Below the pieces are notes generated by a model that was not told the DNA's origin, ran no database searches, and saw nothing but the letters and a program-made list of their open reading frames with translations. 64,000 bases of DNA from an uncultured Myxococcales bacterium (GTDB taxonomy: Bacteria > Myxococcota_A > UBA9042 > DTJE01). This document shows, piece after piece, positions 1 to 64,000 of this stretch. Position 1 is the stretch's first letter. The number at the start of each line of letters is the position of its first letter. Location: the NCBI GenBank assembly GCA_903857665.1, contig CAIOFV010000061.1, positions 1 to 64,000 of the forward strand, given 5' to 3'. The translations under genes and the position numbers were made by a program.

Positions 1-19
1 AAAAAAAAAAAAAAAAAAA
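1..19. other. Poly-A run at window edge
   Basis: Nineteen consecutive A residues open the window, in a genome whose neighbouring sequence is about 70% GC. This looks like an assembly or contig-end artefact rather than a biological tract. Confidence 0.7.
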
Positions 20-465
20 GCCCCGAAGAGCTAAGGATGGACCCTGGGAAGGATCTCTCCGGCTCCTGCAGCTCCCGAGCGGCCGCCCGCATCGCGCGCC
101 GCTGCCCCTCCGCGCTCCCCATCGAACCTGCCGGCGCCCGGCCATCGCCCACCTCCCGTTCACGGCCTACCGCCGTGCCGGATCGGTATAGCGTCCGCCC
201 TCCGTTCCCGCAAGGTGCTCCTGCGGACGAACCCGGCCCGCCACCCGATTGCGATCGCGACGCTGCAGGGCGGGACCGGCCACCACTCCACGAAGACTGC
301 GCCCATCCCGCCCAGTCCGCGGTGCGCGGTGCAGCAAGAGCCCCGGGACCCGGTGGTCGAAAGGGCGAATGGCTTCCACGCCCCGAACCGGAGGGATCCC
401 TTGCGCCGCCTTGACTCCGGGACCCCCGATCCCCGATGCTTTCGCCCGTCGCCAGGAGAAGAAGA
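20..465. other. Gene-free stretch upstream of GH16 gene
   Basis: No convincing gene on either strand: the open frames here lack a ribosome-binding site and any recognisable protein family. The only signal seen is a weak promoter candidate at its right edge (411-440). Confidence 0.5.
411..440 (+). promoter_or_regulatory. Weak promoter candidate for the GH16 gene
   Basis: TTGACT (411-416) and GATGCT (435-440) are separated by 18 bp. The -35 is good, the -10 poor. It overlaps the alternative ATG at 436, which favours translation from 466. Confidence 0.3.
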
Positions 466-1383
466 ATGCGCTGGTTCGTGCTCCTGCTGCCCCTCGTCGT
501 GGCTTCCTGCAACTGGAACGCGGACTCGGCCCTCGGCTCCGACACGGCGTCGCCGGATGTGGCCCCCGGGACCGATGTCGGCCCCGATGTCGGCCCCGAC
601 GCCGTGGACCCCCGAGCCATCCCGGCGGACCAGGCCTTCCTGCCCGAGCCGCTGGCCGGCAAGAAATGGGTCCTGACCTTCCACGACGAGTTCGACGGGA
701 CCACCTTCGACCTGACGAAGTGGACCCTGTACGGCGGGACGATGGACAGCCCACAGCCCCGCCGCGACGGCTACTGGGTCCAGGAGGCGGTCACCCTCGA
801 CGGCCAGGGCCACGCGGCTATCACGGCCTTCGAGAAGGACGGGAAGTACTACGACGGCGGCTTCGGGACCGACGGCAGGTTCAACCAGGCCTTCGGCTAC
901 TGGGAGGTCCGGGCAATCCTCCAGAAGGACGAGGGCCACTGGTTCGGATGGTGGCTGATGCCTTTCGGCTCCAGCCAGCACGTCCAGGGGGGTACCGACG
1001 GCGCGGAGATCGACATCGCCGAGACGCCCTACGGCAAGCTCGCGCCCTCGCAGATCCAGTCGGCGGTCCACTGGGACATGGGCGAGGCCGACGACGCGCA
1101 GTGCCGCGGCGTCAACCTCGGGACTCTGCCGCCGCCCGCCGATCAGAAGGCCTTCCACACCCTGGCGGTGTGGTGGCGGTCCGACATGTACATCTTCTAC
1201 CTCGACGGCGTGGAGACCTGGCGCACCACGATCGGGGGCGTCAGCCAGGTCCCCGAGTACCCGATCCTGACCGACGAGATCTCCGACTCCACCTGGGTCA
1301 TGACCGACACGATCGAGAACGCCAAGCTGCCCGACGGGACGCTCATCGACTACGTCCGCGTCTTCGCCCTCGAGGACAAGTAG
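466..1383 (+). CDS. Secreted GH16 glycoside hydrolase lipoprotein
   Basis: Predicted 305-residue glycoside hydrolase of family 16 (laminarinase/lichenase/agarase fold), exported and lipid-anchored. A signal peptide ends in LVVASC (Cys15), then an Asp/Pro-rich tether runs to about residue 40, then a single jelly-roll catalytic domain. The GH16 active-site signature E-x-D-x-x-E is present as EIDIAE; from family knowledge its first Glu is the nucleophile and its last the acid/base. No carbohydrate-binding module is visible. An in-frame ATG lies at 436, but ATG 466 has AGGAGA six bases upstream and starts the signal peptide directly. The polysaccharide substrate cannot be told from sequence alone. 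The gene stands alone and converges with the antiporter gene. Confidence 0.85.
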   Translation: MRWFVLLLPLVVASCNWNADSALGSDTASPDVAPGTDVGPDVGPDAVDPRAIPADQAFLPEPLAGKKWVLTFHDEFDGTTFDLTKWTLYGGTMDSPQPRRDGYWVQEAVTLDGQGHAAITAFEKDGKYYDGGFGTDGRFNQAFGYWEVRAILQKDEGHWFGWWLMPFGSSQHVQGGTDGAEIDIAETPYGKLAPSQIQSAVHWDMGEADDAQCRGVNLGTLPPPADQKAFHTLAVWWRSDMYIFYLDGVETWRTTIGGVSQVPEYPILTDEISDSTWVMTDTIENAKLPDGTLIDYVRVFALEDK

Positions 1384-1479
1384 GTCCTTCCGCCCCCAGG
1401 CCCTGTCGCAGCACTCCCCGGTCGCAGCAGTGGGGTCGGGGGGTGCCGCAGGGTCAAGCCGGGCGGGCGTCGGCTGCAT

Positions 1480-2871
1480 TCAGCAGGAGGGACATCCCCC
1501 GCCGCCCACGGGCGGAACGACCTGCTCCTGGCCGCGCATCAGCCACCGGATGAGGGGGGTCGCGATGAAGGTGCTGAGAAGGGCCATGATGACCAGCTTC
1601 GTGAACATGCTCTGCGGAAGGACGCCGAGGTCGTACCCGATGTTCAGGGCCACGAGTTCCATGAGCGCCCGGGTGTTCATGCAGGTCGCGATGGTCAGCG
1701 CGCTGCGGTTGCTCTCCCGGACCGCGCGCGCCGCGACATAGACGCCTCCGAACTTGCCCGCGAACGCGATGACGCAAACCAGGACGCACTCGAACACCTG
1801 GAGGCCATCGTCCAGGGTTCCGATGTCGGTCCGCAGGCCCGTGTACAGGAAGAACGTCGGAAGAAAGAACGCGTTCACCAGCGGGGCGACCCGAGCCTTC
1901 CATTCCTCCACGAACCGCCGGTCATCGTGGACGGCCACGCCCACGACGAAGGCGCCGATGATCGCGAAGACGTTGAGGCTGCAGGTGACGACCGCGGCCG
2001 ACATCAGGACGATCAGGGTGATCCCGATGGTCGAGGGCGCAAGCCCCCCGTCGCGCTGGAAACGCGCCGCGAAGAACCGCTTCAGCAACGGTCTGACGAC
2101 CAGGAAGACCACCGCCAGGAAGACGATGATTCCACCCAGCCGCCAGGCGAGCCATTCGCCCGAGAACTGGTCGGTCGCGACCAGGGATACCACGCCCAGC
2201 AGCAGCCATCCCACCACGTCGTCGATCGCCGCCGCCGAGATCGTCAGCGCCGCCGTGGGGGTGTTCGACAGGCCCAGTTCCATGAAGATCCGGCCCAGGA
2301 TGGGGATGGCCGTGATCGACATGGCCGTGGCGAAGAACAACTGGAAGGCGAACACCGGGGGACGGGGATCGGGAAGATGGCCCCAGAACCAGGGTGCGGT
2401 CAGGAAGCCCAGAAGGAACGGCGTGACGATTCCCGCCATGCTCACGGCGACGATCCTGCGCTTGCCGGCCTGGAGGCTTGCCCCGAAATGGAATTCCTGC
2501 CCGATCTGGAACATCAGGAAGATCAGGCCGCATTGGGAGATCCCGACGAAGACCGTCGCGGTGGATGGATGGAACAACCGATGCATGAAGTCCGGGGCGA
2601 TGGCGCCCAGGAGGCTTGGCCCCAGGAGCAGCCCGGCGAGGATTTCGCCCGAAACGTCGGTCTGGCCCAGGCGTCTTGCCCCCACCACAACCACGCGGGT
2701 GGCCACCAGGACCGCGATGAGTTGGAAGAGCAGCCGCAGGACGAATTCCTCCGTGCGTCCGCCCGTAGGCGACACGGGGACCGCCTCGGTAGCGCTAGCC
2801 AGTGTACCTGCCACGCTGGACAGACCGGTGAGGAATGGAGAAAGGGCGAAAAACATGGCGGACGATATCAC
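1480..2871 (-). CDS. CPA2-type cation/proton antiporter
   Basis: A 463-residue integral membrane protein of the sodium/hydrogen exchanger superfamily (Kef/NapA-like). About 12 hydrophobic helices span the whole length. The paired acids of the transport site are visible in ISAAAIDDVVGW; in NapA-type proteins a DD pair goes with electrogenic Na+/H+ exchange. There is no C-terminal RCK/TrkA_N domain, so it is the short NapA-like form rather than full KefB/C. The C-terminus ends in a Gly/Cys-rich GGGGCPSC. A GTG start at 2871 follows AGGA closely; ATG 2856 is the alternative. It begins 29 bp after the halogenase-like gene on the same strand, so the two are probably co-transcribed. The transported ion (Na+ or K+) is not determinable. 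Confidence 0.85.
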   Translation of the reverse strand: MISSAMFFALSPFLTGLSSVAGTLASATEAVPVSPTGGRTEEFVLRLLFQLIAVLVATRVVVVGARRLGQTDVSGEILAGLLLGPSLLGAIAPDFMHRLFHPSTATVFVGISQCGLIFLMFQIGQEFHFGASLQAGKRRIVAVSMAGIVTPFLLGFLTAPWFWGHLPDPRPPVFAFQLFFATAMSITAIPILGRIFMELGLSNTPTAALTISAAAIDDVVGWLLLGVVSLVATDQFSGEWLAWRLGGIIVFLAVVFLVVRPLLKRFFAARFQRDGGLAPSTIGITLIVLMSAAVVTCSLNVFAIIGAFVVGVAVHDDRRFVEEWKARVAPLVNAFFLPTFFLYTGLRTDIGTLDDGLQVFECVLVCVIAFAGKFGGVYVAARAVRESNRSALTIATCMNTRALMELVALNIGYDLGVLPQSMFTKLVIMALLSTFIATPLIRWLMRGQEQVVPPVGGGGCPSC

Positions 2872-2900
2872 GTTTCCTGCGGATCAGGCCGCCACCCGCG

Positions 2901-4196
2901 TTATTTCTTGCGTTCCCAGGTGTGGAGATCCTGCCAGCGCTCGTGCATCCGACTGTCCTTGTCGCCGAACGACGAAACGACCGACTGGCAATACTGCTCG
3001 GACATGCCCGCCGTGAAGGCATCGCCCTTGAGGAAGGCCTTCTGCACGTGGGCCGCCGCCGCGCTGTTGTGGAGGACGTCGCCCGTGTACCAGAAGTTGA
3101 ACCCGTCCAGGGCCGCCACGATGAGGGCTTCGTACTGCGTGTTGTAGGCCTCGCTTACCTGCTCGCTCCAGCCGCCCTCGTTCAGGATCTTCGCGACCTG
3201 GATCGCCTTGTTCACGGCCAGGCCGGTTCCCACGGAATAGATCGGGTCCGCGAACGCGAACGAATCGGCGATGAGAATGTAGTCCTTGGTCGATGCCACC
3301 TTGGCCCTGCGGGCGAACATGTTGCGTACGTGCAGCCGGTTGTAGGGGGAACTGCCGTCGAAGGCACGGGGCCGCAGGACGTACTGTGGCCCGTGCGTCT
3401 TTTCGGCGAGTTCCAGCAACTGCTCCTGCGAAACCGGCGCGTGCCTCGACACCACGCCGAAACTCAGCCGGGTCGCATCGAACAGCGGGATCTGCCAGGT
3501 CCAGAGGCCCTGACTGATTTCCGTGAGGGTCGTCGTCCGGCTCGGCTTCCAGCCGTCGGTTTCTTCCCCGGCCAGAAGTTCGCCTTCCGGCACGTTGAAC
3601 CGGTAGTACTTCTTGCCGTCGTCCCGGATGGCCTGGTGGAACCGCTCGTCGTGGCGCTCCACGACGTCGAAGTAGGCCCAGGTCGAGAACGCCGGCATGA
3701 TCGTCGCGACTTCCCCGAGCAGCGTTCCCACCACCATCGCCGGCCCCGAGCAGTCGATGATCTGCTTTTCGACCTTGTACGATCCCTTGTCGGTCACGAC
3801 GACCTTCGTGGCAAAGTCGATCTCCTTGACCGTTTCCTGACTGATGGGGATGCCCCATTCATCGACCATCAGGCGTTCCAGCTCGGCCCGCTCGACGTGC
3901 ATCGCAAGGGCGGACAGGAAATCGGGCAACGGGAACGACACCACCACGTCCTGCTTGACGAACGTCGTTCCCCACTTCGGCGAGTAGGAAGGCAGTTCCC
4001 GGATCTTGGGGACCAGGTTGCGAATCACCAGATTGTGATAGTGCTCCGGGATGATGGATTCGCCGATCTTGTACTGGAAGGGGGCCGCATCGACGAGGAC
4101 CACGTTCTCGCTGGCCATGAACTTCTTCAGCGTGATTCCCGCCATTCCAGCGCCGATGATCAGATACTCAACGTTCTTCACTTCGACCTCCTTCAT
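2901..4196 (-). CDS. Flavin-dependent halogenase-like protein
   Basis: A 431-residue FAD-binding protein most like FADH2-dependent halogenases. An N-terminal Rossmann motif IIGAGMAG lies at residues 13-20. Lys74 in SPKWGTTF sits where the catalytic Lys of this family is expected (about 71-79 in characterised enzymes). LWTWQIP (232-237) exactly fits the W-x-W-x-I-P halogenase signature. A flavin-binding FADPIYSVGTG segment follows near the C-terminal third. Such enzymes chlorinate or brominate aromatic or enol carbons and need a separate flavin reductase, which is not seen nearby. No biosynthetic cluster surrounds it. The start is set by a promoter at 4273-4301; the upstream TTG at 4301 lies inside its -35. 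GC content is locally lower (about 50% around 4021-4080), suggesting transfer. A geranylgeranyl-reductase-like monooxygenase is the alternative. Confidence 0.7.
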   Translation of the reverse strand: MKEVEVKNVEYLIIGAGMAGITLKKFMASENVVLVDAAPFQYKIGESIIPEHYHNLVIRNLVPKIRELPSYSPKWGTTFVKQDVVVSFPLPDFLSALAMHVERAELERLMVDEWGIPISQETVKEIDFATKVVVTDKGSYKVEKQIIDCSGPAMVVGTLLGEVATIMPAFSTWAYFDVVERHDERFHQAIRDDGKKYYRFNVPEGELLAGEETDGWKPSRTTTLTEISQGLWTWQIPLFDATRLSFGVVSRHAPVSQEQLLELAEKTHGPQYVLRPRAFDGSSPYNRLHVRNMFARRAKVASTKDYILIADSFAFADPIYSVGTGLAVNKAIQVAKILNEGGWSEQVSEAYNTQYEALIVAALDGFNFWYTGDVLHNSAAAAHVQKAFLKGDAFTAGMSEQYCQSVVSSFGDKDSRMHERWQDLHTWERKK

Positions 4197-4272
4197 TCGC
4201 CCGGTTGATGCTGGCTTCCCAAGGTTCGTTCCACCCGCGTTGAAAACAAGTCTCTTCGGATGATCGAATGCG

Positions 4273-4301
4273 ATAAGACCAGAAGCACAAAAGCCTGTCA
4301 A
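4273..4301 (-). promoter_or_regulatory. Sigma-70-like promoter of the halogenase-antiporter unit
   Basis: On the minus strand TTGACA (4301-4296) and TCTTAT (4278-4273) are separated by 17 bp. The predicted start site near 4266 leaves a leader of about 70 bases before ATG 4196. Confidence 0.6.
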
Positions 4302-4361
4302 GGACTCCCGCGAGCCGGTGGAATGCGATGCCCGATGCCCTCCGGCAGAGGGGTGCCGACG

Positions 4362-4925
4362 CTACTTCACGGTCACTTTCTGCATCACGACGCTGGTCTT
4401 CGGACAGTCGTTGCCGTCGCGCGGTACGGCGACGATCTTCGCGACGACGTCCATCCCTTTCGTGACCTGGCCGAACAGGTTGTACTTCTTGGGCAACTGG
4501 CCCTTCAGGTTGTCGGTGCAGATGAAGAACTGGCTGCCGTTGGTGTTGGGGCCGGAGTTGGCCATCGCGACGGCGCCCTTCACGTAGTCGCCCTTGACCG
4601 GTTCGTCCGCGAACTCATGACCGGATCCGCCGCTGCCCCACTTCTTCTTTTTCAACGGGTCCTTCGTCAGCGGGTCGCCGCCCTGGATGACGAAGCCGGG
4701 CACGACGCGGTGGAACAGCGTGCCGTCGTAGAAGCCCTTCCGGGCCAGCGCGACGAAGTTCTCGACGGACTTCGGGGCATTGGCCGGGTAGAGCTCCATC
4801 TCGATGGTACCCAGCGTCGTTTCGATGGTGACGACGGGGTTGCCGGCCTTGGCGCCCTTGGACAGAACGGGCGGGCACACCGCCAGCATCGACACGGCGA
4901 TCGCGAACATGGGCAGGGTCCTCAT
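4362..4925 (-). CDS. Periplasmic cyclophilin-type peptidyl-prolyl isomerase
   Basis: A 187-residue peptidyl-prolyl cis-trans isomerase that catalyses proline isomerisation during folding of exported proteins. A signal peptide (MRTLPMFAIAVSMLAVCPP) is followed by one complete cyclophilin domain. Visible core motifs are FHRVVPGFVIQGGDP, MANSGPNTNGSQFFI and YNLFGQV, which include the catalytic Arg and the Gln/Phe pocket residues. AGGAG lies seven bases before ATG 4925. ATTGTA at 4976-4981, read on the minus strand as TACAAT, is a plausible -10 without a good -35. It lies upstream of the halogenase gene on the same strand, but that gene has its own promoter, so the two are probably separate units. 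Confidence 0.92.
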   Translation of the reverse strand: MRTLPMFAIAVSMLAVCPPVLSKGAKAGNPVVTIETTLGTIEMELYPANAPKSVENFVALARKGFYDGTLFHRVVPGFVIQGGDPLTKDPLKKKKWGSGGSGHEFADEPVKGDYVKGAVAMANSGPNTNGSQFFICTDNLKGQLPKKYNLFGQVTKGMDVVAKIVAVPRDGNDCPKTSVVMQKVTVK

Positions 4926-5060
4926 GGACGACTCCTACGTGGGGCCCGGGGCCCGTCCCCGGACGTGATGAGGCGATTGTAGCGCGCCTTCCGGAAGCCG
5001 GGGTCGCCCGGTTGGCCGGAGGCCGGAGCACGCGCTCCTGACCAGGGCGCTGCCGAAGGT

Positions 5061-6341
5061 TCACCCTCCTTCGGCGTCGGCCGGCACGACACCGAAGCCC
5101 TCGGCGCCATGCAATGCCACGTAGGCGCGCCAGACGCCGATGCACCGATCGTCCCAGCGGCACTGGCGGCAGGACGACCATTTCATGCGCTCGTAGGGCA
5201 CGACGGCACCGGCGGCCGCCCGCGTGGATGTCCAGAAGAAGCGCGCGTGGCCGGGCAGCACGCAGGGTGGCAGGCCGCAGGTGTCGGGCACCATCGCCTG
5301 CAGCCCCAGGGCCTCGGCGCGCTCGAGGGCACGGCCCAGCGCGGGCGCCACGTCGGGGATTCGCGGCCACAGGTGCCGGTTGGCCTCCATGCGACCGTGG
5401 GGGGTGGCGAACGAGAACATCACTTCCATCTTGCGCAGGTGATTGGGGTATGTCGCAGCCAGGAAGCCGGGGAAGGCGTCGATCTCGTCGGCGTTCAGGG
5501 TGGTGACGACGAAGTTCACGCGGACGTAGATGCCGCGGGCCAGCGCGATGCGGATGGCGTCCAGCTTCCGATCGAGCCGCGCGCCCGGCACCCCCACCAG
5601 GGCCGCCAGGCGTTCGGGGTGCTGCGTGTGCAGGCTGACCAGCAGCACGTCGGGCAGGTCGGGGCGGCCGTCGGGGCCCACGTAGGCGTCCCACGCGCCC
5701 GGGTCATCCAGAAGCACCGCGTTGGTCTGCACGTCCGCCTTCAGCCCCAGTTCGTGGATGCGCCGGATCCAGCGCGGCAGCTCGGGCCGCAGCGTCGGCT
5801 CGCCGCCGGTCAGCGTCACCACGTTCACGCCCATGCCCGGCGCCCGCTCGATCAGCGACTCGACCTCGGCGGACGACTCGGCCACGTTGATCGCGGAGTC
5901 GCCGGTGCCGCAGAACGGGCAGAGTTCGTTGCAGCGAAGCGTCACGCGCACCTCGAGCGACTCGCCGGTGGCTGCCACGCCCCTGGGCACCTCGAAATAG
6001 CGCGCCAGGTGATGGTCGATACCCCGCGCCTCCCAGTGGCGCAGGATTTCGGCCATCGCGAGAATGAGCTGCAGCGCCTGCGGATCCGGCGGCTCGCCCA
6101 GATGCCCCAGGCGGTGATGCGCGGTCTGGGCGAACGAACGCTCGGCATCCTCCAGCCGGCAGACCCATACGATGAACGACAGGCCCGCCTTCCGCCAGAC
6201 CAGCTCGATTCGGCCGCACAGTCGCACGTCCTCCAGTTCGTACCCGAGCACGAGGGGCCCGCGTCGGAACAACGGCGCGAGCAGCGCGCGCAGTTCCGGA
6301 TCGAGCGGCTGGAGTACCGGCGGCAGGGCGGGCGCGGACAT
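5061..6341 (-). CDS. Radical SAM protein with C-terminal Cys-rich extension
   Basis: A 426-residue radical S-adenosylmethionine enzyme. The cluster-binding C-x3-C-x2-C motif is RCNELCPFC (Cys137, 141, 144), followed by the SAM-binding LTGGEPTLRPEL. An unusual N-terminal domain of about 130 residues precedes the barrel. The C-terminus carries five further cysteines (CGLPPC and CRQCRWDDRC), reminiscent of SPASM/twitch auxiliary Fe-S clusters. The substrate is unknown; no RiPP precursor is recognisable next door. ATG 6341 has GGAGG seven bases upstream and a well-formed promoter at 6370-6398. Its neighbours upstream are a secreted hydrolase and a methyltransferase on the same strand, but the separate promoter argues against strict co-transcription. 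Confidence 0.85.
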   Translation of the reverse strand: MSAPALPPVLQPLDPELRALLAPLFRRGPLVLGYELEDVRLCGRIELVWRKAGLSFIVWVCRLEDAERSFAQTAHHRLGHLGEPPDPQALQLILAMAEILRHWEARGIDHHLARYFEVPRGVAATGESLEVRVTLRCNELCPFCGTGDSAINVAESSAEVESLIERAPGMGVNVVTLTGGEPTLRPELPRWIRRIHELGLKADVQTNAVLLDDPGAWDAYVGPDGRPDLPDVLLVSLHTQHPERLAALVGVPGARLDRKLDAIRIALARGIYVRVNFVVTTLNADEIDAFPGFLAATYPNHLRKMEVMFSFATPHGRMEANRHLWPRIPDVAPALGRALERAEALGLQAMVPDTCGLPPCVLPGHARFFWTSTRAAAGAVVPYERMKWSSCRQCRWDDRCIGVWRAYVALHGAEGFGVVPADAEGG

Positions 6342-6369
6342 CGTCGGTCCTCCCACGGATCGCATCGCA

Positions 6370-6398
6370 TCTATACCGGACCGGCCCGTGCGCGGCAA
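6370..6398 (-). promoter_or_regulatory. Sigma-70-like promoter of the radical SAM gene
   Basis: On the minus strand TTGCCG (6398-6393) and TATAGA (6375-6370) have a 17-bp spacer and lie about 30 bp before the start codon. Confidence 0.5.
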
Positions 6399-6426
6399 CC
6401 CGCAGCCTTCCCGGCAAGGCACAGCC

Positions 6427-7896
6427 TCACGGTTGGCTCTTGAACACGACCTCGTCCGGCAGCCCCGGATCAACGAGCCAGGTGGCGAACGGCTGGGGCA
6501 GCCCGAAGATCCGTTGCAGGAACGCCAGCGAGAAGCTCTGCACCAGTTCGAACTGCCGGTTCCGGGCCAGGATGCCCGGGTCGCTTCCGTTCGGCGTTCC
6601 GTCCCACAGTTTGTCGTCGGTGAACTGGCTGTGGTTGCCGCCCTGCAGGTTGGCCAGGTACTTCGGGGCCTGCAACTGGTCGTACACCCCATCGAACGTC
6701 GATGCGCTGGACTGCCCGTCCTGGCTGCCTCCAATCACGAGGCCCGGCACAGGGAACAGGCTCTGTCCGTAGGGGCTGGTGGTCGTGTACACCGGCCCCA
6801 GGAACACGACGGCCTGGACCGGCGCTGAGGTGGAAAGGAGCTGCAGCGTGCGCTCGGCGCCCATGGAATGGCAGAACACGACGGCACTGCCGCCCGCGCC
6901 CCTCCCGGCCAGTTCCGGCAGCCAGTCCTGGGGCGAATTCAGGCCCTTGTCGATGATCTGCTGGTGATCCCAGTTGGCGACGCTGCCGGGGATGGCAGCC
7001 AGGAAGCCCCAGCTGGCCAGGTGGCGGCCCAGGTATTCGTATTCGAGGCTGGCGCAGCCATCCCCGTGCAGGATCAGCACGAACGGGAACGTCCCGCTGG
7101 CGGGAGGCCGGCGCATCCCGCCGCACGTGGCGGGATAGAACACGCGCAGGCCCGACGAGTTCACGCTGGCATCCACGAAGCCCACCGCATAGGGGCCGGC
7201 GACGGCGGCTTCCGCGCCCGGGACCCCGGTGGCCGGCGGATCGTCGGGCTGGCAGGGCTGCACGGTCCTGTAGGCGGTCGATGTATCGATCGGCGCCTGG
7301 TACTGCGCGGAACCGCCAAGCCCGCTGACGGTCAGCACGCCCGAAGCGCCGGCGGGGCGAGGGATGACCAGCCGGTTCTCGTCGATGTCCATCGACAGGG
7401 CCCCGACCGAGACGGCGCCGATCTTCACCGTGGTGCTGAACTGCAGGAAGCCCGCGCCATCGACCACCAGGAAGTCGCCCGGAGCCCCCTGGACAGGATA
7501 CACGCTGAGGATCGCAGGCCTGGTTCCCCATCCCGGGGCGCGGTCCTCGCACCCGCCGCTGGAAAGGTTGCAGGTGGCGTCGTTGCCGCAGGCGGACGAG
7601 CGCCGGCAGGGCGGGATCGAGGGCCCGACCTCGCCCTTCGCGTCATCGACGTCGTCGTTCGCATCCGGGGCCCCTCCCGGGTCCGAGGCGGTCCCATCGG
7701 CCCCCGGGCCCAGGTCCGTCGCGGCATCGAAGCCCCGATCCTCCCGGGGAAGGTCGCCCGGCTCGTCGCCAGGGTCGGCCCGGTCCACCATCGGCACGTC
7801 CCGCGACCACCCGTCCGCGACGACGTCGCCCGCGCTCGAGCCCGAACCGCACCCGAGCGCCACCACGCCGAACACCATCACCAGGCGACGAGACAT
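6427..7896 (-). CDS. Secreted alpha/beta-hydrolase lipoprotein (PETase/chlorophyllase-like)
   Basis: A 489-residue exported hydrolase. A signal peptide ends in ALGC, followed by a long Asp/Pro-rich tether (to about residue 95), a small Cys-rich patch, an IPT/TIG-like beta-sandwich, and a C-terminal alpha/beta-hydrolase domain. The nucleophile elbow reads CHSMG, with Cys replacing the first Gly of G-x-S-x-G. Acid and base candidates are in GGSQDGQ and GGNHSQF. The HGDGCAS segment may form the oxyanion hole. The domain resembles the dienelactone hydrolase/chlorophyllase/PET-hydrolase branch, so an ester substrate is likely but not identifiable. The start at 7896 has GGAGG eight bases upstream. 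It lies 46 bp downstream of the methyltransferase gene on the same strand and may share its transcript. Confidence 0.75.
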   Translation of the reverse strand: MSRRLVMVFGVVALGCGSGSSAGDVVADGWSRDVPMVDRADPGDEPGDLPREDRGFDAATDLGPGADGTASDPGGAPDANDDVDDAKGEVGPSIPPCRRSSACGNDATCNLSSGGCEDRAPGWGTRPAILSVYPVQGAPGDFLVVDGAGFLQFSTTVKIGAVSVGALSMDIDENRLVIPRPAGASGVLTVSGLGGSAQYQAPIDTSTAYRTVQPCQPDDPPATGVPGAEAAVAGPYAVGFVDASVNSSGLRVFYPATCGGMRRPPASGTFPFVLILHGDGCASLEYEYLGRHLASWGFLAAIPGSVANWDHQQIIDKGLNSPQDWLPELAGRGAGGSAVVFCHSMGAERTLQLLSTSAPVQAVVFLGPVYTTTSPYGQSLFPVPGLVIGGSQDGQSSASTFDGVYDQLQAPKYLANLQGGNHSQFTDDKLWDGTPNGSDPGILARNRQFELVQSFSLAFLQRIFGLPQPFATWLVDPGLPDEVVFKSQP

Positions 7897-7942
7897 CGGC
7901 GCAACCTCCGCAAGAGAATCGTCGGCGGCCATGCCGGCGCGC

Positions 7943-8755
7943 TCAAGGCGTCGTCCCGGCGATCTGGGCCAGCCTGGGCACGGCATAGAACGCCGCTTCG
8001 TCCACCACCAGTCCCTCCAGTTCCCGCACCAGGGCCAGCGCGGCCTCCTCGCTGACGATCCCGGCCTTGCGCGCGGCTGCCAGGCCCTCCTTCAGCCCGC
8101 CGAGGACCAGCGCCTTCGCCACACCGACGGGCAGGATGGGCTGGACGAACCGCGCGACCGCCGGGGCCAGCCCGGACCGGATGAAGATCGAGTACAGCCG
8201 ATCACCGATGTCCAGGTCCAGGCCGGCCGCCGCGCCAAGACGCAGGAACCCGTCGTTCACCCGGTGGAAGGCGTCGATCCGGGGCACCGTGAGCAGCGAG
8301 CGGGTGGCGGGTTCTTCGCAGGCCAGCACGCCCCCCGGGACCAGGGACCGGCACATCCGGTCGATCGTGGCATCCGGCGCCCGAAGGTGCATCAGCAGGA
8401 ATCGGCAGCAGGCGACGTCGAAACCGCGCTGTGGGAGGTCCAGGCCCTCCGCGGGGGAACAGACGAACGTCACGTTCCGGCATCCCGCCTCGGCGCACCG
8501 GGCCTGCGCGAACTCGATCTGCCGAGGGCTGGCATCCACGGCCACCACCCGGCCCTCGCATCCGACCGTTTCCGCGAGGAACCGGGTCATGTTCCCGGTT
8601 CCGCACCCGACTTCCAGCACCGACAGGCCCGGCCGCAGCCCGGCATCCAGCAGGAACCGGCGGCTGCAGGGCCCGAAGATGTCGTTGACGAGGTCCAACC
8701 GGGCAGCGCCTTCGGTGCCTACCTTCAGCAGGTACTCGTCCACGGACAACTCCAT
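7943..8755 (-). CDS. Class I SAM-dependent methyltransferase
   Basis: A 270-residue methyltransferase with a Rossmann fold. Motif I is VLEVGCGTGNM, the acidic loop is VVAVDASPRQI, and motif IV is in FDVACCRFLLMHL. The closest general type is the Methyltransf_25/UbiE-like group acting on small molecules; the substrate is unknown. A C-terminal region of about 90 residues is helical and may cap the active site. The start at ATG 8755 lies only about 9 bases after the predicted transcription start of the promoter at 8771-8799 and has no strong ribosome-binding site, so it may be translated from a very short leader. It is divergent from the hybrid histidine kinase and upstream of the secreted hydrolase. 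Confidence 0.85.
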   Translation of the reverse strand: MELSVDEYLLKVGTEGAARLDLVNDIFGPCSRRFLLDAGLRPGLSVLEVGCGTGNMTRFLAETVGCEGRVVAVDASPRQIEFAQARCAEAGCRNVTFVCSPAEGLDLPQRGFDVACCRFLLMHLRAPDATIDRMCRSLVPGGVLACEEPATRSLLTVPRIDAFHRVNDGFLRLGAAAGLDLDIGDRLYSIFIRSGLAPAVARFVQPILPVGVAKALVLGGLKEGLAAARKAGIVSEEAALALVRELEGLVVDEAAFYAVPRLAQIAGTTP

Positions 8756-8770
8756 CCACGGGAGAGGCCC

Positions 8771-8799
8771 AGTGTATTCGCGGACCCAGTGACGCTCAA
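8771..8799 (-). promoter_or_regulatory. Promoter candidate for the methyltransferase gene
   Basis: On the minus strand TTGAGC (8799-8794) and TACACT (8776-8771) have a 17-bp spacer. The resulting leader would be very short. Confidence 0.4.
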
Positions 8800-8830
8800 G
8801 CGATGACCTTCGCGGCAGGCCGGACACACG

Positions 8831-8860
8831 TTGCAGACTCGCTCCCGGCGGGCGTATATT
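8831..8860 (+). promoter_or_regulatory. Sigma-70-like promoter of the hybrid histidine kinase
   Basis: TTGCAG (8831-8836) and TATATT (8855-8860) are separated by 18 bp. It lies downstream of the ATG at 8803, which excludes that start for transcripts made from here. Confidence 0.55.
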
Positions 8861-8892
8861 GCCCGTGCAGCACATCCCAGAGAGGCACGAAC

Positions 8893-11649
8893 TTGGAAGC
8901 CGGCAACCCGTTCACCCTCCAGGAATACGGCGACCTGATCGAAAACCTGGGGGACGGCGTCGTGGTCGGTTCCCGGCGGACCGGGATCATGCTGTGCAAC
9001 CGCCGCGCGGCCGAGCTTCTGGGCCTGTCCCGCGACCTCCTGATGGGGACGAGGGCAGCGGATCCCATCTGGCAGTTCGTCCGAGCGGACGGCTCTGCGA
9101 TGCCTGCCGACGAGTACCCGTCCACCCGGGTCTACCGGACCGGCCAGGCGATCGAGGGTCTGGTGCTGGGCATCGATCGACCGGGCAGAAACGATCGTGT
9201 CTGGACCCTGGTCGATGCCACGCCCCACCTCGACGCCGAGGGCGGGATCGCCCACGTGGTCGTCGCCTACCATGACATCACGGCGCTGAAGCTCGCCGAA
9301 GAGGCGCTGCAGGATTCCGAGGCCCGGTATCGGGCGGTGTTCGACAACAGCCCCGACGGCATCCTGGTCATCGATTCGGAGTTCCAGACCTTCCGGGTCG
9401 CGAACCGCACGATCGGCCGGTTCCTGGGATACGAACCCGAGGAACTGGTGGGCCGCGGGTTCGCGGACATCCACCCGGCCGCGTCGCTGGACCACGTCCG
9501 CGCCTGCGCCAGGGCGCTTGCAAAGGGTGAAATCGACGTCGCCACCGACATCCCTTGCGTGAGGAAGGACGGGTCGATCGTGTCGTTCGACATCCGTTCG
9601 CACCTCCTGGTCATCGGTGGGAGGCCCTGCCTGGTGGGCCGGTTCCTGGACCTGACCGACCGCCAGCGGGCCGAGCGCGCGTTGCAGGAAAGCCGGGCGC
9701 TGCAGGCCAGCGAGGAGCGCTACCGGGCGGTGGTGGAGGACCAGACCGAGCTCATCTGCCGCTTCAAGGCCGATGGGACCTTGACGATCGTCAACGATGT
9801 CTTGTGCAGGTTCTTCGGACAGGACCGCGAGCACCTCGTCGGCTCGAAATGGCAGCCTCAGGCCGCGGCCGAGGACCTGCCCATGATCGAGGCGTGCCTG
9901 CGCGCGCAGACGCCGGACAACCCCGTCGTGGTCATCGAGAACCGCGTGCAGTCCGGCACCGGCGAGACCCGCTGGATGCAGTTCGTCAACCGGGCCTTCT
10001 TCGATGCCGACGGAAGGCTGCTGGAAACCCAGGCCGTCGGGCGGGACATCACCGACCACAAACGGGCGGACGAGGAACTGGCGCACTACCGCGATCGGCT
10101 CGAGGATCTGGCGCTCCAGCGGGCCGCTGAACTGACGCAGAGCGAGGACCGCTATCGCCGCCTCGTGGACGCCTTGCCGGACGCAATCATGGTCCACGTC
10201 GATGGCCGCTTCGTCTTCGCCAACCCGGCTGCGGCAACCATCTTCCGGGCACCCGGGCCCGAAGCCCTGGTGGGGCTGTCCCTCCTGGACCTGGTGTCCT
10301 CGAACTTCAAGGAGAGGGTCGGGAGGCGTATCCAGGACGTCTACCTGGAGGAAACGGTCGCCCCTCGCATCGAGGAGAAGGTCATCGGGTTCGACGGCAC
10401 CGAGATCGACGTCGATGTCGAGACCGTCCCGGTGGTCGTCGGCGGGCAGCCCGCCGGGTTGTCCATCGTGCGCGACATCACGGTCCAGAGGCGCTACGAG
10501 CAGGAGATGCGGAACTCGCAGAAGCTGGAAAGCGTGGGCCTGCTGGCGGGCGGCATCGCGCACGACTTCAACAACCTGCTGTCGGCCATCCTCGGCAACA
10601 TCTCGCTGGCCCGGCTGGAACCGTCGGTCAGCACCGAAATCGAAACGCGGCTGGTCCAGGCCGAGCGCGCCGTGGGCCGGGCGATCAACCTGACCCAGCA
10701 ACTGCTGACCTTCGCGCGGGGAGGCGCGCCGATCCGCCAGGCGACGGTCCTGCGATCCTTGCTGACGGAAACCGCGGACTTCGCCCTCCGGGGGAGCAGC
10801 GTCGCCTGCCGGTACGATATCGCGGACGACCTCTGGGCCGCGAACGTCGATGAGGGCCAGGTGAGCCAGGTGATCCACAACATCGTCATCAACGGGCAGC
10901 AGGCGATGCCTTCGGGTGGCACCCTGAAGATATCCGCACGAAACGTCCAGATCCAGCCTGGGGATCCCTCGCCCCTTCGGCCGGGACGGTACGTCCACTT
11001 GTCCATCCAAGACAGCGGCATCGGCATCCAGCCCGAGCATCAGCAGCGCATCTTCGACCCCTACTTCACCACGAAGACGAAGGGCAGCGGCCTGGGACTG
11101 GCGGTATGCCATTCCATCGTCATGCAGCACGGGGGGCGGATCGAGGTCGAATCGACCCAGGGCCGCGGCTCGACCTTCCACATCCTCCTTCCGGCCGCAC
11201 GGGAGGCCCCGATGGAAGCCCGAGCCGCGCAGATGCCCGCCGGCCCCGCGGCCAGAAAGGGGCGCGTGCTGCTGATGGACGACGACAAGGACCTGCTGTT
11301 CGCCCAGTCGGGGATCCTCGAAGCCCTGGGCTACAGGACGGACACGGCGACGGACGGCCAATCGGCCCTCCGCGCCTATACCCGGGCCGCGGACGTGGGC
11401 AACCCGTATGACGCGGTGATCCTCGACCTGACGGTCCCGGGCGGCATGGGCGGGAAGGAGGCCGTGGAGCGGTTGCTGGAGTTCGACCCCGACGCGCGCG
11501 TCATCGTGTCGAGCGGCTACTCGAACGATCCCGTGATGGCAAACCATGCCGCGTACGGCTTCAAGGGCGTGCTGCCCAAGCCCTGCCTCGTGGACCGCAT
11601 GGCAGAAACCCTTCGACGGGTCATCAGCGGGGAAACGGAAGGCGACTGA
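8893..11649 (+). CDS. Four-PAS hybrid histidine kinase with receiver domain
   Basis: A 918-residue cytoplasmic sensor kinase with no transmembrane helix. Four PAS domains occupy about residues 16-125, 145-265, 275-395 and 418-535. An NtrB-type dimerisation/phosphoacceptor helix follows with His557 in HDFNNLLSAILGN. The HATPase has an N box (IHNIVINGQQAMPSGG), a G1 box (DSGIGI) and GSGLGLAV. A C-terminal receiver domain has Asp845 in VILDLTVPG and conserved Lys in GVLPKP. The signal is probably a small ligand or redox state sensed by the PAS domains. The start is taken as TTG 8893, with GAGAGG eight bases upstream; ATG 8803 would lie upstream of the promoter at 8831-8860. No partner regulator is adjacent, so phosphotransfer targets are unknown. 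Confidence 0.92.
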   Translation: MEAGNPFTLQEYGDLIENLGDGVVVGSRRTGIMLCNRRAAELLGLSRDLLMGTRAADPIWQFVRADGSAMPADEYPSTRVYRTGQAIEGLVLGIDRPGRNDRVWTLVDATPHLDAEGGIAHVVVAYHDITALKLAEEALQDSEARYRAVFDNSPDGILVIDSEFQTFRVANRTIGRFLGYEPEELVGRGFADIHPAASLDHVRACARALAKGEIDVATDIPCVRKDGSIVSFDIRSHLLVIGGRPCLVGRFLDLTDRQRAERALQESRALQASEERYRAVVEDQTELICRFKADGTLTIVNDVLCRFFGQDREHLVGSKWQPQAAAEDLPMIEACLRAQTPDNPVVVIENRVQSGTGETRWMQFVNRAFFDADGRLLETQAVGRDITDHKRADEELAHYRDRLEDLALQRAAELTQSEDRYRRLVDALPDAIMVHVDGRFVFANPAAATIFRAPGPEALVGLSLLDLVSSNFKERVGRRIQDVYLEETVAPRIEEKVIGFDGTEIDVDVETVPVVVGGQPAGLSIVRDITVQRRYEQEMRNSQKLESVGLLAGGIAHDFNNLLSAILGNISLARLEPSVSTEIETRLVQAERAVGRAINLTQQLLTFARGGAPIRQATVLRSLLTETADFALRGSSVACRYDIADDLWAANVDEGQVSQVIHNIVINGQQAMPSGGTLKISARNVQIQPGDPSPLRPGRYVHLSIQDSGIGIQPEHQQRIFDPYFTTKTKGSGLGLAVCHSIVMQHGGRIEVESTQGRGSTFHILLPAAREAPMEARAAQMPAGPAARKGRVLLMDDDKDLLFAQSGILEALGYRTDTATDGQSALRAYTRAADVGNPYDAVILDLTVPGGMGGKEAVERLLEFDPDARVIVSSGYSNDPVMANHAAYGFKGVLPKPCLVDRMAETLRRVISGETEGD

Positions 11650-11670
11650 CGTGCCCTGGATCCGGCCCCG

Positions 11671-12384
11671 TCATGGGTCCAGTGCGGGGACCGATCGGGC
11701 CGGCGCCGGGGATCCGCCCATCGGCCAGATCCGGAAGGCCCAGTGGAAGGCCACCGAGGCCACGACCACGCCGCCCACGGCATCGACCCAGTAGTGCTGC
11801 TTGGCGGTATGCACCGTGACGAACACGCCGGCCGCCACCAGCAGGGAGTACCAGCGGATCGGGTGCTTCGAGTACCAGGCCCCCATGGCGGCCAGGCAGG
11901 CGTTGGCGACGTGGGTCGATGGGAACGTGTTGTTCGGCGGGTCGATCCCCCAGAACCAGGTCAGCGCGGCCGCCGTGATCGGGTCGGCGTCCCCGACCGA
12001 GGTCGGGCGCGGATAGGCCGAAGGAAGGATGAAATACACGGTGCAACTGATGACCTGGGCCAGAACGATGGCCAGGAACACCCGGAACACGACGCGCGGG
12101 TCCGGCAGGAACACCGTGGTGATCATCAGCCCCAGCACGTAGTGCGGGAAGTAGATCCACCAGGTCCAGGGCACGAAGGGGATCGCCCGGTCCAGGGCGG
12201 TCGTCAGATCGAAACTGCGGCTGGCGGTGGCCAGCGAGGCCGGGTAGTAGAACATCGCCACCACCCCGATCATCCCGATGACCAGCAGCACCCTCCAGGC
12301 CACGTAGATCGGTGTCCAGCGCCTGGGTTCGAGCCTCACGATCAGCCGATCCACGAACCCGTTGCCCAGGACCCCTGCATCCAT
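11671..12384 (-). CDS. PAP2-superfamily membrane phosphatase/phosphotransferase
   Basis: A 237-residue integral membrane protein with about six hydrophobic helices. The PAP2 active-site motifs are visible: PSTHV in TFPSTHVANA (motif 2) and TAKQHYWVDAVGG (motif 3, catalytic His and Asp). The A-K-Q-H-Y-x-x-D form is also typical of sphingomyelin/inositol-phosphorylceramide synthase relatives, so it may be a lipid phosphate phosphatase or a head-group transferase of the inner membrane. GGAGG lies nine bases before ATG 12384, with a promoter at 12408-12436. It is divergent from the RND-type exporter and convergent with the hybrid kinase. Confidence 0.8.
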   Translation of the reverse strand: MDAGVLGNGFVDRLIVRLEPRRWTPIYVAWRVLLVIGMIGVVAMFYYPASLATASRSFDLTTALDRAIPFVPWTWWIYFPHYVLGLMITTVFLPDPRVVFRVFLAIVLAQVISCTVYFILPSAYPRPTSVGDADPITAAALTWFWGIDPPNNTFPSTHVANACLAAMGAWYSKHPIRWYSLLVAAGVFVTVHTAKQHYWVDAVGGVVVASVAFHWAFRIWPMGGSPAPARSVPALDP

Positions 12385-12407
12385 CTCGGCGCCCTCCGTT
12401 CCGGGGA

Positions 12408-12436
12408 AGTATTGCGGAGCCGTCCCCGCGGATCAA
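12408..12436 (-). promoter_or_regulatory. Promoter candidate for the PAP2 gene
   Basis: On the minus strand TTGATC (12436-12431) and AATACT (12413-12408) have a 17-bp spacer, just upstream of the ribosome-binding site. Confidence 0.45.
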
Positions 12437-12547
12437 GGCCGGATTGGATGGGCCGTCGCGACGGGCCGCGGCCGCGACAAAATCTTCCGCAAAGTCTCCC
12501 ACAGGCTGGTAAAGTCCGCGCCGACGGACCCGAGGGACCGGCACCGC

Positions 12548-15124
12548 ATGACGATCCACGACGAAGCGACGGACGACCAGGCACCCCCGCACGGGCTGCG
12601 CCTGCTGGCCCGGATGCAGGTGCGGCACCCGCTCGCGGTGCTCGGCTGCATGGGCGCCATCACCGTCGTCGCGGTCTGGCTGGCCTTCGGCCTGGAAGTG
12701 AGGACCGGTTTCGAAAGCCTGCTGCCGGACGACCGCCCCAGCGTGCAGGAACTGAAGCGGGTTGCTGCCCGGACGGCCGGGGTATCGACGCTGTTCGTCG
12801 TGCTCCAGGGCGGCCAGGGCACGCCGGTGTCGGCCCTTCGCAAGGCCGCGGATGAACTGGTCGAGGAAATCGGGAAGATCGAGCCGCCCTGGGTCGGCAG
12901 CGTCGAGGACGGCGTGCAGGAGGCGCGACGGTTCCTGATGCCGCGCGCGGGCCTTTTCGCCGATCTGCCCGCGCTGGAAAAGGTGCACCACGACCTCGTC
13001 GAACGCTACGAATACGAGGTCGCCAAGGCGATGGACGCCGTGCTGGACGAGGATGCGGCGCCGCCGCCCGTCGATCGCAAGACCATCGAGGCGGACCTCG
13101 GGATCACGCCGGAAACCCGGACCCGGTACCCGGACGGCTACTACCAGTCGCAGGACGGCCACACCGTGGTCGTGGCGGTCCGTTCGAAGGTGATGAGCAA
13201 CGACCTCGAACTGGGGACCGAGGCCATCCGGCGCATCCAGGAGGCCGTCGATCGCGTCAACCCGGCACGCATCGACCCGGGCATCGAGGTGGCCTATTCC
13301 GGCGACCTGGAAACCGGGGTGTCGGAGTACCGCGACGTCCACCGGGATCTGACCACCGTCGGGGAGCTGGGGGCCCTGCTGATCATCGGGGTGGTGTTCC
13401 TGTACTACCTCCGGATGCGTGCAGTGCTGGCCATGGTGCTCAACATCGCGGTGGGCGTGGCGTGGTCCTTCGGGCTGACCCGCCTGACGGTGGGGACCCT
13501 CAACGTCGCCACCGGCTTCCTGTTCACGATCGTGGCCGGCAACGGCATCAACTTCAGCATCATATTCATGGCGCGGTTCCTGGAGGCCCGACGGCTGGGG
13601 GCCTCGCTGGAGCGCGGCATCCACATCGCCCACCGGGATACCTGGGTGCCCACGCTGGCGTCCGCCGTCGCCGCATCGGCTGCCTACGGTTCCCTGTTCG
13701 TTTCGGAATTCCGCGGGTTCCGTGACTTCGGGTTGATCGGCGGCGCCGGGATGATCCTCTGCTGGGGGGTGACGTACGTCACGCTGCCCAGCATCCTGGC
13801 CGTCGTCGAGCGGATGGTCCCGATCCGGGGGCGCGGCGTGGGCGGGGAACGCGGCACCATCTGGCAACGGTTCCGCGACCGGATGGATTCGGGCGTGGCC
13901 TTCGGGCAGCCCTTCGCCGCGCTGGTCGAGCGGGCGCCCCGGACGATCTTCGCGGTGGGAACGGCGCTGGCCATCGCGGGCTTCGTGGCGCTGGTGGGCT
14001 ACGTCCAGTCGGACCCGATGGAATACGACCTTTCGCAGTTGAGGAACGACCCCGGCCACCGCATCGAGGAGGTGCGCCTGACCCGGCTTGCCGAGGACGT
14101 GACCGGGTACGTGGGCAGCGACGGCATGGCGATCGTGACGGACAGGGTCGAGCAGGTGGAGCCTCTGCGCACCGCCCTCAACGCCATCCGGGACGCGGCC
14201 CCGGAATCCGAGAAGCCCTTCGACAAGGTGCACGCGCTGCAGGACTACGTGCCCGCAGACCAGCCGGCCAAGATCGCCCTGATGGAAAAGATCCAGTTGG
14301 TGCTGCGACGGATCCACCAGCACCGGGGCCTGTCCGACGAGGACTGGGACGACGTGAAGGACTTCCTGCCCGGCGAGGGGCAGAAGCCGTTCGGGATGGC
14401 GGACCTGCCCGACGCAATGGCGCGCCCCTTCACGGAATCGGACGGCACGCGCGGGCGCATCGTTTACATCAGCCCCATCAACGCCGACGTCATCAACGAC
14501 GCGCGGTACCTGTTCCGCTGGGCCGACTCGTACCGCGAAACCGTGCTGCCCGACGGCAGCGTGGTGCGGGGCTCGGGCCGGGCCGTGATCTACGCGGACA
14601 TGTGGAGCGCGGTGCTGGCGGGCATCCCGCCGGCCGTGATCTGCTCGCTGCTGGCCACCCTGCTGGCGGTGGTGCTGGCGTTCCGGGGCCGGCTGGCCAG
14701 CATGATGGTGCTGGGGGCCCTGGCCGTGGGCGTCGGGTGGATGGCGGGCCTGCTGGTGCTGCTGCAGGTGAAGCTGAACTTCCTGAACTTCATCGCGCTG
14801 CCCATCACGTTCGGCATCGGCGTGGACTACGCGGTCAACATCGTGCAACGCTGCGTGCAGGAAGGCACGGGCGGCGCCCTGAAGGCCGTGCGGCAGACCG
14901 GCGGCGCGGTCATCCTGTGCTCGCTGACCACGATGCTGGGATACATCGCGCTGGCCGGGTCCATGAACATGGCCGTCGGCAGCCTGGGCATGGCGGCGGT
15001 GCTTGGCGAAGTGGCCTGCCTGCTGGCGGCCGTGCTGGTACTGCCGGCCGGGATCCTCTGGTGGGAGCGCCGCGCGACGGCGATCGCGCGGGCCGCCGAC
15101 CCGGCCGCGACGCCGGAAAAGTGA
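12548..15124 (+). CDS. RND/MMPL-family exporter
   Basis: An 858-residue inner-membrane transporter of the RND superfamily. It has the duplicated layout: one helix at about residues 36-55, a large periplasmic domain, a five-helix block near residues 275-430, a second periplasmic domain, and a second helix block to the C-terminus (about 690-850). The second block contains the GIGVDYAVNIVQR signature typical of the MMPL/HAE-3 group, where the Asp takes part in proton relay. Such proteins export lipids, hopanoids or other hydrophobic molecules. No membrane-fusion or outer-membrane partner is encoded next to it, consistent with the MMPL/HAE-3 type. ATG 12548 follows GAGGG at a rather long 11-base spacing. 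A TAAAGT hexamer at 12510-12515 may be a -10. Confidence 0.88.
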   Translation: MTIHDEATDDQAPPHGLRLLARMQVRHPLAVLGCMGAITVVAVWLAFGLEVRTGFESLLPDDRPSVQELKRVAARTAGVSTLFVVLQGGQGTPVSALRKAADELVEEIGKIEPPWVGSVEDGVQEARRFLMPRAGLFADLPALEKVHHDLVERYEYEVAKAMDAVLDEDAAPPPVDRKTIEADLGITPETRTRYPDGYYQSQDGHTVVVAVRSKVMSNDLELGTEAIRRIQEAVDRVNPARIDPGIEVAYSGDLETGVSEYRDVHRDLTTVGELGALLIIGVVFLYYLRMRAVLAMVLNIAVGVAWSFGLTRLTVGTLNVATGFLFTIVAGNGINFSIIFMARFLEARRLGASLERGIHIAHRDTWVPTLASAVAASAAYGSLFVSEFRGFRDFGLIGGAGMILCWGVTYVTLPSILAVVERMVPIRGRGVGGERGTIWQRFRDRMDSGVAFGQPFAALVERAPRTIFAVGTALAIAGFVALVGYVQSDPMEYDLSQLRNDPGHRIEEVRLTRLAEDVTGYVGSDGMAIVTDRVEQVEPLRTALNAIRDAAPESEKPFDKVHALQDYVPADQPAKIALMEKIQLVLRRIHQHRGLSDEDWDDVKDFLPGEGQKPFGMADLPDAMARPFTESDGTRGRIVYISPINADVINDARYLFRWADSYRETVLPDGSVVRGSGRAVIYADMWSAVLAGIPPAVICSLLATLLAVVLAFRGRLASMMVLGALAVGVGWMAGLLVLLQVKLNFLNFIALPITFGIGVDYAVNIVQRCVQEGTGGALKAVRQTGGAVILCSLTTMLGYIALAGSMNMAVGSLGMAAVLGEVACLLAAVLVLPAGILWWERRATAIARAADPAATPEK

Positions 15125-15193
15125 CCGGGCCTTGTGAACGTCCCCTCGCACCCTGCCCTCCCGCGCCTGCCGGAACTCGCGAGCCCCGCCGAC

Positions 15194-15223
15194 TTGGCCC
15201 ATCACCGCAAGGACTGCTATGGT
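15194..15223 (+). promoter_or_regulatory. Promoter candidate for the beta-barrel protein gene
   Basis: TTGGCC (15194-15199) and TATGGT (15218-15223) are separated by 18 bp, about 50 bp before ATG 15273. Confidence 0.42.
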
Positions 15224-15272
15224 GCGGGCGCAACGGACCGATCCAGGGCCCGAAGACATGACGGAGGCAGGA

Positions 15273-15848
15273 ATGCGCTTGCGATGGATGCTGCTGGTGC
15301 TGGCGCTGGTGCTGTCGGGAGGGGTCGCCGAGGCGCGCACGAAGGCCCGAACGACAGCCGCGGCGGCGTCGAGGAACACGGGCGACGGGCTAGCAGCAGG
15401 CAACCTGATCCTGCGGGGCGACATCCAGTTGGACTACAACCAGGTCCAGGGGCAGAAGCAACTGATCCTGGGCGTGCGGACCATCGCCGAGTACCTGGTC
15501 AACCGGTACTTCGCGATCGGCGGTTTCCTGAAGACCCAGTACCTGTGGCAGGGCGCCAACACGGGCGCCGGAATGGTCGATGTCGGTCCCCGGGTGTCCG
15601 TGTACCTGGTGCCGTCCGGCATCGTCCACCCCTACATCGGGGCGCAGTTCGGGTATCACCGGCTGGTCCAGCCGGGACCCGACGGCAACGGGATCATCGT
15701 GGGTCCCGAGGTGGGGGTGGCCATCATCACGGGCCACTTCGGGGCGTTCATTTCCGCCGGATACGATTTCCGCTGGGCGAAGTGCTCCGGAGTCACCCTG
15801 AAGCGCCACGCGGTGCCGTTTTCGATCGGCTTCGGGGGACGCTTCTGA
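15273..15848 (+). CDS. Probable outer-membrane beta-barrel protein
   Basis: A 191-residue exported protein. A clean signal peptide (hydrophobic core LLVLALVLSGG, cleavage after AEA) is followed by alternating amphipathic strands rich in Gly, Tyr and Val. It ends in an aromatic residue (FGGRF), as expected for an outer-membrane barrel of about eight strands. No enzymatic motif is seen; OmpA/OmpW-like porin or structural roles are the options. ATG 15273 has GGAGG five bases upstream; two earlier in-frame starts would only lengthen the N-terminus. The AHSA1-like gene begins 15 bp after its stop and is probably co-transcribed. Confidence 0.65.
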   Translation: MRLRWMLLVLALVLSGGVAEARTKARTTAAAASRNTGDGLAAGNLILRGDIQLDYNQVQGQKQLILGVRTIAEYLVNRYFAIGGFLKTQYLWQGANTGAGMVDVGPRVSVYLVPSGIVHPYIGAQFGYHRLVQPGPDGNGIIVGPEVGVAIITGHFGAFISAGYDFRWAKCSGVTLKRHAVPFSIGFGGRF

Positions 15849-15863
15849 GGCAGGGAGGACGGG

Positions 15864-16340
15864 ATGGCTGAGCGCGTGATCCGCCTGGAGGAGATCATCG
15901 AGGCCCCGGCAGCCGAAGTGTGGAAGGCCTGGACCACCGTCGAGGGCCTTCGGGCCTTCCTGGCCCCGGACGCGGTGATCGACGTCCGGCCGGGCGGGCC
16001 CTGGGAAATCCACTTCGAGCCGGGCGCGCCTGCCGGATCGCGCGGCAGCGAAGGCTGCAAGGTCCTGGAAGTGAAGAAGGGGCGCCGGCTGGTGTTCGAA
16101 TGGAACTTCGTGCCCGGCTCGCCCATCCGCGACCTCAAGACGACCGTGACCGTCGAGATCAACCCCTTCGGCGGGCAGTGCCAGGTCGGGCTGGAGCAGG
16201 TCGGCTGGAAGGAGGGGCCCGATTGGGACGCGGGGTTCGCGTACTTCTCGCAGGCCTGGAGCCTGGTCCTGGCACGCCTCGAGCACCGCTTCCGCGAAGG
16301 CCCCATCGACTGGGCGAACCCCTGGCGCCCCCCGGCCTGA
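15864..16340 (+). CDS. SRPBCC/AHSA1-like domain protein
   Basis: A 158-residue cytoplasmic protein of the START/Bet v1-like helix-grip fold, AHSA1 subgroup. The diagnostic N-terminal pattern (EEIIEAPAAEVWKAWTTVEG) and the C-terminal long helix after the WDAGFAYFSQAW segment are present. Family members bind hydrophobic ligands or act in stress responses; the eukaryotic name refers to Hsp90 activation, which cannot be assumed here. GGGAGG lies five bases before ATG 15864. It is the downstream partner of the beta-barrel gene. Confidence 0.8.
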   Translation: MAERVIRLEEIIEAPAAEVWKAWTTVEGLRAFLAPDAVIDVRPGGPWEIHFEPGAPAGSRGSEGCKVLEVKKGRRLVFEWNFVPGSPIRDLKTTVTVEINPFGGQCQVGLEQVGWKEGPDWDAGFAYFSQAWSLVLARLEHRFREGPIDWANPWRPPA

Positions 16341-16428
16341 CGCGGGATTCCATCCTGCCGTCGTCCCTCCGCGTTGACCCCGTTCACAAAAGCCTCATGA
16401 TCAAGGGTGAACCAGGAAGGAGCCGACG

Positions 16429-17077
16429 ATGCGTGGAACCCTCGCAGTGCTGGCCTCCCTGCTGATCGCCGGATGCGCCACGATGGACAAGCCGGCCATC
16501 GAGGATGCGTTCATCGACGCCCCGGGCGACGTCGCGCGCGACCTGTCGGGCGATCCCGGCTCCTAGGGATGTCGCCGCCGACGCCGAGATCCCGACGAAC
16601 CACGACGTGCCGGACGCGGGCGATGCCTCCACGGACCCGGGGCCCGGGGACCTTCCGGGAGACCCGGGACCGGACACGGGCCCGACGGACACGGTCGCCG
16701 TGGACGTGCCGGTTGACGCCGGACCCGACACCGCGCCGGACGCCTGGGTGGACACGCCCCCGGACGGGACGGACGACGCGCCCGAGGACACGCACGCCGA
16801 CGGACCGGCCGACACGGCCCCCGAGGCCTCCGATCCGGGTCCGGAGGTGGTCCAGGCGACGTGCATCGACCTGACGTTCGGCACGTGCGCGGCCAAGGAC
16901 CTGTCCTGCGAGTGCTGCCCGTATGGCGGTCCGGCCAACCACTGCCTGTGCTCCACGCCCTGCATGACGAACACCGACTGCACGGACGCGTCGCGCCCGG
17001 TGTGCCAGCAACCGGGGGCGGGCAGCCAGGGGTTCTGCGCACCCGCGGACTTCGGCTGCTGCTGGATGTGCCTCTGA
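16429..17077 (+). pseudogene. Frameshifted Asp-rich Cys lipoprotein
   Basis: An excellent start (AAGGAG eight bases before ATG 16429) opens a lipoprotein: signal peptide, LIAGC lipobox (Cys16) and the beginning of an Asp-rich tether. The frame stops at TAG 16564-16566 after 45 codons. Moving one base forward (from AGG at 16565) restores an open frame to 17077 that continues the same tether (RDVAADAEIPTNHDVPDAGD) and ends in a Cys-rich domain with about 14 cysteines (CECCPYGG, CLCSTPC, CCWMCL). The combined product would be about 215 residues of unknown function. A one-base deletion or sequencing error at the TCC-TAG-G junction is most likely. Programmed +1 frameshifting is possible but no stimulatory element is obvious. 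Confidence 0.75.
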
Positions 17078-17108
17078 CGGCGGCGCGGGCCGGGGCCGGC
17101 CCGGGACG

Positions 17109-17807
17109 TCACCCGCGATCGCCGGGGCCGGCGCCGGGCGTCGAACCTTCCTGCCGGGCCGACCGGGAGCACTCGTCGTCGGACAATGTTGACCACTGGA
17201 ACCCGCCTGAAGGCGTCCAGTACACGGCGGCCACGCGCCCCAGCACGTTCGCGAGCGGCAGGACGCCCCAGCCACGGCTGTCGAAGCTGTTGCCCCGGTT
17301 GTCGCCCATCACGAAGAGTCGCCCGGACGGAACGACCAGGGGCGCCTGGTCCGGCCCGTCGCCGAAGGCGCTCCCCAGCCGGTGACGATGGTCCCCCACC
17401 GCCTCGCAGGCCACAAAACCTGCCGAGACACGCTCGAGTTCGCTCCCGTTGACTCGCACGACGCCGCCCCGGACCTCCACGGTGTCGCCGGGGACCGCGA
17501 TCACGCGCTTCACCCAGGGCTTCCCATCGACCGGGGACTGGAACACCACCACGTCCCCCCGGTCCGGCACCCGGGCTCCCGCGATCACCTGCAGGCTGAA
17601 GGGCAGGCGCAATCCGTAGGCCATCTTCTGGACCACGATGCGATCGCCGATGCCCAGGGTCGGCTCCATCGATTCGGAGGGGATCACGTAGTGGTCGGCC
17701 AGCGACGACCGGGCGGCCAGGGCCACCATCACGAACAGCCCCAGCGACAGCGCCTCCCGGCCATGACGCAGCAACGCCTGGACCCGATGACCGCGCGGCG
17801 CTTCCAT
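17109..17807 (-). CDS. lepB: Signal peptidase I
   Basis: A 232-residue type I signal peptidase that cleaves signal peptides of exported non-lipoproteins at the outer face of the inner membrane. A single N-terminal membrane helix (about 19-37) precedes the catalytic domain. The Ser/Lys dyad is visible as Ser46 in PSESMEPTL and Lys100 in WVKRVIAVPGD; the GDNRGNSFDSRGWG box near the C-terminus is also present. Start ATG 17807 has GGGGG seven bases upstream. An in-frame GTG at 17927 would add a 40-residue low-complexity stretch beginning with the same residues (MEAPRG) and is less likely. The gene is divergent from the Cys-repeat surface protein. Confidence 0.93.
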   Translation of the reverse strand: MEAPRGHRVQALLRHGREALSLGLFVMVALAARSSLADHYVIPSESMEPTLGIGDRIVVQKMAYGLRLPFSLQVIAGARVPDRGDVVVFQSPVDGKPWVKRVIAVPGDTVEVRGGVVRVNGSELERVSAGFVACEAVGDHRHRLGSAFGDGPDQAPLVVPSGRLFVMGDNRGNSFDSRGWGVLPLANVLGRVAAVYWTPSGGFQWSTLSDDECSRSARQEGSTPGAGPGDRG

Positions 17808-17995
17808 GGCGAACCCCCGGACGAGTGCCTTCCCAACCCCGGAACCGGGGGTCCCATTCCCCGGATCCCGGCCCCCCCGCGAATCCCCTGCCGCACTCGA
17901 ATCGGCGCGCCCGCGCGGCGCCTCCACTCCCGCCCCTTTCGCGCAACTGCGCTTTTGGATAAAGTATCTCTACGAATCGACCCCGGAGGTGTCCC

Positions 17996-19378
17996 CTGTC
18001 TCGCATCCTACTGTCGCTGGGGGTGGTGGCTCTGGTGTCTGCCGGCCAGGTGCCCGACGCGCTGGCCGCCTGCTCGGGCGGCATCGAGGTCGGAAACGAC
18101 TGCGGCCTGGTCCCTTCGGGTGGCTGCTGCAAGGGCGGCACCGCCAGGTACTGGTGCGAGGGCGGCGTCCTGTGCTCGGAGGAATGCTATTACGGGGACT
18201 GCGGCTGGACGCTCCTCGGCGGCTATTCGTGCGGGACCCTGCTCATGGTGAACTCCGACGACTGCCCCTCCATCATTCCGTGCACGCCGGACTGCAGCCT
18301 CAGCGTATGCGGCAACGACGGCTGCGGCGGGTCCTGCGGGTCCTGCGGCAGCGGTGAAACGTGCCAGTACGGGACGTGCGTCCCCGGCAGCGGCGGCGAC
18401 GGATGCACCCCATCGGCCAGCGGGGGCTGCAGCGGGTGCGCCTGCGAGGCCTGCGTCTGCGCCGGCGACGCGTACTGCTGCGACAACCAGTGGGACAGCA
18501 CGTGCGTCGATGCGTGCGGGACCTGCGGCGGCCAGTGCGGCACCTGCACGCCGAACTGCGGCAGCAACGACTGCGGCGACGACGGCTGCGGCGGGTCGTG
18601 CGGATCCTGCACGGGCGGCCAGACCTGCCAGTCCGGCACCTGCACGGGCGGCACCTGCACCCCGCAATGCACCGGCAAGCAGTGCGGCCCGGACGGCTGC
18701 ACCGGGACCTGCGGCAACTGCACCACCGGAAAGACCTGCACCGCGGCCGGGTTGTGCGCGACCGACGGGTGCACCCCCGCGTGCACCGGCAGGGAGTGCG
18801 GCGACAACGGCTGCGGTGGCGTGTGCGGCACCTGTACGACCGGCACCGAGTGCCAGGCCGGACAGTGCCGCGCGCCCCAGGTCTGCACGCCGGTGTGCAC
18901 CGGCAGGGAATGCGGCGACGACGGATGCAGCGGCGTCTGCGGCGCGTGCCAGCCCCCGATGAAATGCAACGGCACGGGCCACTGCCAGGACCCGTCCTCC
19001 TGCACCCCGTCCTGCACGAACAAGCAGTGCGGCGACGACGGCTGCGTCGGGTCGTGCGGCACCTGCGGCAACGGGCTGTCGTGCAGCGCCGGTCGCTGCC
19101 GCGCGGGCGAACCCGTGCCGGACGACGGCCCGGCTGCCGGCGATGACGGGACCGGGGATGCCGCGGCCACCCAGGACACGGGAACCCCGTCCAGCGGGTG
19201 CCCGGCGGGCCAGACGAAGAGTTACGGGGTCTGCGTGGCGGTGACGCCGCAGGGTGGCGCGAACAGCGGAGGGGGATGCTCCGCGGTCCCGACGGGCGGC
19301 CCATGGCCGTTGCTGCCCCTGCTGCTGCTGGCGCTGGCCTTCGGGGCAGCGCGCGGGACCGGTCGCCGCGCCGCCTGA
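17996..19378 (+). CDS. Cys-rich repeat surface protein with MYXO-CTERM-like tail, CTG start
   Basis: A 460-residue secreted protein. After the signal peptide comes a Cys-rich head, then six tandem repeats of about 34-38 residues (about 96-371) of pattern CTPxC-x4-CG-x-DGC-x-G-x-CG-x-C. A spacer between repeats 1 and 2 carries the YCCDNQWDSTCV motif. A C-terminal Asp/Gly linker is followed by a Cys, a Leu-rich helix and a GRRAA end, resembling the MYXO-CTERM sorting signal. The best start is CTG 17996: GGAGG lies six bases upstream and it yields a proper signal peptide (SRILLSLGVVALVSA). The next option, GTG 18023, has no ribosome-binding site and no basic N-region. Function is unknown; a disulfide-stabilised surface adhesin or spacer is an inference. 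Confidence 0.8.
   Translation: MSRILLSLGVVALVSAGQVPDALAACSGGIEVGNDCGLVPSGGCCKGGTARYWCEGGVLCSEECYYGDCGWTLLGGYSCGTLLMVNSDDCPSIIPCTPDCSLSVCGNDGCGGSCGSCGSGETCQYGTCVPGSGGDGCTPSASGGCSGCACEACVCAGDAYCCDNQWDSTCVDACGTCGGQCGTCTPNCGSNDCGDDGCGGSCGSCTGGQTCQSGTCTGGTCTPQCTGKQCGPDGCTGTCGNCTTGKTCTAAGLCATDGCTPACTGRECGDNGCGGVCGTCTTGTECQAGQCRAPQVCTPVCTGRECGDDGCSGVCGACQPPMKCNGTGHCQDPSSCTPSCTNKQCGDDGCVGSCGTCGNGLSCSAGRCRAGEPVPDDGPAAGDDGTGDAAATQDTGTPSSGCPAGQTKSYGVCVAVTPQGGANSGGGCSAVPTGGPWPLLPLLLLALAFGAARGTGRRAA
18281..19113 (+). repeat. Six tandem Cys-rich coding repeats
   Basis: Six units of about 100-150 bp each begin with the codons for CTP-x-C, encoding CTPDC, CTPNC, CTPQC, CTPAC, CTPVC and CTPSC. The unit between the first and second is longer because of the inserted Cys/Trp motif. 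Repeats 3-6 are the most alike. Confidence 0.85.
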
Positions 19379-19406
19379 TCGCCGGGTCATCCCAGTCGGA
19401 AAGCGA

Positions 19407-20978
19407 TCAGTCCCCGCCGCAAGTGATTTCCAGGTACTGCACGGTCGTCGTCAGGACCACGTGCGTCGATGGTCCGGCCGCCGGCGTCGGCAGCGCGGCG
19501 CCGTCCTGGTCCCGCAGCACCAGCCCGGTGGCGCAGGAAGGCAGCGGCAGGTCGAGGGCGAAGGTCGTGTCGGGGCCTCCGGGGGTGTCCCCGTCCTCGG
19601 TGACGTCGGGCTGCTCGCGTCCGTCCCACAAGGCCAGCGCGATCCGCCCGGCATCGTCGGTGAAGGCCAGCGCGTACACGTCGTTCGGAAGCCCGAGGGC
19701 CGGGCCGAGATCCCGCGCGAAACGGTACGCACCCAGCACGTCCAGCGCGGCCGTCACCGCGTGCCAGGCGGGCTTGGCCCGGCGAACGGTCCCGTCCGGG
19801 CCCTTCCAGCCGAACATCCCGAAATAGTTTTCGTGGGGCCGGATCCCGGTGGTCGTGGGTTCGTTGTCCCAGAACGTGTACCAGCACCACGCGTCCACGC
19901 CGTCGCGGGCCGTCAGCAGCAGGCTGCGGGCGGCATAGCGGGCCACCTGGGCCTCGGACAGTTCGTAGGAGGGCCATCCCACCTCGGTGAACCAGATCGG
20001 CTTCTGCGCGCAGCCGGCCGCGGCCAGCATGTCCCGGGCGATCTGCACCATGGCCGACTGGGAGGGCCGGGTCGTGCCGTATGCGATCCACTCGTCGTGT
20101 TCGGGCGAGTCGAACTGAAACCAGGTGTAGGGGTGCAGCGACAGTACGTCGAAGGCGTCGCACAGGCCCGGGCGGGCCTGCAGCGCACGCCGCAGGAAGC
20201 CCCACGTATCCGCAAGGTCCACGTCGTCGTAGGAGGACAGGGCCCCGAAGGCGACCTGGGCGTCCGGGCAGGCGGCCTTGATCGCGGTGTAGGATGCGGC
20301 GACGAGGTCGGCGTACTTCGCGGGGTCGGCCGCGGGCTGCCAGAAGCGGGACCCGATGTTCGGCTCGTTCCAGGCCTCGTACTCCTTCACGCTGTCGCAG
20401 AAGTGCCCGGCCATCGCCCCGGCGTACTCGGCGAAGTCGTCGATGTGGACCGTGCCCATGTCCTCGCCGTCACGGGCCCACTCGGGGGCGTAGTCCAGCC
20501 CCATCAGCACCTTCGAGCCGCCGGCCTTCGCGCCGTCCACCGAGCCGCTGGCGCCGTCGAAGGTCCACACACCCTTCTGCTTTTCGACGTCCTCCCACCG
20601 GTGGCCGTTGCGCATCCGGAAGCCCGGGTACGGCGCGTACTGGGCGTATTCGAAGTCCCGGTCCGCGTTCGGGGGGGCCTTCGTGTCCATCTGGGACGCG
20701 ATGCCCGCGATCCGTTGCAGGGGCAGGCCGGAACCCTGGAGGCCTGTCCACAGGGGCAGGTCCGGGACGTCGGGGGCGTCGATGGGCACGTCGGGCGTCC
20801 CGTCCGCAGCGACGTCGCCGGCGACCTCCGCGGGCGCCACGTCCAAGGCATCGGGAACGTCCGCCCCCGTGTCCGACGCGTCGATACCGGGATCCGTGCG
20901 CTCGTTGGGAACGAGGCTGTAGGTGCAGCCCGCGAACAGCGCGGCCAGGATGGCCGCCGTCAGAACAACCCGCGTCAT
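19407..20978 (-). CDS. Clan GH-A glycoside hydrolase lipoprotein
   Basis: A 523-residue exported glycosidase. A signal peptide ending in LFAGC (Cys18) is followed by an Asp/Pro/Ala-rich tether to about residue 75 and a (beta/alpha)8 catalytic domain. Clan GH-A signatures are visible: acid/base Glu in EAWNEPNIGS and nucleophile Glu in IWFTEVGWPS. The overall pattern (GLDYAPEWA, WNEPN, WCWYTFWDNEP) is closest to GH39/GH5-like enzymes; the exact family is not certain. A C-terminal beta-sandwich of about 100 residues follows. Substrate is unknown. Start ATG 20978 lacks a strong ribosome-binding site; TAGACT on the minus strand at 21011-21006 is a possible -10. Confidence 0.78.
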   Translation of the reverse strand: MTRVVLTAAILAALFAGCTYSLVPNERTDPGIDASDTGADVPDALDVAPAEVAGDVAADGTPDVPIDAPDVPDLPLWTGLQGSGLPLQRIAGIASQMDTKAPPNADRDFEYAQYAPYPGFRMRNGHRWEDVEKQKGVWTFDGASGSVDGAKAGGSKVLMGLDYAPEWARDGEDMGTVHIDDFAEYAGAMAGHFCDSVKEYEAWNEPNIGSRFWQPAADPAKYADLVAASYTAIKAACPDAQVAFGALSSYDDVDLADTWGFLRRALQARPGLCDAFDVLSLHPYTWFQFDSPEHDEWIAYGTTRPSQSAMVQIARDMLAAAGCAQKPIWFTEVGWPSYELSEAQVARYAARSLLLTARDGVDAWCWYTFWDNEPTTTGIRPHENYFGMFGWKGPDGTVRRAKPAWHAVTAALDVLGAYRFARDLGPALGLPNDVYALAFTDDAGRIALALWDGREQPDVTEDGDTPGGPDTTFALDLPLPSCATGLVLRDQDGAALPTPAAGPSTHVVLTTTVQYLEITCGGD

Positions 20979-21289
20979 GGGGCCCGTCCGTCCGAGACGG
21001 CGCGGAGTCTACCAAAGTCGAGGGGTTCTTCCGACCCGTAAATGCCGGGTTCAGGCGAGGTCGCCAGCGGGCCGGGACCCCCGCCCAGGCACCGGGCGGA
21101 ACGACCGGAGGGATCGCGAGGACCGCCTCGCGGGAAGGATTCCGGCCTCCGATCCTCGCGCCGCTTGCCCGCCCGGCCGGCGTCGGGGAGAATGCCCCCG
21201 GCATCCTGCGTGGAACACGATGAGGACGGGATTCCCGATCGCAACGGCGCGACGGCGGACGACGGCCGACGGCAGACACGGGCGTGCCG
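20979..21289. other. Divergent intergenic region without a gene
   Basis: This 311-bp region separates two divergent genes. Apart from the possible -10 at 21006-21011 for the glycosidase, no gene, repeat or clear promoter was found. Confidence 0.5.
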
Positions 21290-23191
21290 ATGGCCACTGA
21301 CGTCGATGTCCTGGTCGCGGGTGCGGGGCTGGCCGGCGCGGTGATGGCGCGGCGCCTCAGCGAAGGCTTCGGCCTGCGCTGCCTGGTCATCGACCGCCGG
21401 GACCACGTGGGCGGCCTGTGCCACGACGCCATCGATCGGCACGGGGTCCGGGTGCCGTCCTTCGGTCCCCACTGGTTCCGCACCGATTCCGCCCGCGTCC
21501 GCGACTTCCTGGACCGTTTCACCGCGTGGCGCGAGGTGGCGTTCAAGGTGCAGGTGTGGGCCCGCGGACGCTACTGGTCCTTCCCGATCAACCTCGCCAC
21601 GTTCGAGCAGTTCCTGGGCAGCCCCTCCACGGCCGGCGAGATGGAGGCTGCGCTTGGCCGGTGGCGCGAGCCGATCGCGACTCCGCGAAACTCGGAGGAG
21701 TACGTGCTGTCCCGCGTGGGGCGGCCCTTCTTCGAACTGTTCTACGAGGGATACACGCGCAAGCAGTGGGGACGGGAGGCGCGCGACCTGGACCCGTCGG
21801 CCTGCGGGCGCATCCCGATCCGCACCGACCGGGACGACCGCTACCTGGCGCAGCGGTTCCAGGGGATGCCGGCCGACGGCTACACCCGGATGTTCGAGCG
21901 GATCCTGGACTACCCGGGCATCGAGGTCCGCCTGCGGACCGGGTTGCACGAGATCCGTGACGCCGTCCCCCACCGGCACCTCGTGTGGACGGGCCCCGTG
22001 GACGAGTTCTTCGATCGCGGCGAGGGACCCTTGCCCTGGCGCTCCCTGAGGTGGGAGAGGGAGACCGTCGAGGGACGGTATTGCCTGCCGACGATGCAGG
22101 TGAACTTCCCCGACGAACACGAATACACCCGCATCATCGAGCCGAAGCACGCCACCGGACAGGTGCTGCCCGTGACCACGATCGTCCGCGAGTTCCCGCT
22201 GGACGGTCGCCCGGATCGGGAGCCGTTCTACGCGATCCCGGCCCCGGACGCCGCGGCGGTCCATCGGCGGTACCTGGAACGGGTCGCGCGGGAGGCGGAC
22301 ACGACGTTCCTGGGCCGCTTCGCCGAGTACCGGAACCTGGACATGGACCAGGTCGTCGAACGCGCCCTGGACGCGGCCGAGCGCCTGGGCGCGGCGCTGG
22401 GGGCGGGCGCGGCGCTGGGGGCGGGCGCGGGCATCGACCTGCGTCCCGGCTCCACACGGACCGTTCGTCCCCTGAGGCGCAGGCACGATCCCTTGGAGCC
22501 GCCGGCCGTGATCGACCTGGAGGTCGTGGTGGCGCGCCACGCCGAGCCGGTCGCCTGGGTGCGGAACGTGCCCTCGTCCGCCCGGGTGAGCGTGTACGAC
22601 AAGGGCGGCGACCTGGACCCCGGCCGGCTGCCGTGGGCCCGCATCGAGCGCCTCGAGAACGTGGGGCACGAGGCGCACGCGTACCTGCACCACCTGGTCG
22701 AGCGCTACGACGACCTCGCCGAGGTGACGTTCTTCTGCCAGGGCCACCCCTTCGACCACGCCTGGGATCTGCACGACGTCCTGCGGGCGGTCGCCGCCGG
22801 CCGCGAGCGCGTGGCGGGCTTCCGATGGCTGGGCTTCGTCATCGACACCGACGACCCGCTGGGCCACCGCCTGTTCGTGCCGTGGACCAAGAACCTGGAC
22901 GGTCGCGAACTGCACGTGGATCGGTTCCACGAAACCCTGTTCGGCGCGCCGGCACCCCAACACATCCCGTTCTACCTGGGCGCCCAGTTCGCGGTGACCG
23001 CGGCGCAGGCCCGCACGCGCCCCCGCGACTTCTACCGGCAGGCCCGGGACCTGGCCCGATCCTTTCCCGACGCGGCCCACTGCTTCGAACGCCTGTGGGA
23101 CCGGGTCTTCGGCGTGCAGGGCGTCGAACCGGGCCTCCTGGGAGGGGAGATGCGCCGCTACCTGCGGTCGGTCAAGCGTCCGCGGCCGTGA
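21290..23191 (+). CDS. UDP-galactopyranose mutase fused to a DUF3431 domain
   Basis: A 633-residue two-domain protein. Residues 1 to about 370 match UDP-galactopyranose mutase/protoporphyrinogen-oxidase-like flavoproteins: FAD-binding VAGAGLAGAVMARRLS, then DRRDHVGGLCHD, FGPHWFRT and YEGYTRKQWG. These enzymes interconvert UDP-galactopyranose and UDP-galactofuranose with reduced flavin. After a Gly/Ala linker encoded by an 18-bp tandem repeat (22391-22426), residues from about 405 match DUF3431, with VVVARHAEPVAWV, VYDKGGD, NVGHEAHAYLHHLV and VTFFCQGHPFDHA. DUF3431 proteins are often found with glycan biosynthesis genes and may be glycosyltransferase-like. The fusion suggests linked roles in surface polysaccharide formation. 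ATG 21290 is preferred over GTG 21284; neither has a strong ribosome-binding site. Confidence 0.78.
   Translation: MATDVDVLVAGAGLAGAVMARRLSEGFGLRCLVIDRRDHVGGLCHDAIDRHGVRVPSFGPHWFRTDSARVRDFLDRFTAWREVAFKVQVWARGRYWSFPINLATFEQFLGSPSTAGEMEAALGRWREPIATPRNSEEYVLSRVGRPFFELFYEGYTRKQWGREARDLDPSACGRIPIRTDRDDRYLAQRFQGMPADGYTRMFERILDYPGIEVRLRTGLHEIRDAVPHRHLVWTGPVDEFFDRGEGPLPWRSLRWERETVEGRYCLPTMQVNFPDEHEYTRIIEPKHATGQVLPVTTIVREFPLDGRPDREPFYAIPAPDAAAVHRRYLERVAREADTTFLGRFAEYRNLDMDQVVERALDAAERLGAALGAGAALGAGAGIDLRPGSTRTVRPLRRRHDPLEPPAVIDLEVVVARHAEPVAWVRNVPSSARVSVYDKGGDLDPGRLPWARIERLENVGHEAHAYLHHLVERYDDLAEVTFFCQGHPFDHAWDLHDVLRAVAAGRERVAGFRWLGFVIDTDDPLGHRLFVPWTKNLDGRELHVDRFHETLFGAPAPQHIPFYLGAQFAVTAAQARTRPRDFYRQARDLARSFPDAAHCFERLWDRVFGVQGVEPGLLGGEMRRYLRSVKRPRP
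22391..22426 (+). repeat. Two perfect 18-bp tandem repeats encoding the interdomain linker
   Basis: GCGGCGCTGGGGGCGGGC occurs twice in tandem and encodes AALGAG twice. It marks the boundary between the mutase and DUF3431 domains. Confidence 0.9.
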
Positions 23192-23308
23192 ATTCGTCGA
23201 TCGCGGGGTTCCCGGCCCGCGGGCCCTTTCGTGGCCAAGGCAGGGGCGCCCCCGCGCGGATGAAGAGGGCCATCGAGGCCGGCCGCCCGAAGGAACCCTC
23301 CTCGATCG

Positions 23309-24703
23309 TCACGGGCCGCGGTGCCCGACCGCCAGGATCACTCCCGACGCATCGCTGCTGACCAGCAGGATGCCGGTCGGCCCGACGCGCACGTCCACGG
23401 GACGATGGGGCCACCCGGAACCGGTCTCCCCCGGGCCCTGGTACGCCAGGAACGGTTCGTAGCGCAACGGGTGCGTCCCGCCTTCGAAGAACAGTCGCAC
23501 GACCCGGTACCCGGTGGCCGGGTCGGCGTTCCAGGACCCGTGCATGGTCACGAAGGCGTCGCCAAGGGCGTCCGCCGGAAAGGCGTCGCCGTCGTAGAAG
23601 ACGATGCCCAGCGGGGCGTTGTGCGCCGGCAGGGCCAGTTGCGGCGGCACGACGTTCGCGATGTCCCGGCACCAGGCGTCGGTATGGGTGCCGTCCTGCA
23701 GGAAGCCCGGATCGGCCCATTGCGTGCCCGGGCCGCCACCCACCCCCTGCGGCAGCGAAAACTCGCTGAAGCAGTAGGGATAGCCGTAGAAGCGGCCCGG
23801 CGAGGCGAACAGGTTGACCTCCTCGGCGGGGTTCGCCTGGTGGATGTCGCCGCCCAGGTCCGCTCGCGACAGGTTGTCGCGCCCGTTCTCGACGCCCCAC
23901 AGTTGTCCGCCGCCATCGAAGGCCAGTCCCACCTCGTTGCGCAGGCCCGATGCGAGGACCTCGCCAGCGGCGGCGTCGAGTCCGCCGACCGGAAGTCCCG
24001 CCACCGTGAAGCGCCGGAGCAGCGAACGGCCGGGAGTGGTGTCCACGTTGCTGGCCGAACCGACGTTCACGACCATGCGCCCCTGGCCATCGAAGGCCAG
24101 CGTACGGGTGTCGTGCCCGCCCCCTGGCAGGCCGAAGACCACCGTCTGGGCGGCCCCCAGGTCCCGTCGATCCCCGGCTGCATAGGGCCATCGATAGACC
24201 GTCGTGTCGCTGGACGCGTACAGGAAGCCGCCGTCGATCGCGACGCCGTGGTTCAGCCCGGGGGCCGAGGCCAGCACGACGCGCTCGCCGGGCCCCGAAA
24301 CGCCGTCGTGATCGTCGTCGAACAACGCCGTGACACGCGACTGGCCCTTTTCCACGACGAGGAGGTCGCCGTTGCCCGAAACCGCCAGGCCCCGGGGCGA
24401 CGAAAGGCCCGAGGCCCAGGTCCACGCACAGTATCCGGCGGGAACCGCGACGTTCGCCAGCGCGGCGGCAGCCGGCGCCGTGCACGTGCCCGCCGGGACG
24501 ACATCCTCGGAACCCGGATCCGTCGGAACATCCCCGGGCGTATCCGAGGGCAGGTCCCGGGCGGCGTCGTTTCCGAGGTCCCCCGCGTCCGCGACGTCCA
24601 TCGCGAAGCCGTCCGCGTCATTCGCCCCGGGCACCGAACCGGAGCCGCTGCATCCCGCCACCCCGGACAGGATCAGGAAGGCCAGGAATCGAGGAAAGGC
24701 CAT
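23309..24703 (-). CDS. Sorbosone/glucose-dehydrogenase-like beta-propeller lipoprotein
   Basis: A 464-residue exported lipoprotein: a signal peptide ending in GVAGC (Cys18), an Asp-rich tether to about residue 65, and a six-bladed beta-propeller of the soluble quinoprotein glucose/L-sorbosone dehydrogenase type. Landmarks are GLSSPRGLAVSGNGDLLV, GLRNEVGLAF, WGVENGRDNL and VTMHGSWNADPATGYRVV. Such enzymes oxidise sugars or aldoses in the periplasm with PQQ, though many homologues have no proven activity. No PQQ-synthesis genes are in the window. ATG 24703 has GGAG seven bases upstream; a good TTGATT -35-like hexamer lies about 50 bp upstream but lacks a clear -10. Confidence 0.8.
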   Translation of the reverse strand: MAFPRFLAFLILSGVAGCSGSGSVPGANDADGFAMDVADAGDLGNDAARDLPSDTPGDVPTDPGSEDVVPAGTCTAPAAAALANVAVPAGYCAWTWASGLSSPRGLAVSGNGDLLVVEKGQSRVTALFDDDHDGVSGPGERVVLASAPGLNHGVAIDGGFLYASSDTTVYRWPYAAGDRRDLGAAQTVVFGLPGGGHDTRTLAFDGQGRMVVNVGSASNVDTTPGRSLLRRFTVAGLPVGGLDAAAGEVLASGLRNEVGLAFDGGGQLWGVENGRDNLSRADLGGDIHQANPAEEVNLFASPGRFYGYPYCFSEFSLPQGVGGGPGTQWADPGFLQDGTHTDAWCRDIANVVPPQLALPAHNAPLGIVFYDGDAFPADALGDAFVTMHGSWNADPATGYRVVRLFFEGGTHPLRYEPFLAYQGPGETGSGWPHRPVDVRVGPTGILLVSSDASGVILAVGHRGP

Positions 24704-24854
24704 CGTCTGTCTCCACTCCCCTGCGGAACCACCTTGTTCACTCGGGTTCCAGGAATCAAGGAGGCGACGGGAATGCGCGGACCCGGCCGGGCCCGGGGGG
24801 TACCACCCGTCAAGACCCGCTTCCCGGGTCGTCTCGCCGGGGCCGGGACCGCCG

Positions 24855-24884
24855 TTGACAATTCCGGGGCAGAGGGGGTACGGT
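24855..24884 (+). promoter_or_regulatory. Promoter candidate for the NarL-type regulator
   Basis: A perfect TTGACA (24855-24860) is followed after 18 bp by TACGGT (24879-24884). The start codon lies 40 bp further on. Confidence 0.5.
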
Positions 24885-24924
24885 GACTTGTCGGAAACAA
24901 ACGTCATGAACGGCAGGTGCACGG

Positions 24925-25641
24925 ATGACGACCCCGAGCGGATCCGACACCACGAACCGCCCCTCCAAGGACAAGGCGCCCGCACCCAGGCGCATCAAGG
25001 TGTTCATCGTCGATGACCACCCGGTCGTGCGGCAGGGGCTGAACCTGCTGCTCCGGCTGGAACCCGACATGATCTGCTGCGGCGAGGCGGAAACGGTCCC
25101 CGAAGCCCTGCGCGGGATCGAAATCGCGAAGCCCGACGTCGCGATCGTGGACTTGTCGCTGAAGGACACCAGCGGCCTGGAACTGGTCAAGGATCTCCAC
25201 GCATACCACCCGGAAATCCCCGTCGTCGTCCTGTCCATGCACGACGAAACGCTGTACGCCGAACGCGTGCTGAAGGCCGGGGCGAAGGCCTACCTGATGA
25301 AGGACGAGGCCCAGGAAACGATCCTGGCCGCGATCCGGAAGGTGGCGGCCGGCGGGCTGTACCTCAGCGAGCGGATGTCGGGTCGGCTCCTGTCCATGTT
25401 CCTTCAGGGCACGTCGGCACCTGGCAATTCGCTGATCAGCCAGTTGAGCGACCGCGAGATCGAGGTGTTCGAACTGATCGGGCGCGGGGTCACCACCCGG
25501 GAAATCGCGGGCAAGTTGAACCTGAGCATCAAGACCGTCGAGGCCCACCGCGAACACATCAAGAAGAAGATGAAGCTTTCGGACGCCACCGAACTGCTGC
25601 AGCACGCGATCCACTGGGTCCAGAACGAAAAGCAGATGTAG
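24925..25641 (+). CDS. NarL/FixJ-family response regulator
   Basis: A 238-residue two-component transcription regulator. A Lys/Pro-rich N-terminal extension of about 22 residues precedes the receiver domain, with acidic residues in FIVDDHP, phosphoacceptor Asp76 in IVDLSLKD and Lys in AYLMKDE. A LuxR-type helix-turn-helix occupies the C-terminal 65 residues (LSDREIEVFELIGRGVTTRE, then KTVEAHREHIKKK). No sensor kinase is adjacent; the hybrid kinase at 8893 is too far away to assign. ATG 24925 has AGG about eight bases upstream and a promoter at 24855-24884. It converges with the small gene at 25654. Confidence 0.92.
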   Translation: MTTPSGSDTTNRPSKDKAPAPRRIKVFIVDDHPVVRQGLNLLLRLEPDMICCGEAETVPEALRGIEIAKPDVAIVDLSLKDTSGLELVKDLHAYHPEIPVVVLSMHDETLYAERVLKAGAKAYLMKDEAQETILAAIRKVAAGGLYLSERMSGRLLSMFLQGTSAPGNSLISQLSDREIEVFELIGRGVTTREIAGKLNLSIKTVEAHREHIKKKMKLSDATELLQHAIHWVQNEKQM

Positions 25642-25653
25642 CGCCCGCGTCGT

Positions 25654-25884
25654 TCAAGCGGCGTTCCTGGGGCGGGCCGCGGCGAAGTCCGACGTCCTGA
25701 CCGCATCACCCAGGTTGCGATAGGCCGAATTCCCCAGCAGGTGACCGGCGCCGATCACGACGGCCCCCGTCACGACGGATCGCGCGACCTGCTCGAACTG
25801 CCTGACCAGATCCGCACCGAGAATCGCAACGCTCCGCGCTGCCTGACCCGTGCCGAACACGCCCTGCTGAAGAAACCGGTTCAT
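25654..25884 (-). CDS. Small protein of unknown function
   Basis: A 76-residue protein I do not recognise. GAGGAG lies eight bases before ATG 25884, a strong ribosome-binding site that supports a real gene. The middle is weakly hydrophobic with small residues (SVVTGAVVIGAGHLLG), compatible with one amphipathic or membrane-associated helix; the C-terminus is Ala/Arg-rich. It is convergent with the response-regulator gene (12 bp apart). Confidence 0.55.
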   Translation of the reverse strand: MNRFLQQGVFGTGQAARSVAILGADLVRQFEQVARSVVTGAVVIGAGHLLGNSAYRNLGDAVRTSDFAAARPRNAA

Positions 25885-26121
25885 CGACGGACTCCTCGGG
25901 TGACAGATGAAAAATGCCGGGAAGCCGCAACAGCGTCACGAGATCACCCACCAACCCCCGATGAGAACTGCGCTTCCAACGTCGGAACGGGCCGGTCGCA
26001 CAACCTCTGAAATCGTCATGTTTGCGGCATCTTGAGGCGCACCCTCCCGGCAGCCACCTGGAACCATCAAGCGGCGCTGGAACCGGAAGGGGAGTCCCTG
26101 CGCCCTGCAAGCACGCCGCGG

Positions 26122-28029
26122 CTACTCCTCGAGCGTGCTGATGTCGCCGTCGGGGAGGCCCTGGGCCCGGGCCTTCAGCAGCCGCCGCATGATCTTGCCG
26201 GACCGCGTCTTCGGCAGGGCGTTGACGAACTCGATGCGCTCGGGGCGCGCGATCGGTCCCATCTCGCGGGACACGTGGGCGCCCAGTTCCTCGTTCAGCG
26301 CGGGCGACGCGGTGAACCCCGCCCGCAGGATCACGTAGGCCCAGATCGCGCTGCCCTTGATCTCGTGCGGCACCCCGATGGCCGCGGCCTCGGACACCGC
26401 CGCGTGGCTGACCAGCGCGGACTCGATTTCCGCGGTGCCCAGCCGGTAGCCCGACACCTTGATGACGTCGTCCATGCGCCCGATGATCCAGAAGTAGCCG
26501 TCCTCGTCGATGCGGGCCGAATCGCCCGTCAGGTACTTGCCCGGGAAGGTCGACCAGTACTGCGACACGTAGCGGTCCGGGTCCTTCCAGATGGTGCGCA
26601 TCATCGCGGGCCAGGGCGACGTCAGCACCAGGCGCCCCTCCTCGCCGGGCGCCACCGGTTTCCCCGCATCGTCCAGCACCTCGGCCGTGATGCCCGGGAA
26701 GGGGCGCGTGCCCGAGCCCGGCTTCAGCGGGAACGACGGCACCGGCGCGATCATGAACATGCCCGTTTCGGTCTGCCACCAGGTGTCCATGATGGGGCAG
26801 CGTCCCTTGCCGATGACCCGGTGGTACCAGTTCCAGGCCTCCGGGTTGATGGGCTCGCCGACCGACCCCAGCAGGCGCAGCGATGACAAATCGTGGCGGT
26901 TGGGCCACGCCTCGCCGAACCGCATCAGCCCGCGGATGGCCGTGGGCGCCGTGTACAGGATCGACACGCCGTGCTTTTCGACGATCCGCCACCAGCGGTC
27001 CGGGTACGGGAACGTCGGCGCGCCCTCGTACATCACCGACGTCGCGCCCAGGATCAGCGGCGCGTACACGATGTACGAATGCCCCGTGATCCAGCCCGGG
27101 TCGGCCGCGCACCACCACCGGTCCTCGGGGCGCAGGTCGAAGGTCATGCGCATCGTGGTGGCCACGCCCACCTGGTAGCCGCCGTGTGTGTGCACGATGG
27201 CCTTGGGCTTCCCGGTGGTGCCCGACGTGTACAGCATGAACAGAGGGTCCTCGGCGTCCATCACCTCGGTCGGGCACGGCTCGCCGTTGCCGCGCGTCGC
27301 CAGCGGCATGTTCATCAGGTCGTCGTACCAGTAGTCCCGGCCGACCTCCATGTTGACGGGTTCCTTGGTGCGCCGCACGACGATGACGTGCTCGACGATG
27401 CCGGCGCGCTGGAGGGCCTCGTCGGCGATCTGCTTCAGGGGCACCAGCTTGCCGCGCTGGTAGCCGCCGTCGGCCGTGATCAACACCCTCGACTCCGAGT
27501 CCTCGATGCGCCCGTGCAGCGACTCCACCGAAAACCCGCCGTACACGACCGAGTGCACCGCGCCGATCTTGGCGCACGCCAGCATCGCGATGGGCAGCTC
27601 CAGGATGCGCGGCAGGTAGATCGTGACCCGATCGCCCTTCTTGACGCCCATGCTCTTCAGCACGTTGCCGAACCGGCAGACCTCCCGGGCCAGCCCGAAG
27701 TACGACAGGGTACGAACCTCGCCGGTCTCGCTCTCCCAGATGTACGCCAGCTTGTTCTGGGTCGCCGTGCCGATGTGGCGGTCGATGGCGTTCTGGATGA
27801 TGTTGGTCTTCGCCCCGGTGAACCACTTGTAGAAGGGCGGGTGCGAGTCGTCGAGCACCTTGTCCCACTTCCGGTACCACTTCAGCGTCCGGGCCTGCTC
27901 CTCCCAGAACGCCTGCGGATCGGCCTGGGCCGTGGCCCGCAAAGCGTCGTAATCCTTGACGGTGGCCTTGCGCACGACGTCGCGGGGCGGGGTCCACAAC
28001 TTCGGGGCCGAGGTGTCGTCCACGCTCAT
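26122..28029 (-). CDS. acs: Acetyl-CoA synthetase (AMP-forming)
   Basis: A 635-residue ligase that activates acetate to acetyl-CoA through acetyl-AMP. The length matches the family. The P-loop-like adenylation motif is MLYTSGTTGKPKAIVHTHGG, the ATP-binding region includes MDTWWQTETG, and the C-terminal PKTRSGKIMRR contains the Lys expected to be reversibly acetylated. ATG 28029 has GGAGG seven bases upstream. It is divergent from the acyltransferase gene. Together with that gene it points to acetate assimilation and lipid metabolism, but no functional coupling is proven. Confidence 0.93.
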   Translation of the reverse strand: MSVDDTSAPKLWTPPRDVVRKATVKDYDALRATAQADPQAFWEEQARTLKWYRKWDKVLDDSHPPFYKWFTGAKTNIIQNAIDRHIGTATQNKLAYIWESETGEVRTLSYFGLAREVCRFGNVLKSMGVKKGDRVTIYLPRILELPIAMLACAKIGAVHSVVYGGFSVESLHGRIEDSESRVLITADGGYQRGKLVPLKQIADEALQRAGIVEHVIVVRRTKEPVNMEVGRDYWYDDLMNMPLATRGNGEPCPTEVMDAEDPLFMLYTSGTTGKPKAIVHTHGGYQVGVATTMRMTFDLRPEDRWWCAADPGWITGHSYIVYAPLILGATSVMYEGAPTFPYPDRWWRIVEKHGVSILYTAPTAIRGLMRFGEAWPNRHDLSSLRLLGSVGEPINPEAWNWYHRVIGKGRCPIMDTWWQTETGMFMIAPVPSFPLKPGSGTRPFPGITAEVLDDAGKPVAPGEEGRLVLTSPWPAMMRTIWKDPDRYVSQYWSTFPGKYLTGDSARIDEDGYFWIIGRMDDVIKVSGYRLGTAEIESALVSHAAVSEAAAIGVPHEIKGSAIWAYVILRAGFTASPALNEELGAHVSREMGPIARPERIEFVNALPKTRSGKIMRRLLKARAQGLPDGDISTLEE

Positions 28030-28173
28030 GGGGTTTCCTCCTTCCAGGTGTGCTCCTGGATGATGGATCCCGGGACCCCGCCTTGTCGCGCCGACACGGA
28101 AACCGACCTGTCCCGGAGCGGGTCGGGATGTGCGGAAGAGGCCCCCGCCGGCGCGCTGTTCGGCCCTCATGGT

Positions 28174-28202
28174 TTCGCCTTTTCGGGACCCGCTGCTATG
28201 CT
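28174..28202 (+). promoter_or_regulatory. Promoter candidate for the acyltransferase gene
   Basis: TTCGCC (28174-28179) and TATGCT (28197-28202) have a 17-bp spacer, 23 bp before the start codon. Confidence 0.35.
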
Positions 28203-28225
28203 GGAATCCTGGCGAGGAACATCGG

Positions 28226-29038
28226 ATGAAGACCTGGCAGGACATCGATTCCCTGGACAACCGCAACGAGGCGTTCATGGTGGCGCTGGCGAACCTGATA
28301 CACGCCTTCGCCTTCCCCTACTTCCGGGCGGAGGTTCGGGGCCTCGACCGGATCCCGCACGGCAGGGCCCTGTACGTGGGCAACCACAGCGGCGGATTCA
28401 TCACCGCGGATTCGTTCCTGTTCGGGTCGGCGCTGATCCGGGAGCGCGGCGTCCAGGAAATGCCGTACGGGCTGGGTCACGAGTTGATCGTCAGCCTTCC
28501 GGGCCTGAACCCGTTCCTGACGATGCTGGGCGCCGTGCGGGCGAGCGCCGAAAACGGGCGGCGAATCTTCGAGTCGGGCCACAAGGTGCTGGTGTATCCC
28601 GGCGGCGATGTCGAGGTGATGCGGCCCTGGCGCGACCGCAACCGGATCGTCTTCGAGGGTCGCACCGGGTACATCCGCCTGGCGCTGCGCAACGACGCGC
28701 CGATCCTCCCGTTCGTGGCGGCCGGTGCCCACGGCACGTTCCTGGTCATCGACGACTGCCGGGGGTTCGCGCGCCTGATCCGGGCCGATCGCCTGGTACG
28801 GTCCCACGTGTGGCCGCTGACCCTCAGCTTCCCCTGGGGGCTCACCTTCGGCCCCCCGCCGCTGTTCATCCCCTTCCCCTCGAAGATCCTGATCGAGGTG
28901 CTGGCCCCCGTGCGCTTCGACCGGAGCGGCGAGGAGGCGGCTGCGGACGGCGCCTACGTCCGCCGGTGCGCCGATCGCGTGGAAGGCCTGATGCAGGACG
29001 CGTTGACGCGGCTGGCGGCGGAGCGGGAGGGGAGGTAG
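28226..29038 (+). CDS. Lysophospholipid/glycerolipid acyltransferase
   Basis: A 270-residue acyltransferase of the LPLAT superfamily, nearest to the MGAT/Tmem68-like branch. Catalytic His lies in VGNHSGGFITAD; further conserved blocks are VYPGGDVEVMRPWRDRN and FEGRTGYIRLALRNDAPI, and FGPPPLFIPFP. It would transfer an acyl chain to a glycerolipid or related alcohol at the membrane. GAGGA lies seven bases before ATG 28226. The last 34 bp of coding sequence before the terminal codons (28994-29027) recur exactly at 31698-31731, 2.7 kb downstream. Confidence 0.85.
   Translation: MKTWQDIDSLDNRNEAFMVALANLIHAFAFPYFRAEVRGLDRIPHGRALYVGNHSGGFITADSFLFGSALIRERGVQEMPYGLGHELIVSLPGLNPFLTMLGAVRASAENGRRIFESGHKVLVYPGGDVEVMRPWRDRNRIVFEGRTGYIRLALRNDAPILPFVAAGAHGTFLVIDDCRGFARLIRADRLVRSHVWPLTLSFPWGLTFGPPPLFIPFPSKILIEVLAPVRFDRSGEEAAADGAYVRRCADRVEGLMQDALTRLAAEREGR
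28994..29027 (+). repeat. 34-bp direct repeat, copy 1 (acyltransferase 3' end)
   Basis: An identical 34-bp sequence is found at 31698-31731. This copy is inside the acyltransferase gene and encodes QDALTRLAAER. Confidence 0.9.
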
Positions 29039-29047
29039 GCCCGGCTG

Positions 29048-29074
29048 GTTACGTGGGTGATTCTTCCTGCACGC
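29048..29074 (+). repeat. 27-bp interspersed repeat, copy 1
   Basis: This element has the core GGTGATTCTTCCTGC (29056-29070). It differs at 5 of 27 positions from each of the copies at 29940-29966 and 31672-31698, all in the same orientation. It can fold imperfectly with sequence just downstream. Confidence 0.75.
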
Positions 29075-29100
29075 CTGACGTGAAAGGGGCCGATCGCCAG

Positions 29101-29322
29101 TCAGGCGAGTGTCCTGGTGGATTTGCGTGTGCATGGCCTCGTGGCCGTTCCCTTTTTGGTTCGGGGCCCTGCCGGCTTCGGGGCGGGGATCGGGGGCGCC
29201 TTGCCAGCGCCCTGGTAGAACTCCACGAGTTCCTGGGCCGACAGATTGGCCGTCTCGCGGGCCAACTGGTCACGGATCCCTCGAACCATCTCAACCGCTT
29301 GGATCGGCTGGGTCCTCGCCAT
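29101..29322 (-). CDS. Small partner of the PIN toxin (putative antitoxin)
   Basis: A 73-residue basic protein. The N-terminal half (AVEMVRGIRDQLARETANLS, then QELVEFYQ) resembles small proteins that sit next to PIN-domain genes and are presumed antitoxins; the C-terminal half is Pro/Lys/Arg-rich and low complexity. ATG 29322 has GAGGT about nine bases upstream. The gene overlaps the 3' end of the PIN gene by 32 bp, so it is translated after the toxin, the reverse of the usual antitoxin-first order. No DNA-binding fold is evident. Confidence 0.6.
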   Translation of the reverse strand: MARTQPIQAVEMVRGIRDQLARETANLSAQELVEFYQGAGKAPPIPAPKPAGPRTKKGTATRPCTRKSTRTLA

Positions 29323-29773
29323 GGGTTGTTACCTCACGAGGCGAGTATATCGCAATCGGCTTGTATCCCGTCTCCAGGTGAACTGCGTTGAACAGCCGGA
29401 TCCGATCCAGTCGCACGATATGCTTGAAGTTCCAACTGACCAGGACATCGACTTCGGCGATCGTGGCCAGCGCGATGTGCAACATGTCATTCCTCCAGCG
29501 CGGCCCCAGGATGCCTCGGGCTTCGTAGGCGCGGACCAGTTCGTCGGCCTCGGGGGTGATCGTGATGGCTTCGCCCAGGGGTTCCAACTCGGCCAGAAGG
29601 TCTCGGACAAGTTCCGGTGCTCGTCGGACTTCGGCAGCCGTGACGTCGGAGAAAACCGGCTTGAAACGGGCCTGGCGGAAATCTTCGACCAGTCCCCTGG
29701 ACCATCGCGCAAACACCTCGTCGAAGCATCCGCCCAGGACCGACGTGTCCACGTAGATTCGAAGCGTCTTCAT
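29291..29773 (-). CDS. PIN-domain (VapC-like) toxin
   Basis: A 160-residue PIN-domain ribonuclease candidate. The acidic active-site residues are visible: Asp in IYVDTSVLGG, Glu in TAAEVRRAPE and Asp in RNDMLHIALA. The C-terminal VSWNFKHI motif is typical of this VapC subfamily. Such toxins cleave structured RNAs unless bound by a partner. AGGAGG lies 12 bases upstream of ATG 29773, a long spacing. The gene and its small partner are bracketed by the 27-bp repeats at 29048 and 29940, and local GC is lower than in neighbouring genes (about 55% near 29341-29400), consistent with an acquired module. Confidence 0.8.
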   Translation of the reverse strand: MKTLRIYVDTSVLGGCFDEVFARWSRGLVEDFRQARFKPVFSDVTAAEVRRAPELVRDLLAELEPLGEAITITPEADELVRAYEARGILGPRWRNDMLHIALATIAEVDVLVSWNFKHIVRLDRIRLFNAVHLETGYKPIAIYSPREVTTHGEDPADPSG

Positions 29774-29939
29774 GGTTGGAACAAGCCTCCTCCGAAGATG
29801 GCCGTTCTGGCCGGCCGAGCGTCCGGATCGATCGGAGGAAGGCTGGAAGTGTTTCCGTCAGACGGCGACCGGAGGGCCGACGGGTATCGACATCCATCAA
29901 ATGATCCGCGAAGTCTCATGATACATCGCCCTCCGGTGG

Positions 29940-29966
29940 GTTCCATTGGTGATTCTTCCTGCGCAC
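29940..29966 (+). repeat. 27-bp interspersed repeat, copy 2
   Basis: It shares the exact 15-bp core GGTGATTCTTCCTGC (29948-29962) with copy 1 at 29056-29070. The two copies bracket the PIN module. Confidence 0.75.
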
Positions 29967-29967
29967 C

Positions 29968-29996
29968 TTGAGCCTGCCCGACGGGGACGGTATTCT
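29968..29996 (+). promoter_or_regulatory. Promoter candidate for the small antitoxin-like gene
   Basis: TTGAGC (29968-29973) and TATTCT (29991-29996) have a 17-bp spacer. The leader to GTG 30014 would be very short. It begins immediately after repeat copy 2. Confidence 0.42.
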
Positions 29997-30013
29997 CGGG
30001 TGGGAGGCAAATC

Positions 30014-30229
30014 GTGGACCCGAAACCGCGCCCGAACCTGGATCTCCAGGTCGCGATCCTCCGAGGCCTCAGCCCCGAGCAGCGGCTGGCCAAGGCGTTC
30101 GAACTCGAGGAACTGGTTCGCGAGGCGCACCGGGCGGGCCTGCACCACCGGAACCCGGCCATGACCGACGACGAGGTGCGCCGATTGGCTGCCATGGAGG
30201 TTCTGCAGTGGGCCAGAAGGAACTCCTGA
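30014..30229 (+). CDS. Small partner protein of a nucleotidyltransferase-type TA module
   Basis: A 71-residue protein. The pattern DLQVAILRGLSPEQRLAKAF, then ELEELVREAHRAGL is typical of short helical proteins encoded just upstream of DUF6036/MNT-like nucleotidyltransferases and presumed to be their antitoxins; this is from memory of such gene pairs. GTG 30014 has GGAGG six bases upstream. The following gene is only a remnant of the expected nucleotidyltransferase, so this partner may be orphaned. Confidence 0.55.
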   Translation: MDPKPRPNLDLQVAILRGLSPEQRLAKAFELEELVREAHRAGLHHRNPAMTDDEVRRLAAMEVLQWARRNS

Positions 30230-30327
30230 TCCAGGTGGTCCAGCGTCCCAGGCTGGACATCCCCTACCTCCGCGAATGGGCAGCGCGGCTCGGGGTGGAG
30301 GCCGACCTCGACGCGTTGGACTCCTGA
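30208..30327 (+). pseudogene. C-terminal remnant of a nucleotidyltransferase
   Basis: This 39-residue frame from GTG 30208 overlaps the preceding gene by 22 bp. It reads QKELLIQVVQRPRLDIPYLR followed by EWAARLGVEADLDALD. That resembles only the extreme C-terminus (the D-x-x-Y-L-x-x-W-A-x-x-L-G segment) of DUF6036/MNT-like nucleotidyltransferases. The catalytic GS-x10-D-x-D region is absent, so most of the gene has been lost. Confidence 0.5.
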
Positions 30328-30390
30328 CGGGTTCCGCCGAACGCCCGGCTGGAATGCCGGGGGTCGGGGGGATTCGGGAAGGGGTTGCCT

Positions 30391-31110
30391 TTACACGGCG
30401 GGATGCACCGGGGACGCGGAGGACGCGGGGGGCGTGACCGGGGTCACAGGCGCGGCCGGGACGGCGGCGGGCACCGCGATGCCCGTCATCGCGGCGTGCC
30501 CCAGGTCCGGGAACACCGCGCGGGCGGCCCCGGTGTCGCCCAGGCGGCCGGTCGCGAAGCCGAAGGCCGCGCGGTACTGGGACAGGAAGGCCGCGCGGGC
30601 GGCGTCCAGCGACTGCACCGCCACGTGGCGGGCCAGCCGGGCCGACGCGAAGGCGGACTCGGACTGCTCCCACGCGACGAGGGCCTCCTGGAGCGCCTGG
30701 GTTCGCGCCGCCAGTTCCGGCGTCCCCGCCATGGCCTCGACCAGCGCCTTCATCCGCAGCATCTTCGCGGGCTGGCGGCCTTGCTGGTAGGCGGAAACCC
30801 CGTCGGGGAACAGAGTGCGGTGCGCGACGGTGTCCCGGCTGCCTTCGCCGTTCATGCGGACCTCCAGCTCGGCGACCCGGAGCGCCGCGAGCGCCTTTGC
30901 GGCGCCCTGGTCCCGGATGTCGCGGCGCAGCCAGGCCTCCCTCCGGGCCACATCGGCCCCGTCGCCGGCCTGCTGCAACCGGTCCGCCGCCGCCCGGACC
31001 TGGGGTCCGAGGTCCTTCAGACGCTCGTCGGCCTCCAGGCGCTGGGCCAGCACGTACCCCGCCTTGACCAGGATCGGAACCGGATCCGAACGCTTGGGGA
31101 TGGTACTCAT
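30391..31110 (-). CDS. Helical protein of unknown function
   Basis: A 239-residue protein not recognised. It is almost entirely charged and Ala-rich helix with coiled-coil character (ADERLKDLGPQVRAAADRLQ and TQALQEALVAWEQSESAFAS). It has no signal peptide, membrane segment or catalytic motif, and ends in a Pro/Val/Thr-rich low-complexity tail. ATG 31110 has GGAGG five bases upstream. It lies inside the repeat-bounded accessory stretch and has its own AT-rich upstream region (31190-31240) containing an inverted repeat. Confidence 0.65.
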   Translation of the reverse strand: MSTIPKRSDPVPILVKAGYVLAQRLEADERLKDLGPQVRAAADRLQQAGDGADVARREAWLRRDIRDQGAAKALAALRVAELEVRMNGEGSRDTVAHRTLFPDGVSAYQQGRQPAKMLRMKALVEAMAGTPELAARTQALQEALVAWEQSESAFASARLARHVAVQSLDAARAAFLSQYRAAFGFATGRLGDTGAARAVFPDLGHAAMTGIAVPAAVPAAPVTPVTPPASSASPVHPAV

Positions 31111-31219
31111 GATGCCCTCCATCGAGTGACCTGCCCGCCCCACCGTGGGGAAGGCTTCTGCCAGCAACAGACGGAGGGGGGACGAAAAGGATCTCGGGGG
31201 GTGAAGAAATATTTTTCCC

Positions 31220-31233
31220 TGGAACGTTTTCCA
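31220..31233. repeat. Inverted repeat TGGAA-CGTT-TTCCA
   Basis: Perfect 5-bp arms with a 4-bp centre, in the locally AT-rich region about 110 bp upstream of the gene starting at 31110. A possible operator; chance occurrence cannot be excluded. Confidence 0.3.
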
Positions 31234-31671
31234 TTGGTTCGACCGCACCGTTGCGGACGCGCCGATCCATCGGATCCGCGACCCGCCGGGTGTCGCGTAC
31301 GGGCAGGTCCCTCGGGATCGCGATGCGTGGAAAGGTGCGGAGGGCCGGCCTCTTCGGGAGGACGTTCGCCGCAACGCCGGGGGCGGCGCGATCCCGCCCC
31401 GTCGCGACCGTCAGAAGCCTCCGGACGCCGTGCCCCGGCGGGAGGACGTGCCCCGAAACTCCGCGCACCGGCGTTTCCGGACGATTCCGAACACGTCTCA
31501 GCCCCATCCAACCTCGGAGCGCTCCGGTGGGGTGCTCCACTGCACGCCGCGGGCATGGAACCCGCTTCTTCCGAACCCGAACGGCCCGGCCCCGCATGGC
31601 CAATCCCCGTTTCGCCACCGGCCGACGGGCGACCCCCGCACCCTTCACCTTGAACCCCCGCCCTCCGCTGC

Positions 31672-31698
31672 GTTTCGTGGTTGATTCTTTCTACACAC
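31672..31698 (+). repeat. 27-bp interspersed repeat, copy 3 (diverged)
   Basis: It matches copy 1 at 22 of 27 positions and is in the same orientation. It abuts the second copy of the 34-bp repeat. Confidence 0.65.
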
Positions 31699-31731
31699 AG
31701 GACGCGTTGACGCGGCTGGCGGCGGAGCGGG
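31698..31731 (+). repeat. 34-bp direct repeat, copy 2
   Basis: Identical to 28994-29027 in the acyltransferase gene. Here it is not part of a gene, although the same reading frame (QDALTRLAAER) stays open to a stop at 31745. Confidence 0.9.
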
Positions 31732-31757
31732 CGGCGGGCGGGTAGCGGGGGCCTGGG

Positions 31758-32132
31758 TCAGTGTCCGGCCAGCCAGGCGGTCGCCTTCGCGAGGGTGTCG
31801 AACACCTGCACCGCGTAGCCCCGGTTCCGGCAGGTGGTTTCCCAGAAACGGATCTCGTCGGCGGCGGCGTTCAACTGAGGGAGGACGATGGCTTCGCACG
31901 TACCCCGGTCCAGCCCGGTAGCCTCCAGCAATTTCGCCATGTTGTACAAATCGACGATCGAGGGGCCGCCCGCAAGCCCGCTGCAGTCCGTCAGGTACTT
32001 CCGGGTGCCGTTCTGTCGCGCCATCGAGGTGGCCGACATCACCGCCGCCTGGAACTCGTCGGGCGAAATGGCGCCGGTGTAGACGGACAGCACCACATCC
32101 TGATCGCGGACGTAGGACGTTTCCCAGCCCAT
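31758..32132 (-). CDS. SpoIIAA/STAS-like small protein
   Basis: A 124-residue cytoplasmic protein resembling the SpoIIAA-like (STAS-fold) family: strand-helix alternation with VRDQDVVLSVYTGAISPDEF near the start, KYLTDCSGL in the middle and a C-terminal TLAKATAWL helix. Members are thought to act as regulatory or membrane-associated modules; no specific role can be given. ATG 32132 has GAGGG six bases upstream; a GTG at 32168 would add 12 residues. It follows the larger surface protein gene on the same strand by 57 bp. Confidence 0.6.
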   Translation of the reverse strand: MGWETSYVRDQDVVLSVYTGAISPDEFQAAVMSATSMARQNGTRKYLTDCSGLAGGPSIVDLYNMAKLLEATGLDRGTCEAIVLPQLNAAADEIRFWETTCRNRGYAVQVFDTLAKATAWLAGH

Positions 32133-32189
32133 GGGATGCCCTCGTTTATCGGTAAAGAAGAATGCCACTTTCGGCGGAGGAAGTGGCAG

Positions 32190-33347
32190 TCACAGGCGCG
32201 AAACGATCCCGGACTCCCGACCCTTCGAATCGCGGGTTCGCCGGGACTGGAGGAAGGCCAGCACACACCCGGCGACTGCGAGGGTCACCCACTGCGACGG
32301 ACCCGGAGGTCCCGCGTCGCAACCGGACGACGTCTGCGACGATAGTTCGGGCACAGCATCGGGCACGTCGGCAGGCGTCGAATCCAGGACGTCCGCCTCG
32401 GGCGACGCGGGTGAATCCGCAGCCAATGCATCCGGCAAGGACGCATCGGGGACGGCGCCTTCCGGGACGTCCGACTGCTCCGGCGCCGCGTCGCCCGGGG
32501 CGTCGGGACAGCCCATTGTCACCGTGAACGTCGCGGGCGGGATCTGGGCTGCGGCGCCGTACACCAGGTACCGGACTTCGACCTGGTGCTCGCCGGGCGT
32601 CAGGCCCGCGTCGTCGCCCGGAACCCGCTCGCCGCACCGGGAAAACAGCACGGTCGGGCGATGGACCCCCGGGATGGCCGAGGCCACGTCCAGCGGCTGA
32701 TCACCCTGGGAATCCGGCAGCCCCGGAAGCGTCAGCGCCCAGTGCTCGCCGTCCACCAGCGTCTCGACGCGGCTGACCGTCGCCCACGAGATCTGGCCCG
32801 AATCACCGACCGAAAACCGGAACACGTCGGCCTGGACCTCGGTGGTGCAGGACCCGCTGGACGTCGAGACCCGGAGGGGTTCCACCTGGTGCGAGCCCGG
32901 GTAGATCGTGGGGGCTTCCGTCGGCAGCGGGTAGTCGTTCAGCGCCTGGAAATAGCGGGCCAGCCGCAGGGGGGGATCCAGGTACTGATACGACGGGCAG
33001 TACTCGGGATAGCGCAGGTAGTACCAGGTGCCCTTGGCCAGCGGCGCGTCCAGCACCAGGGCCTTCAGGCCATCGACATCCACCAGGTGGAACGGCACCG
33101 CGGTCCCGCCCTGCGACTCGATGCCGAACTGGTCCGCCGCGAAGGACGGTTCCCCCGGGACGGACCAGAGCCTGGGCATCACCAGGAAGGCGGGAACGTC
33201 GGTCGAAACCCAACTCGCGTCCGGCGGGGACAACGTCGTCGGCTGGCACTGATACGGGGAACACGCCCGGGCCTCGCTCGACGCAAGCCCGGATGCGAAC
33301 ATCGTGAAGCACACCGCCCCGAGCGTCAGCGACCGTGACGCGGCCAT
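32190..33347 (-). CDS. Exported protein with C-terminal MYXO-CTERM-like anchor
   Basis: A 385-residue secreted protein of unknown function. A signal peptide (cleavage near SSEARA) leads into a Cys-containing start (CSPYQC) and two beta-rich domains to about residue 285. An Asp/Pro/Ala tether (about 288-340) precedes a C-terminal SSGCDAG, a hydrophobic helix (VTLAVAGCVLAFL) and a basic SRRTRD segment. This Cys + helix + Arg layout resembles the MYXO-CTERM sorting signal, implying surface anchoring. ATG 33347 has only a G-rich upstream sequence. It is divergent from the lipoprotein gene at 33469. Confidence 0.7.
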   Translation of the reverse strand: MAASRSLTLGAVCFTMFASGLASSEARACSPYQCQPTTLSPPDASWVSTDVPAFLVMPRLWSVPGEPSFAADQFGIESQGGTAVPFHLVDVDGLKALVLDAPLAKGTWYYLRYPEYCPSYQYLDPPLRLARYFQALNDYPLPTEAPTIYPGSHQVEPLRVSTSSGSCTTEVQADVFRFSVGDSGQISWATVSRVETLVDGEHWALTLPGLPDSQGDQPLDVASAIPGVHRPTVLFSRCGERVPGDDAGLTPGEHQVEVRYLVYGAAAQIPPATFTVTMGCPDAPGDAAPEQSDVPEGAVPDASLPDALAADSPASPEADVLDSTPADVPDAVPELSSQTSSGCDAGPPGPSQWVTLAVAGCVLAFLQSRRTRDSKGRESGIVSRL

Positions 33348-33468
33348 CGTCCATCCCCCGAAACCGTGTCCACAGCATACGGATTCCCGGGGGGCGAATC
33401 CAGGCGGAAGGGGGCCTCGGAATCGGCTATCATGCGTGCCGGAGGCCCGTGAACGGAGGACGGAACCC

Positions 33469-34224
33469 ATGCGCCATCTCGCCGCCTGCCTGATCCTGGC
33501 CGCTGCGCCCCTGGTCGCGTGCGATTCGACGGACCGCGTGTCCGACGTTTCCGACGTGTCGGACCTGCCCGACGCGGTGTCGCCCGACAACGGCAACAGC
33601 ACGCCGGTGGACATCCGGGGCAAGCGCTATTGCGAGATCCTGCTGGCCACGCTGAACGGCGACCAGGTGCACATCGACGTGTACAACACGTTCGGCCTCA
33701 ACGACTGTCCCGACGCGGCCTGGACGCAGATCGACGCCACGCAGGTGGCCACCGACACGGGCGCGACGATGGCGGTGCTGAACGGCCCCCGGTACTGGAT
33801 GATGGACGGGTTCGAGGGCTCCACCTTCATCGATCCGACGCCGCGCACCCTCGGCGGCCTGGACATGCGCCACGGGGGCAGCATCGACGTCCCGCTGGCC
33901 AGCCTGGGCGGGCTGGGCCAGACCCCCTACACGCCCACCACGGTCCAGCGGAACACCACCGTCCGCTTCGACGCGGGCAGGACCGTGTTCGAGCTGGTGG
34001 GGCCGGACGGCAAGGTCTACGAGATGCAGTCGTACAGCCTGCAGAAGGTGGCGACCCAGACGGAAGCCGACCTCGCGACGCTGGGCGACCACCTGACCCT
34101 GCCGGCCGGCTGGACCTTCCGCACGCGCACGCTGGCGGCGGATCTGCGCATCACCGCCGGGGACGGCCAGGCCACGATCATCCAGGACGACTTCGCCAAC
34201 AGCTACCAGATGTCCGCCCAGTGA
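33469..34224 (+). CDS. Asp-tethered lipoprotein of unknown function
   Basis: A 251-residue lipoprotein. A signal peptide ends in PLVAC (Cys18), followed by an Asp/Ser/Val tether and a beta-rich domain of about 200 residues (landmarks CEILLATLNGDQVHIDVYNT, YWMMDGFEGST and VFELVGPDGKVYEMQSYS). The fold is not recognised; similar secreted proteins with an E-M-Q-S-Y motif are annotated only as hypothetical. GGAGGA lies about eight bases before ATG 33469; TATCAT at 33428-33433 may be a -10. It converges with the DUF3683 gene six bases after its stop. Confidence 0.65.
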   Translation: MRHLAACLILAAAPLVACDSTDRVSDVSDVSDLPDAVSPDNGNSTPVDIRGKRYCEILLATLNGDQVHIDVYNTFGLNDCPDAAWTQIDATQVATDTGATMAVLNGPRYWMMDGFEGSTFIDPTPRTLGGLDMRHGGSIDVPLASLGGLGQTPYTPTTVQRNTTVRFDAGRTVFELVGPDGKVYEMQSYSLQKVATQTEADLATLGDHLTLPAGWTFRTRTLAADLRITAGDGQATIIQDDFANSYQMSAQ

Positions 34225-34230
34225 CGGCTG

Positions 34231-37200
34231 CTAGAACGTCACCGCTTCGCCGCCCGCGACCATCGCGTCGAACTCGTCCTTCCACTTCGGGCCGCCGGTC
34301 TTCATCGCCAGGTGCACGGTGATGTGCCGGGGCGTGTAGCCCAGGCGCGTGTTGCGGCCCAGGCCCTGGATGCACGACGGGCAGTTGGTCAGCATGGCGA
34401 CGCCGCGGGAACGGCCTTCCATGGCCTCCGTGACGGCGCCGGCCTTGCGGTCCAGCATGTTGTAGGTGATGTCGGGGCGCGACAGGGACATCGTGCCGGC
34501 CTCCGAGCAGCAATGCGGCACGTCCACGATGCGCAGGTGGGCGCCCTTGTGCAGTACTTCGGCAGCCTTGCCTTCCAGCGAATCGTGGCAGGGCCGGTGG
34601 TACAGCAGCACCTCGTCGGCGTCCACGGGGAGCACCAGTCCGTTCTGCAGCGCGAACCGGCCCGCGTCCACCAGCGGCGCGCCGAAGATGCCCTCGGCGC
34701 CCATGTTCTTCAGCGCCTCCATGCACGTGCCGCACGACACGACGATGGCGCTGAAGTCCAGGTAGCGCAGCATTTCGCGGATCTGGCTGAAGATGATGGT
34801 GTCCTGCAGCACCTGCCGCCCCTGCTGCTTGTCCCGCGCGTTGGACATGTGCGGGAAGCCGCAGCACAGGAACGGCGGCGGCAGCACCACCTGGGTGCCG
34901 CTCTTCAGCAGGCAGTAGATCGCGGCCTTCGAAATGTCGCTGTGCATGCGTTCCGAGCCGCACCCCGGGAAGTAGAACACCGTGCGGGCCGCGTCACCCG
35001 GCGGCGAGATGCGCAGGGCCTGGCCCCCTTGGACCGGCGGCAGCGCCACGTGCAGCGGCGCCGCGGAGGGATTCGGCAGCGGGCTTCGGAACAGGCTGAA
35101 GGGCTGGCGGTCCTTGATGCGGTGCACGTCCGGAACCAGGGCCATCAGCCGCGCGCCGGTGCGCTGGATCGCGCTGCCCCACACCACCACCAGGCGGCGG
35201 AAGATCGCGTTGAACGCCCGGCTCTTGGACAGCAGGTAGAACAGCGTCATGCGTACCGCGAGCACGGTGTGCTTGTAGTTGCGCGCCTTCAGGATCTGGC
35301 GCTCCAGCACCGTGACCTCGGCGGTGTCGATGTCCACCGGGCAGGGCTTCAGGCACTTGTGGCACAGGGTGCAGTGGTCCGCGACCTCCCGCAACTGCTT
35401 CAACGGCTCGAACCGCGTCGAATGCGACCGCTGGGCGTCGTACAGCAGCGCCTCGATCACCGAGGCGATGGCCAGGTTCTTGTTGCGCGGGTGGTACAGC
35501 ATGTTCCGCGCGGGGTGGAACGTGCAGCACGGCGGCTTGCACTTCCCGCACCGGACGCAGCGCGAGATCTTGTCGGCCAGCACCCCCAGCGAGTCGTGCT
35601 TGAGGATGCGGGCCTCCAGCTCCAGCAGGTTGAACGACGGCGTGAACACCTTGTCCGGCACCGTCAGGTCCGACAGCTTGCCCGGGTTCATCATGCCGTC
35701 GGGATCCACCGTGCGCCGGTACTCGGCCAGCGCGGCCAGCCGGTCCGGTTCCAAGTGCCGCAGCTTGGTCACGCCGATGCCGTGCTCGCCCGACACGACG
35801 CCGCCGAACTCCACCGCCTTGCTCATCACCGTGTCGGCCGTCGCCGCGGCCCGCAGCATCATTTCGCGGTCGTTGGAAAACACCGGGATGTTGACGTGGA
35901 TGTTGCCGTCGCCGGCGTGCATGTGGGTCGCCAGCACGATCAGGCGCCCGCGCACCTCGCCAAGGATGGCCTGGATGCCCGCCGCCACGTCCCCGTATCC
36001 AGCGAACAACGCGTTCAGGTCGTCGCGCAGCCGGTGGGCGATGACGTTCTCGCGCAGGTCCGCCTTGGTGGCGGTCGCGGCCTGGGCCTCGGCGCGCTCC
36101 AGCAGCTCCTTGGCGCGGGGCAGCTTCTTGACCAGCCACTCGTCGTCGGGCTCGGGCTTCGCCGCGTCCAGGAACTCGCGCAGGCGGCGCACCAGCTCGC
36201 GGTGGTTGTACCGTTCCTCGTCCAGGTTGTAGGCGTCGATATAGCCCGCGAAGTCCGCCAGCACGGGCAGCGGCAGGACGATGTCCTCGTTCAGCTTGAA
36301 GGCGTTGGTGCGCCGGGCGATCGCGCCCAGCTTCTTCCGGTCGCCCCAGAACCGCTCGGCCTCCGCGTCGTCGCGGGCCACGAACATGCAGGTGTTGGCG
36401 TGGGCGTCGATGATCGCACCCAGGTTCGCCAGCCCCCGCTGCAGCTGGTCGGGCGTGTGGGCGACCATGTCGATCAGCAGCACCGCCTTGGGACGCCCGC
36501 CGCGATCGCACTTGGTCTTGTACTCGATGGCCTGGACGTACTCCTCGTCGAAGTGCTCCAGCGCCATCAGCGTCTCTTCGCCACGGTCCACGAACCGGCC
36601 GGTGGTGGCCAGGATCACGCGGCTGGCCTCCTGCATGTCGGTGCCGAAGAACTCCAGGCAGAGCGTCGCCTTTTCCTCGTAGGGGCGATGCAGCACGAAC
36701 CGCGCCGAGGTGATGACGCCGTCGGTGCCTTCCTTCTGCAGGCCGGGCACGCCGCCCAGGGCCTTGTTGGTGATGTCCTTCCACAGGCCGGGCCGGCGGA
36801 CCTCGTCGCCCGGCAACGCCACCGTGCGCACCAGCGCGCCGCCCTCGTCGCGGACCTCGAAGGTCACTACCTCGCCCGGCAGGATCTTGCGCAGCGGATG
36901 CGCGACCCGGCGAACCTCCCAGGCCATGCCGCCCGGCATCGCGATCGCGTAGGAGAATATGTTGTCGATGGCCGTGCCCCACAGCACCGCCATCTTGCCG
37001 CCGGCGTTTTCGGCGATGTTGCCGCCGATGGTGCACGCCCAGGAGCTGGTCGGGTCGGTGGCGAACACGCGATGCCGGTGCTCGGCATACTCCATCGCGT
37101 CCTCGGTGATGACGCCGGCCTCCACCTCCAGCACTTCGACCTTGCGCGGCGCCCCGTCGGGCCCGGGCGATTCCACCTCGCGCACGCCGCGGATGTGGTT

Positions 37201-37851
37201 CAGCTTTTCGGTGTTCACCATCACGCAGTCCAGCGCGACGGGCACGCAGCCGCCGGTCAGGCCGGTGGCGGCGCCGCGGGGGATCGCCTTCAGCTTCAGC
37301 CGGCCGATGGCGGCCAGCAGCGGCGCGACCTGCTTTTCCTGCGACGGGAACACCACGCACAGTGGCAGGAACAGGCGCCAGTCGGTTGCGTCAGTGGCGT
37401 GGCTGATCAGCGAGAACGGGTCGAACGTGACGTTTTCGCCGCCCACGACCGCGCCCAGCACGGTACGGATGCGGCGCTGGCGCAGGCCCGCCCACGTCAG
37501 CTCGCGGGCCAGTTCCTTGTACACGGCCTTGCACCGGCCCAGCACCTCCAGGCCGTCGGAGTTGCCGCCCACGAAGGACTCGAAGGTGTCCAGCTCGACC
37601 TGGACCTTCTTCAGGAACGTCCGGCGGCGGGACCGCGATTCCACCAGTTCCTGGTACAGGTACGGGTTGCGGCGCAGCAGGAACAGGTCGCCCACGAAAC
37701 GCATCAGGTGCTTGGCCGAGCGGCCCGTGACCCGCTGGTCGCGCAGGCGCTGGACCCCGGCCCACAGGTCGTCGCCGAACAGGATGCGAACCACCCGTTC
37801 GTCGTCGGCCGACGTGTAGTTGTAGGGGATCTCGCGGAACTCGCTGGCCAT
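34231..37851 (-). CDS. DUF3683 FAD-linked oxidoreductase with Fe-S and CCG domains
   Basis: A 1206-residue multidomain dehydrogenase. An N-terminal DUF3683 domain (about 1-130) is followed by an FAD_binding_4 domain (GAATGLTGGCVPVALD, then TSSWACTIGGNIAENAGGK), an FAD-oxidase C-terminal domain with MHAGDGNIHVN and GEHGIG, two 4Fe-4S motifs (CVRCGKCKPPC and CTLCHKCLKPCPVD) and C-terminal CCG/heterodisulfide-reductase-like modules (FPGCGSE, CCGFPH, RPCHDSLEG, CCSEAG). This joins into one chain the functions usually split between GlcD/Dld and GlpC/LutA-type subunits. It probably oxidises D-2-hydroxyacids (lactate, glycolate or similar) and passes electrons to a membrane carrier; the substrate is not proven. 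GGAGG lies nine bases before ATG 37851. Confidence 0.88.
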   Translation of the reverse strand: MASEFREIPYNYTSADDERVVRILFGDDLWAGVQRLRDQRVTGRSAKHLMRFVGDLFLLRRNPYLYQELVESRSRRRTFLKKVQVELDTFESFVGGNSDGLEVLGRCKAVYKELARELTWAGLRQRRIRTVLGAVVGGENVTFDPFSLISHATDATDWRLFLPLCVVFPSQEKQVAPLLAAIGRLKLKAIPRGAATGLTGGCVPVALDCVMVNTEKLNHIRGVREVESPGPDGAPRKVEVLEVEAGVITEDAMEYAEHRHRVFATDPTSSWACTIGGNIAENAGGKMAVLWGTAIDNIFSYAIAMPGGMAWEVRRVAHPLRKILPGEVVTFEVRDEGGALVRTVALPGDEVRRPGLWKDITNKALGGVPGLQKEGTDGVITSARFVLHRPYEEKATLCLEFFGTDMQEASRVILATTGRFVDRGEETLMALEHFDEEYVQAIEYKTKCDRGGRPKAVLLIDMVAHTPDQLQRGLANLGAIIDAHANTCMFVARDDAEAERFWGDRKKLGAIARRTNAFKLNEDIVLPLPVLADFAGYIDAYNLDEERYNHRELVRRLREFLDAAKPEPDDEWLVKKLPRAKELLERAEAQAATATKADLRENVIAHRLRDDLNALFAGYGDVAAGIQAILGEVRGRLIVLATHMHAGDGNIHVNIPVFSNDREMMLRAAATADTVMSKAVEFGGVVSGEHGIGVTKLRHLEPDRLAALAEYRRTVDPDGMMNPGKLSDLTVPDKVFTPSFNLLELEARILKHDSLGVLADKISRCVRCGKCKPPCCTFHPARNMLYHPRNKNLAIASVIEALLYDAQRSHSTRFEPLKQLREVADHCTLCHKCLKPCPVDIDTAEVTVLERQILKARNYKHTVLAVRMTLFYLLSKSRAFNAIFRRLVVVWGSAIQRTGARLMALVPDVHRIKDRQPFSLFRSPLPNPSAAPLHVALPPVQGGQALRISPPGDAARTVFYFPGCGSERMHSDISKAAIYCLLKSGTQVVLPPPFLCCGFPHMSNARDKQQGRQVLQDTIIFSQIREMLRYLDFSAIVVSCGTCMEALKNMGAEGIFGAPLVDAGRFALQNGLVLPVDADEVLLYHRPCHDSLEGKAAEVLHKGAHLRIVDVPHCCSEAGTMSLSRPDITYNMLDRKAGAVTEAMEGRSRGVAMLTNCPSCIQGLGRNTRLGYTPRHITVHLAMKTGGPKWKDEFDAMVAGGEAVTF

Positions 37852-38067
37852 CCTGGTGGTCCTCCGGGGCGTGCCGTGCGCCCCCGCCGGTTCCCCGCCC
37901 AGCCCTGCCGCTCCGCGTCATCGATCGGCCCGGGGCGAGTCGGGCTTCGTCCGCAGCATAGTATCCCGTTCCGGGACTTTCCTGCCCGGATTGACATCAC
38001 AAGTCTCCCGCAGCGCGTCATTTTTGTGGTAGAACACGCGTGGATTACCCCCCCGGAGGAGTCGCCC

Positions 38068-38925
38068 TTGGAATTGTCGCCGAACGTCGTGTTGATCACG
38101 GGTTGCTCGTCGGGCATCGGGCGCGCGCTGGCCCTCGAGTGGGCCCACCGCGGCCACCGGGTGTTCGCCACCGCCCGCCGGCCGGACGCGGTCGAGGGAC
38201 TGGACGTGCCGGGCATCGAACGGCTGCGGCTGGACGTCACGGACGCGGCCTCGATCGCCGAGGCGATGGCCGAGGTGATCCGGCGGGCCGGGCGGATCGA
38301 CGTGCTGGTGAACAACGCTGGGTACGGCCTGATGGGACCGGTGCTGGTCGAAACGCCGGACGACCTGCGCCGCCAGATCGAAACGAACCTGGTCGGCGTG
38401 TTGGCGATGGTGCAGGCGGTCGCGCCGCACATGCTGCGGGAAGGCCGCGGCATGATCGTCAACGTGGGCAGCACGTCGGGCATCCTGACCACGCCGTTCG
38501 CCGGGGCCTACTGCGCGTCGAAGGCGGCCGTGCACGCCCTGAGCGACGCGATGCGCATGGAACTGGAGCCCCTGGGCCTGGCGGTCGTGACGCTGCAGCC
38601 CGGCGCGGTGCGGTCTGCCTTCAGCGACAACGCCATGCAGATCGTGGGACACATGTCGCTGGACGATTCCCCCTACGCACCGATCCGCACGTTCATCGAG
38701 CAGCGCGCGACGACCAGCCAGGATGGCGCCATGGACGCCGCCGAGTTCGCACGGAAGGTGGTTGACGCCCTGTCGCGACGGAAACCTCCGCGCATCGTGC
38801 GGTTCGGCCGCCACTCCGTGATGATGCCGCTGATGCGGTGGCTGCTGCCGACCCGGACGTCGGACGGGATCCTTCGACGCCGGTTCGGGCTGGACCGGCT
38901 GACGGGGACCCGGCGCGGCCGGTAG
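38068..38925 (+). CDS. Short-chain dehydrogenase/reductase
   Basis: A 285-residue classical SDR oxidoreductase. The NAD(P)-binding motif is TGCSSGIGRALAL, then NNAGYG; the catalytic Ser-Tyr-Lys triad is in NVGSTSGI and AYCASKAAV. The substrate is unknown. The start is taken as TTG 38068, with GGAGGAG about six bases upstream. A perfect TTGACA lies at 37991-37996 but no -10 is found at a normal distance. The region from 37980 to 38040 is AT-rich for this genome, consistent with a promoter region shared with the divergent DUF3683 gene. Confidence 0.88.
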   Translation: MELSPNVVLITGCSSGIGRALALEWAHRGHRVFATARRPDAVEGLDVPGIERLRLDVTDAASIAEAMAEVIRRAGRIDVLVNNAGYGLMGPVLVETPDDLRRQIETNLVGVLAMVQAVAPHMLREGRGMIVNVGSTSGILTTPFAGAYCASKAAVHALSDAMRMELEPLGLAVVTLQPGAVRSAFSDNAMQIVGHMSLDDSPYAPIRTFIEQRATTSQDGAMDAAEFARKVVDALSRRKPPRIVRFGRHSVMMPLMRWLLPTRTSDGILRRRFGLDRLTGTRRGR

Positions 38926-38937
38926 GCCAACGGCCCG

Positions 38938-39474
38938 TCACCCGCGATAGAACCCGGCCCAGGCCAGCGCATCCAACACGCCGGTCTGGAACAGGAAGGC
39001 GGCGGCGCCTGCGATCGACAGCGCCCAGTGCCGCGGGTGGACCCTGGGCCGCAAGCCCACCAGCATCCACAGCAGAAGCAGCGACCCCAGGGCGACCAGC
39101 CCCAGCGCCAGGCGCACCGCCATCCAGTCCGACTGCAAGCCCGACTCCGCGAACCGGAAGGTCAGCGACATCCACAGGGCCGAAGGTCCCAGGATCAGCA
39201 GGAACGGCAGCAGCAGCCAGCCGAACGCCAGCCCGCCGGCCAGGCGCGTCGTGTCCGGATGCACCCGGAACAGCAGGTACGGGCCGAAGGTCAGGTACCC
39301 CGCCGCCGCCAGGAACATCGACACCGTGTACACGGGCCGCCACGCTTCGGGGACCTGGCCCCACAGCGTGGGCACGGGGTCGGCGTGCGTCGCGATCCCC
39401 AGCGCGTAGGACCCCAGCACCGCGATCCCGCCCACGAGGTTCACCAGCAACAGCAGGAGCCGCGTGCGGGACAT
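38938..39474 (-). CDS. Integral membrane protein of unknown function
   Basis: A 178-residue protein with five predicted hydrophobic helices (near 6-25, 45-65, 75-95, 115-140 and 150-170). The family is not recognised with certainty; its length and YLTFGPYLLFRVH segment give no enzymatic clue. GGAGG lies six bases before ATG 39474; a TTG at 39480 would add two residues. It converges with the SDR gene and is divergent from gltB. Confidence 0.65.
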   Translation of the reverse strand: MSRTRLLLLLVNLVGGIAVLGSYALGIATHADPVPTLWGQVPEAWRPVYTVSMFLAAAGYLTFGPYLLFRVHPDTTRLAGGLAFGWLLLPFLLILGPSALWMSLTFRFAESGLQSDWMAVRLALGLVALGSLLLLWMLVGLRPRVHPRHWALSIAGAAAFLFQTGVLDALAWAGFYRG

Positions 39475-39711
39475 CGGCAACCTCCGGACGCCTCAGAAGA
39501 AACCTGGGTAGCGCGGGGGGAAACGTCAAGGCGCGGCGACCGATCCGTGGACGCGGATCCCGACTTCCGGAAGGCCGGTGCGCGACGGCCTGCAGACGTC
39601 CGCGCGGCCGCTCCCCTCCCCCCGGGGCTTTCGACGGCTCCCGCGGCCACGCGACGGGCCGCGAAGCCCAGTTCGTTGACACGGGCCGCCGAAATGCGAC
39701 CCTTCGATCGC

Positions 39712-44322
<4,611 letters not shown>

Positions 44323-44326
44323 GACG

Positions 44327-45769
44327 ATGGGCGATCCCAAGGGATTCATCGCGATCCGGCGCCAGGACGCGCGCTACCGGCCGGTCGCGGTGCGGGTGAC
44401 CGACTGGCTGGAGCTGGTCGAGCCGATCCACGCCGAGGTGATCCGCAGCCAGGGCGCGCGGTGCATGGACTGCGGCGTGCCGTTCTGCCAGAGCAGCTAC
44501 GGCTGCCCGGTCCAGAACCTGGTCCCCGACTTCAACGACCTGGCGTACAGGGGCCGCTGGCGCGAGGCCCTGAAGGCGCTGCAAGGCACGAACAACTTCC
44601 CCGAGTTCACGGGCCGCCTCTGTCCCGCACCCTGCGAAAGCGCCTGCGTGCTGGGGATCACGGACGACCCGGTCACGATCAAGGCCATCGAGAAGGACAT
44701 CGCGGACCGGGGCTGGGAAAAGGGGTGGATCCGCCCGGTCCTGCCGGTCGAGAATTCGGGCAAGCGCGTGGCGGTGGTGGGCTCGGGGCCCGCGGGACTG
44801 GCCGCCGCGCAGCAGTTGCGGCGGGCCGGGCACACCGTGACCGTGTTCGAGAAGGCGGATCGGCCGGGGGGCCTGCTGCGATACGGCATCCCGGACTTCA
44901 AGATGGAAAAGCACGTGCTGGACCGCCGGCTGGAACAACTGGTGGACGAGGGCGTGGAGTTCCGGTGCGGCGTCGAGGCGGGGCGGGACGTGGGCGTCGA
45001 GGAACTGATGCGGCACGACGCGCTGCTGCTGGCGATGGGCGCGATGGAGCATCGCGAGCTGGACGTGCCGGGACGCGACCTGCCGGGCGTCCACCCGGCC
45101 ATGGAGTACCTGGTACAGCAGAACCGCGTGGGCGCGGGGGATTCGATCCCGGACGGGCAGCGCATCCACGCCGCGGGCCGCCGCGTACTGGTCATCGGCG
45201 GGGGCGACACGGGGTCCGACTGCGCGGGGACCGCGATCCGCCAGGGGGCGGCGTCGGTGCACCAGGTGGAAATCCTGCCGCGGCCCCCGGACGAGCGCTC
45301 GCCATCGACCCCCTGGCCCCGGTGGCCGAGCAAACTGCGGTCCAGCCACTCCCATTACGAGGGCTGCACCCGCGACTGGTCGGTGCAGGTGACGGCGTTC
45401 GAGGGCGAAGGGCGGGTCCAGCGGGTCCGCGCCACGCACCTGTCCTGGGAATCGGAAGGGAACGGCCGCCGCCTTCGGCCGGTGGAAATCGCGGACAGCC
45501 AGTTCGTGATCGACGCCGACCTGGTGCTGCTGTCGATGGGGTTCACCGGGCCCCGGACCGGCGGGTTGATCGCGGACCTGGGCACGGCGCTGGATCGGCG
45601 CGGCGCCGTGGCCACCGACACCTGCTATCGCACGAAGGTGCCGGGTGTCTTCGCGGCCGGCGACGCCCGGCGCGGCGCCTCGCTGGTGGTCTGGGCGATC
45701 CGCGAGGGACGCGACGCGGCCCGTTCGATCGACCACTTCCTCCGGCGCGACACGACCTGGCCGGCGTAG
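44327..45769 (+). CDS. gltD: Glutamate synthase small subunit
   Basis: A 480-residue NAD(P)H-dependent FAD protein that supplies electrons to GltB. N-terminal 4Fe-4S cysteines are in [19 protein letters not shown] and [10 protein letters not shown]; the FAD site is [20 protein letters not shown] and the NAD(P)H site is [11 protein letters not shown]. The C-terminal FAD segment [19 protein letters not shown] is intact. A GGGGTAGG ribosome-binding site overlaps the end of gltB, so the two are translationally linked. It converges with the M49-like gene. Confidence 0.96.
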
Positions 45770-45789
45770 GCCGCAAGCCGCCCTGCTCG

Positions 45790-47514
45790 CTACTTCGCGA
45801 CCGTCTCGCTGACCGTGTAGGTCGGCAGGATGTCGATCGGCAACCCGCGCATCTCCGCCAGCTTGGCCCGGACCTCGCCCGGGACGATGCCGAAGTCGAA
45901 CACGTCCTGGCCCGCCCGATCGTAGTCGCCGTTGATTTCGATCGTCAGCAGTTCGGACACCAGGTTCCGCAGCGCGTTCGGCAGGCGGTCGTAGTTGACC
46001 CAGAACTTCTTCGTCGCCGGCTCGTACCGGTACGCGCCGTTGGCCGCCAGGTAGTTGTACACCATCAACTTGGCCAGCCCGTGCGTGTCCATCGTGCCGT
46101 ACCGGAAGGACTCGAACAGCGACGCCAGGTGCGTGATGGGGATCGTGTTGGCCATCGTCGGGGCGAACACCTTCTGGTCCACCAGGTACAGCGCGTTCAG
46201 GATCGCCACCGCCTCGGACCGCGCCGCCTCGATCACGCCGTAGCGCTGGCGCAACAGGATGCGCGGCGACACGTTCCCGCCGCCCGACAGCACGATGGGC
46301 CGGGGCGAGAACCCGTGGGCCATCTGCCACATCAGCAGGATGTCCAGGTACGCCTCGTCGCTGACCTGCGCGGCCTGCTCGGGCACCAGCACCTGCGCGG
46401 CGACCGGCTCCAGCAGTTTGTGGAACCGCGCATCGACCACGTTCTTCAGGATGACGTGCTTGGTGCCCTTGGCGACGACGACCCGCTCGTCGTTCGGCAG
46501 CACGAAGGCCCGGATCTGGAATCCCGCCTTCGCATCGCCGGCCGCGAACACCTCGTTGGCGATGGTGATGGGCGCCGGTTTGGCCAGCTCAACCCGGCTG
46601 CGCAGCTCGTCCGCCAGTGGCAGGTTCGCCAGCAGGTCGTGCGTGTACTTGTCCAGCGACGCGAACTGCGCCGTCTGGTCCGCATCCACCATCGTGACCA
46701 GCGCCTGGAAGGTCGTCTTGTAGCCCATCAGCCGGTCCTCGTAGAACTCGTACGGGCCGACCGCGATGTCCACCGGGCAGTTCGAGTCCATCCACAGCAG
46801 GTCGCTCTTGTAGTAGTCGTTGGAGGCGAACGCGTCGGCGCGGGCGGCCAGGAACTTCGCGAACGGCTTGCAGTCGGTCAGGTTGGCGGCGTCGCGCAGC
46901 GCGGTCGCTGCCTGGTCCAGGGACACCCGGTACGCCCGCGAATAGGGGATGGCCACCAGGCCCGCCCCCTCGCGCCGGATGACCGTGTAGGGGGACGTGA
47001 AGGCCTCCCGGTCCTCGGGATGCTCCGTGAGCCACTGCTCCAGCTCGCGCCGCGAAAAGTCCTGCGGATACAGGTTCACGCCCTCGGGCCGCGGCTGGCG
47101 ACCGATCAGCGGCTCGTTGTCGGCGAAACGGTCCCACGGGCCGTAGTTGATCCGCAGCAGCGCGGCGGTGTCCTTCGACTCCTGGTCGGCGGACTGGGAC
47201 AGGTCCCCCATCTGGCGCGAGCCTTCCTCGGACACCTGGTCCCAGTACACGCGATCGATGGCCTCGGACGCCAGGACCAGTTTTTTCAACAGTTTCTGGG
47301 TCTTCGGGTCGGCCTTGCCCGGAGGCACCCCGATTTCCGCGGGCACGTACCGCGCCAGGCGCTTCTTCACCTCCGGATGGGGAAGGCGGAGCTCGGGCTT
47401 CGGCATGAGGGCCGTGAACGGTCCACGCTCCCGGGCCGGCGCCGACGACGGCCCCGCCAGGCACCCCGCGACGAAGAGGCCCAGGAATACCCGTACCACC
47501 GGATTGCGGTCCAT
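45790..47514 (-). CDS. M49-like (dipeptidyl-peptidase III family) lipoprotein, probably inactive
   Basis: A 574-residue exported lipoprotein (LFVAGC lipobox, Cys17) related to the bacterial relatives of dipeptidyl peptidase III. The second half matches the family layout (YLDILLM, then VIEAARSEAVAILNALYLVD, then ESFRYGTMDTHGLAKLMVYN). At the place of the zinc site, where relatives have HELMH, this protein has WQMAH (396-400): the first His and catalytic Glu are Trp and Gln. The downstream double Glu of relatives (EEAKAD) reads EAARSE (429-434), losing one acid. It is therefore probably a binding or scaffold protein rather than a peptidase. GGAGGG lies six bases before ATG 47514. The alignment is from memory of the family. 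Confidence 0.65.
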   Translation of the reverse strand: MDRNPVVRVFLGLFVAGCLAGPSSAPARERGPFTALMPKPELRLPHPEVKKRLARYVPAEIGVPPGKADPKTQKLLKKLVLASEAIDRVYWDQVSEEGSRQMGDLSQSADQESKDTAALLRINYGPWDRFADNEPLIGRQPRPEGVNLYPQDFSRRELEQWLTEHPEDREAFTSPYTVIRREGAGLVAIPYSRAYRVSLDQAATALRDAANLTDCKPFAKFLAARADAFASNDYYKSDLLWMDSNCPVDIAVGPYEFYEDRLMGYKTTFQALVTMVDADQTAQFASLDKYTHDLLANLPLADELRSRVELAKPAPITIANEVFAAGDAKAGFQIRAFVLPNDERVVVAKGTKHVILKNVVDARFHKLLEPVAAQVLVPEQAAQVSDEAYLDILLMWQMAHGFSPRPIVLSGGGNVSPRILLRQRYGVIEAARSEAVAILNALYLVDQKVFAPTMANTIPITHLASLFESFRYGTMDTHGLAKLMVYNYLAANGAYRYEPATKKFWVNYDRLPNALRNLVSELLTIEINGDYDRAGQDVFDFGIVPGEVRAKLAEMRGLPIDILPTYTVSETVAK

Positions 47515-47733
47515 GACATTCCCTCCGTGCGATTTCATTTCCACGGTAGCACCGCGCCGACGGCTGGAAAGTGGATGGGGGCGGGGGGTCAGGCGGGACG
47601 CCGGACGGACGGTCATTCGCCCGGGCCAATCGACGGCCGGCTGCCGGCCGGCTGCAGGCCGGCCCTCGACATCGAGTTCAAGTGAATCGGCCGTGCTATC
47701 CTATCTGCGGTTCCGTTCCAGCACGGAGGTTCC

Positions 47734-49125
47734 ATGGCGCACATCCTCGTGGTCGAAGACGACCTGTCGCTGCGGGAAGTCCTGTCCATGTTCCTGCACA
47801 AGAGCGGTCACGAAGTCGTCGCGGTGCACGATGGCGACCAGGCCTTCCGCGAGCTGGACGGCGACGATTCGGACTTCGACCTCGTCCTGACCGACCTCCG
47901 GCTGGGCCGCCGCAACGGCCTCGACGTGCTGACCCACGTGAAGGAGGTTTCGCCGCAGACCGAGGTCATCCTGATGACGGCCTTCAGCACGGTCGAAACG
48001 GCCATCGACGCGATGCGGCGCGGCGCATTCGACTACGTCGGCAAGCCGTTCAAGCTGGACGAAATCAGCATCACGGTCGACAAGGCGCTGGAAAAGCGGA
48101 ACCTCCGGCTGGAAAACATCCGCCTGCGCAAGGAACTGTCCCAGCGCTACCGGTTCGACGCCATCGTCGGCAAGACGTCCAAGATGCACCAGGTGTTCGA
48201 ACGCATCATGCGCGTCGCGCCCACCAAGACCTCGGTGCTGATCACCGGCGAATCGGGCACGGGCAAGGAACTGGTCGCCCGGGCCATCCACTTCAACTCG
48301 CCGCGCAAGGACAAGCCCTTCGTCGTGGTGAACTGCGGCGCCATCCCCGACCAGTTGATGGAATCGGAACTGTTCGGGCACGTGAAAGGGGCGTTCACGG
48401 GCGCACATGCCACCCGTCACGGGCTGATCGAAACCGCGGTCGGCGGCACGATCTTCCTGGACGAGATCGGCGAACTGTCGCTGACGATGCAGGTCAAGAT
48501 CCTGCGCTTCCTGCAGGAACACCAGATCCGGATGGTGGGCGGCGTGCAGGAGCAGTCGGTCGATGTCCGGGTGGTCGCCGCGACCAACAAGGACCTGGCC
48601 GTCGAGGTGGAAAAGGGCGCGTTCCGCGAGGATCTGTACTTCCGCCTCAACGTCATCCGGATTCACCTGCCGCCCCTGCGGGAGCGGTCCGAGGACATCC
48701 CGTACCTGGTCCACCACTTCATCGAAAAGTACCGCAAGGCCCTGGGCCGCGACCTTCACGGCGTGTCCCCCGAAGCGATGGAAATCCTGATGTCCTATCG
48801 CTTCCAGGGAAACGTGCGCGAACTGGAAAACGTCATCGAGCATGCCGCCACGTTCGCCTCCGGCGGCATCATCACGCCCGAGGATCTGCCCGAGCACCTG
48901 CGCGCGGACGGTTCCGACACCGCCCGGCACGACGACGTCACGACAGTGCCGCACGACGGCCTCGACATCGAGGCCCGGCTGGCCGACATCGAGCGCCGCA
49001 TCCTGATGAACGCGTTGAAGCGGACCAACGGTGTTCGAAAGGATGCCGCCGACCTGCTGCGGATTTCCTTCCGTTCGCTGCGCTACAAGCTGGCGAAGTA
49101 CGGCATCGGGGATCCGGAGGACTGA
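47734..49125 (+). CDS. NtrC-family sigma-54-dependent response regulator
   Basis: A 463-residue transcription activator. The receiver domain has DD in [10 protein letters not shown] and phosphoacceptor Asp54 in LVLTDLRLG. The AAA+ domain has Walker A GESGTGKE, the sigma-54-contacting GAFTGA loop, Walker [12 protein letters not shown] and an arginine-finger region. A Fis-type helix-turn-helix ([20 protein letters not shown]) ends the protein. It would activate sigma-54 promoters when phosphorylated; no adjacent kinase is present. GGAGG lies four bases before ATG 47734. TATCCT at 47697-47702 is a possible -10 without a good -35. Confidence 0.94.
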
Positions 49126-49143
49126 GGCAGGGCGGGGGTTCGT

Positions 49144-49710
49144 CTACTCGGCGCCGTGCATCGGGCCGTCGGGACCAACGGGTCCGCCGGGCCCGCCTTC
49201 GGGACCACCCTCGGGAGCGCCTTCGGGACCGCCATCGTGCCGGTCTTCCCCGTGGTGACGGATCTCCCGCAGTTGCTGCCACTGGGCCTTGGACAGGATC
49301 ACGCGCACCTGCAGCATCATGCCCATGAACTCCTTCTGCAGGCGTCCCCGGGCCGCGATGATCTGGTCGGTCAGCGCCGTGATCTTCGCCGCGTCAGGCG
49401 GATCCGCTTCCATCAGGTCCTGCAGTTCCATTTCACGCTTCTGCAGATCCCCTTTCAGGTCCACCAACTTCCCGCGGTGATCCTTCACGGGGTCCTGCAG
49501 CTTCTTCACCTGGGCGTCGGTGAGGCCCAGCTTCTTCTGGACCTCGGCTTCGTTCCACCACGCGCCCATGGGACCCCCGGGACCCATGCCGAAGCCCCCG
49601 CCGTGAAACTCGGCGCCACCACCCCTCGGGCCCGCACCGGCGCCGCCCCTGGCGATCGCAATGGCCGGCAGGGCCAGGATCATCACGACGACCATTCCCA
49701 TCCTTCGCAT
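49144..49710 (-). CDS. Spy/CpxP-like periplasmic protein
   Basis: A 188-residue exported protein. After a signal peptide (cleavage near AIAIARG) and a Gly-rich stretch comes an all-helical core with the LTxxQ-type motif LGLTDAQVKKLQ, typical of Spy/CpxP/ZraP-like chaperones and heavy-metal resistor proteins. The C-terminal tail is Gly/Pro/His-rich, compatible with metal binding. AGGAGG lies five bases before ATG 49710. It follows the ECF sigma and anti-sigma genes on the same strand (48 bp after the latter), suggesting that it is an effector or sensor of that envelope-stress switch. Confidence 0.75.
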   Translation of the reverse strand: MRRMGMVVVMILALPAIAIARGGAGAGPRGGGAEFHGGGFGMGPGGPMGAWWNEAEVQKKLGLTDAQVKKLQDPVKDHRGKLVDLKGDLQKREMELQDLMEADPPDAAKITALTDQIIAARGRLQKEFMGMMLQVRVILSKAQWQQLREIRHHGEDRHDGGPEGAPEGGPEGGPGGPVGPDGPMHGAE

Positions 49711-49758
49711 CGCATCCTCCTGTTCTTCCTGGAACCCTCGAAAGAGCCTCGTCCGGCC

Positions 49759-50151
49759 TCATTCCTCCTCCGGGTCGCGCGCCCCGGGCAGCAGGAAGTC
49801 GGCCGGCTCGAAGGCCATCGGAACCTCTCTCAGAACGGCCTTTTCCACGTCCATCAGCAACTGGTCATCCCCGTTCGCCCCGATGTTCGCGACGGCGATC
49901 ATGGCGGCCGGGGCCTGCACCGGGTCGGGACCGCGAGCCAGCAGGATCGCCAGGGCCGTCGCGGCCATCGACGCCGTCCCCAGCACCGCGACCCATCCCC
50001 ACAGGGACACGCCTTGCGTCTGGGTGCGCTGCCGGATGTCGGTACGCTGGCGCGCCCAGAACGCCTCGTCCCGCTCCGCCTCCGCCCGCACCGTCCGGGC
50101 CCACGCGTCCAGCCCTCTCGTCGGCTGGCCCGGTTCCTCATGGCCGGTCAT
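49759..50151 (-). CDS. Putative anti-sigma factor
   Basis: A 130-residue single-pass membrane protein: an N-terminal soluble part of about 48 residues, one helix (WGWVAVLGTASMAATALAIL) and an extracytoplasmic C-terminal part of about 60 residues. There is no zinc-binding HxxxCxxC motif, so it is not a classical ZAS anti-sigma factor; the assignment rests on topology and position. Its start overlaps the sigma-factor stop by 14 bp (translational coupling), and GGGAGG lies six bases upstream of ATG 50151. Confidence 0.6.
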   Translation of the reverse strand: MTGHEEPGQPTRGLDAWARTVRAEAERDEAFWARQRTDIRQRTQTQGVSLWGWVAVLGTASMAATALAILLARGPDPVQAPAAMIAVANIGANGDDQLLMDVEKAVLREVPMAFEPADFLLPGARDPEEE

Positions 50152-50719
50152 GACCCACCTCCCGCCGGACCGCAGCCGTGGCCCGGGCCAGGTGCGCTTT
50201 CACCGTTCCCACTTCACATCCCAGCGTTTCGGCAATCCGCGACACGGACTGCTCCTCGACGTACCGCAACGTGAACGCGGCCCGCTGCCGGATCGGCAAC
50301 CGCGCGACGGCCACGCCGATCGCGCGGGCGTCCTCCCGTGCCAGCAGGGCCCGCACCGGGTCCGGGGCATCGTCGGGCACCTGCTCGGCCTCCCTCGCCG
50401 CGTCGCCATCGCGTCGAAACAGGGACTTCCAGAAGCGCCAGGGACCGCTGCGCGTCCGATCCCGCACGAGGTTGATGGCGATCCGCGTCAGCCAGGTCCC
50501 CACTTCGCAGTCGCCCCGGAACGCCTCCCGATGCTCGAAGGCCCGCACGAACGTTTCCTGGACCAGGCCGTCGGCCTCGTCCGGATCGCGCGTCATGGCC
50601 AGCAGCAGGCGGTACAGGCGCTGCTGGTGCTCCCGGACGATCCCGTCGAACGACGCCGCTTCCAGGCCCATGGCGCGGACGGCGGTCGCGTCGATGATCG
50701 CGGTCGTCTGGCGGGTCAT
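50138..50719 (-). CDS. ECF-family RNA polymerase sigma factor
   Basis: A 193-residue extracytoplasmic-function sigma factor. Region 2 is clear (FDGIVREHQQRLYRLLLAMT, then DADGLVQETFVRAFEHREAF with E in place of the first D) and so is region 4 (LPIRQRAAFTLRYVEEQSVS, then RIAETLGCEVGTVKAHLARA). It starts a three-gene unit with a membrane anti-sigma candidate and a Spy-like protein. Upstream sequences at 50751-50781 resemble an ECF-type promoter, suggesting autoregulation. Start ATG 50719 has GGAG close by. Confidence 0.9.
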   Translation of the reverse strand: MTRQTTAIIDATAVRAMGLEAASFDGIVREHQQRLYRLLLAMTRDPDEADGLVQETFVRAFEHREAFRGDCEVGTWLTRIAINLVRDRTRSGPWRFWKSLFRRDGDAAREAEQVPDDAPDPVRALLAREDARAIGVAVARLPIRQRAAFTLRYVEEQSVSRIAETLGCEVGTVKAHLARATAAVRREVGHDRP

Positions 50720-50750
50720 GGCTCCGCGTCCCTCAGAGGCCTTCGACAGG

Positions 50751-50781
50751 TTAGACGAAACCGCGGGGGTCGGGGGTTACA
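50751..50781 (-). promoter_or_regulatory. Possible ECF-type autoregulated promoter
   Basis: On the minus strand TGTAACC (50781-50775) and GTCTAA (50756-50751) are separated by 18 bp, resembling the AAC-type -35 and GTCTAA-type -10 of ECF promoters. The sigma gene start is 32 bp further on. Confidence 0.35.
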
Positions 50782-50799
50782 TCGCCGCAAACAATTCAA

Positions 50800-52029
50800 T
50801 CAGGCATGCCGTTTCGCGCCGGACGGGCGAGGCATTCGCACGAAGATCGCCGCGTTCAACACCAGCAGGGCCACGCAGGCCCACAGGGCGGGTCGCAGCC
50901 CGATCCCGTCCGCGGCGATCCCGATCGCCGCCGGAACGATGGCGCCGCCGACGGCGCCACTGGCGATCATCGCGGCAAGGATGGCCCCCGAGCGGTCGGG
51001 GCGGGCCGACGTCGCCATGCTGACCATGGTCGGGAAGACGGGGCCAAAGCACAGGCCCAGCCCGAACGATGCACACAGGGCGGTGGCAGGGCCCGGTGAC
51101 AGGACCAGGGCCGCCTCGAACAGGGTGCCCAGGCCCAGCACGCATCGCAGGATGGTCACATCCTCGGCGTGCCCGGCCACCGCGCTGGCGACCAACCGGC
51201 CGACGGCAAGGCCCGCCCACAGCAACGACAGCCCGGCCGCCGCCAGGGCAGGCGGGGCGCCCAGTTCGCGCTCCAGCAGCACGGACAGCCAGGTGGACTG
51301 GCCGATTTCGGTGCCGACGTACAGCGCGATCCCCAGGCACAGCCAGGCGAGGGTCGGGGTGCGCCACGAATCGGAACGAGGCGCGTCGAGCGTCGGCAAA
51401 ACGGCGACGGCCGGGCGACGGCCGACCCCCCGCAGCACGGCGACCAGCGACAGGATCGCGCCCACCGCGCCGACGGCCGCGACCACGGAGTAGCCGACCC
51501 GCCAGTCCACGGCCGCATCCAGCATCCAGCCAACCGCCAGGGGCGATGCCACCGCCCCGACGCCGAACATCGCCTGGGACATGTTCGCCATCGAGGTCCT
51601 GCGCCTGTCGTCGAACAGGTCCGACACCAGCGCGATCGCGGACAGTTCCGACAGGCCGCCGCCCAGGCCGATGACGAGGTTGGCCAGCATGGCGGTCGAA
51701 AAGTCGCCGGACGCGCCGAACAGCAGCGCCCCCGATGCGATGGCCAGGTTCCCGGCCGTCATCACCGCGACCTTGCTCAGCCGATCGACGACCAGGGCGG
51801 TCAGCGCGATCCCCGCCAGGAACCCGGCCATCAAGGCCATCGGAAGGCGGCCCAGCATGCCCAGCGAGGCCCCGAACGTTCGCGCGATCTCGTTGTTCAA
51901 CGAAGGGGTCACGAACAGGGCCGCCGCGTAGGCAAACAGGCTGACACAGGCGGAGGCCAAGCCCAGCCACGTCCCGGCCGCGGCGCGGTCCCCTGCAGCG
52001 GCTTCGGCGCAACTCCCTGTCAGCGACAC
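50800..52029 (-). CDS. Major facilitator superfamily transporter
   Basis: A 409-residue transporter with 12 predicted helices. The loop 2-3 region (VVDRLSKVAVMTAGN) and loop after helix 4 (DLFDDRRRTSMAN) fit MFS layout. The closest general type is the fucose-permease/drug-efflux-like group; the substrate is unknown. GTG 52029 has GAGGGG five bases upstream and is preferred over GTG 52044. It begins about 20 bp after the stop of the LruC-type gene on the same strand and is probably transcribed with it. Confidence 0.82.
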   Translation of the reverse strand: MSLTGSCAEAAAGDRAAAGTWLGLASACVSLFAYAAALFVTPSLNNEIARTFGASLGMLGRLPMALMAGFLAGIALTALVVDRLSKVAVMTAGNLAIASGALLFGASGDFSTAMLANLVIGLGGGLSELSAIALVSDLFDDRRRTSMANMSQAMFGVGAVASPLAVGWMLDAAVDWRVGYSVVAAVGAVGAILSLVAVLRGVGRRPAVAVLPTLDAPRSDSWRTPTLAWLCLGIALYVGTEIGQSTWLSVLLERELGAPPALAAAGLSLLWAGLAVGRLVASAVAGHAEDVTILRCVLGLGTLFEAALVLSPGPATALCASFGLGLCFGPVFPTMVSMATSARPDRSGAILAAMIASGAVGGAIVPAAIGIAADGIGLRPALWACVALLVLNAAIFVRMPRPSGAKRHA

Positions 52030-52050
52030 CACTTCCCCTCGCACCTCAGC

Positions 52051-53703
52051 CTACGGCGACCACTGGGCCGCCGGCACCGTGTTCTGCAGGTACCAGGAGG
52101 TGTTCGACGTCCCCCCCGATTCGGCCCACGAGGCGAAGTCCGGGTACGCCTTCAGGATTTCGGTCTTTTCGAGCGGGTGCTTCCACGTGGTGGGGATGTG
52201 CAGGGCCCACGGGAGGTTCCGGGAGGTCTTGTACCAGCGCCCCGCCGCGGCATTCGATGTGTCCTGGACGGTACCCAGCAACGAAGCGTCGGCCAGCGAC
52301 GTGGGCGCATGATCGGGCAGGTGGACCTCCAGGCCCCGCCGGGTGCTGCGGAACAGGAACGGATCGTAGGGGTATGTGCCCAGGGCGGACGCGGCCACGG
52401 CCGTCTTGAACGTCACGATCAGCCGGAACGGCGGCGGGTCCACGCCCAGGCAGCCGGCCTCGGTCCGGAAGAACTTGCACCCCGACGGCGCCGGAGTCAG
52501 CGGCTGGGCGTCGTCGAAGATCCGGAAGACCACCTGCGACGCCGACTCGGACGTCACCGCCGCCGCGGCCGCGGTGCCCACCTGCAGCGTCGCCGCCTGG
52601 ACCTGGGTCGGCGTCACCCCGGGCAGCCTCAGGCCGAAGCCGTTGCGATTCCCGGCCCCCCGGGCCGCGATCCGGTAGGCGACGTCCACGTCCTTCACCG
52701 CCCGGGTCGCATCGGTCACCAGATGTACCTGGTACAGCATCACCAGGTCGTTCATGTCGTAGTCGCCCTGCCCCGGCCACTGGTCCTCGTAGGCCAGGGT
52801 CCCCCAGACCCCCTTCGACGGGTAGTACTCGTCGAAGGCCCGCAACGGGTCGTCCGGGTAGGCGTCCTCCGAGTCCGTCACGCCGTCCTTGTCGCGGTCG
52901 GTCACGGCCGGCAGCTTGTTCAGGCCGGAAGCGGACAGGGCCTCCGGAGGATTCGCGGTGACGACGAACAGGATGTCGTTGAAGTCGTGGTCGCAACTGG
53001 CCGCGGTCCGGTTCGTGTCCTCCATCCCCAGCACCGCACCCTGGGTCGAAACGTCGTACAGCAGGACCGTGTGCGCGCGGAGGGCCGCGTTGGTTTCTGG
53101 ATTCAGATCCTTCAGCGTGTAGAACATGTTGCTGGCCTTCGGGGTGACGTTCACACCCGTCGTCGCGTTGAACTCGCTGGACGCCACGAAGAACCCCAGC
53201 CGCGTCCCGCCGGTGAAGCGCCCGAGCGCCAGCGTCTGCCCGGTCTTCAGCCCCGCGGGGCCGCCTCCACTGTTGGTGAAGGAGGCGTTCGGGAACAGCA
53301 CCACTTCGGATACCGCGGCGCGCGTCGTGGGGATCGTCGCGTCAGTGAACTTGAAGTACCCGAAGGCGTTCTTGTTCCCGGCGCCCTCGCTGAGGAAGCT
53401 GACGTACACGTCCGCATCCCCGGTCAGGCGCACGTTGGCCCCCTCGTCCGTCGCCAGGTACTCCGGGTGGTTCGCGGGGACGCTCTTCTGCTCGGGCAGG
53501 GCCTTGGTGACCCGCTGCAGGAACGCCGTGTCCCACGTCTTCACCGAATCGAACTTCAGCGGGATGCCCGACGCGTCGTAGTTGCTGGAGTACGCCCCGG
53601 CCAGGAACGTCCACGTGACCTTCCCGTTGACCAGCGTGTACCCCAGGCCCAGGAACGCCAGGCCCAGGACCGGAAGGATCCTCGCGAATCGTCGCATGCT
53701 CAT
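52051..53703 (-). CDS. LruC-domain secreted protein
   Basis: A 550-residue exported protein with a signal-anchor-like N-terminus (ILPVLGLAFLGLGYTL). The central part has a DUF4114-like segment (CDHDFNDILFVV), an acidic calcium-binding-like stretch (DRDKDGVTDSEDAYPDDP) and the LruC core (EDQWPGQGDYDMNDLVMLYQ, then RNGFGLRLPGV). LruC proteins are secreted beta-rich proteins of Bacteroidetes and Proteobacteria, probably surface-exposed; no catalytic activity is known. The start is taken as ATG 53703 because it overlaps the stop of the upstream lipoprotein gene as ATGA; ATG 53697 is the alternative. Confidence 0.8.
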   Translation of the reverse strand: MSMRRFARILPVLGLAFLGLGYTLVNGKVTWTFLAGAYSSNYDASGIPLKFDSVKTWDTAFLQRVTKALPEQKSVPANHPEYLATDEGANVRLTGDADVYVSFLSEGAGNKNAFGYFKFTDATIPTTRAAVSEVVLFPNASFTNSGGGPAGLKTGQTLALGRFTGGTRLGFFVASSEFNATTGVNVTPKASNMFYTLKDLNPETNAALRAHTVLLYDVSTQGAVLGMEDTNRTAASCDHDFNDILFVVTANPPEALSASGLNKLPAVTDRDKDGVTDSEDAYPDDPLRAFDEYYPSKGVWGTLAYEDQWPGQGDYDMNDLVMLYQVHLVTDATRAVKDVDVAYRIAARGAGNRNGFGLRLPGVTPTQVQAATLQVGTAAAAAVTSESASQVVFRIFDDAQPLTPAPSGCKFFRTEAGCLGVDPPPFRLIVTFKTAVAASALGTYPYDPFLFRSTRRGLEVHLPDHAPTSLADASLLGTVQDTSNAAAGRWYKTSRNLPWALHIPTTWKHPLEKTEILKAYPDFASWAESGGTSNTSWYLQNTVPAAQWSP

Positions 53704-54131
53704 CCCCCCTCGTCCTCGGGCTGGAACACCACGGTCGCGTTCCCGTCCACGATGGGAACGACGGCCGTCGCGGGCACGCCCACCACACTGGCCCACACGG
53801 GCACGGATTCCATGCGGCCGGGCAGGGACACCGTGCCCGCCCAGCGCCCGTCGGACCCGGTGAGGCCCTGGGCGACCTGCTGGTCCGGCCCCGGGGGATC
53901 CGCCTCGTCGGTGAACACCATCACCAGGATGCCCCCGGCCGGGCTTCGATCCGGCCAGCGGACCTTCACGTCCAGTTCCACGTCCTGTACGGTCTGGTAC
54001 GAAAAGGATGCCGGGACGTTCATCTGAGCCATCGATGTCGGGAGCGCCGTTCCCGCGTCCCCCCCGACATCACATCCGGCGAAGGTCAGCAATGCCGCGA
54101 CCGCGGCCAGCCAGCGGGATTTCCGGATCAT
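53700..54131 (-). CDS. Lipoprotein equivalent to the LruC N-terminal module
   Basis: A 143-residue lipoprotein (TFAGC lipobox, Cys20). Its beta-rich domain (VPASFSYQTVQDVELDVKVR, then GLTGSDGRWAGTVSLPG) resembles the region that precedes the LruC core in full-length LruC proteins. Here it is a separate gene translationally coupled (ATGA, 53703-53700) to the LruC-type protein. The two products probably interact at the outer membrane, the lipoprotein acting as anchor. GGGGAGG lies five bases before ATG 54131. Confidence 0.65.
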   Translation of the reverse strand: MIRKSRWLAAVAALLTFAGCDVGGDAGTALPTSMAQMNVPASFSYQTVQDVELDVKVRWPDRSPAGGILVMVFTDEADPPGPDQQVAQGLTGSDGRWAGTVSLPGRMESVPVWASVVGVPATAVVPIVDGNATVVFQPEDEGG

Positions 54132-54305
54132 CGACGCCTCCCCGGGGCCCCTGCCCCGACCCGCACGGGATTGAGCAGCCCTGGCAACAAGGAATCCAGA
54201 GGTAGCACTTCCGGACGGATTGCACCAACTGGGCGACGCGGCGAAGCGCGCTGCAGCAAAGGGACGCGCGGTCGACTGGGACGCGCGGCGGCAGGTCCAG
54301 GCTTT

Positions 54306-55361
54306 CTACCTGCCCTGACCCTCCCTGCACGATTTCACGCCCTCCTCGGTCCGGGCGCCGCAGGGGCTGGTCGCGTCGGGGTCGGGATGCGGCACGCCCC
54401 GTTCATCGATGCGTGCCACGACCGTGTCCCACCGCACGACGCCCTGCCGATCCAGCACCAGGCGCAGCATCCAGCCCGTCCGGCACGGCCCGGGCGGGAA
54501 GCCGCCGAACACGAAGTTGCCGAGGCTGTAGAGGATGGGCCGGCCCTTGTAGGTTTCGGCGCCCTGCGTCACGTGAGGGTGGCCGCCGACCACGGCGTCG
54601 GCGCCGGCGTCGATCATCCGGCGCGCCAGTTCCCGCTGCCGCGGGCAGGGGTCGGGTTCCTTTTCCCACCCCCAGTGCACGACCGGGATCACGACGTCGG
54701 CACCCAGGGCGCGGGCGGCCCGGATGTCCGCGACGACCTGCTCGTCCTCGCTCCAGGCGACGCCCGGGGACGAGGGCCCCGCCTCGAACGACCGGGGCTT
54801 GAACTCCAGGTACCCCAGCAGCGCGATCCGCAGCCCGCCACGCTCCAGGATCAGCGGCGCGTGCGCCTGCGCCAGGTCCCGCCCGGCGCCGAAGAACGGG
54901 ATCCCCGCCGACCGCAGACGATCCATCGTCTGCACCAGCGCCCCGGGCCCCTGGTCGCCGCTGTGGTTGTTGGCCAGCGTCACGGCGCCCAGGTGCCGCG
55001 CGACGATCGGCATCACCCGAGGGTTCGCCTGGAACGTGTAGACCTTGTCCACGGCGTGCCCGCCGGTCGACACCGGGCACTCCAGGTTCCCGACGGCCAG
55101 GTCGGCCGCGCCGAGCAGCGCGGCGAACGGCAGCAGCGGGTCCCGGCCCCTGGCGATTTCCTCCCCGGCGACCTCGTCCAGCATCACGTCGCCGACGAAG
55201 ACGACGGTCGCCTGCTGGGCGGCGGCAGGGGGGTTGGCGACGAACAGCGCCGCAGGCACGGCCAGGAGCGTGGCCGCCAGGGCGTTCAGAACCGGGGGCG
55301 TCACCCCGATCCGTCGCGCCGCCACGCGCCGGTTCAGGAAGCGGTGCGCCGTCCCCCTCAT
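54306..55361 (-). CDS. CapA/PgsA-like metallophosphatase-fold protein
   Basis: A 351-residue exported protein of the PGA_cap (CapA) family, related to calcineurin-like phosphoesterases. The family signatures are VVFVGDVMLDEVAG, NLECPVST, LANNHSGDQG, VHWGWEKE and VGGHPHVTQGAE, with the metal-binding Asp, Asn and His residues intact. An N-terminal signal/anchor helix (about 20-45) is followed by the catalytic domain and a short Cys-containing C-terminal tail (CGARTEEGVKSC). Family members function in capsule or poly-gamma-glutamate assembly, or as secreted phosphoesterases; the partner genes of a Pgs system are absent. Its start overlaps the stop of the preceding gene as ATGA (55361-55358). Confidence 0.85.
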   Translation of the reverse strand: MRGTAHRFLNRRVAARRIGVTPPVLNALAATLLAVPAALFVANPPAAAQQATVVFVGDVMLDEVAGEEIARGRDPLLPFAALLGAADLAVGNLECPVSTGGHAVDKVYTFQANPRVMPIVARHLGAVTLANNHSGDQGPGALVQTMDRLRSAGIPFFGAGRDLAQAHAPLILERGGLRIALLGYLEFKPRSFEAGPSSPGVAWSEDEQVVADIRAARALGADVVIPVVHWGWEKEPDPCPRQRELARRMIDAGADAVVGGHPHVTQGAETYKGRPILYSLGNFVFGGFPPGPCRTGWMLRLVLDRQGVVRWDTVVARIDERGVPHPDPDATSPCGARTEEGVKSCREGQGR

Positions 55362-55774
55362 GGCTCCCTCCAGCCGCACCAGAACTGGAACTCGCTGGCC
55401 GTCCGCAATTCGTAGACGAACTGCAGCCCCGTGAAACCGTAAGGCGCGCCCTTGCCGACCGCCGGGAAGGGCGGCCGGTACTTCGACTGGTGGATCACGA
55501 CGGGCGCCCCGTCGGCGCCCGGGTAGTACGCGTACAGGTTGACGCCGGCCTCGGCGGGCGGGTCGGCGACCCAGACCATGCGGAACCGGAACCGCTCGCC
55601 GACCTTCACGGCCACAACGAGATACGGGTCCGTGGTCGGCGACGCTGTCAGCGTCCACGATTCCCCCCCGTAGGTGCACGTGCACTCCAGCAACGGCGCG
55701 GCGCGGGCCGTCGATCCGGGCATCGTCGCGACCAGGATCGCGACCAGGGCCGCCGGCAGCACGTGCTTCATCAT
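55358..55774 (-). CDS. Secreted partner of the CapA-like protein, unknown function
   Basis: A 138-residue exported protein with a clean signal peptide (cleavage near STARAA) and a compact beta-rich domain beginning ECTCTYGGESW, with a third Cys near the C-terminus (FQFWCGW). Not recognised as a named family. GAGGA lies five bases before ATG 55774, and the ATGA overlap with the next gene implies a fixed stoichiometry with the CapA-like protein. An inverted repeat lies 22 bp upstream (55796-55809). Confidence 0.6.
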   Translation of the reverse strand: MMKHVLPAALVAILVATMPGSTARAAPLLECTCTYGGESWTLTASPTTDPYLVVAVKVGERFRFRMVWVADPPAEAGVNLYAYYPGADGAPVVIHQSKYRPPFPAVGKGAPYGFTGLQFVYELRTASEFQFWCGWREP

Positions 55775-55795
55775 GGCAATCCTCGCTGACCGGTA

Positions 55796-55809
55796 TTGTG
55801 CACGCACAA
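55796..55809. repeat. Inverted repeat TTGTGC-AC-GCACAA
   Basis: Perfect 6-bp arms with a 2-bp centre, directly upstream of the ribosome-binding site of the gene starting at 55774. A possible operator; alternatively a small hairpin ending the upstream transcript. Confidence 0.35.
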
Positions 55810-55841
55810 GGGGAAGAGGAGGGACATCGCGAACCGATCGG

Positions 55842-56246
55842 TCAACCGGGTTCCCGGCGCTCCCCGAAGAAGTTCAGACCGGCCTGCTGCCCCGCGGCCT
55901 CGCCGTAGGAACGCACCGTTTCCTTCGTCACGAAGTAGGTGGCGTGCTCCCCCAGCGTGCGCGAAAACAGCACCTGGCCCGTGGTCCCCGAGGGCGTGGC
56001 GAACCCGATCCGGGCGAAGTGCTCGTCGGTTTCGAACCGAAGGTCCTCGCAGCAGACCGGGCAGTAGAACGACACGCGATCGCCCTGCGACAACTGCAGT
56101 TCGGGCGACCAGATGGCGTTGTAGTTGCCCGGCTGCGGGCTGAACAGCACCAGCCCGCGCTGCTGCCCTTTGGCCACCCGCAGGATCAGCTTGGTCGATG
56201 GGTTCAGCGTCACTTCGCAGTGGGGACAGAAATACGTGCGCTTCAT
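55842..56246 (-). CDS. CpXC-type zinc-ribbon protein
   Basis: A 134-residue cytoplasmic protein with two Cys-x2-Cys knuckles (YFCPHC at the N-terminus, YCPVCC near residue 67), consistent with one structural zinc. The rest is beta-rich without other motifs. Function is unknown. GGAGG lies six bases before ATG 56246. It starts 11 bp after the ilvC stop on the same strand and so probably belongs to the ilv transcript, though no link to branched-chain amino-acid synthesis is evident. Confidence 0.65.
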   Translation of the reverse strand: MKRTYFCPHCEVTLNPSTKLILRVAKGQQRGLVLFSPQPGNYNAIWSPELQLSQGDRVSFYCPVCCEDLRFETDEHFARIGFATPSGTTGQVLFSRTLGEHATYFVTKETVRSYGEAAGQQAGLNFFGERREPG

Positions 56247-56257
56247 CGTGGTCCTCC

Positions 56258-57286
56258 CTAGCGACCGCCGCCCGGGGCGTCCTCGGGCATTTCGACCGGG
56301 TCCAGGAACGACATCCCGCGCCGCAGTTTCGCACCGACGTCCTCGATGAGGTGGTGCCGCTGACGCCGCCGCTCCTCCTTGAACCAGGGCTGCCCGGTTT
56401 CGTTTTCGGCGACCCAGGCCGCGGCGAACGATCCGTCCTGGATCGCCGTCAGGAGGTCCTTCATCGTGGCCCGGACGCGGTCGTCCACCAGCCTCGGGCC
56501 CGCGATGTAGTCCCCGTATTCGGCCGTGTCGCTGACCGAGTATCGCATGTAATTGAGGCCGCCGCGGTACATCAGGTCCACGATCAGCTTCAGTTCGTGC
56601 ATGCATTCGAAGTAGGCCAGTTCGGGCTGGTAGCCCGCGTTGACCAGCGTCTCGAACGCGGCCTTCACCAGCGCGCTGACGCCGCCGCAGAGGACCGCCT
56701 GCTCGCCGAAGAGGTCCGTTTCCGTCTCCTCGGTGAAGGTCGTTTCCAGCACGCCGGCGCGCGTGCAGCCGATCCCCTTCGCGTAGGACAGCGCCCGGGC
56801 CAACGCCTGGCCGGACGCGTCGTGCTCGACCGCGACCAGGGCGGGCGTGCCCTCGCCGGACTGGTACGTTTCGCGGACGCGGTGCCCCGGGCTCTTGGGG
56901 GCGACCAGGCTGACATCGACGCCGTCCGGGGGCGTAATCGTGCCGTACCGGATGTTGAAGCCGTGGGCGAACATCAGCGTCTTGCCGGCCTTCAGGTACG
57001 GCGCGATCGAATCGCGGTAGATCCTGGGCTGGGCCGTATCGGGCGCCAGGATCATGATCACGTCCGCCCACTGGGCCACGTCGGCCACCGGCGCGGTCGC
57101 CAGCCCTTCGGCCTCGGCCCTCGCGATGCCGGCGCTGCCCGGCCGCAGGCCGACGCGGACATCGACCCCGCTGTCCCGCAGGTTCAGCGCGTGGGCGTGG
57201 CCCTGCGACCCGTAGCCAACGATGCCCACCTTGCACGCCCGGATCAGCCCCAGATCGGCATCCGCGTCATAGAACGTCCGTCCCAC
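56258..57286 (-). CDS. ilvC: Ketol-acid reductoisomerase
   Basis: A 342-residue class I enzyme that isomerises and reduces acetolactate or acetohydroxybutyrate in valine, leucine and isoleucine synthesis. The NAD(P)H site is [20 protein letters not shown]; metal- and substrate-binding acids are in [15 protein letters not shown] and [20 protein letters not shown] 57286 with GGAGG five bases upstream is the start; it lies within the last 20 bp of ilvN, so the genes are translationally coupled. An earlier in-frame start would only add a non-conserved tail. Confidence 0.95.
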
Positions 57287-57887
57287 CTTGTCCTCCCGTT
57301 TCCTGTTGATCGGGTTGGCCCGAATCGACCCCCGAAACCGTCGCGTGCACGAAGTGCGGATCCACCGACGGCGCCTCGGCTCCACGCGTCATCGCCACAG
57401 AGCCGGTGCGCACCATCTCGATGATCCCGAACGGCCGCAGCACGTCCAGCAGCCCTTCGATCTTGTCCTCGGTGCCCGTGATTTCCACGATCATGGCCTC
57501 CGGGGACACGTCGATGACGCGTGCCCGGAACACGTCGCATACCTGCAGCAGGTCGCTTCGCGCCGACGCCGGGCAGCGCACCTTCACCAGCGCCAGGTCG
57601 CGCTGGACCGACGGCAGGTGCGTGACGTTTTCCACCCGCAGCACGTTGACCAGCCGGTACAGGTTGGCCTCGCACCGCAGCGCGTCGGCGTCGTCGCCCT
57701 CCATCACGATGGTCATGCGCGACACGCCGGGCTGGTCCGTGTGGCCCACCGTCAGCGAGGCGATGTTGAACGACCGCCGCCGGAACAGCGACGCCACGCG
57801 CGTCAGCACGCCGGGCCGGTCCTCGACATACACCACCAGCGCCTGCAGGCGCGACGCCGACCGGCGCCCGTTGCTTTCGGCAGCCAT
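57267..57887 (-). CDS. ilvN: Acetolactate synthase small (regulatory) subunit
   Basis: A 206-residue regulatory subunit with an N-terminal ACT domain ([20 protein letters not shown], then [12 protein letters not shown]), which binds valine for feedback control, and a C-terminal ALS_ss_C-like domain. The C-terminal tail of about 30 residues (after [12 protein letters not shown]) is less conserved. GAGGGG lies close before ATG 57887, and the gene begins nine bases after the ilvB stop. Longer than the minimal E. coli IlvN, it is closer to IlvH-type lengths. Confidence 0.93.
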
Positions 57888-57896
57888 GCCTTCCCC

Positions 57897-59609
57897 TCAC
57901 CAATCCGACTGGGACGTTTCCACGATCGGGCTGGGCCTGCGGATCATTTCGTCCAGGCCCGCGCCGGACGGCACCATCGGGTAGACCGAATCCTCCTGCT
58001 CGACCCGGAAGTCGATCACGACGGATCCCTCCTCCAGGCGCGCCCGCTCGACGGCCGCGCGGACGTCGGCCCGCTTGTCGACGCGCCACGAGGCCAGCCC
58101 GTGGGCCTCGGCCAGCTTCACGAAATCCGGGTTGCGCAGCGGCGTCGCCGCATATCGCTTGTTGTAGAAGAACTCCTGCCACTGGCGGACCATGCCGAGG
58201 TACCCGTTGTTGATCAGCGCGACGTTGATCTTCAGGCCTTCCTGCACGCAGGTGGTCAACTCCGCCGAGGTCATCTGGAAGCCGCCGTCGCCGACCACGA
58301 CCCAGACCTCCTCCTCGGGACGCGCCATCTTGGCGCCGATCGCCGCCGGGATGCCGAAGCCCATCGTGCCCAGCCCGCCGGACGTCACGAAGCGGTACGG
58401 CGTTTCCTGGTGGTAGTACTGCGCCACCCACATCTGGTGCTGGCCCACGTCGGTGACCACCAGCGCGTTGCCGCCCGTCGCGTTCCACAGGTCGTTGATC
58501 ACGTGGGCGGCCAGCAGGCGCCCGTTGTCGGGCAGCGTCTGGATGTCGCGGACCGCCGAGTCGCCCTTCAGTTCCGCGATGCGAGCCAGCCAGGCGTCGC
58601 GGTGCCCCGGCGCGACCTGGCCCTGGAAGCGGTTCAGCGTTTCGCGGACGTCGCCGACGATGCCCACGTCGACAACCACGTTCTTGTTGACCTCGCTGGG
58701 GTCGATCTCCACGTGGATCTTGCGAGCGGCACGGGCATAGGCCTGCAGGTGCCCCGTCACGCGATCGTCGAAGCGCATGCCCAGCGCAACGATCAGGTCG
58801 GCTTCCTGGATCGCCTTGTTGACCCAGGCCTCGCCGTGCATGCCCATCATGCCGAGGTTCAACGGATGCGACGCCGGCACGCAGCCCAGGCCCAGCAGCG
58901 TCAGCGCCGCCGGCACCTGCGCCTTTTCCAGGAATGCCCGCAACTCGCCCGTCGCGCGCGACTGCAACACGCCCTGCCCCGCCAGCACCACCGGCCGCTT
59001 CGCGCCGTCGATCAACGCGATGGCCTGGTCGAACTCCTCCGGCAGCGCCCGCAGGTCGGGCCGGTACCCCGGCAGGCGCACGGGCCGCGAGCCGGGCACG
59101 AAGCGCGCCATCTTCTGCAGCGCGTCCTTCGTGATATCGACCAGCACCGGGCCGGGACGGCCCGACGTGGCCACGTAGATCGCCTCTTCCAGCACCGGGC
59201 CGATCTCGTCGGCGGAGGTGACCAGGTAGTTGTGCTTGGTGATGGGCATCGTGATGCCCGTCATGTCCACTTCCTGGAACGCGTCGCGGCCCAGCATCCA
59301 GCCCGGCACCTGGCCGGTGATGAAGACCACCGGCGACGAATCCAACATGGCGGTCGCGATGCCCGTCACCAGGTTGGTGGCGCCGGGTCCCGACGTGGCG
59401 ATCGCGACACCCACGCGCCCCGAGGCCCGGGCGTAGCCGTCCGCCATGTGCGCGGCGCCCTGCTCGTGGCGGCACAGCACGTGGCGGATCGGGAAGTCCA
59501 GCAGCGCGTCGTAGGCCGGAAGGATGGCCCCCCCGGGGTAGCCGAACACCACCTCGACACCCGCATGGACCAGCGTGTCCCAAAGGATTTCTGCGCCCTT
59601 GCGATCCAC
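57897..59609 (-). CDS. ilvB: Acetolactate synthase large (catalytic) subunit
   Basis: A 570-residue thiamine-diphosphate enzyme that condenses pyruvate to acetolactate or with 2-oxobutyrate. The catalytic Glu lies in RHEQGAAHMADGYARASG; the ThDP/Mg motif is VGDGGFQMTSAELTTC, then NNGYLGMVRQWQEFF. The FAD-binding middle domain is complete, so it is a true AHAS rather than another ThDP enzyme. GTG 59609 with GGAGG five bases upstream is the start, 47 bp after the ilvD stop. Order in the operon is ilvD-ilvB-ilvN-ilvC. Confidence 0.95.
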   Translation of the reverse strand: MDRKGAEILWDTLVHAGVEVVFGYPGGAILPAYDALLDFPIRHVLCRHEQGAAHMADGYARASGRVGVAIATSGPGATNLVTGIATAMLDSSPVVFITGQVPGWMLGRDAFQEVDMTGITMPITKHNYLVTSADEIGPVLEEAIYVATSGRPGPVLVDITKDALQKMARFVPGSRPVRLPGYRPDLRALPEEFDQAIALIDGAKRPVVLAGQGVLQSRATGELRAFLEKAQVPAALTLLGLGCVPASHPLNLGMMGMHGEAWVNKAIQEADLIVALGMRFDDRVTGHLQAYARAARKIHVEIDPSEVNKNVVVDVGIVGDVRETLNRFQGQVAPGHRDAWLARIAELKGDSAVRDIQTLPDNGRLLAAHVINDLWNATGGNALVVTDVGQHQMWVAQYYHQETPYRFVTSGGLGTMGFGIPAAIGAKMARPEEEVWVVVGDGGFQMTSAELTTCVQEGLKINVALINNGYLGMVRQWQEFFYNKRYAATPLRNPDFVKLAEAHGLASWRVDKRADVRAAVERARLEEGSVVIDFRVEQEDSVYPMVPSGAGLDEMIRRPSPIVETSQSDW

Positions 59610-59656
59610 CCGAACCTCCAGGCCCGCGGACCCAGGCCCGCGAGTCCCGAACCGCC

Positions 59657-61345
59657 CTATTCGTCCCGCAGCACGGCCCCGGTCGAGGCCGACGTGACCG
59701 ACCGCGAATACCGGCGCAGCCAGCGGCTGGACACCGGGATGCCGCGCGGTCGCACGGCGGCCAGGCGCCACCGCAGAACGTCCGGGCCCAGCACCAGGTC
59801 CAGACGGCCCGCCTCGCAATCGATTTCGATCCGGTCCCCGTCCTGCACCGCCGCGATCGGCCCGCCCGCTGCCGCCTCGGGGCTGACGTGGCCGATGCAC
59901 GCCCCGCGCGTGGCGCCCGAAAAGCGCCCGTCGGTCACCAGCGCGACCTTGTCGCCCAGTCCCATGCCCATCAGCGCGCTGGTCGGCGCCAGCATCTCCT
60001 GCATCCCCGGGCCGCCCGCCGGCCCCTCGTAGCGTATGACCACCACGTCGCCGGCGAGGACCTCGTTGGCCAGGATCCCGCGCATCGCGTCGTCGTGGCT
60101 TTCGAACACCCGCGCAGGCCCTGCGAACTTCCGCAGCGCCTTGTCCACCGCGGCCGTCTTGACGATGGCCCCGTCGGGAGCCAGGCTGCCGAACAGCACC
60201 CGCAGCCCGCCCGTGGGGGAGTGGGGATCGGCCGCGGGTCGGATGACGGCGGGGTCCAGGATCTCGGCGCCTGCGATCGACTCCCGCAGCGTCCGCCCGC
60301 TGACGGTCGGGCGGTCCAGGTGCAACGCGCCCGGCACCTTCGAGATTTCGGCCAGGATCGCCGGCACGCCGCCAGCGCGGTGAATGTCCTCCATGTGCCA
60401 GGGCCCCGAGGGGCTGACCTTGCACAGGTGCGGCACCCGTGCGGCGATCTCGTTGATGCGGGCCATCGGGTACTCGATGCCGCCCTCGTGGGCGATCGAC
60501 AGCGTGTGCAGCACCGTGTTGGTGGACCCGCCCATCGCCATGTCCAACGCGAACGCGTCGTCGATGGCGTCGATCGTGACGATGGCGCGGGGCGTCAGGC
60601 CGGACTGCACCAGGTCCAGGATCCGGCGGCCCGCCTCCTCGTACAGCGCGTCGCGCTGCGGCGTCATGGCCAGCGCCGAGCCGTTGTAGGGCAGCGCCAG
60701 GCCCAGCGCCTCGGCCAGGCAGTTCATGCTGTTGGCGGTGAACAGGCCCGAGCACGACCCGCACGACGGGCAGGCGAAGTCCTCCAGCACCTTCAGCTCG
60801 CCGTCGGACATGCGGCCGGCGGCGCGGGCACCCACGCCCTCGAAGACGCTGGCCAGGTCGATGACGCGGCCGTCGGGCGTGCGTCCGGCGGCCATGGGGC
60901 CGCCGCTGACGAAGATCGTCGGGACGTCCAGGCGCATGGCCGCCATCAGCATCCCGGGGACGATCTTGTCGCAGTTCGGGATGCAGACCATGCCGTCGAA
61001 GCAGTGGGCCGCGATCATCGTTTCGACGCAGTCGGCGATGAGCTCGCGGGAGGGCAGCGAGTACTTCATGCCCTCGTGGCCCATCGCGATCCCGTCGTCC
61101 ACCGCGATCGTGTTGAACTCGAAGGGCACGCCGCCCGCCGCGCGGATCGAGTCCTTGACCTTGCGCCCCACCTCCTGGAGGTGGACGTGGCCCGGCACGA
61201 TATCGACGTGGCTGTTCACGACGGCGATGAAGGGCTTGCCGAAGTCCTCGTCCCGGACGCCGGTGGCCTTCAACAGCGCCCGGTGGGGTGCCCGTTGGAA
61301 CCCTTTCTTCACCCGATCGGATCGCAACGCCATCGAGAGTCCCAT
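59657..61345 (-). CDS. ilvD: Dihydroxy-acid dehydratase
   Basis: A 562-residue Fe-S dehydratase of branched-chain amino-acid synthesis. Cluster cysteines are in [10 protein letters not shown] and [18 protein letters not shown]; the [11 protein letters not shown] and [18 protein letters not shown] motifs are intact. It is the first gene of the ilv unit. Start ATG 61345 (or 61333) has no clear ribosome-binding site and lies shortly downstream of a promoter that contains a palindrome (61376-61390). Confidence 0.95.
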
Positions 61346-61365
61346 CCATGAGCGGGCACCATATC

Positions 61366-61394
61366 AATTAATACCAAGACGGTCCGTCTTTCAA
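61366..61394 (-). promoter_or_regulatory. Promoter candidate of the ilvDBNC unit
   Basis: On the minus strand TTGAAA (61394-61389) is followed by TATTAA (15-bp spacer) or TTAATT (17-bp spacer, 61371-61366). The start codon lies about 20 bp beyond, so the leader is short. Confidence 0.45.
61376..61390. promoter_or_regulatory. Palindromic operator candidate in the ilv promoter
   Basis: AAGACGG-T-CCGTCTT is a perfect inverted repeat with 7-bp arms and a single central base. It lies almost entirely between the -35 and -10 hexamers, the expected place for a repressor such as a TetR-type protein. No regulator gene is adjacent. Confidence 0.5.
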
Positions 61395-61604
61395 GGAACC
61401 GTGCCGCGGGTCCATGCGGGGGGCCGTCGCGGCCTGGCAACGCCCCGGGGAACGATGGCGTCCGAAAGCGGCCGGGGGGGACATCCCGCTCGGGGGAACC
61501 GGGTCGGTGGGTCGGCCAGGGGACGGGCCTACCCCGCAAACGAAGCATGACCTGGGCACACGACTCGTATTAGGATCGGGCACCCCGGATCCCGGAGGAG
61601 CATC

Positions 61605-63185
61605 CTGGACACGCGACGATTGACCCTCCTGGCGGTTCCCCTGCTCCTTCTCCCGGTCGGTACTGCGCTGGCCGAGGAGACCGTCCCGGCGACCATCGCC
61701 GCGGACCTGGTATGGACGGCCGCGGCAGGGCCCTACCTCGTCGAAACGGACGTGACCGTTCCCGAAGGGGTGACCCTGTCCATCGGGCCAGGCGTCCAGG
61801 TCATCCTGTCCGCGGGCAGATCGTTGATCGTCCGGGGACAACTGGTCGCCCGGGGATCCGAAGCCGACCCGATCGTGTTCAACGGCAAGGACGCGGGGGG
61901 CGGGGCCTTCGAACGGTGGGGCTCGGTCGTGTTCGAGGACTCCTCGGCAGACGCGGTTCTGGCGCCCGGCGAGGTGTACCAGTCGGGGTCGATCCTCGAG
62001 CACTGCGTCCTCGAAAACGGGACCCGGGCGGTCAAGTTGAACGCCGCGTCGCCGTTCCTGCACGCCAGCGTGTTCCGGGGAAACCACTACAAGTCCGCCT
62101 CGACCACCGACCCGCAGGGGGGCGCGGCGGTCTACGTCAGCCAGGACAGCCGGCCGTGGATCGTCGGGTGCCAGTTCATCGACAACTCGATCGAGGGGGC
62201 CGCCCCGGGCGGCGCAGTTTGCGTGGACAACGGCGACGCCATCCTCAAGGACAACCTGTTCCAGGGGAACCAGGCCATCTACGGCGGCGGCCTGGCCACG
62301 CTCTTCCAGGCCGCACCCATCGTGGGCAACACCTTCACCGGGAACCAGTCGACCTGGGAGGCCGGCGCCGTCGCGCTGGTTTCCTCCCAGCCGGCGTTCC
62401 TGAACAACCGCGTCACCGACAACGTGGCGAACGCCGACGGCGCCGGCCTGCACGTGTGCACCACCTGCTACCCGCACGCGGATCCGCTGGTGATGGACAA
62501 CACCTTCACTGGCAACACCACCCAGATCGAGGGCGCGGCCGGCGTGGGCGCGGCGTACATCCGGGTGTTCGCGTGGAACAACGTCTACGGCAACACCAAG
62601 GCCGACGAACCGTCCGACTTCGGGTGGACCAACATCGGCCGCGGCAAGGATCCGGACTGGGCCGTCGATGCCAACATCGCCAACAACTGGTGGGGCACGA
62701 CGGACCCGGCGGCCATCGACGCCACCATCGAGGACGGGCACGACGACGCCACCTTCGGGATGGCCGCGTGGCAGCCCGCGCTGACGGGGCCCGTGACCGC
62801 GCCGACCCCCCGCGTGACGATTACGACCCGTCACATCGTCTACGAGCAGGACGGCATCCCGATGCCGGTCTTCCTGACGCTGTACAACCCAGGCGCCCAG
62901 CGCGAAGTCGTCCTGCACGTGATGCTGCAATACGGCAGCGGCGCGCCGGCCTTCTTCCGGGGTTCGATCGGGCTGGACGGGGCGGTGCGGGACGGCGACG
63001 GGTTCCGGGTGACGCTGCCCGCGAACTCGGTGCACTACGCCACGCTGGTGGCGCCGGCGTTCACGGCCGGGGCGACGCGCCTGGAAGCGACGCTGCACGC
63101 GGCGATCTTCGACGCCGCGACCGGCGAGCGCATCGGGGACCCGTGCTCGACCCGGTTCGACCTGGCCACGGGAGGTGCGAAATGA
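61605..63185 (+). CDS. Secreted right-handed beta-helix protein, CTG start
   Basis: A 526-residue exported protein. After the signal peptide (core LTLLAVPLLLLPVGTALA) come parallel beta-helix rungs to about residue 380, with the repeating N-x-F-x-G-N pattern (DNLFQGNQAIYGGGL, NTFTGNQST, NTFTGNTTQ). Such folds occur in pectate-lyase-like enzymes and surface adhesins; no catalytic residues could be assigned. A C-terminal beta-sandwich of about 125 residues follows. The best start is CTG 61605, with GGAGG six bases upstream and basic residues DTRR before the hydrophobic core; TTG 61620 would be 19 bases from that ribosome-binding site and lacks basic residues. The next gene overlaps its stop as ATGA. 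Confidence 0.78.
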   Translation: MDTRRLTLLAVPLLLLPVGTALAEETVPATIAADLVWTAAAGPYLVETDVTVPEGVTLSIGPGVQVILSAGRSLIVRGQLVARGSEADPIVFNGKDAGGGAFERWGSVVFEDSSADAVLAPGEVYQSGSILEHCVLENGTRAVKLNAASPFLHASVFRGNHYKSASTTDPQGGAAVYVSQDSRPWIVGCQFIDNSIEGAAPGGAVCVDNGDAILKDNLFQGNQAIYGGGLATLFQAAPIVGNTFTGNQSTWEAGAVALVSSQPAFLNNRVTDNVANADGAGLHVCTTCYPHADPLVMDNTFTGNTTQIEGAAGVGAAYIRVFAWNNVYGNTKADEPSDFGWTNIGRGKDPDWAVDANIANNWWGTTDPAAIDATIEDGHDDATFGMAAWQPALTGPVTAPTPRVTITTRHIVYEQDGIPMPVFLTLYNPGAQREVVLHVMLQYGSGAPAFFRGSIGLDGAVRDGDGFRVTLPANSVHYATLVAPAFTAGATRLEATLHAAIFDAATGERIGDPCSTRFDLATGGAK

Positions 63186-63688
63186 GCGCGCGTGAACGTC
63201 CGAACCGCCGGCGTGCCGCCCTGCCGATCGCCGTGAGCCTCATCCTGATCCTGGCCTGCCCGGCCTGCGACGACGCGGGGAAGGGGTCGTCGGTGGATCC
63301 CGGCATCGGGGTCCATTCCAACGGCGTGTCGATCCGGATCGGCGAGCTTCGGTCCGATACGGCCGGGCGGCTGGGGCAGCCGTCCTCGGCCCGCAACCTG
63401 GGCAGCATTGGCGTGCTGCTGTCGTACCCCGACCGCCACCTGTCCCTGCTGGTCTCCGGCGAAGGGGACGCGGCCCCCGTCACAGCGATCTACCTGGCGA
63501 CAGGGTTCGAAGGCCGCACCCCCGGAGGCAGCGGGATCGGCAGCAGCCACGCGGACGTGACGGCAGAATTCCAGGCCGCCGCGATCGACCCGTTCCTGGG
63601 GACCTGGCGCTACGCCGCCATCGGGATCGCCTTCGACTGGGACGGCAACGCCGCGGGATCGATCACGGTGTCCAGCCCGGGGATCTGA
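63182..63688 (+). CDS. Small lipoprotein coupled to the beta-helix protein
   Basis: A 168-residue lipoprotein: a basic N-region (RERPNRRR), a hydrophobic core and an ILILAC lipobox, then a beta-rich domain (GVLLSYPDRHLSLLVSG, then AIYLATGFEGRTPGG). Not recognised as a named family. Its ATG overlaps the stop of the preceding gene (ATGA, 63182-63185), so the two are translationally coupled and probably act together at the cell surface. Confidence 0.65.
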   Translation: MSARERPNRRRAALPIAVSLILILACPACDDAGKGSSVDPGIGVHSNGVSIRIGELRSDTAGRLGQPSSARNLGSIGVLLSYPDRHLSLLVSGEGDAAPVTAIYLATGFEGRTPGGSGIGSSHADVTAEFQAAAIDPFLGTWRYAAIGIAFDWDGNAAGSITVSSPGI

Positions 63689-63692
63689 GGCC

Positions 63693-63722
63693 TTGACCCC
63701 CTTCGCGCGGCCCCGCGATAAT
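63693..63722 (+). promoter_or_regulatory. Sigma-70-like promoter of the GH1 gene
   Basis: TTGACC (63693-63698) and GATAAT (63717-63722) have an 18-bp spacer, 27 bp before ATG 63750. This is among the best promoter matches in the window. Confidence 0.55.
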
Positions 63723-63749
63723 CGCCACGACCTCAGGCGCGAGCGATCC

Positions 63750-64000
63750 ATGCGACCCGCCATCAGGCCCGGTTCCCGGCTCGTCCTCCCTGCCGTCGCC
63801 AGCGCCCTCGCCGGCGCGCTTTGCTGCGCGTCGTCGTCCTCCGGGCCCGTCCACGCGCCGGGCGACCTGGTGTTCCCCGACGGGTTCCAGTGGGGCGTCG
63901 CGATGTCCGCCTTCCAGACCGAAGGGCACGTCGAAAACGACTGGACGGACTGGGCGGCGGCAGGGAAGGCGCCGCTGCTGGGGGACGCGTGCGACTCGTG
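63750..64000 (+). CDS. GH1 beta-glucosidase lipoprotein, N-terminal part
   Basis: The gene is cut by the window end; 83 residues are visible. A signal peptide with a GALC-type lipobox is followed by the start of a family 1 glycoside hydrolase: LVFPDGFQWGVAMSAFQTEG matches the GH1 N-terminal signature (F-P-x-G-F-x-W-G-x-A-x-S-x-x-Q-x-E-G). An ENDWTDWAAAG segment follows as expected. The catalytic glutamates lie beyond the window. An exported, lipid-anchored GH1 is unusual because most are cytoplasmic. No strong ribosome-binding site is seen before ATG 63750. Confidence 0.75.
   Translation, partial: MRPAIRPGSRLVLPAVASALAGALCCASSSSGPVHAPGDLVFPDGFQWGVAMSAFQTEGHVENDWTDWAAAGKAPLLGDACDS

Follow-up and report, generated by a model that had tools for sequence, protein, structure and literature searches.

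Do a halogenase-type flavoenzyme gene and a cation/proton antiporter gene belong together when they stand next to each other without the usual biosynthetic surroundings, and does the flavoenzyme halogenate? The question is raised by a locus near the start of the window, i.e. the whole stretch of 64,000 nucleotides that was analysed. Taken as a whole, our best reading is a two-component halogenase of the PltA/CmlS/CndH group that was acquired together with a NapA-type antiporter, which would serve protection or gradient upkeep. This reading is tentative and falls just short of an even chance. The pair is interesting and not categorically new.

Both open reading frames are real. The two genes are neighbours on the same strand (minus), with the flavoenzyme gene upstream and the antiporter gene downstream, and are flanked by a cyclophilin gene and a GH16 hydrolase gene (Table 1). 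The initial annotation had placed a DD-type CPA2 antiporter 29 bp downstream of the enzyme, and both the type and the distance (counted to the GTG) were confirmed. A scan of this gap found no terminator-like site. The annotated isolation of the pair was borne out as well: a Pfam scan that covered 27 genes of the window showed no biosynthetic cluster, flavin reductase, substrate pathway or carrier protein. A search for riboswitches (fluoride or other) in positions 1–9000 was negative.

Table 1. Positions of the features of the locus in the window; residues of the flavoenzyme are counted from ATG 4196
Feature	Position	Strand	Remarks
GH16 hydrolase gene	466..1383	+	Left-hand border; genus-native
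CPA2 cation/proton antiporter, NapA-like	1480..2871	-	Start GTG 2871 (463 aa) or ATG 2856 (458 aa); no RCK/TrkA-N domain
Conserved Lys373 (A-F-A-G-K-F-G-G)	1753..1755	-	Aligns with Lys in NapA G-K-V-L-G
Asp-Asp (I-D-D) of the ion site	2218..2223	-	Antiporter residues 217-218; aligns with NapA ID-D
Gap from flavoenzyme stop to antiporter GTG	2872..2900	-	29 bp; 44 bp if the antiporter starts at its ATG
FAD-dependent halogenase-type enzyme (PF04820; PltA/CmlS/CndH-like)	2901..4196 or, more likely, 2901..4181	-	431 aa from ATG 4196; 426 aa from GTG 4181
F-A-D-P-I-Y-S-V-G (FxxPxxSxG), third signature motif of flavin-dependent halogenases	3228..3254	-	Residues 315-323
W-T-W-Q-I-P (WxWxIP)	3486..3503	-	Residues 232-237
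Lys74 codon (Lys69 from GTG 4181), in P-K-W-G-T-T-F	3975..3977	-	Aligns with Lys of PltA/CmlS/CndH
GxGxxG flavin-binding motif	4137..4154	-	Residues 15-20
Shine-Dalgarno AAGGAGGT (perfect)	4186..4193	-	4 nt before GTG 4181; agrees with starts of family members
Possible promoter	4273..4301	-	TTGACA (4296-4301), 17 bp, TCTTAT (poor -10); by eye
Cyclophilin gene	4362..4925	-	Right-hand border of the two-gene insert; genus-native

The flavoenzyme had been annotated from TTG 4301, which is too far out. In the family alignment, all members start just before the (V/D)YLIIGAG segment. Because of this alignment and the perfect AAGGAGGT, GTG 4181 is the more likely start, from which the predicted protein begins MKNVEYLIIGAG. 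For GTG 4181, five has to be subtracted from the residue numbers given here. The strong promoter that had been proposed was not found in a promoter scan upstream of the gene, and by eye only a TTGACA with a poor –10 box could be seen. The locally low GC content stood as a measurement (61.7% in the flavoenzyme gene, –2.3 sd), but not as a sign of foreignness. As the third-position GC (0.87, –0.8 sd) and the codon usage (–0.8 sd) were ordinary, the low value is attributed to the amino-acid composition, and a foreign origin by composition was rejected.

GxGxxG, WxWxIP and FxxPxxSxG form the motif trio used for mining flavin-dependent halogenases (PMC12645471), and all three are present. The annotated Rossmann motif and the exact W-x-W-x-I-P were thus found again. 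So was the lysine at the expected catalytic position: Lys74 aligns with the lysine of the K-x-G-x-x-F/W segment of PltA, CmlS and CndH, which we take to be their catalytic residue. Conservation of this lysine in close homologues had been set beforehand as a test of the annotation, and it was invariant in all 17 family members. Within WxWxIP, W234 and I236 were invariant in the same alignment, and the first W was replaced by F in two members.

The PF04820 (Trp_halogenase) match of the flavoenzyme reached 29.6 bits, above the curated cut-off of 21, and 15/17 family members matched at E ≤ 0.01. A single-sequence search of the PDB with the flavoenzyme matched CmlS, CndH and PltA. The profile of the 17 members matched CmlS (E 1e-22), the uncharacterised flavoprotein 3nix (8e-20), CndH (6e-19) and PltA (1e-18), followed by Mpy16, FasV, ChlB4 and RadH; halogenases dominated the list, and both Lys74 and WxWxIP aligned with their halogenase counterparts. 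Structure prediction, which the initial annotation had proposed as a check, gave an AlphaFold2 model (pLDDT 86, pTM 0.85) with PltA as the best Foldseek match (E 7e-21, TM about 0.67), i.e. a halogenase fold. The assignment to the flavin-dependent halogenases therefore holds for both sequence and predicted fold. With the FADH2-dependent halogenases of the PltA/CmlS/CndH/Mpy16 type, the enzyme shares the fold, the three motifs, the aligned catalytic Lys and a KxGES segment. Unlike them, it is not encoded near a carrier protein or an assembly line and belongs to a separate clade, and the identity in structural alignments was 15–19%. Judged by sequence, it is a real, well-conserved, uncharacterised halogenase-type enzyme.

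An antiporter is considered a CPA2 antiporter of the NapA type here when it has a full Na_H_Exchanger domain, the Asp-Asp site, the conserved Lys and no RCK domain. All four features were found; the Na_H_Exchanger match covered profile positions 8–374 of 375 (Pfam, E 5e-50). The CPA2 subfamily model TIGR00932 scored 119 bits, below its NCBIfam cut-off of 238, though Pfam's cut-off was reached. The alignment with the electrogenic Na+/H+ antiporter NapA is full-length and includes the ID-D site and the Gly-Lys. In contrast to NapA, the window antiporter has a longer N-terminus, and its subclade is absent from the rest of the class and is found near oxidative tailoring genes.

Both genes are rare. 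Clear relatives of the flavoenzyme numbered 16 in 84,980 species, with two fragmentary or weak matches set apart. They are mostly labelled Myxococcota (including Plesiocystis pacifica SIR-1), plus two Omnitrophota copies. In the window's own group, 7 of 89 other genomes held a clade member (one as two pieces), and none of these was of the same genus or family. Of the 52 genomes of its class, only this one had the antiporter. The same genus held antiporter paralogues of 36–40% identity only, and a 39% paralogue lies elsewhere in the window's genome. A phylum-wide search gave nine closer relatives, 51–65% identical over aligned columns. Among plasmid-borne sequences, matches to the antiporter were below 40% only, and no relatives of the flavoenzyme were found.

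Close relatives of both genes were thus missing from the genus and the family, while the flanking genes were 88–89% identical in a genome of the same genus (G001). Flanks that are native to the genus around two inner genes that are not argue against a chimeric contig end and for co-acquisition, and this pattern suggests that the two genes were acquired jointly. As G001 has the two flanking genes at different loci, the genus offers no clean empty site for comparison.

Whether the pairing recurs elsewhere was answered differently from the two sides. On the enzyme side, the proposed halogenase–CPA2 adjacency did not stand: none of the 16 relatives had the antiporter nearby (within 10 kb on either side, or less where a contig ended sooner), so no conserved synteny was found in the clade, and clustering of the neighbours gave no common partner. 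Radical SAM genes recurred beside several members; they were abundant in control loci too and were rejected as a shared partner. On the antiporter side, the adjacency stood in part. For two of the nine relatives (G088 and G367), the genome has a single PF04820 gene, which is no more than 1.2 kb away; the enzymes encoded there belong to branches of the family other than that of the window flavoenzyme. In G088, the PF04820 gene is the second gene downstream; its enzyme has WMWDIN in place of WxWxIP and may hence be devoid of halogenating activity. In G367, it is a divergent neighbour cut by the contig end. Two further relatives (G563 and G566) end an operon of FMO, FMN dehydrogenase and P450 genes, to which G563 adds a haem-oxygenase-like gene; these calls rest on Pfam for four G563 genes and the G566 FMO and on similarity for the remaining G566 genes. 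Another relative (G471) lies inside an NRPS/PKS cluster. No oxidative, halogenase-family or NRPS/PKS gene was seen near the relatives in G476, G354 and G517, and the locus in G235 is cut by a contig end. Two PF04820 genes within 2.5 kb compare with 0.011 expected (nominal P 6e-5, with window and distance set after the loci had been seen). Because of this choice, the association is suggestive: a strong lead and not proof.

The most serious alternative is that the two genes are accidental neighbours, an ordinary antiporter for pH/Na+ homeostasis and a separate orphan halogenase. This has a fair share of the probability, somewhat below one half. The adjacency is not conserved in the enzyme clade, and CPA2 antiporters are common, as the paralogue elsewhere in the genome illustrates. 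Accident does not readily account, however, for two rare acquisitions that ended up adjacent and co-directional between native flanks, nor for an antiporter clade that is repeatedly found with oxidative or halogenase-family genes. That the flavoenzyme and the antiporter share a function is possible, at a little less than even.

A broader proposal is that this Myxococcota subclade of NapA-like antiporters is a dedicated accessory of oxidative and halogenating small-molecule pathways. It would have been recruited independently by flavin halogenases of different branches, by FMO/P450 operons and by NRPS/PKS clusters. The minimal halogenase–antiporter pair would then act as a unit of two genes that provides both a halogenated metabolite (a weak acid or an ionophore) and protection from it. 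We regard this as doubtful. If the link is true, orphan loci for halogenation or oxidation could be searched for through the antiporter, and ion homeostasis would be a generic strategy of self-protection, as fluorinase clusters hint.

The second alternative concerns the chemistry. The flavoenzyme could be a halogenase-fold monooxygenase (a hydroxylase or desaturase) like QhpG or LodB, which does not halogenate and has merely inherited the lysine and WxWxIP. This is unlikely, though it keeps some weight. QhpG and LodB are maturases of tryptophylquinone enzymes; their fold is related, their profiles are weakly similar in the half that holds FAD and WxWxIP, and distant NCBIfam matches to QhpG and LodB were found in 10/17 and 7/17 members. 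QhpG has a CmlS-like structure yet dihydroxylates Trp (PMC7876137). Moreover, 3nix ranked as high as the halogenases in both the profile and the Foldseek search and also has the lysine of K-x-G-x-x-F. On the other hand, the scores of the flavoenzyme against the QhpG and LodB models (30.2 and 34.2 bits) were far below the cut-offs (240 and 400), and the CmlS model, searched alongside, scored higher than both. The CmlS score (equivalog NF033113) was itself 40.4 bits against a trusted cut-off of 900, and with this clade every NCBIfam halogenase model stayed far short of its cut-off. The clade is divergent, yet K74 and the core of WxWxIP do not vary within it, whereas the channel residues of QhpG at the corresponding positions are Val72 and Trp74 (PMC7876137). 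The role of the lysine has been reviewed together with the argument that WxWxIP blocks hydroxylation (PMC10696468). QhpG and LodB also hydroxylate protein Trp, whereas there are no quinoprotein genes at the window locus. Because the clade is remote, 3nix is as close as the halogenases and a hydroxylase can have a CmlS-like structure, sequence and model together make a true halogenase only moderately probable. Should it turn out to be a hydroxylase, Lys and WxWxIP would be insufficient to call a halogenase.

Under the preferred reading of a halogenase with a co-acquired antiporter, the flavoenzyme would be a two-component (FADH2-accepting) flavin-dependent halogenase of the PltA/CmlS/CndH group. 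Its reduced FAD would come from a reductase encoded elsewhere in the genome. With O2, the reduced FAD would form a C4a-hydroperoxide and oxidise chloride or bromide to HOX. The HOX would then travel through a tunnel, pass the WxWxIP strand and reach Lys74 (Lys69); positioned by this residue, it would halogenate a small, electron-rich molecule. The antiporter would probably be made from the same transcript, and as a NapA-type Na+/H+ exchanger it would most likely guard the cell against acid or ionophore stress from the product; alternatively, it may maintain the ion gradients that drive product expulsion. Halogenated phenols and pyrroles are well-known uncouplers, and such uncoupling would explain the antiporter.

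There are precedents for such a combination. In Streptomyces cattleya and Nocardia brasiliensis, the fluorinase cluster also encodes FlH, a Na+/H+ antiporter (PMC3999930). Among the gene classes controlled by fluoride riboswitches, Na+/H+ antiporters rank second in frequency (PMC11139923). The likeness to the fluorinase FlA and FlH is one of gene content, a halogenating enzyme and a Na+/H+ antiporter in one cluster; FlA is SAM-dependent and unrelated to the flavin halogenases, and the fl cluster is a full pathway. The pairing and the fluorinase cluster (PMC3999930) could also suggest that the antiporter itself moves halide or a halogenated anion in exchange for protons, as the initial annotation had considered. 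This is very unlikely: in its ion-site DD and its Lys, the antiporter agrees with NapA, which exchanges cations, and the biochemically proven halide/proton antiporters, CLC-F, belong to a different family (PMC11139923). A NapA-type sequence points more plausibly to pH/Na+ homeostasis than to halide/proton coupling or product carriage. An assembly artefact, in which the contig end (the first 4.3 kb) stems from another organism, would fit two genes foreign to the genus in a window whose first position is the contig end and which opens with 19 A's in a row, but is highly improbable, as the GH16 gene nearer the contig end is 89% and the cyclophilin gene on the other side 88% identical to same-genus genes and the codon usage is ordinary.

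The enzyme clade is a candidate source of flavin-dependent halogenases that are encoded away from biosynthetic clusters, and most of its members have an accessory domain of their own. This extra C-terminal domain comprises about 120 aa and was modelled as a helix, five strands and a long helix. It matched no Pfam or NCBIfam family and no convincing PDB chain. The domain is missing from the window copy, from one other member (L021) and from the divergent Omnitrophota copies. The tree does not place the window copy and L021 as sisters, which makes two separate losses of the domain probable. The N-terminal domain of the radical SAM protein encoded in the window (5061–6341) resembles it by eye; the similarity was not significant, and a link was rejected. 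At one relative's locus (L031), the extra domain of the enzyme family forms the N-terminus of a radical SAM protein that is encoded divergently beside the enzyme.

Most relatives of the halogenase-type flavoenzyme ended in an unnamed C-terminal domain of ~120 aa, which is covered by neither a Pfam nor an NCBIfam family. Besides the copies in loci L025 and L028 from other genomes, further members of the enzyme family carried it. In locus L031, the domain was found at the N-terminal side of the radical SAM protein adjoining the enzyme gene. The N-terminal ~110 aa of the window's own radical SAM protein resembled it by eye, with a similarity that was not significant. In L056, the C-terminal part of a radical SAM fusion protein was nitrogenase-like, and a copy of the domain may lie between the two parts.

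Antiporters of the window's subclade occurred in two further settings. In two genomes of a single family (L095 and L097), the CPA2 antiporter shared one operon with three oxidative genes, and L095 had a haem-oxygenase-like gene as an extra member. These operons look like a small oxidative pathway equipped with its own antiporter. In L096, the antiporter sat within an NRPS/PKS-type cluster, which encoded condensation, aminotransferase and PP-binding domains as well as ABC transporters and a carbamoyltransferase-like protein.

Features in the window and in loci from other genomes (L; numbered within each locus)
Feature	Location	Strand
Accessory domain, C-terminal in enzyme relative	L025:11222-11605	
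Accessory domain, C-terminal in enzyme relative	L028:11222-11563	
Radical SAM protein with N-terminal accessory domain, beside enzyme	L031:329-1405	-
Radical SAM protein, two genes upstream of enzyme	window 5061-6341	-
Radical SAM/nitrogenase-like fusion	L056:5773-8442	+
FAD monooxygenase/FMN-dependent dehydrogenase/P450/CPA2 antiporter operon	L095:8334-14722	
FAD monooxygenase/FMN-dependent dehydrogenase/P450/CPA2 antiporter operon	L097:3985-9614	
NRPS/PKS-type cluster containing subclade antiporter	L096:1-15698	
UDP-galactopyranose mutase-like/DUF3431 fusion	window 21290-23191	+

Elsewhere in the window, a UDP-galactopyranose mutase-like domain and DUF3431 were fused in one protein. The contig started with 19 consecutive A's (window 1-19), probably an assembly or adapter artefact. 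One member of the myxobacterial enzyme clade (L033, CAMDBH010000079.1) lay on a contig labelled as a Klebsiella pneumoniae MAG, most likely a mislabelled bin.
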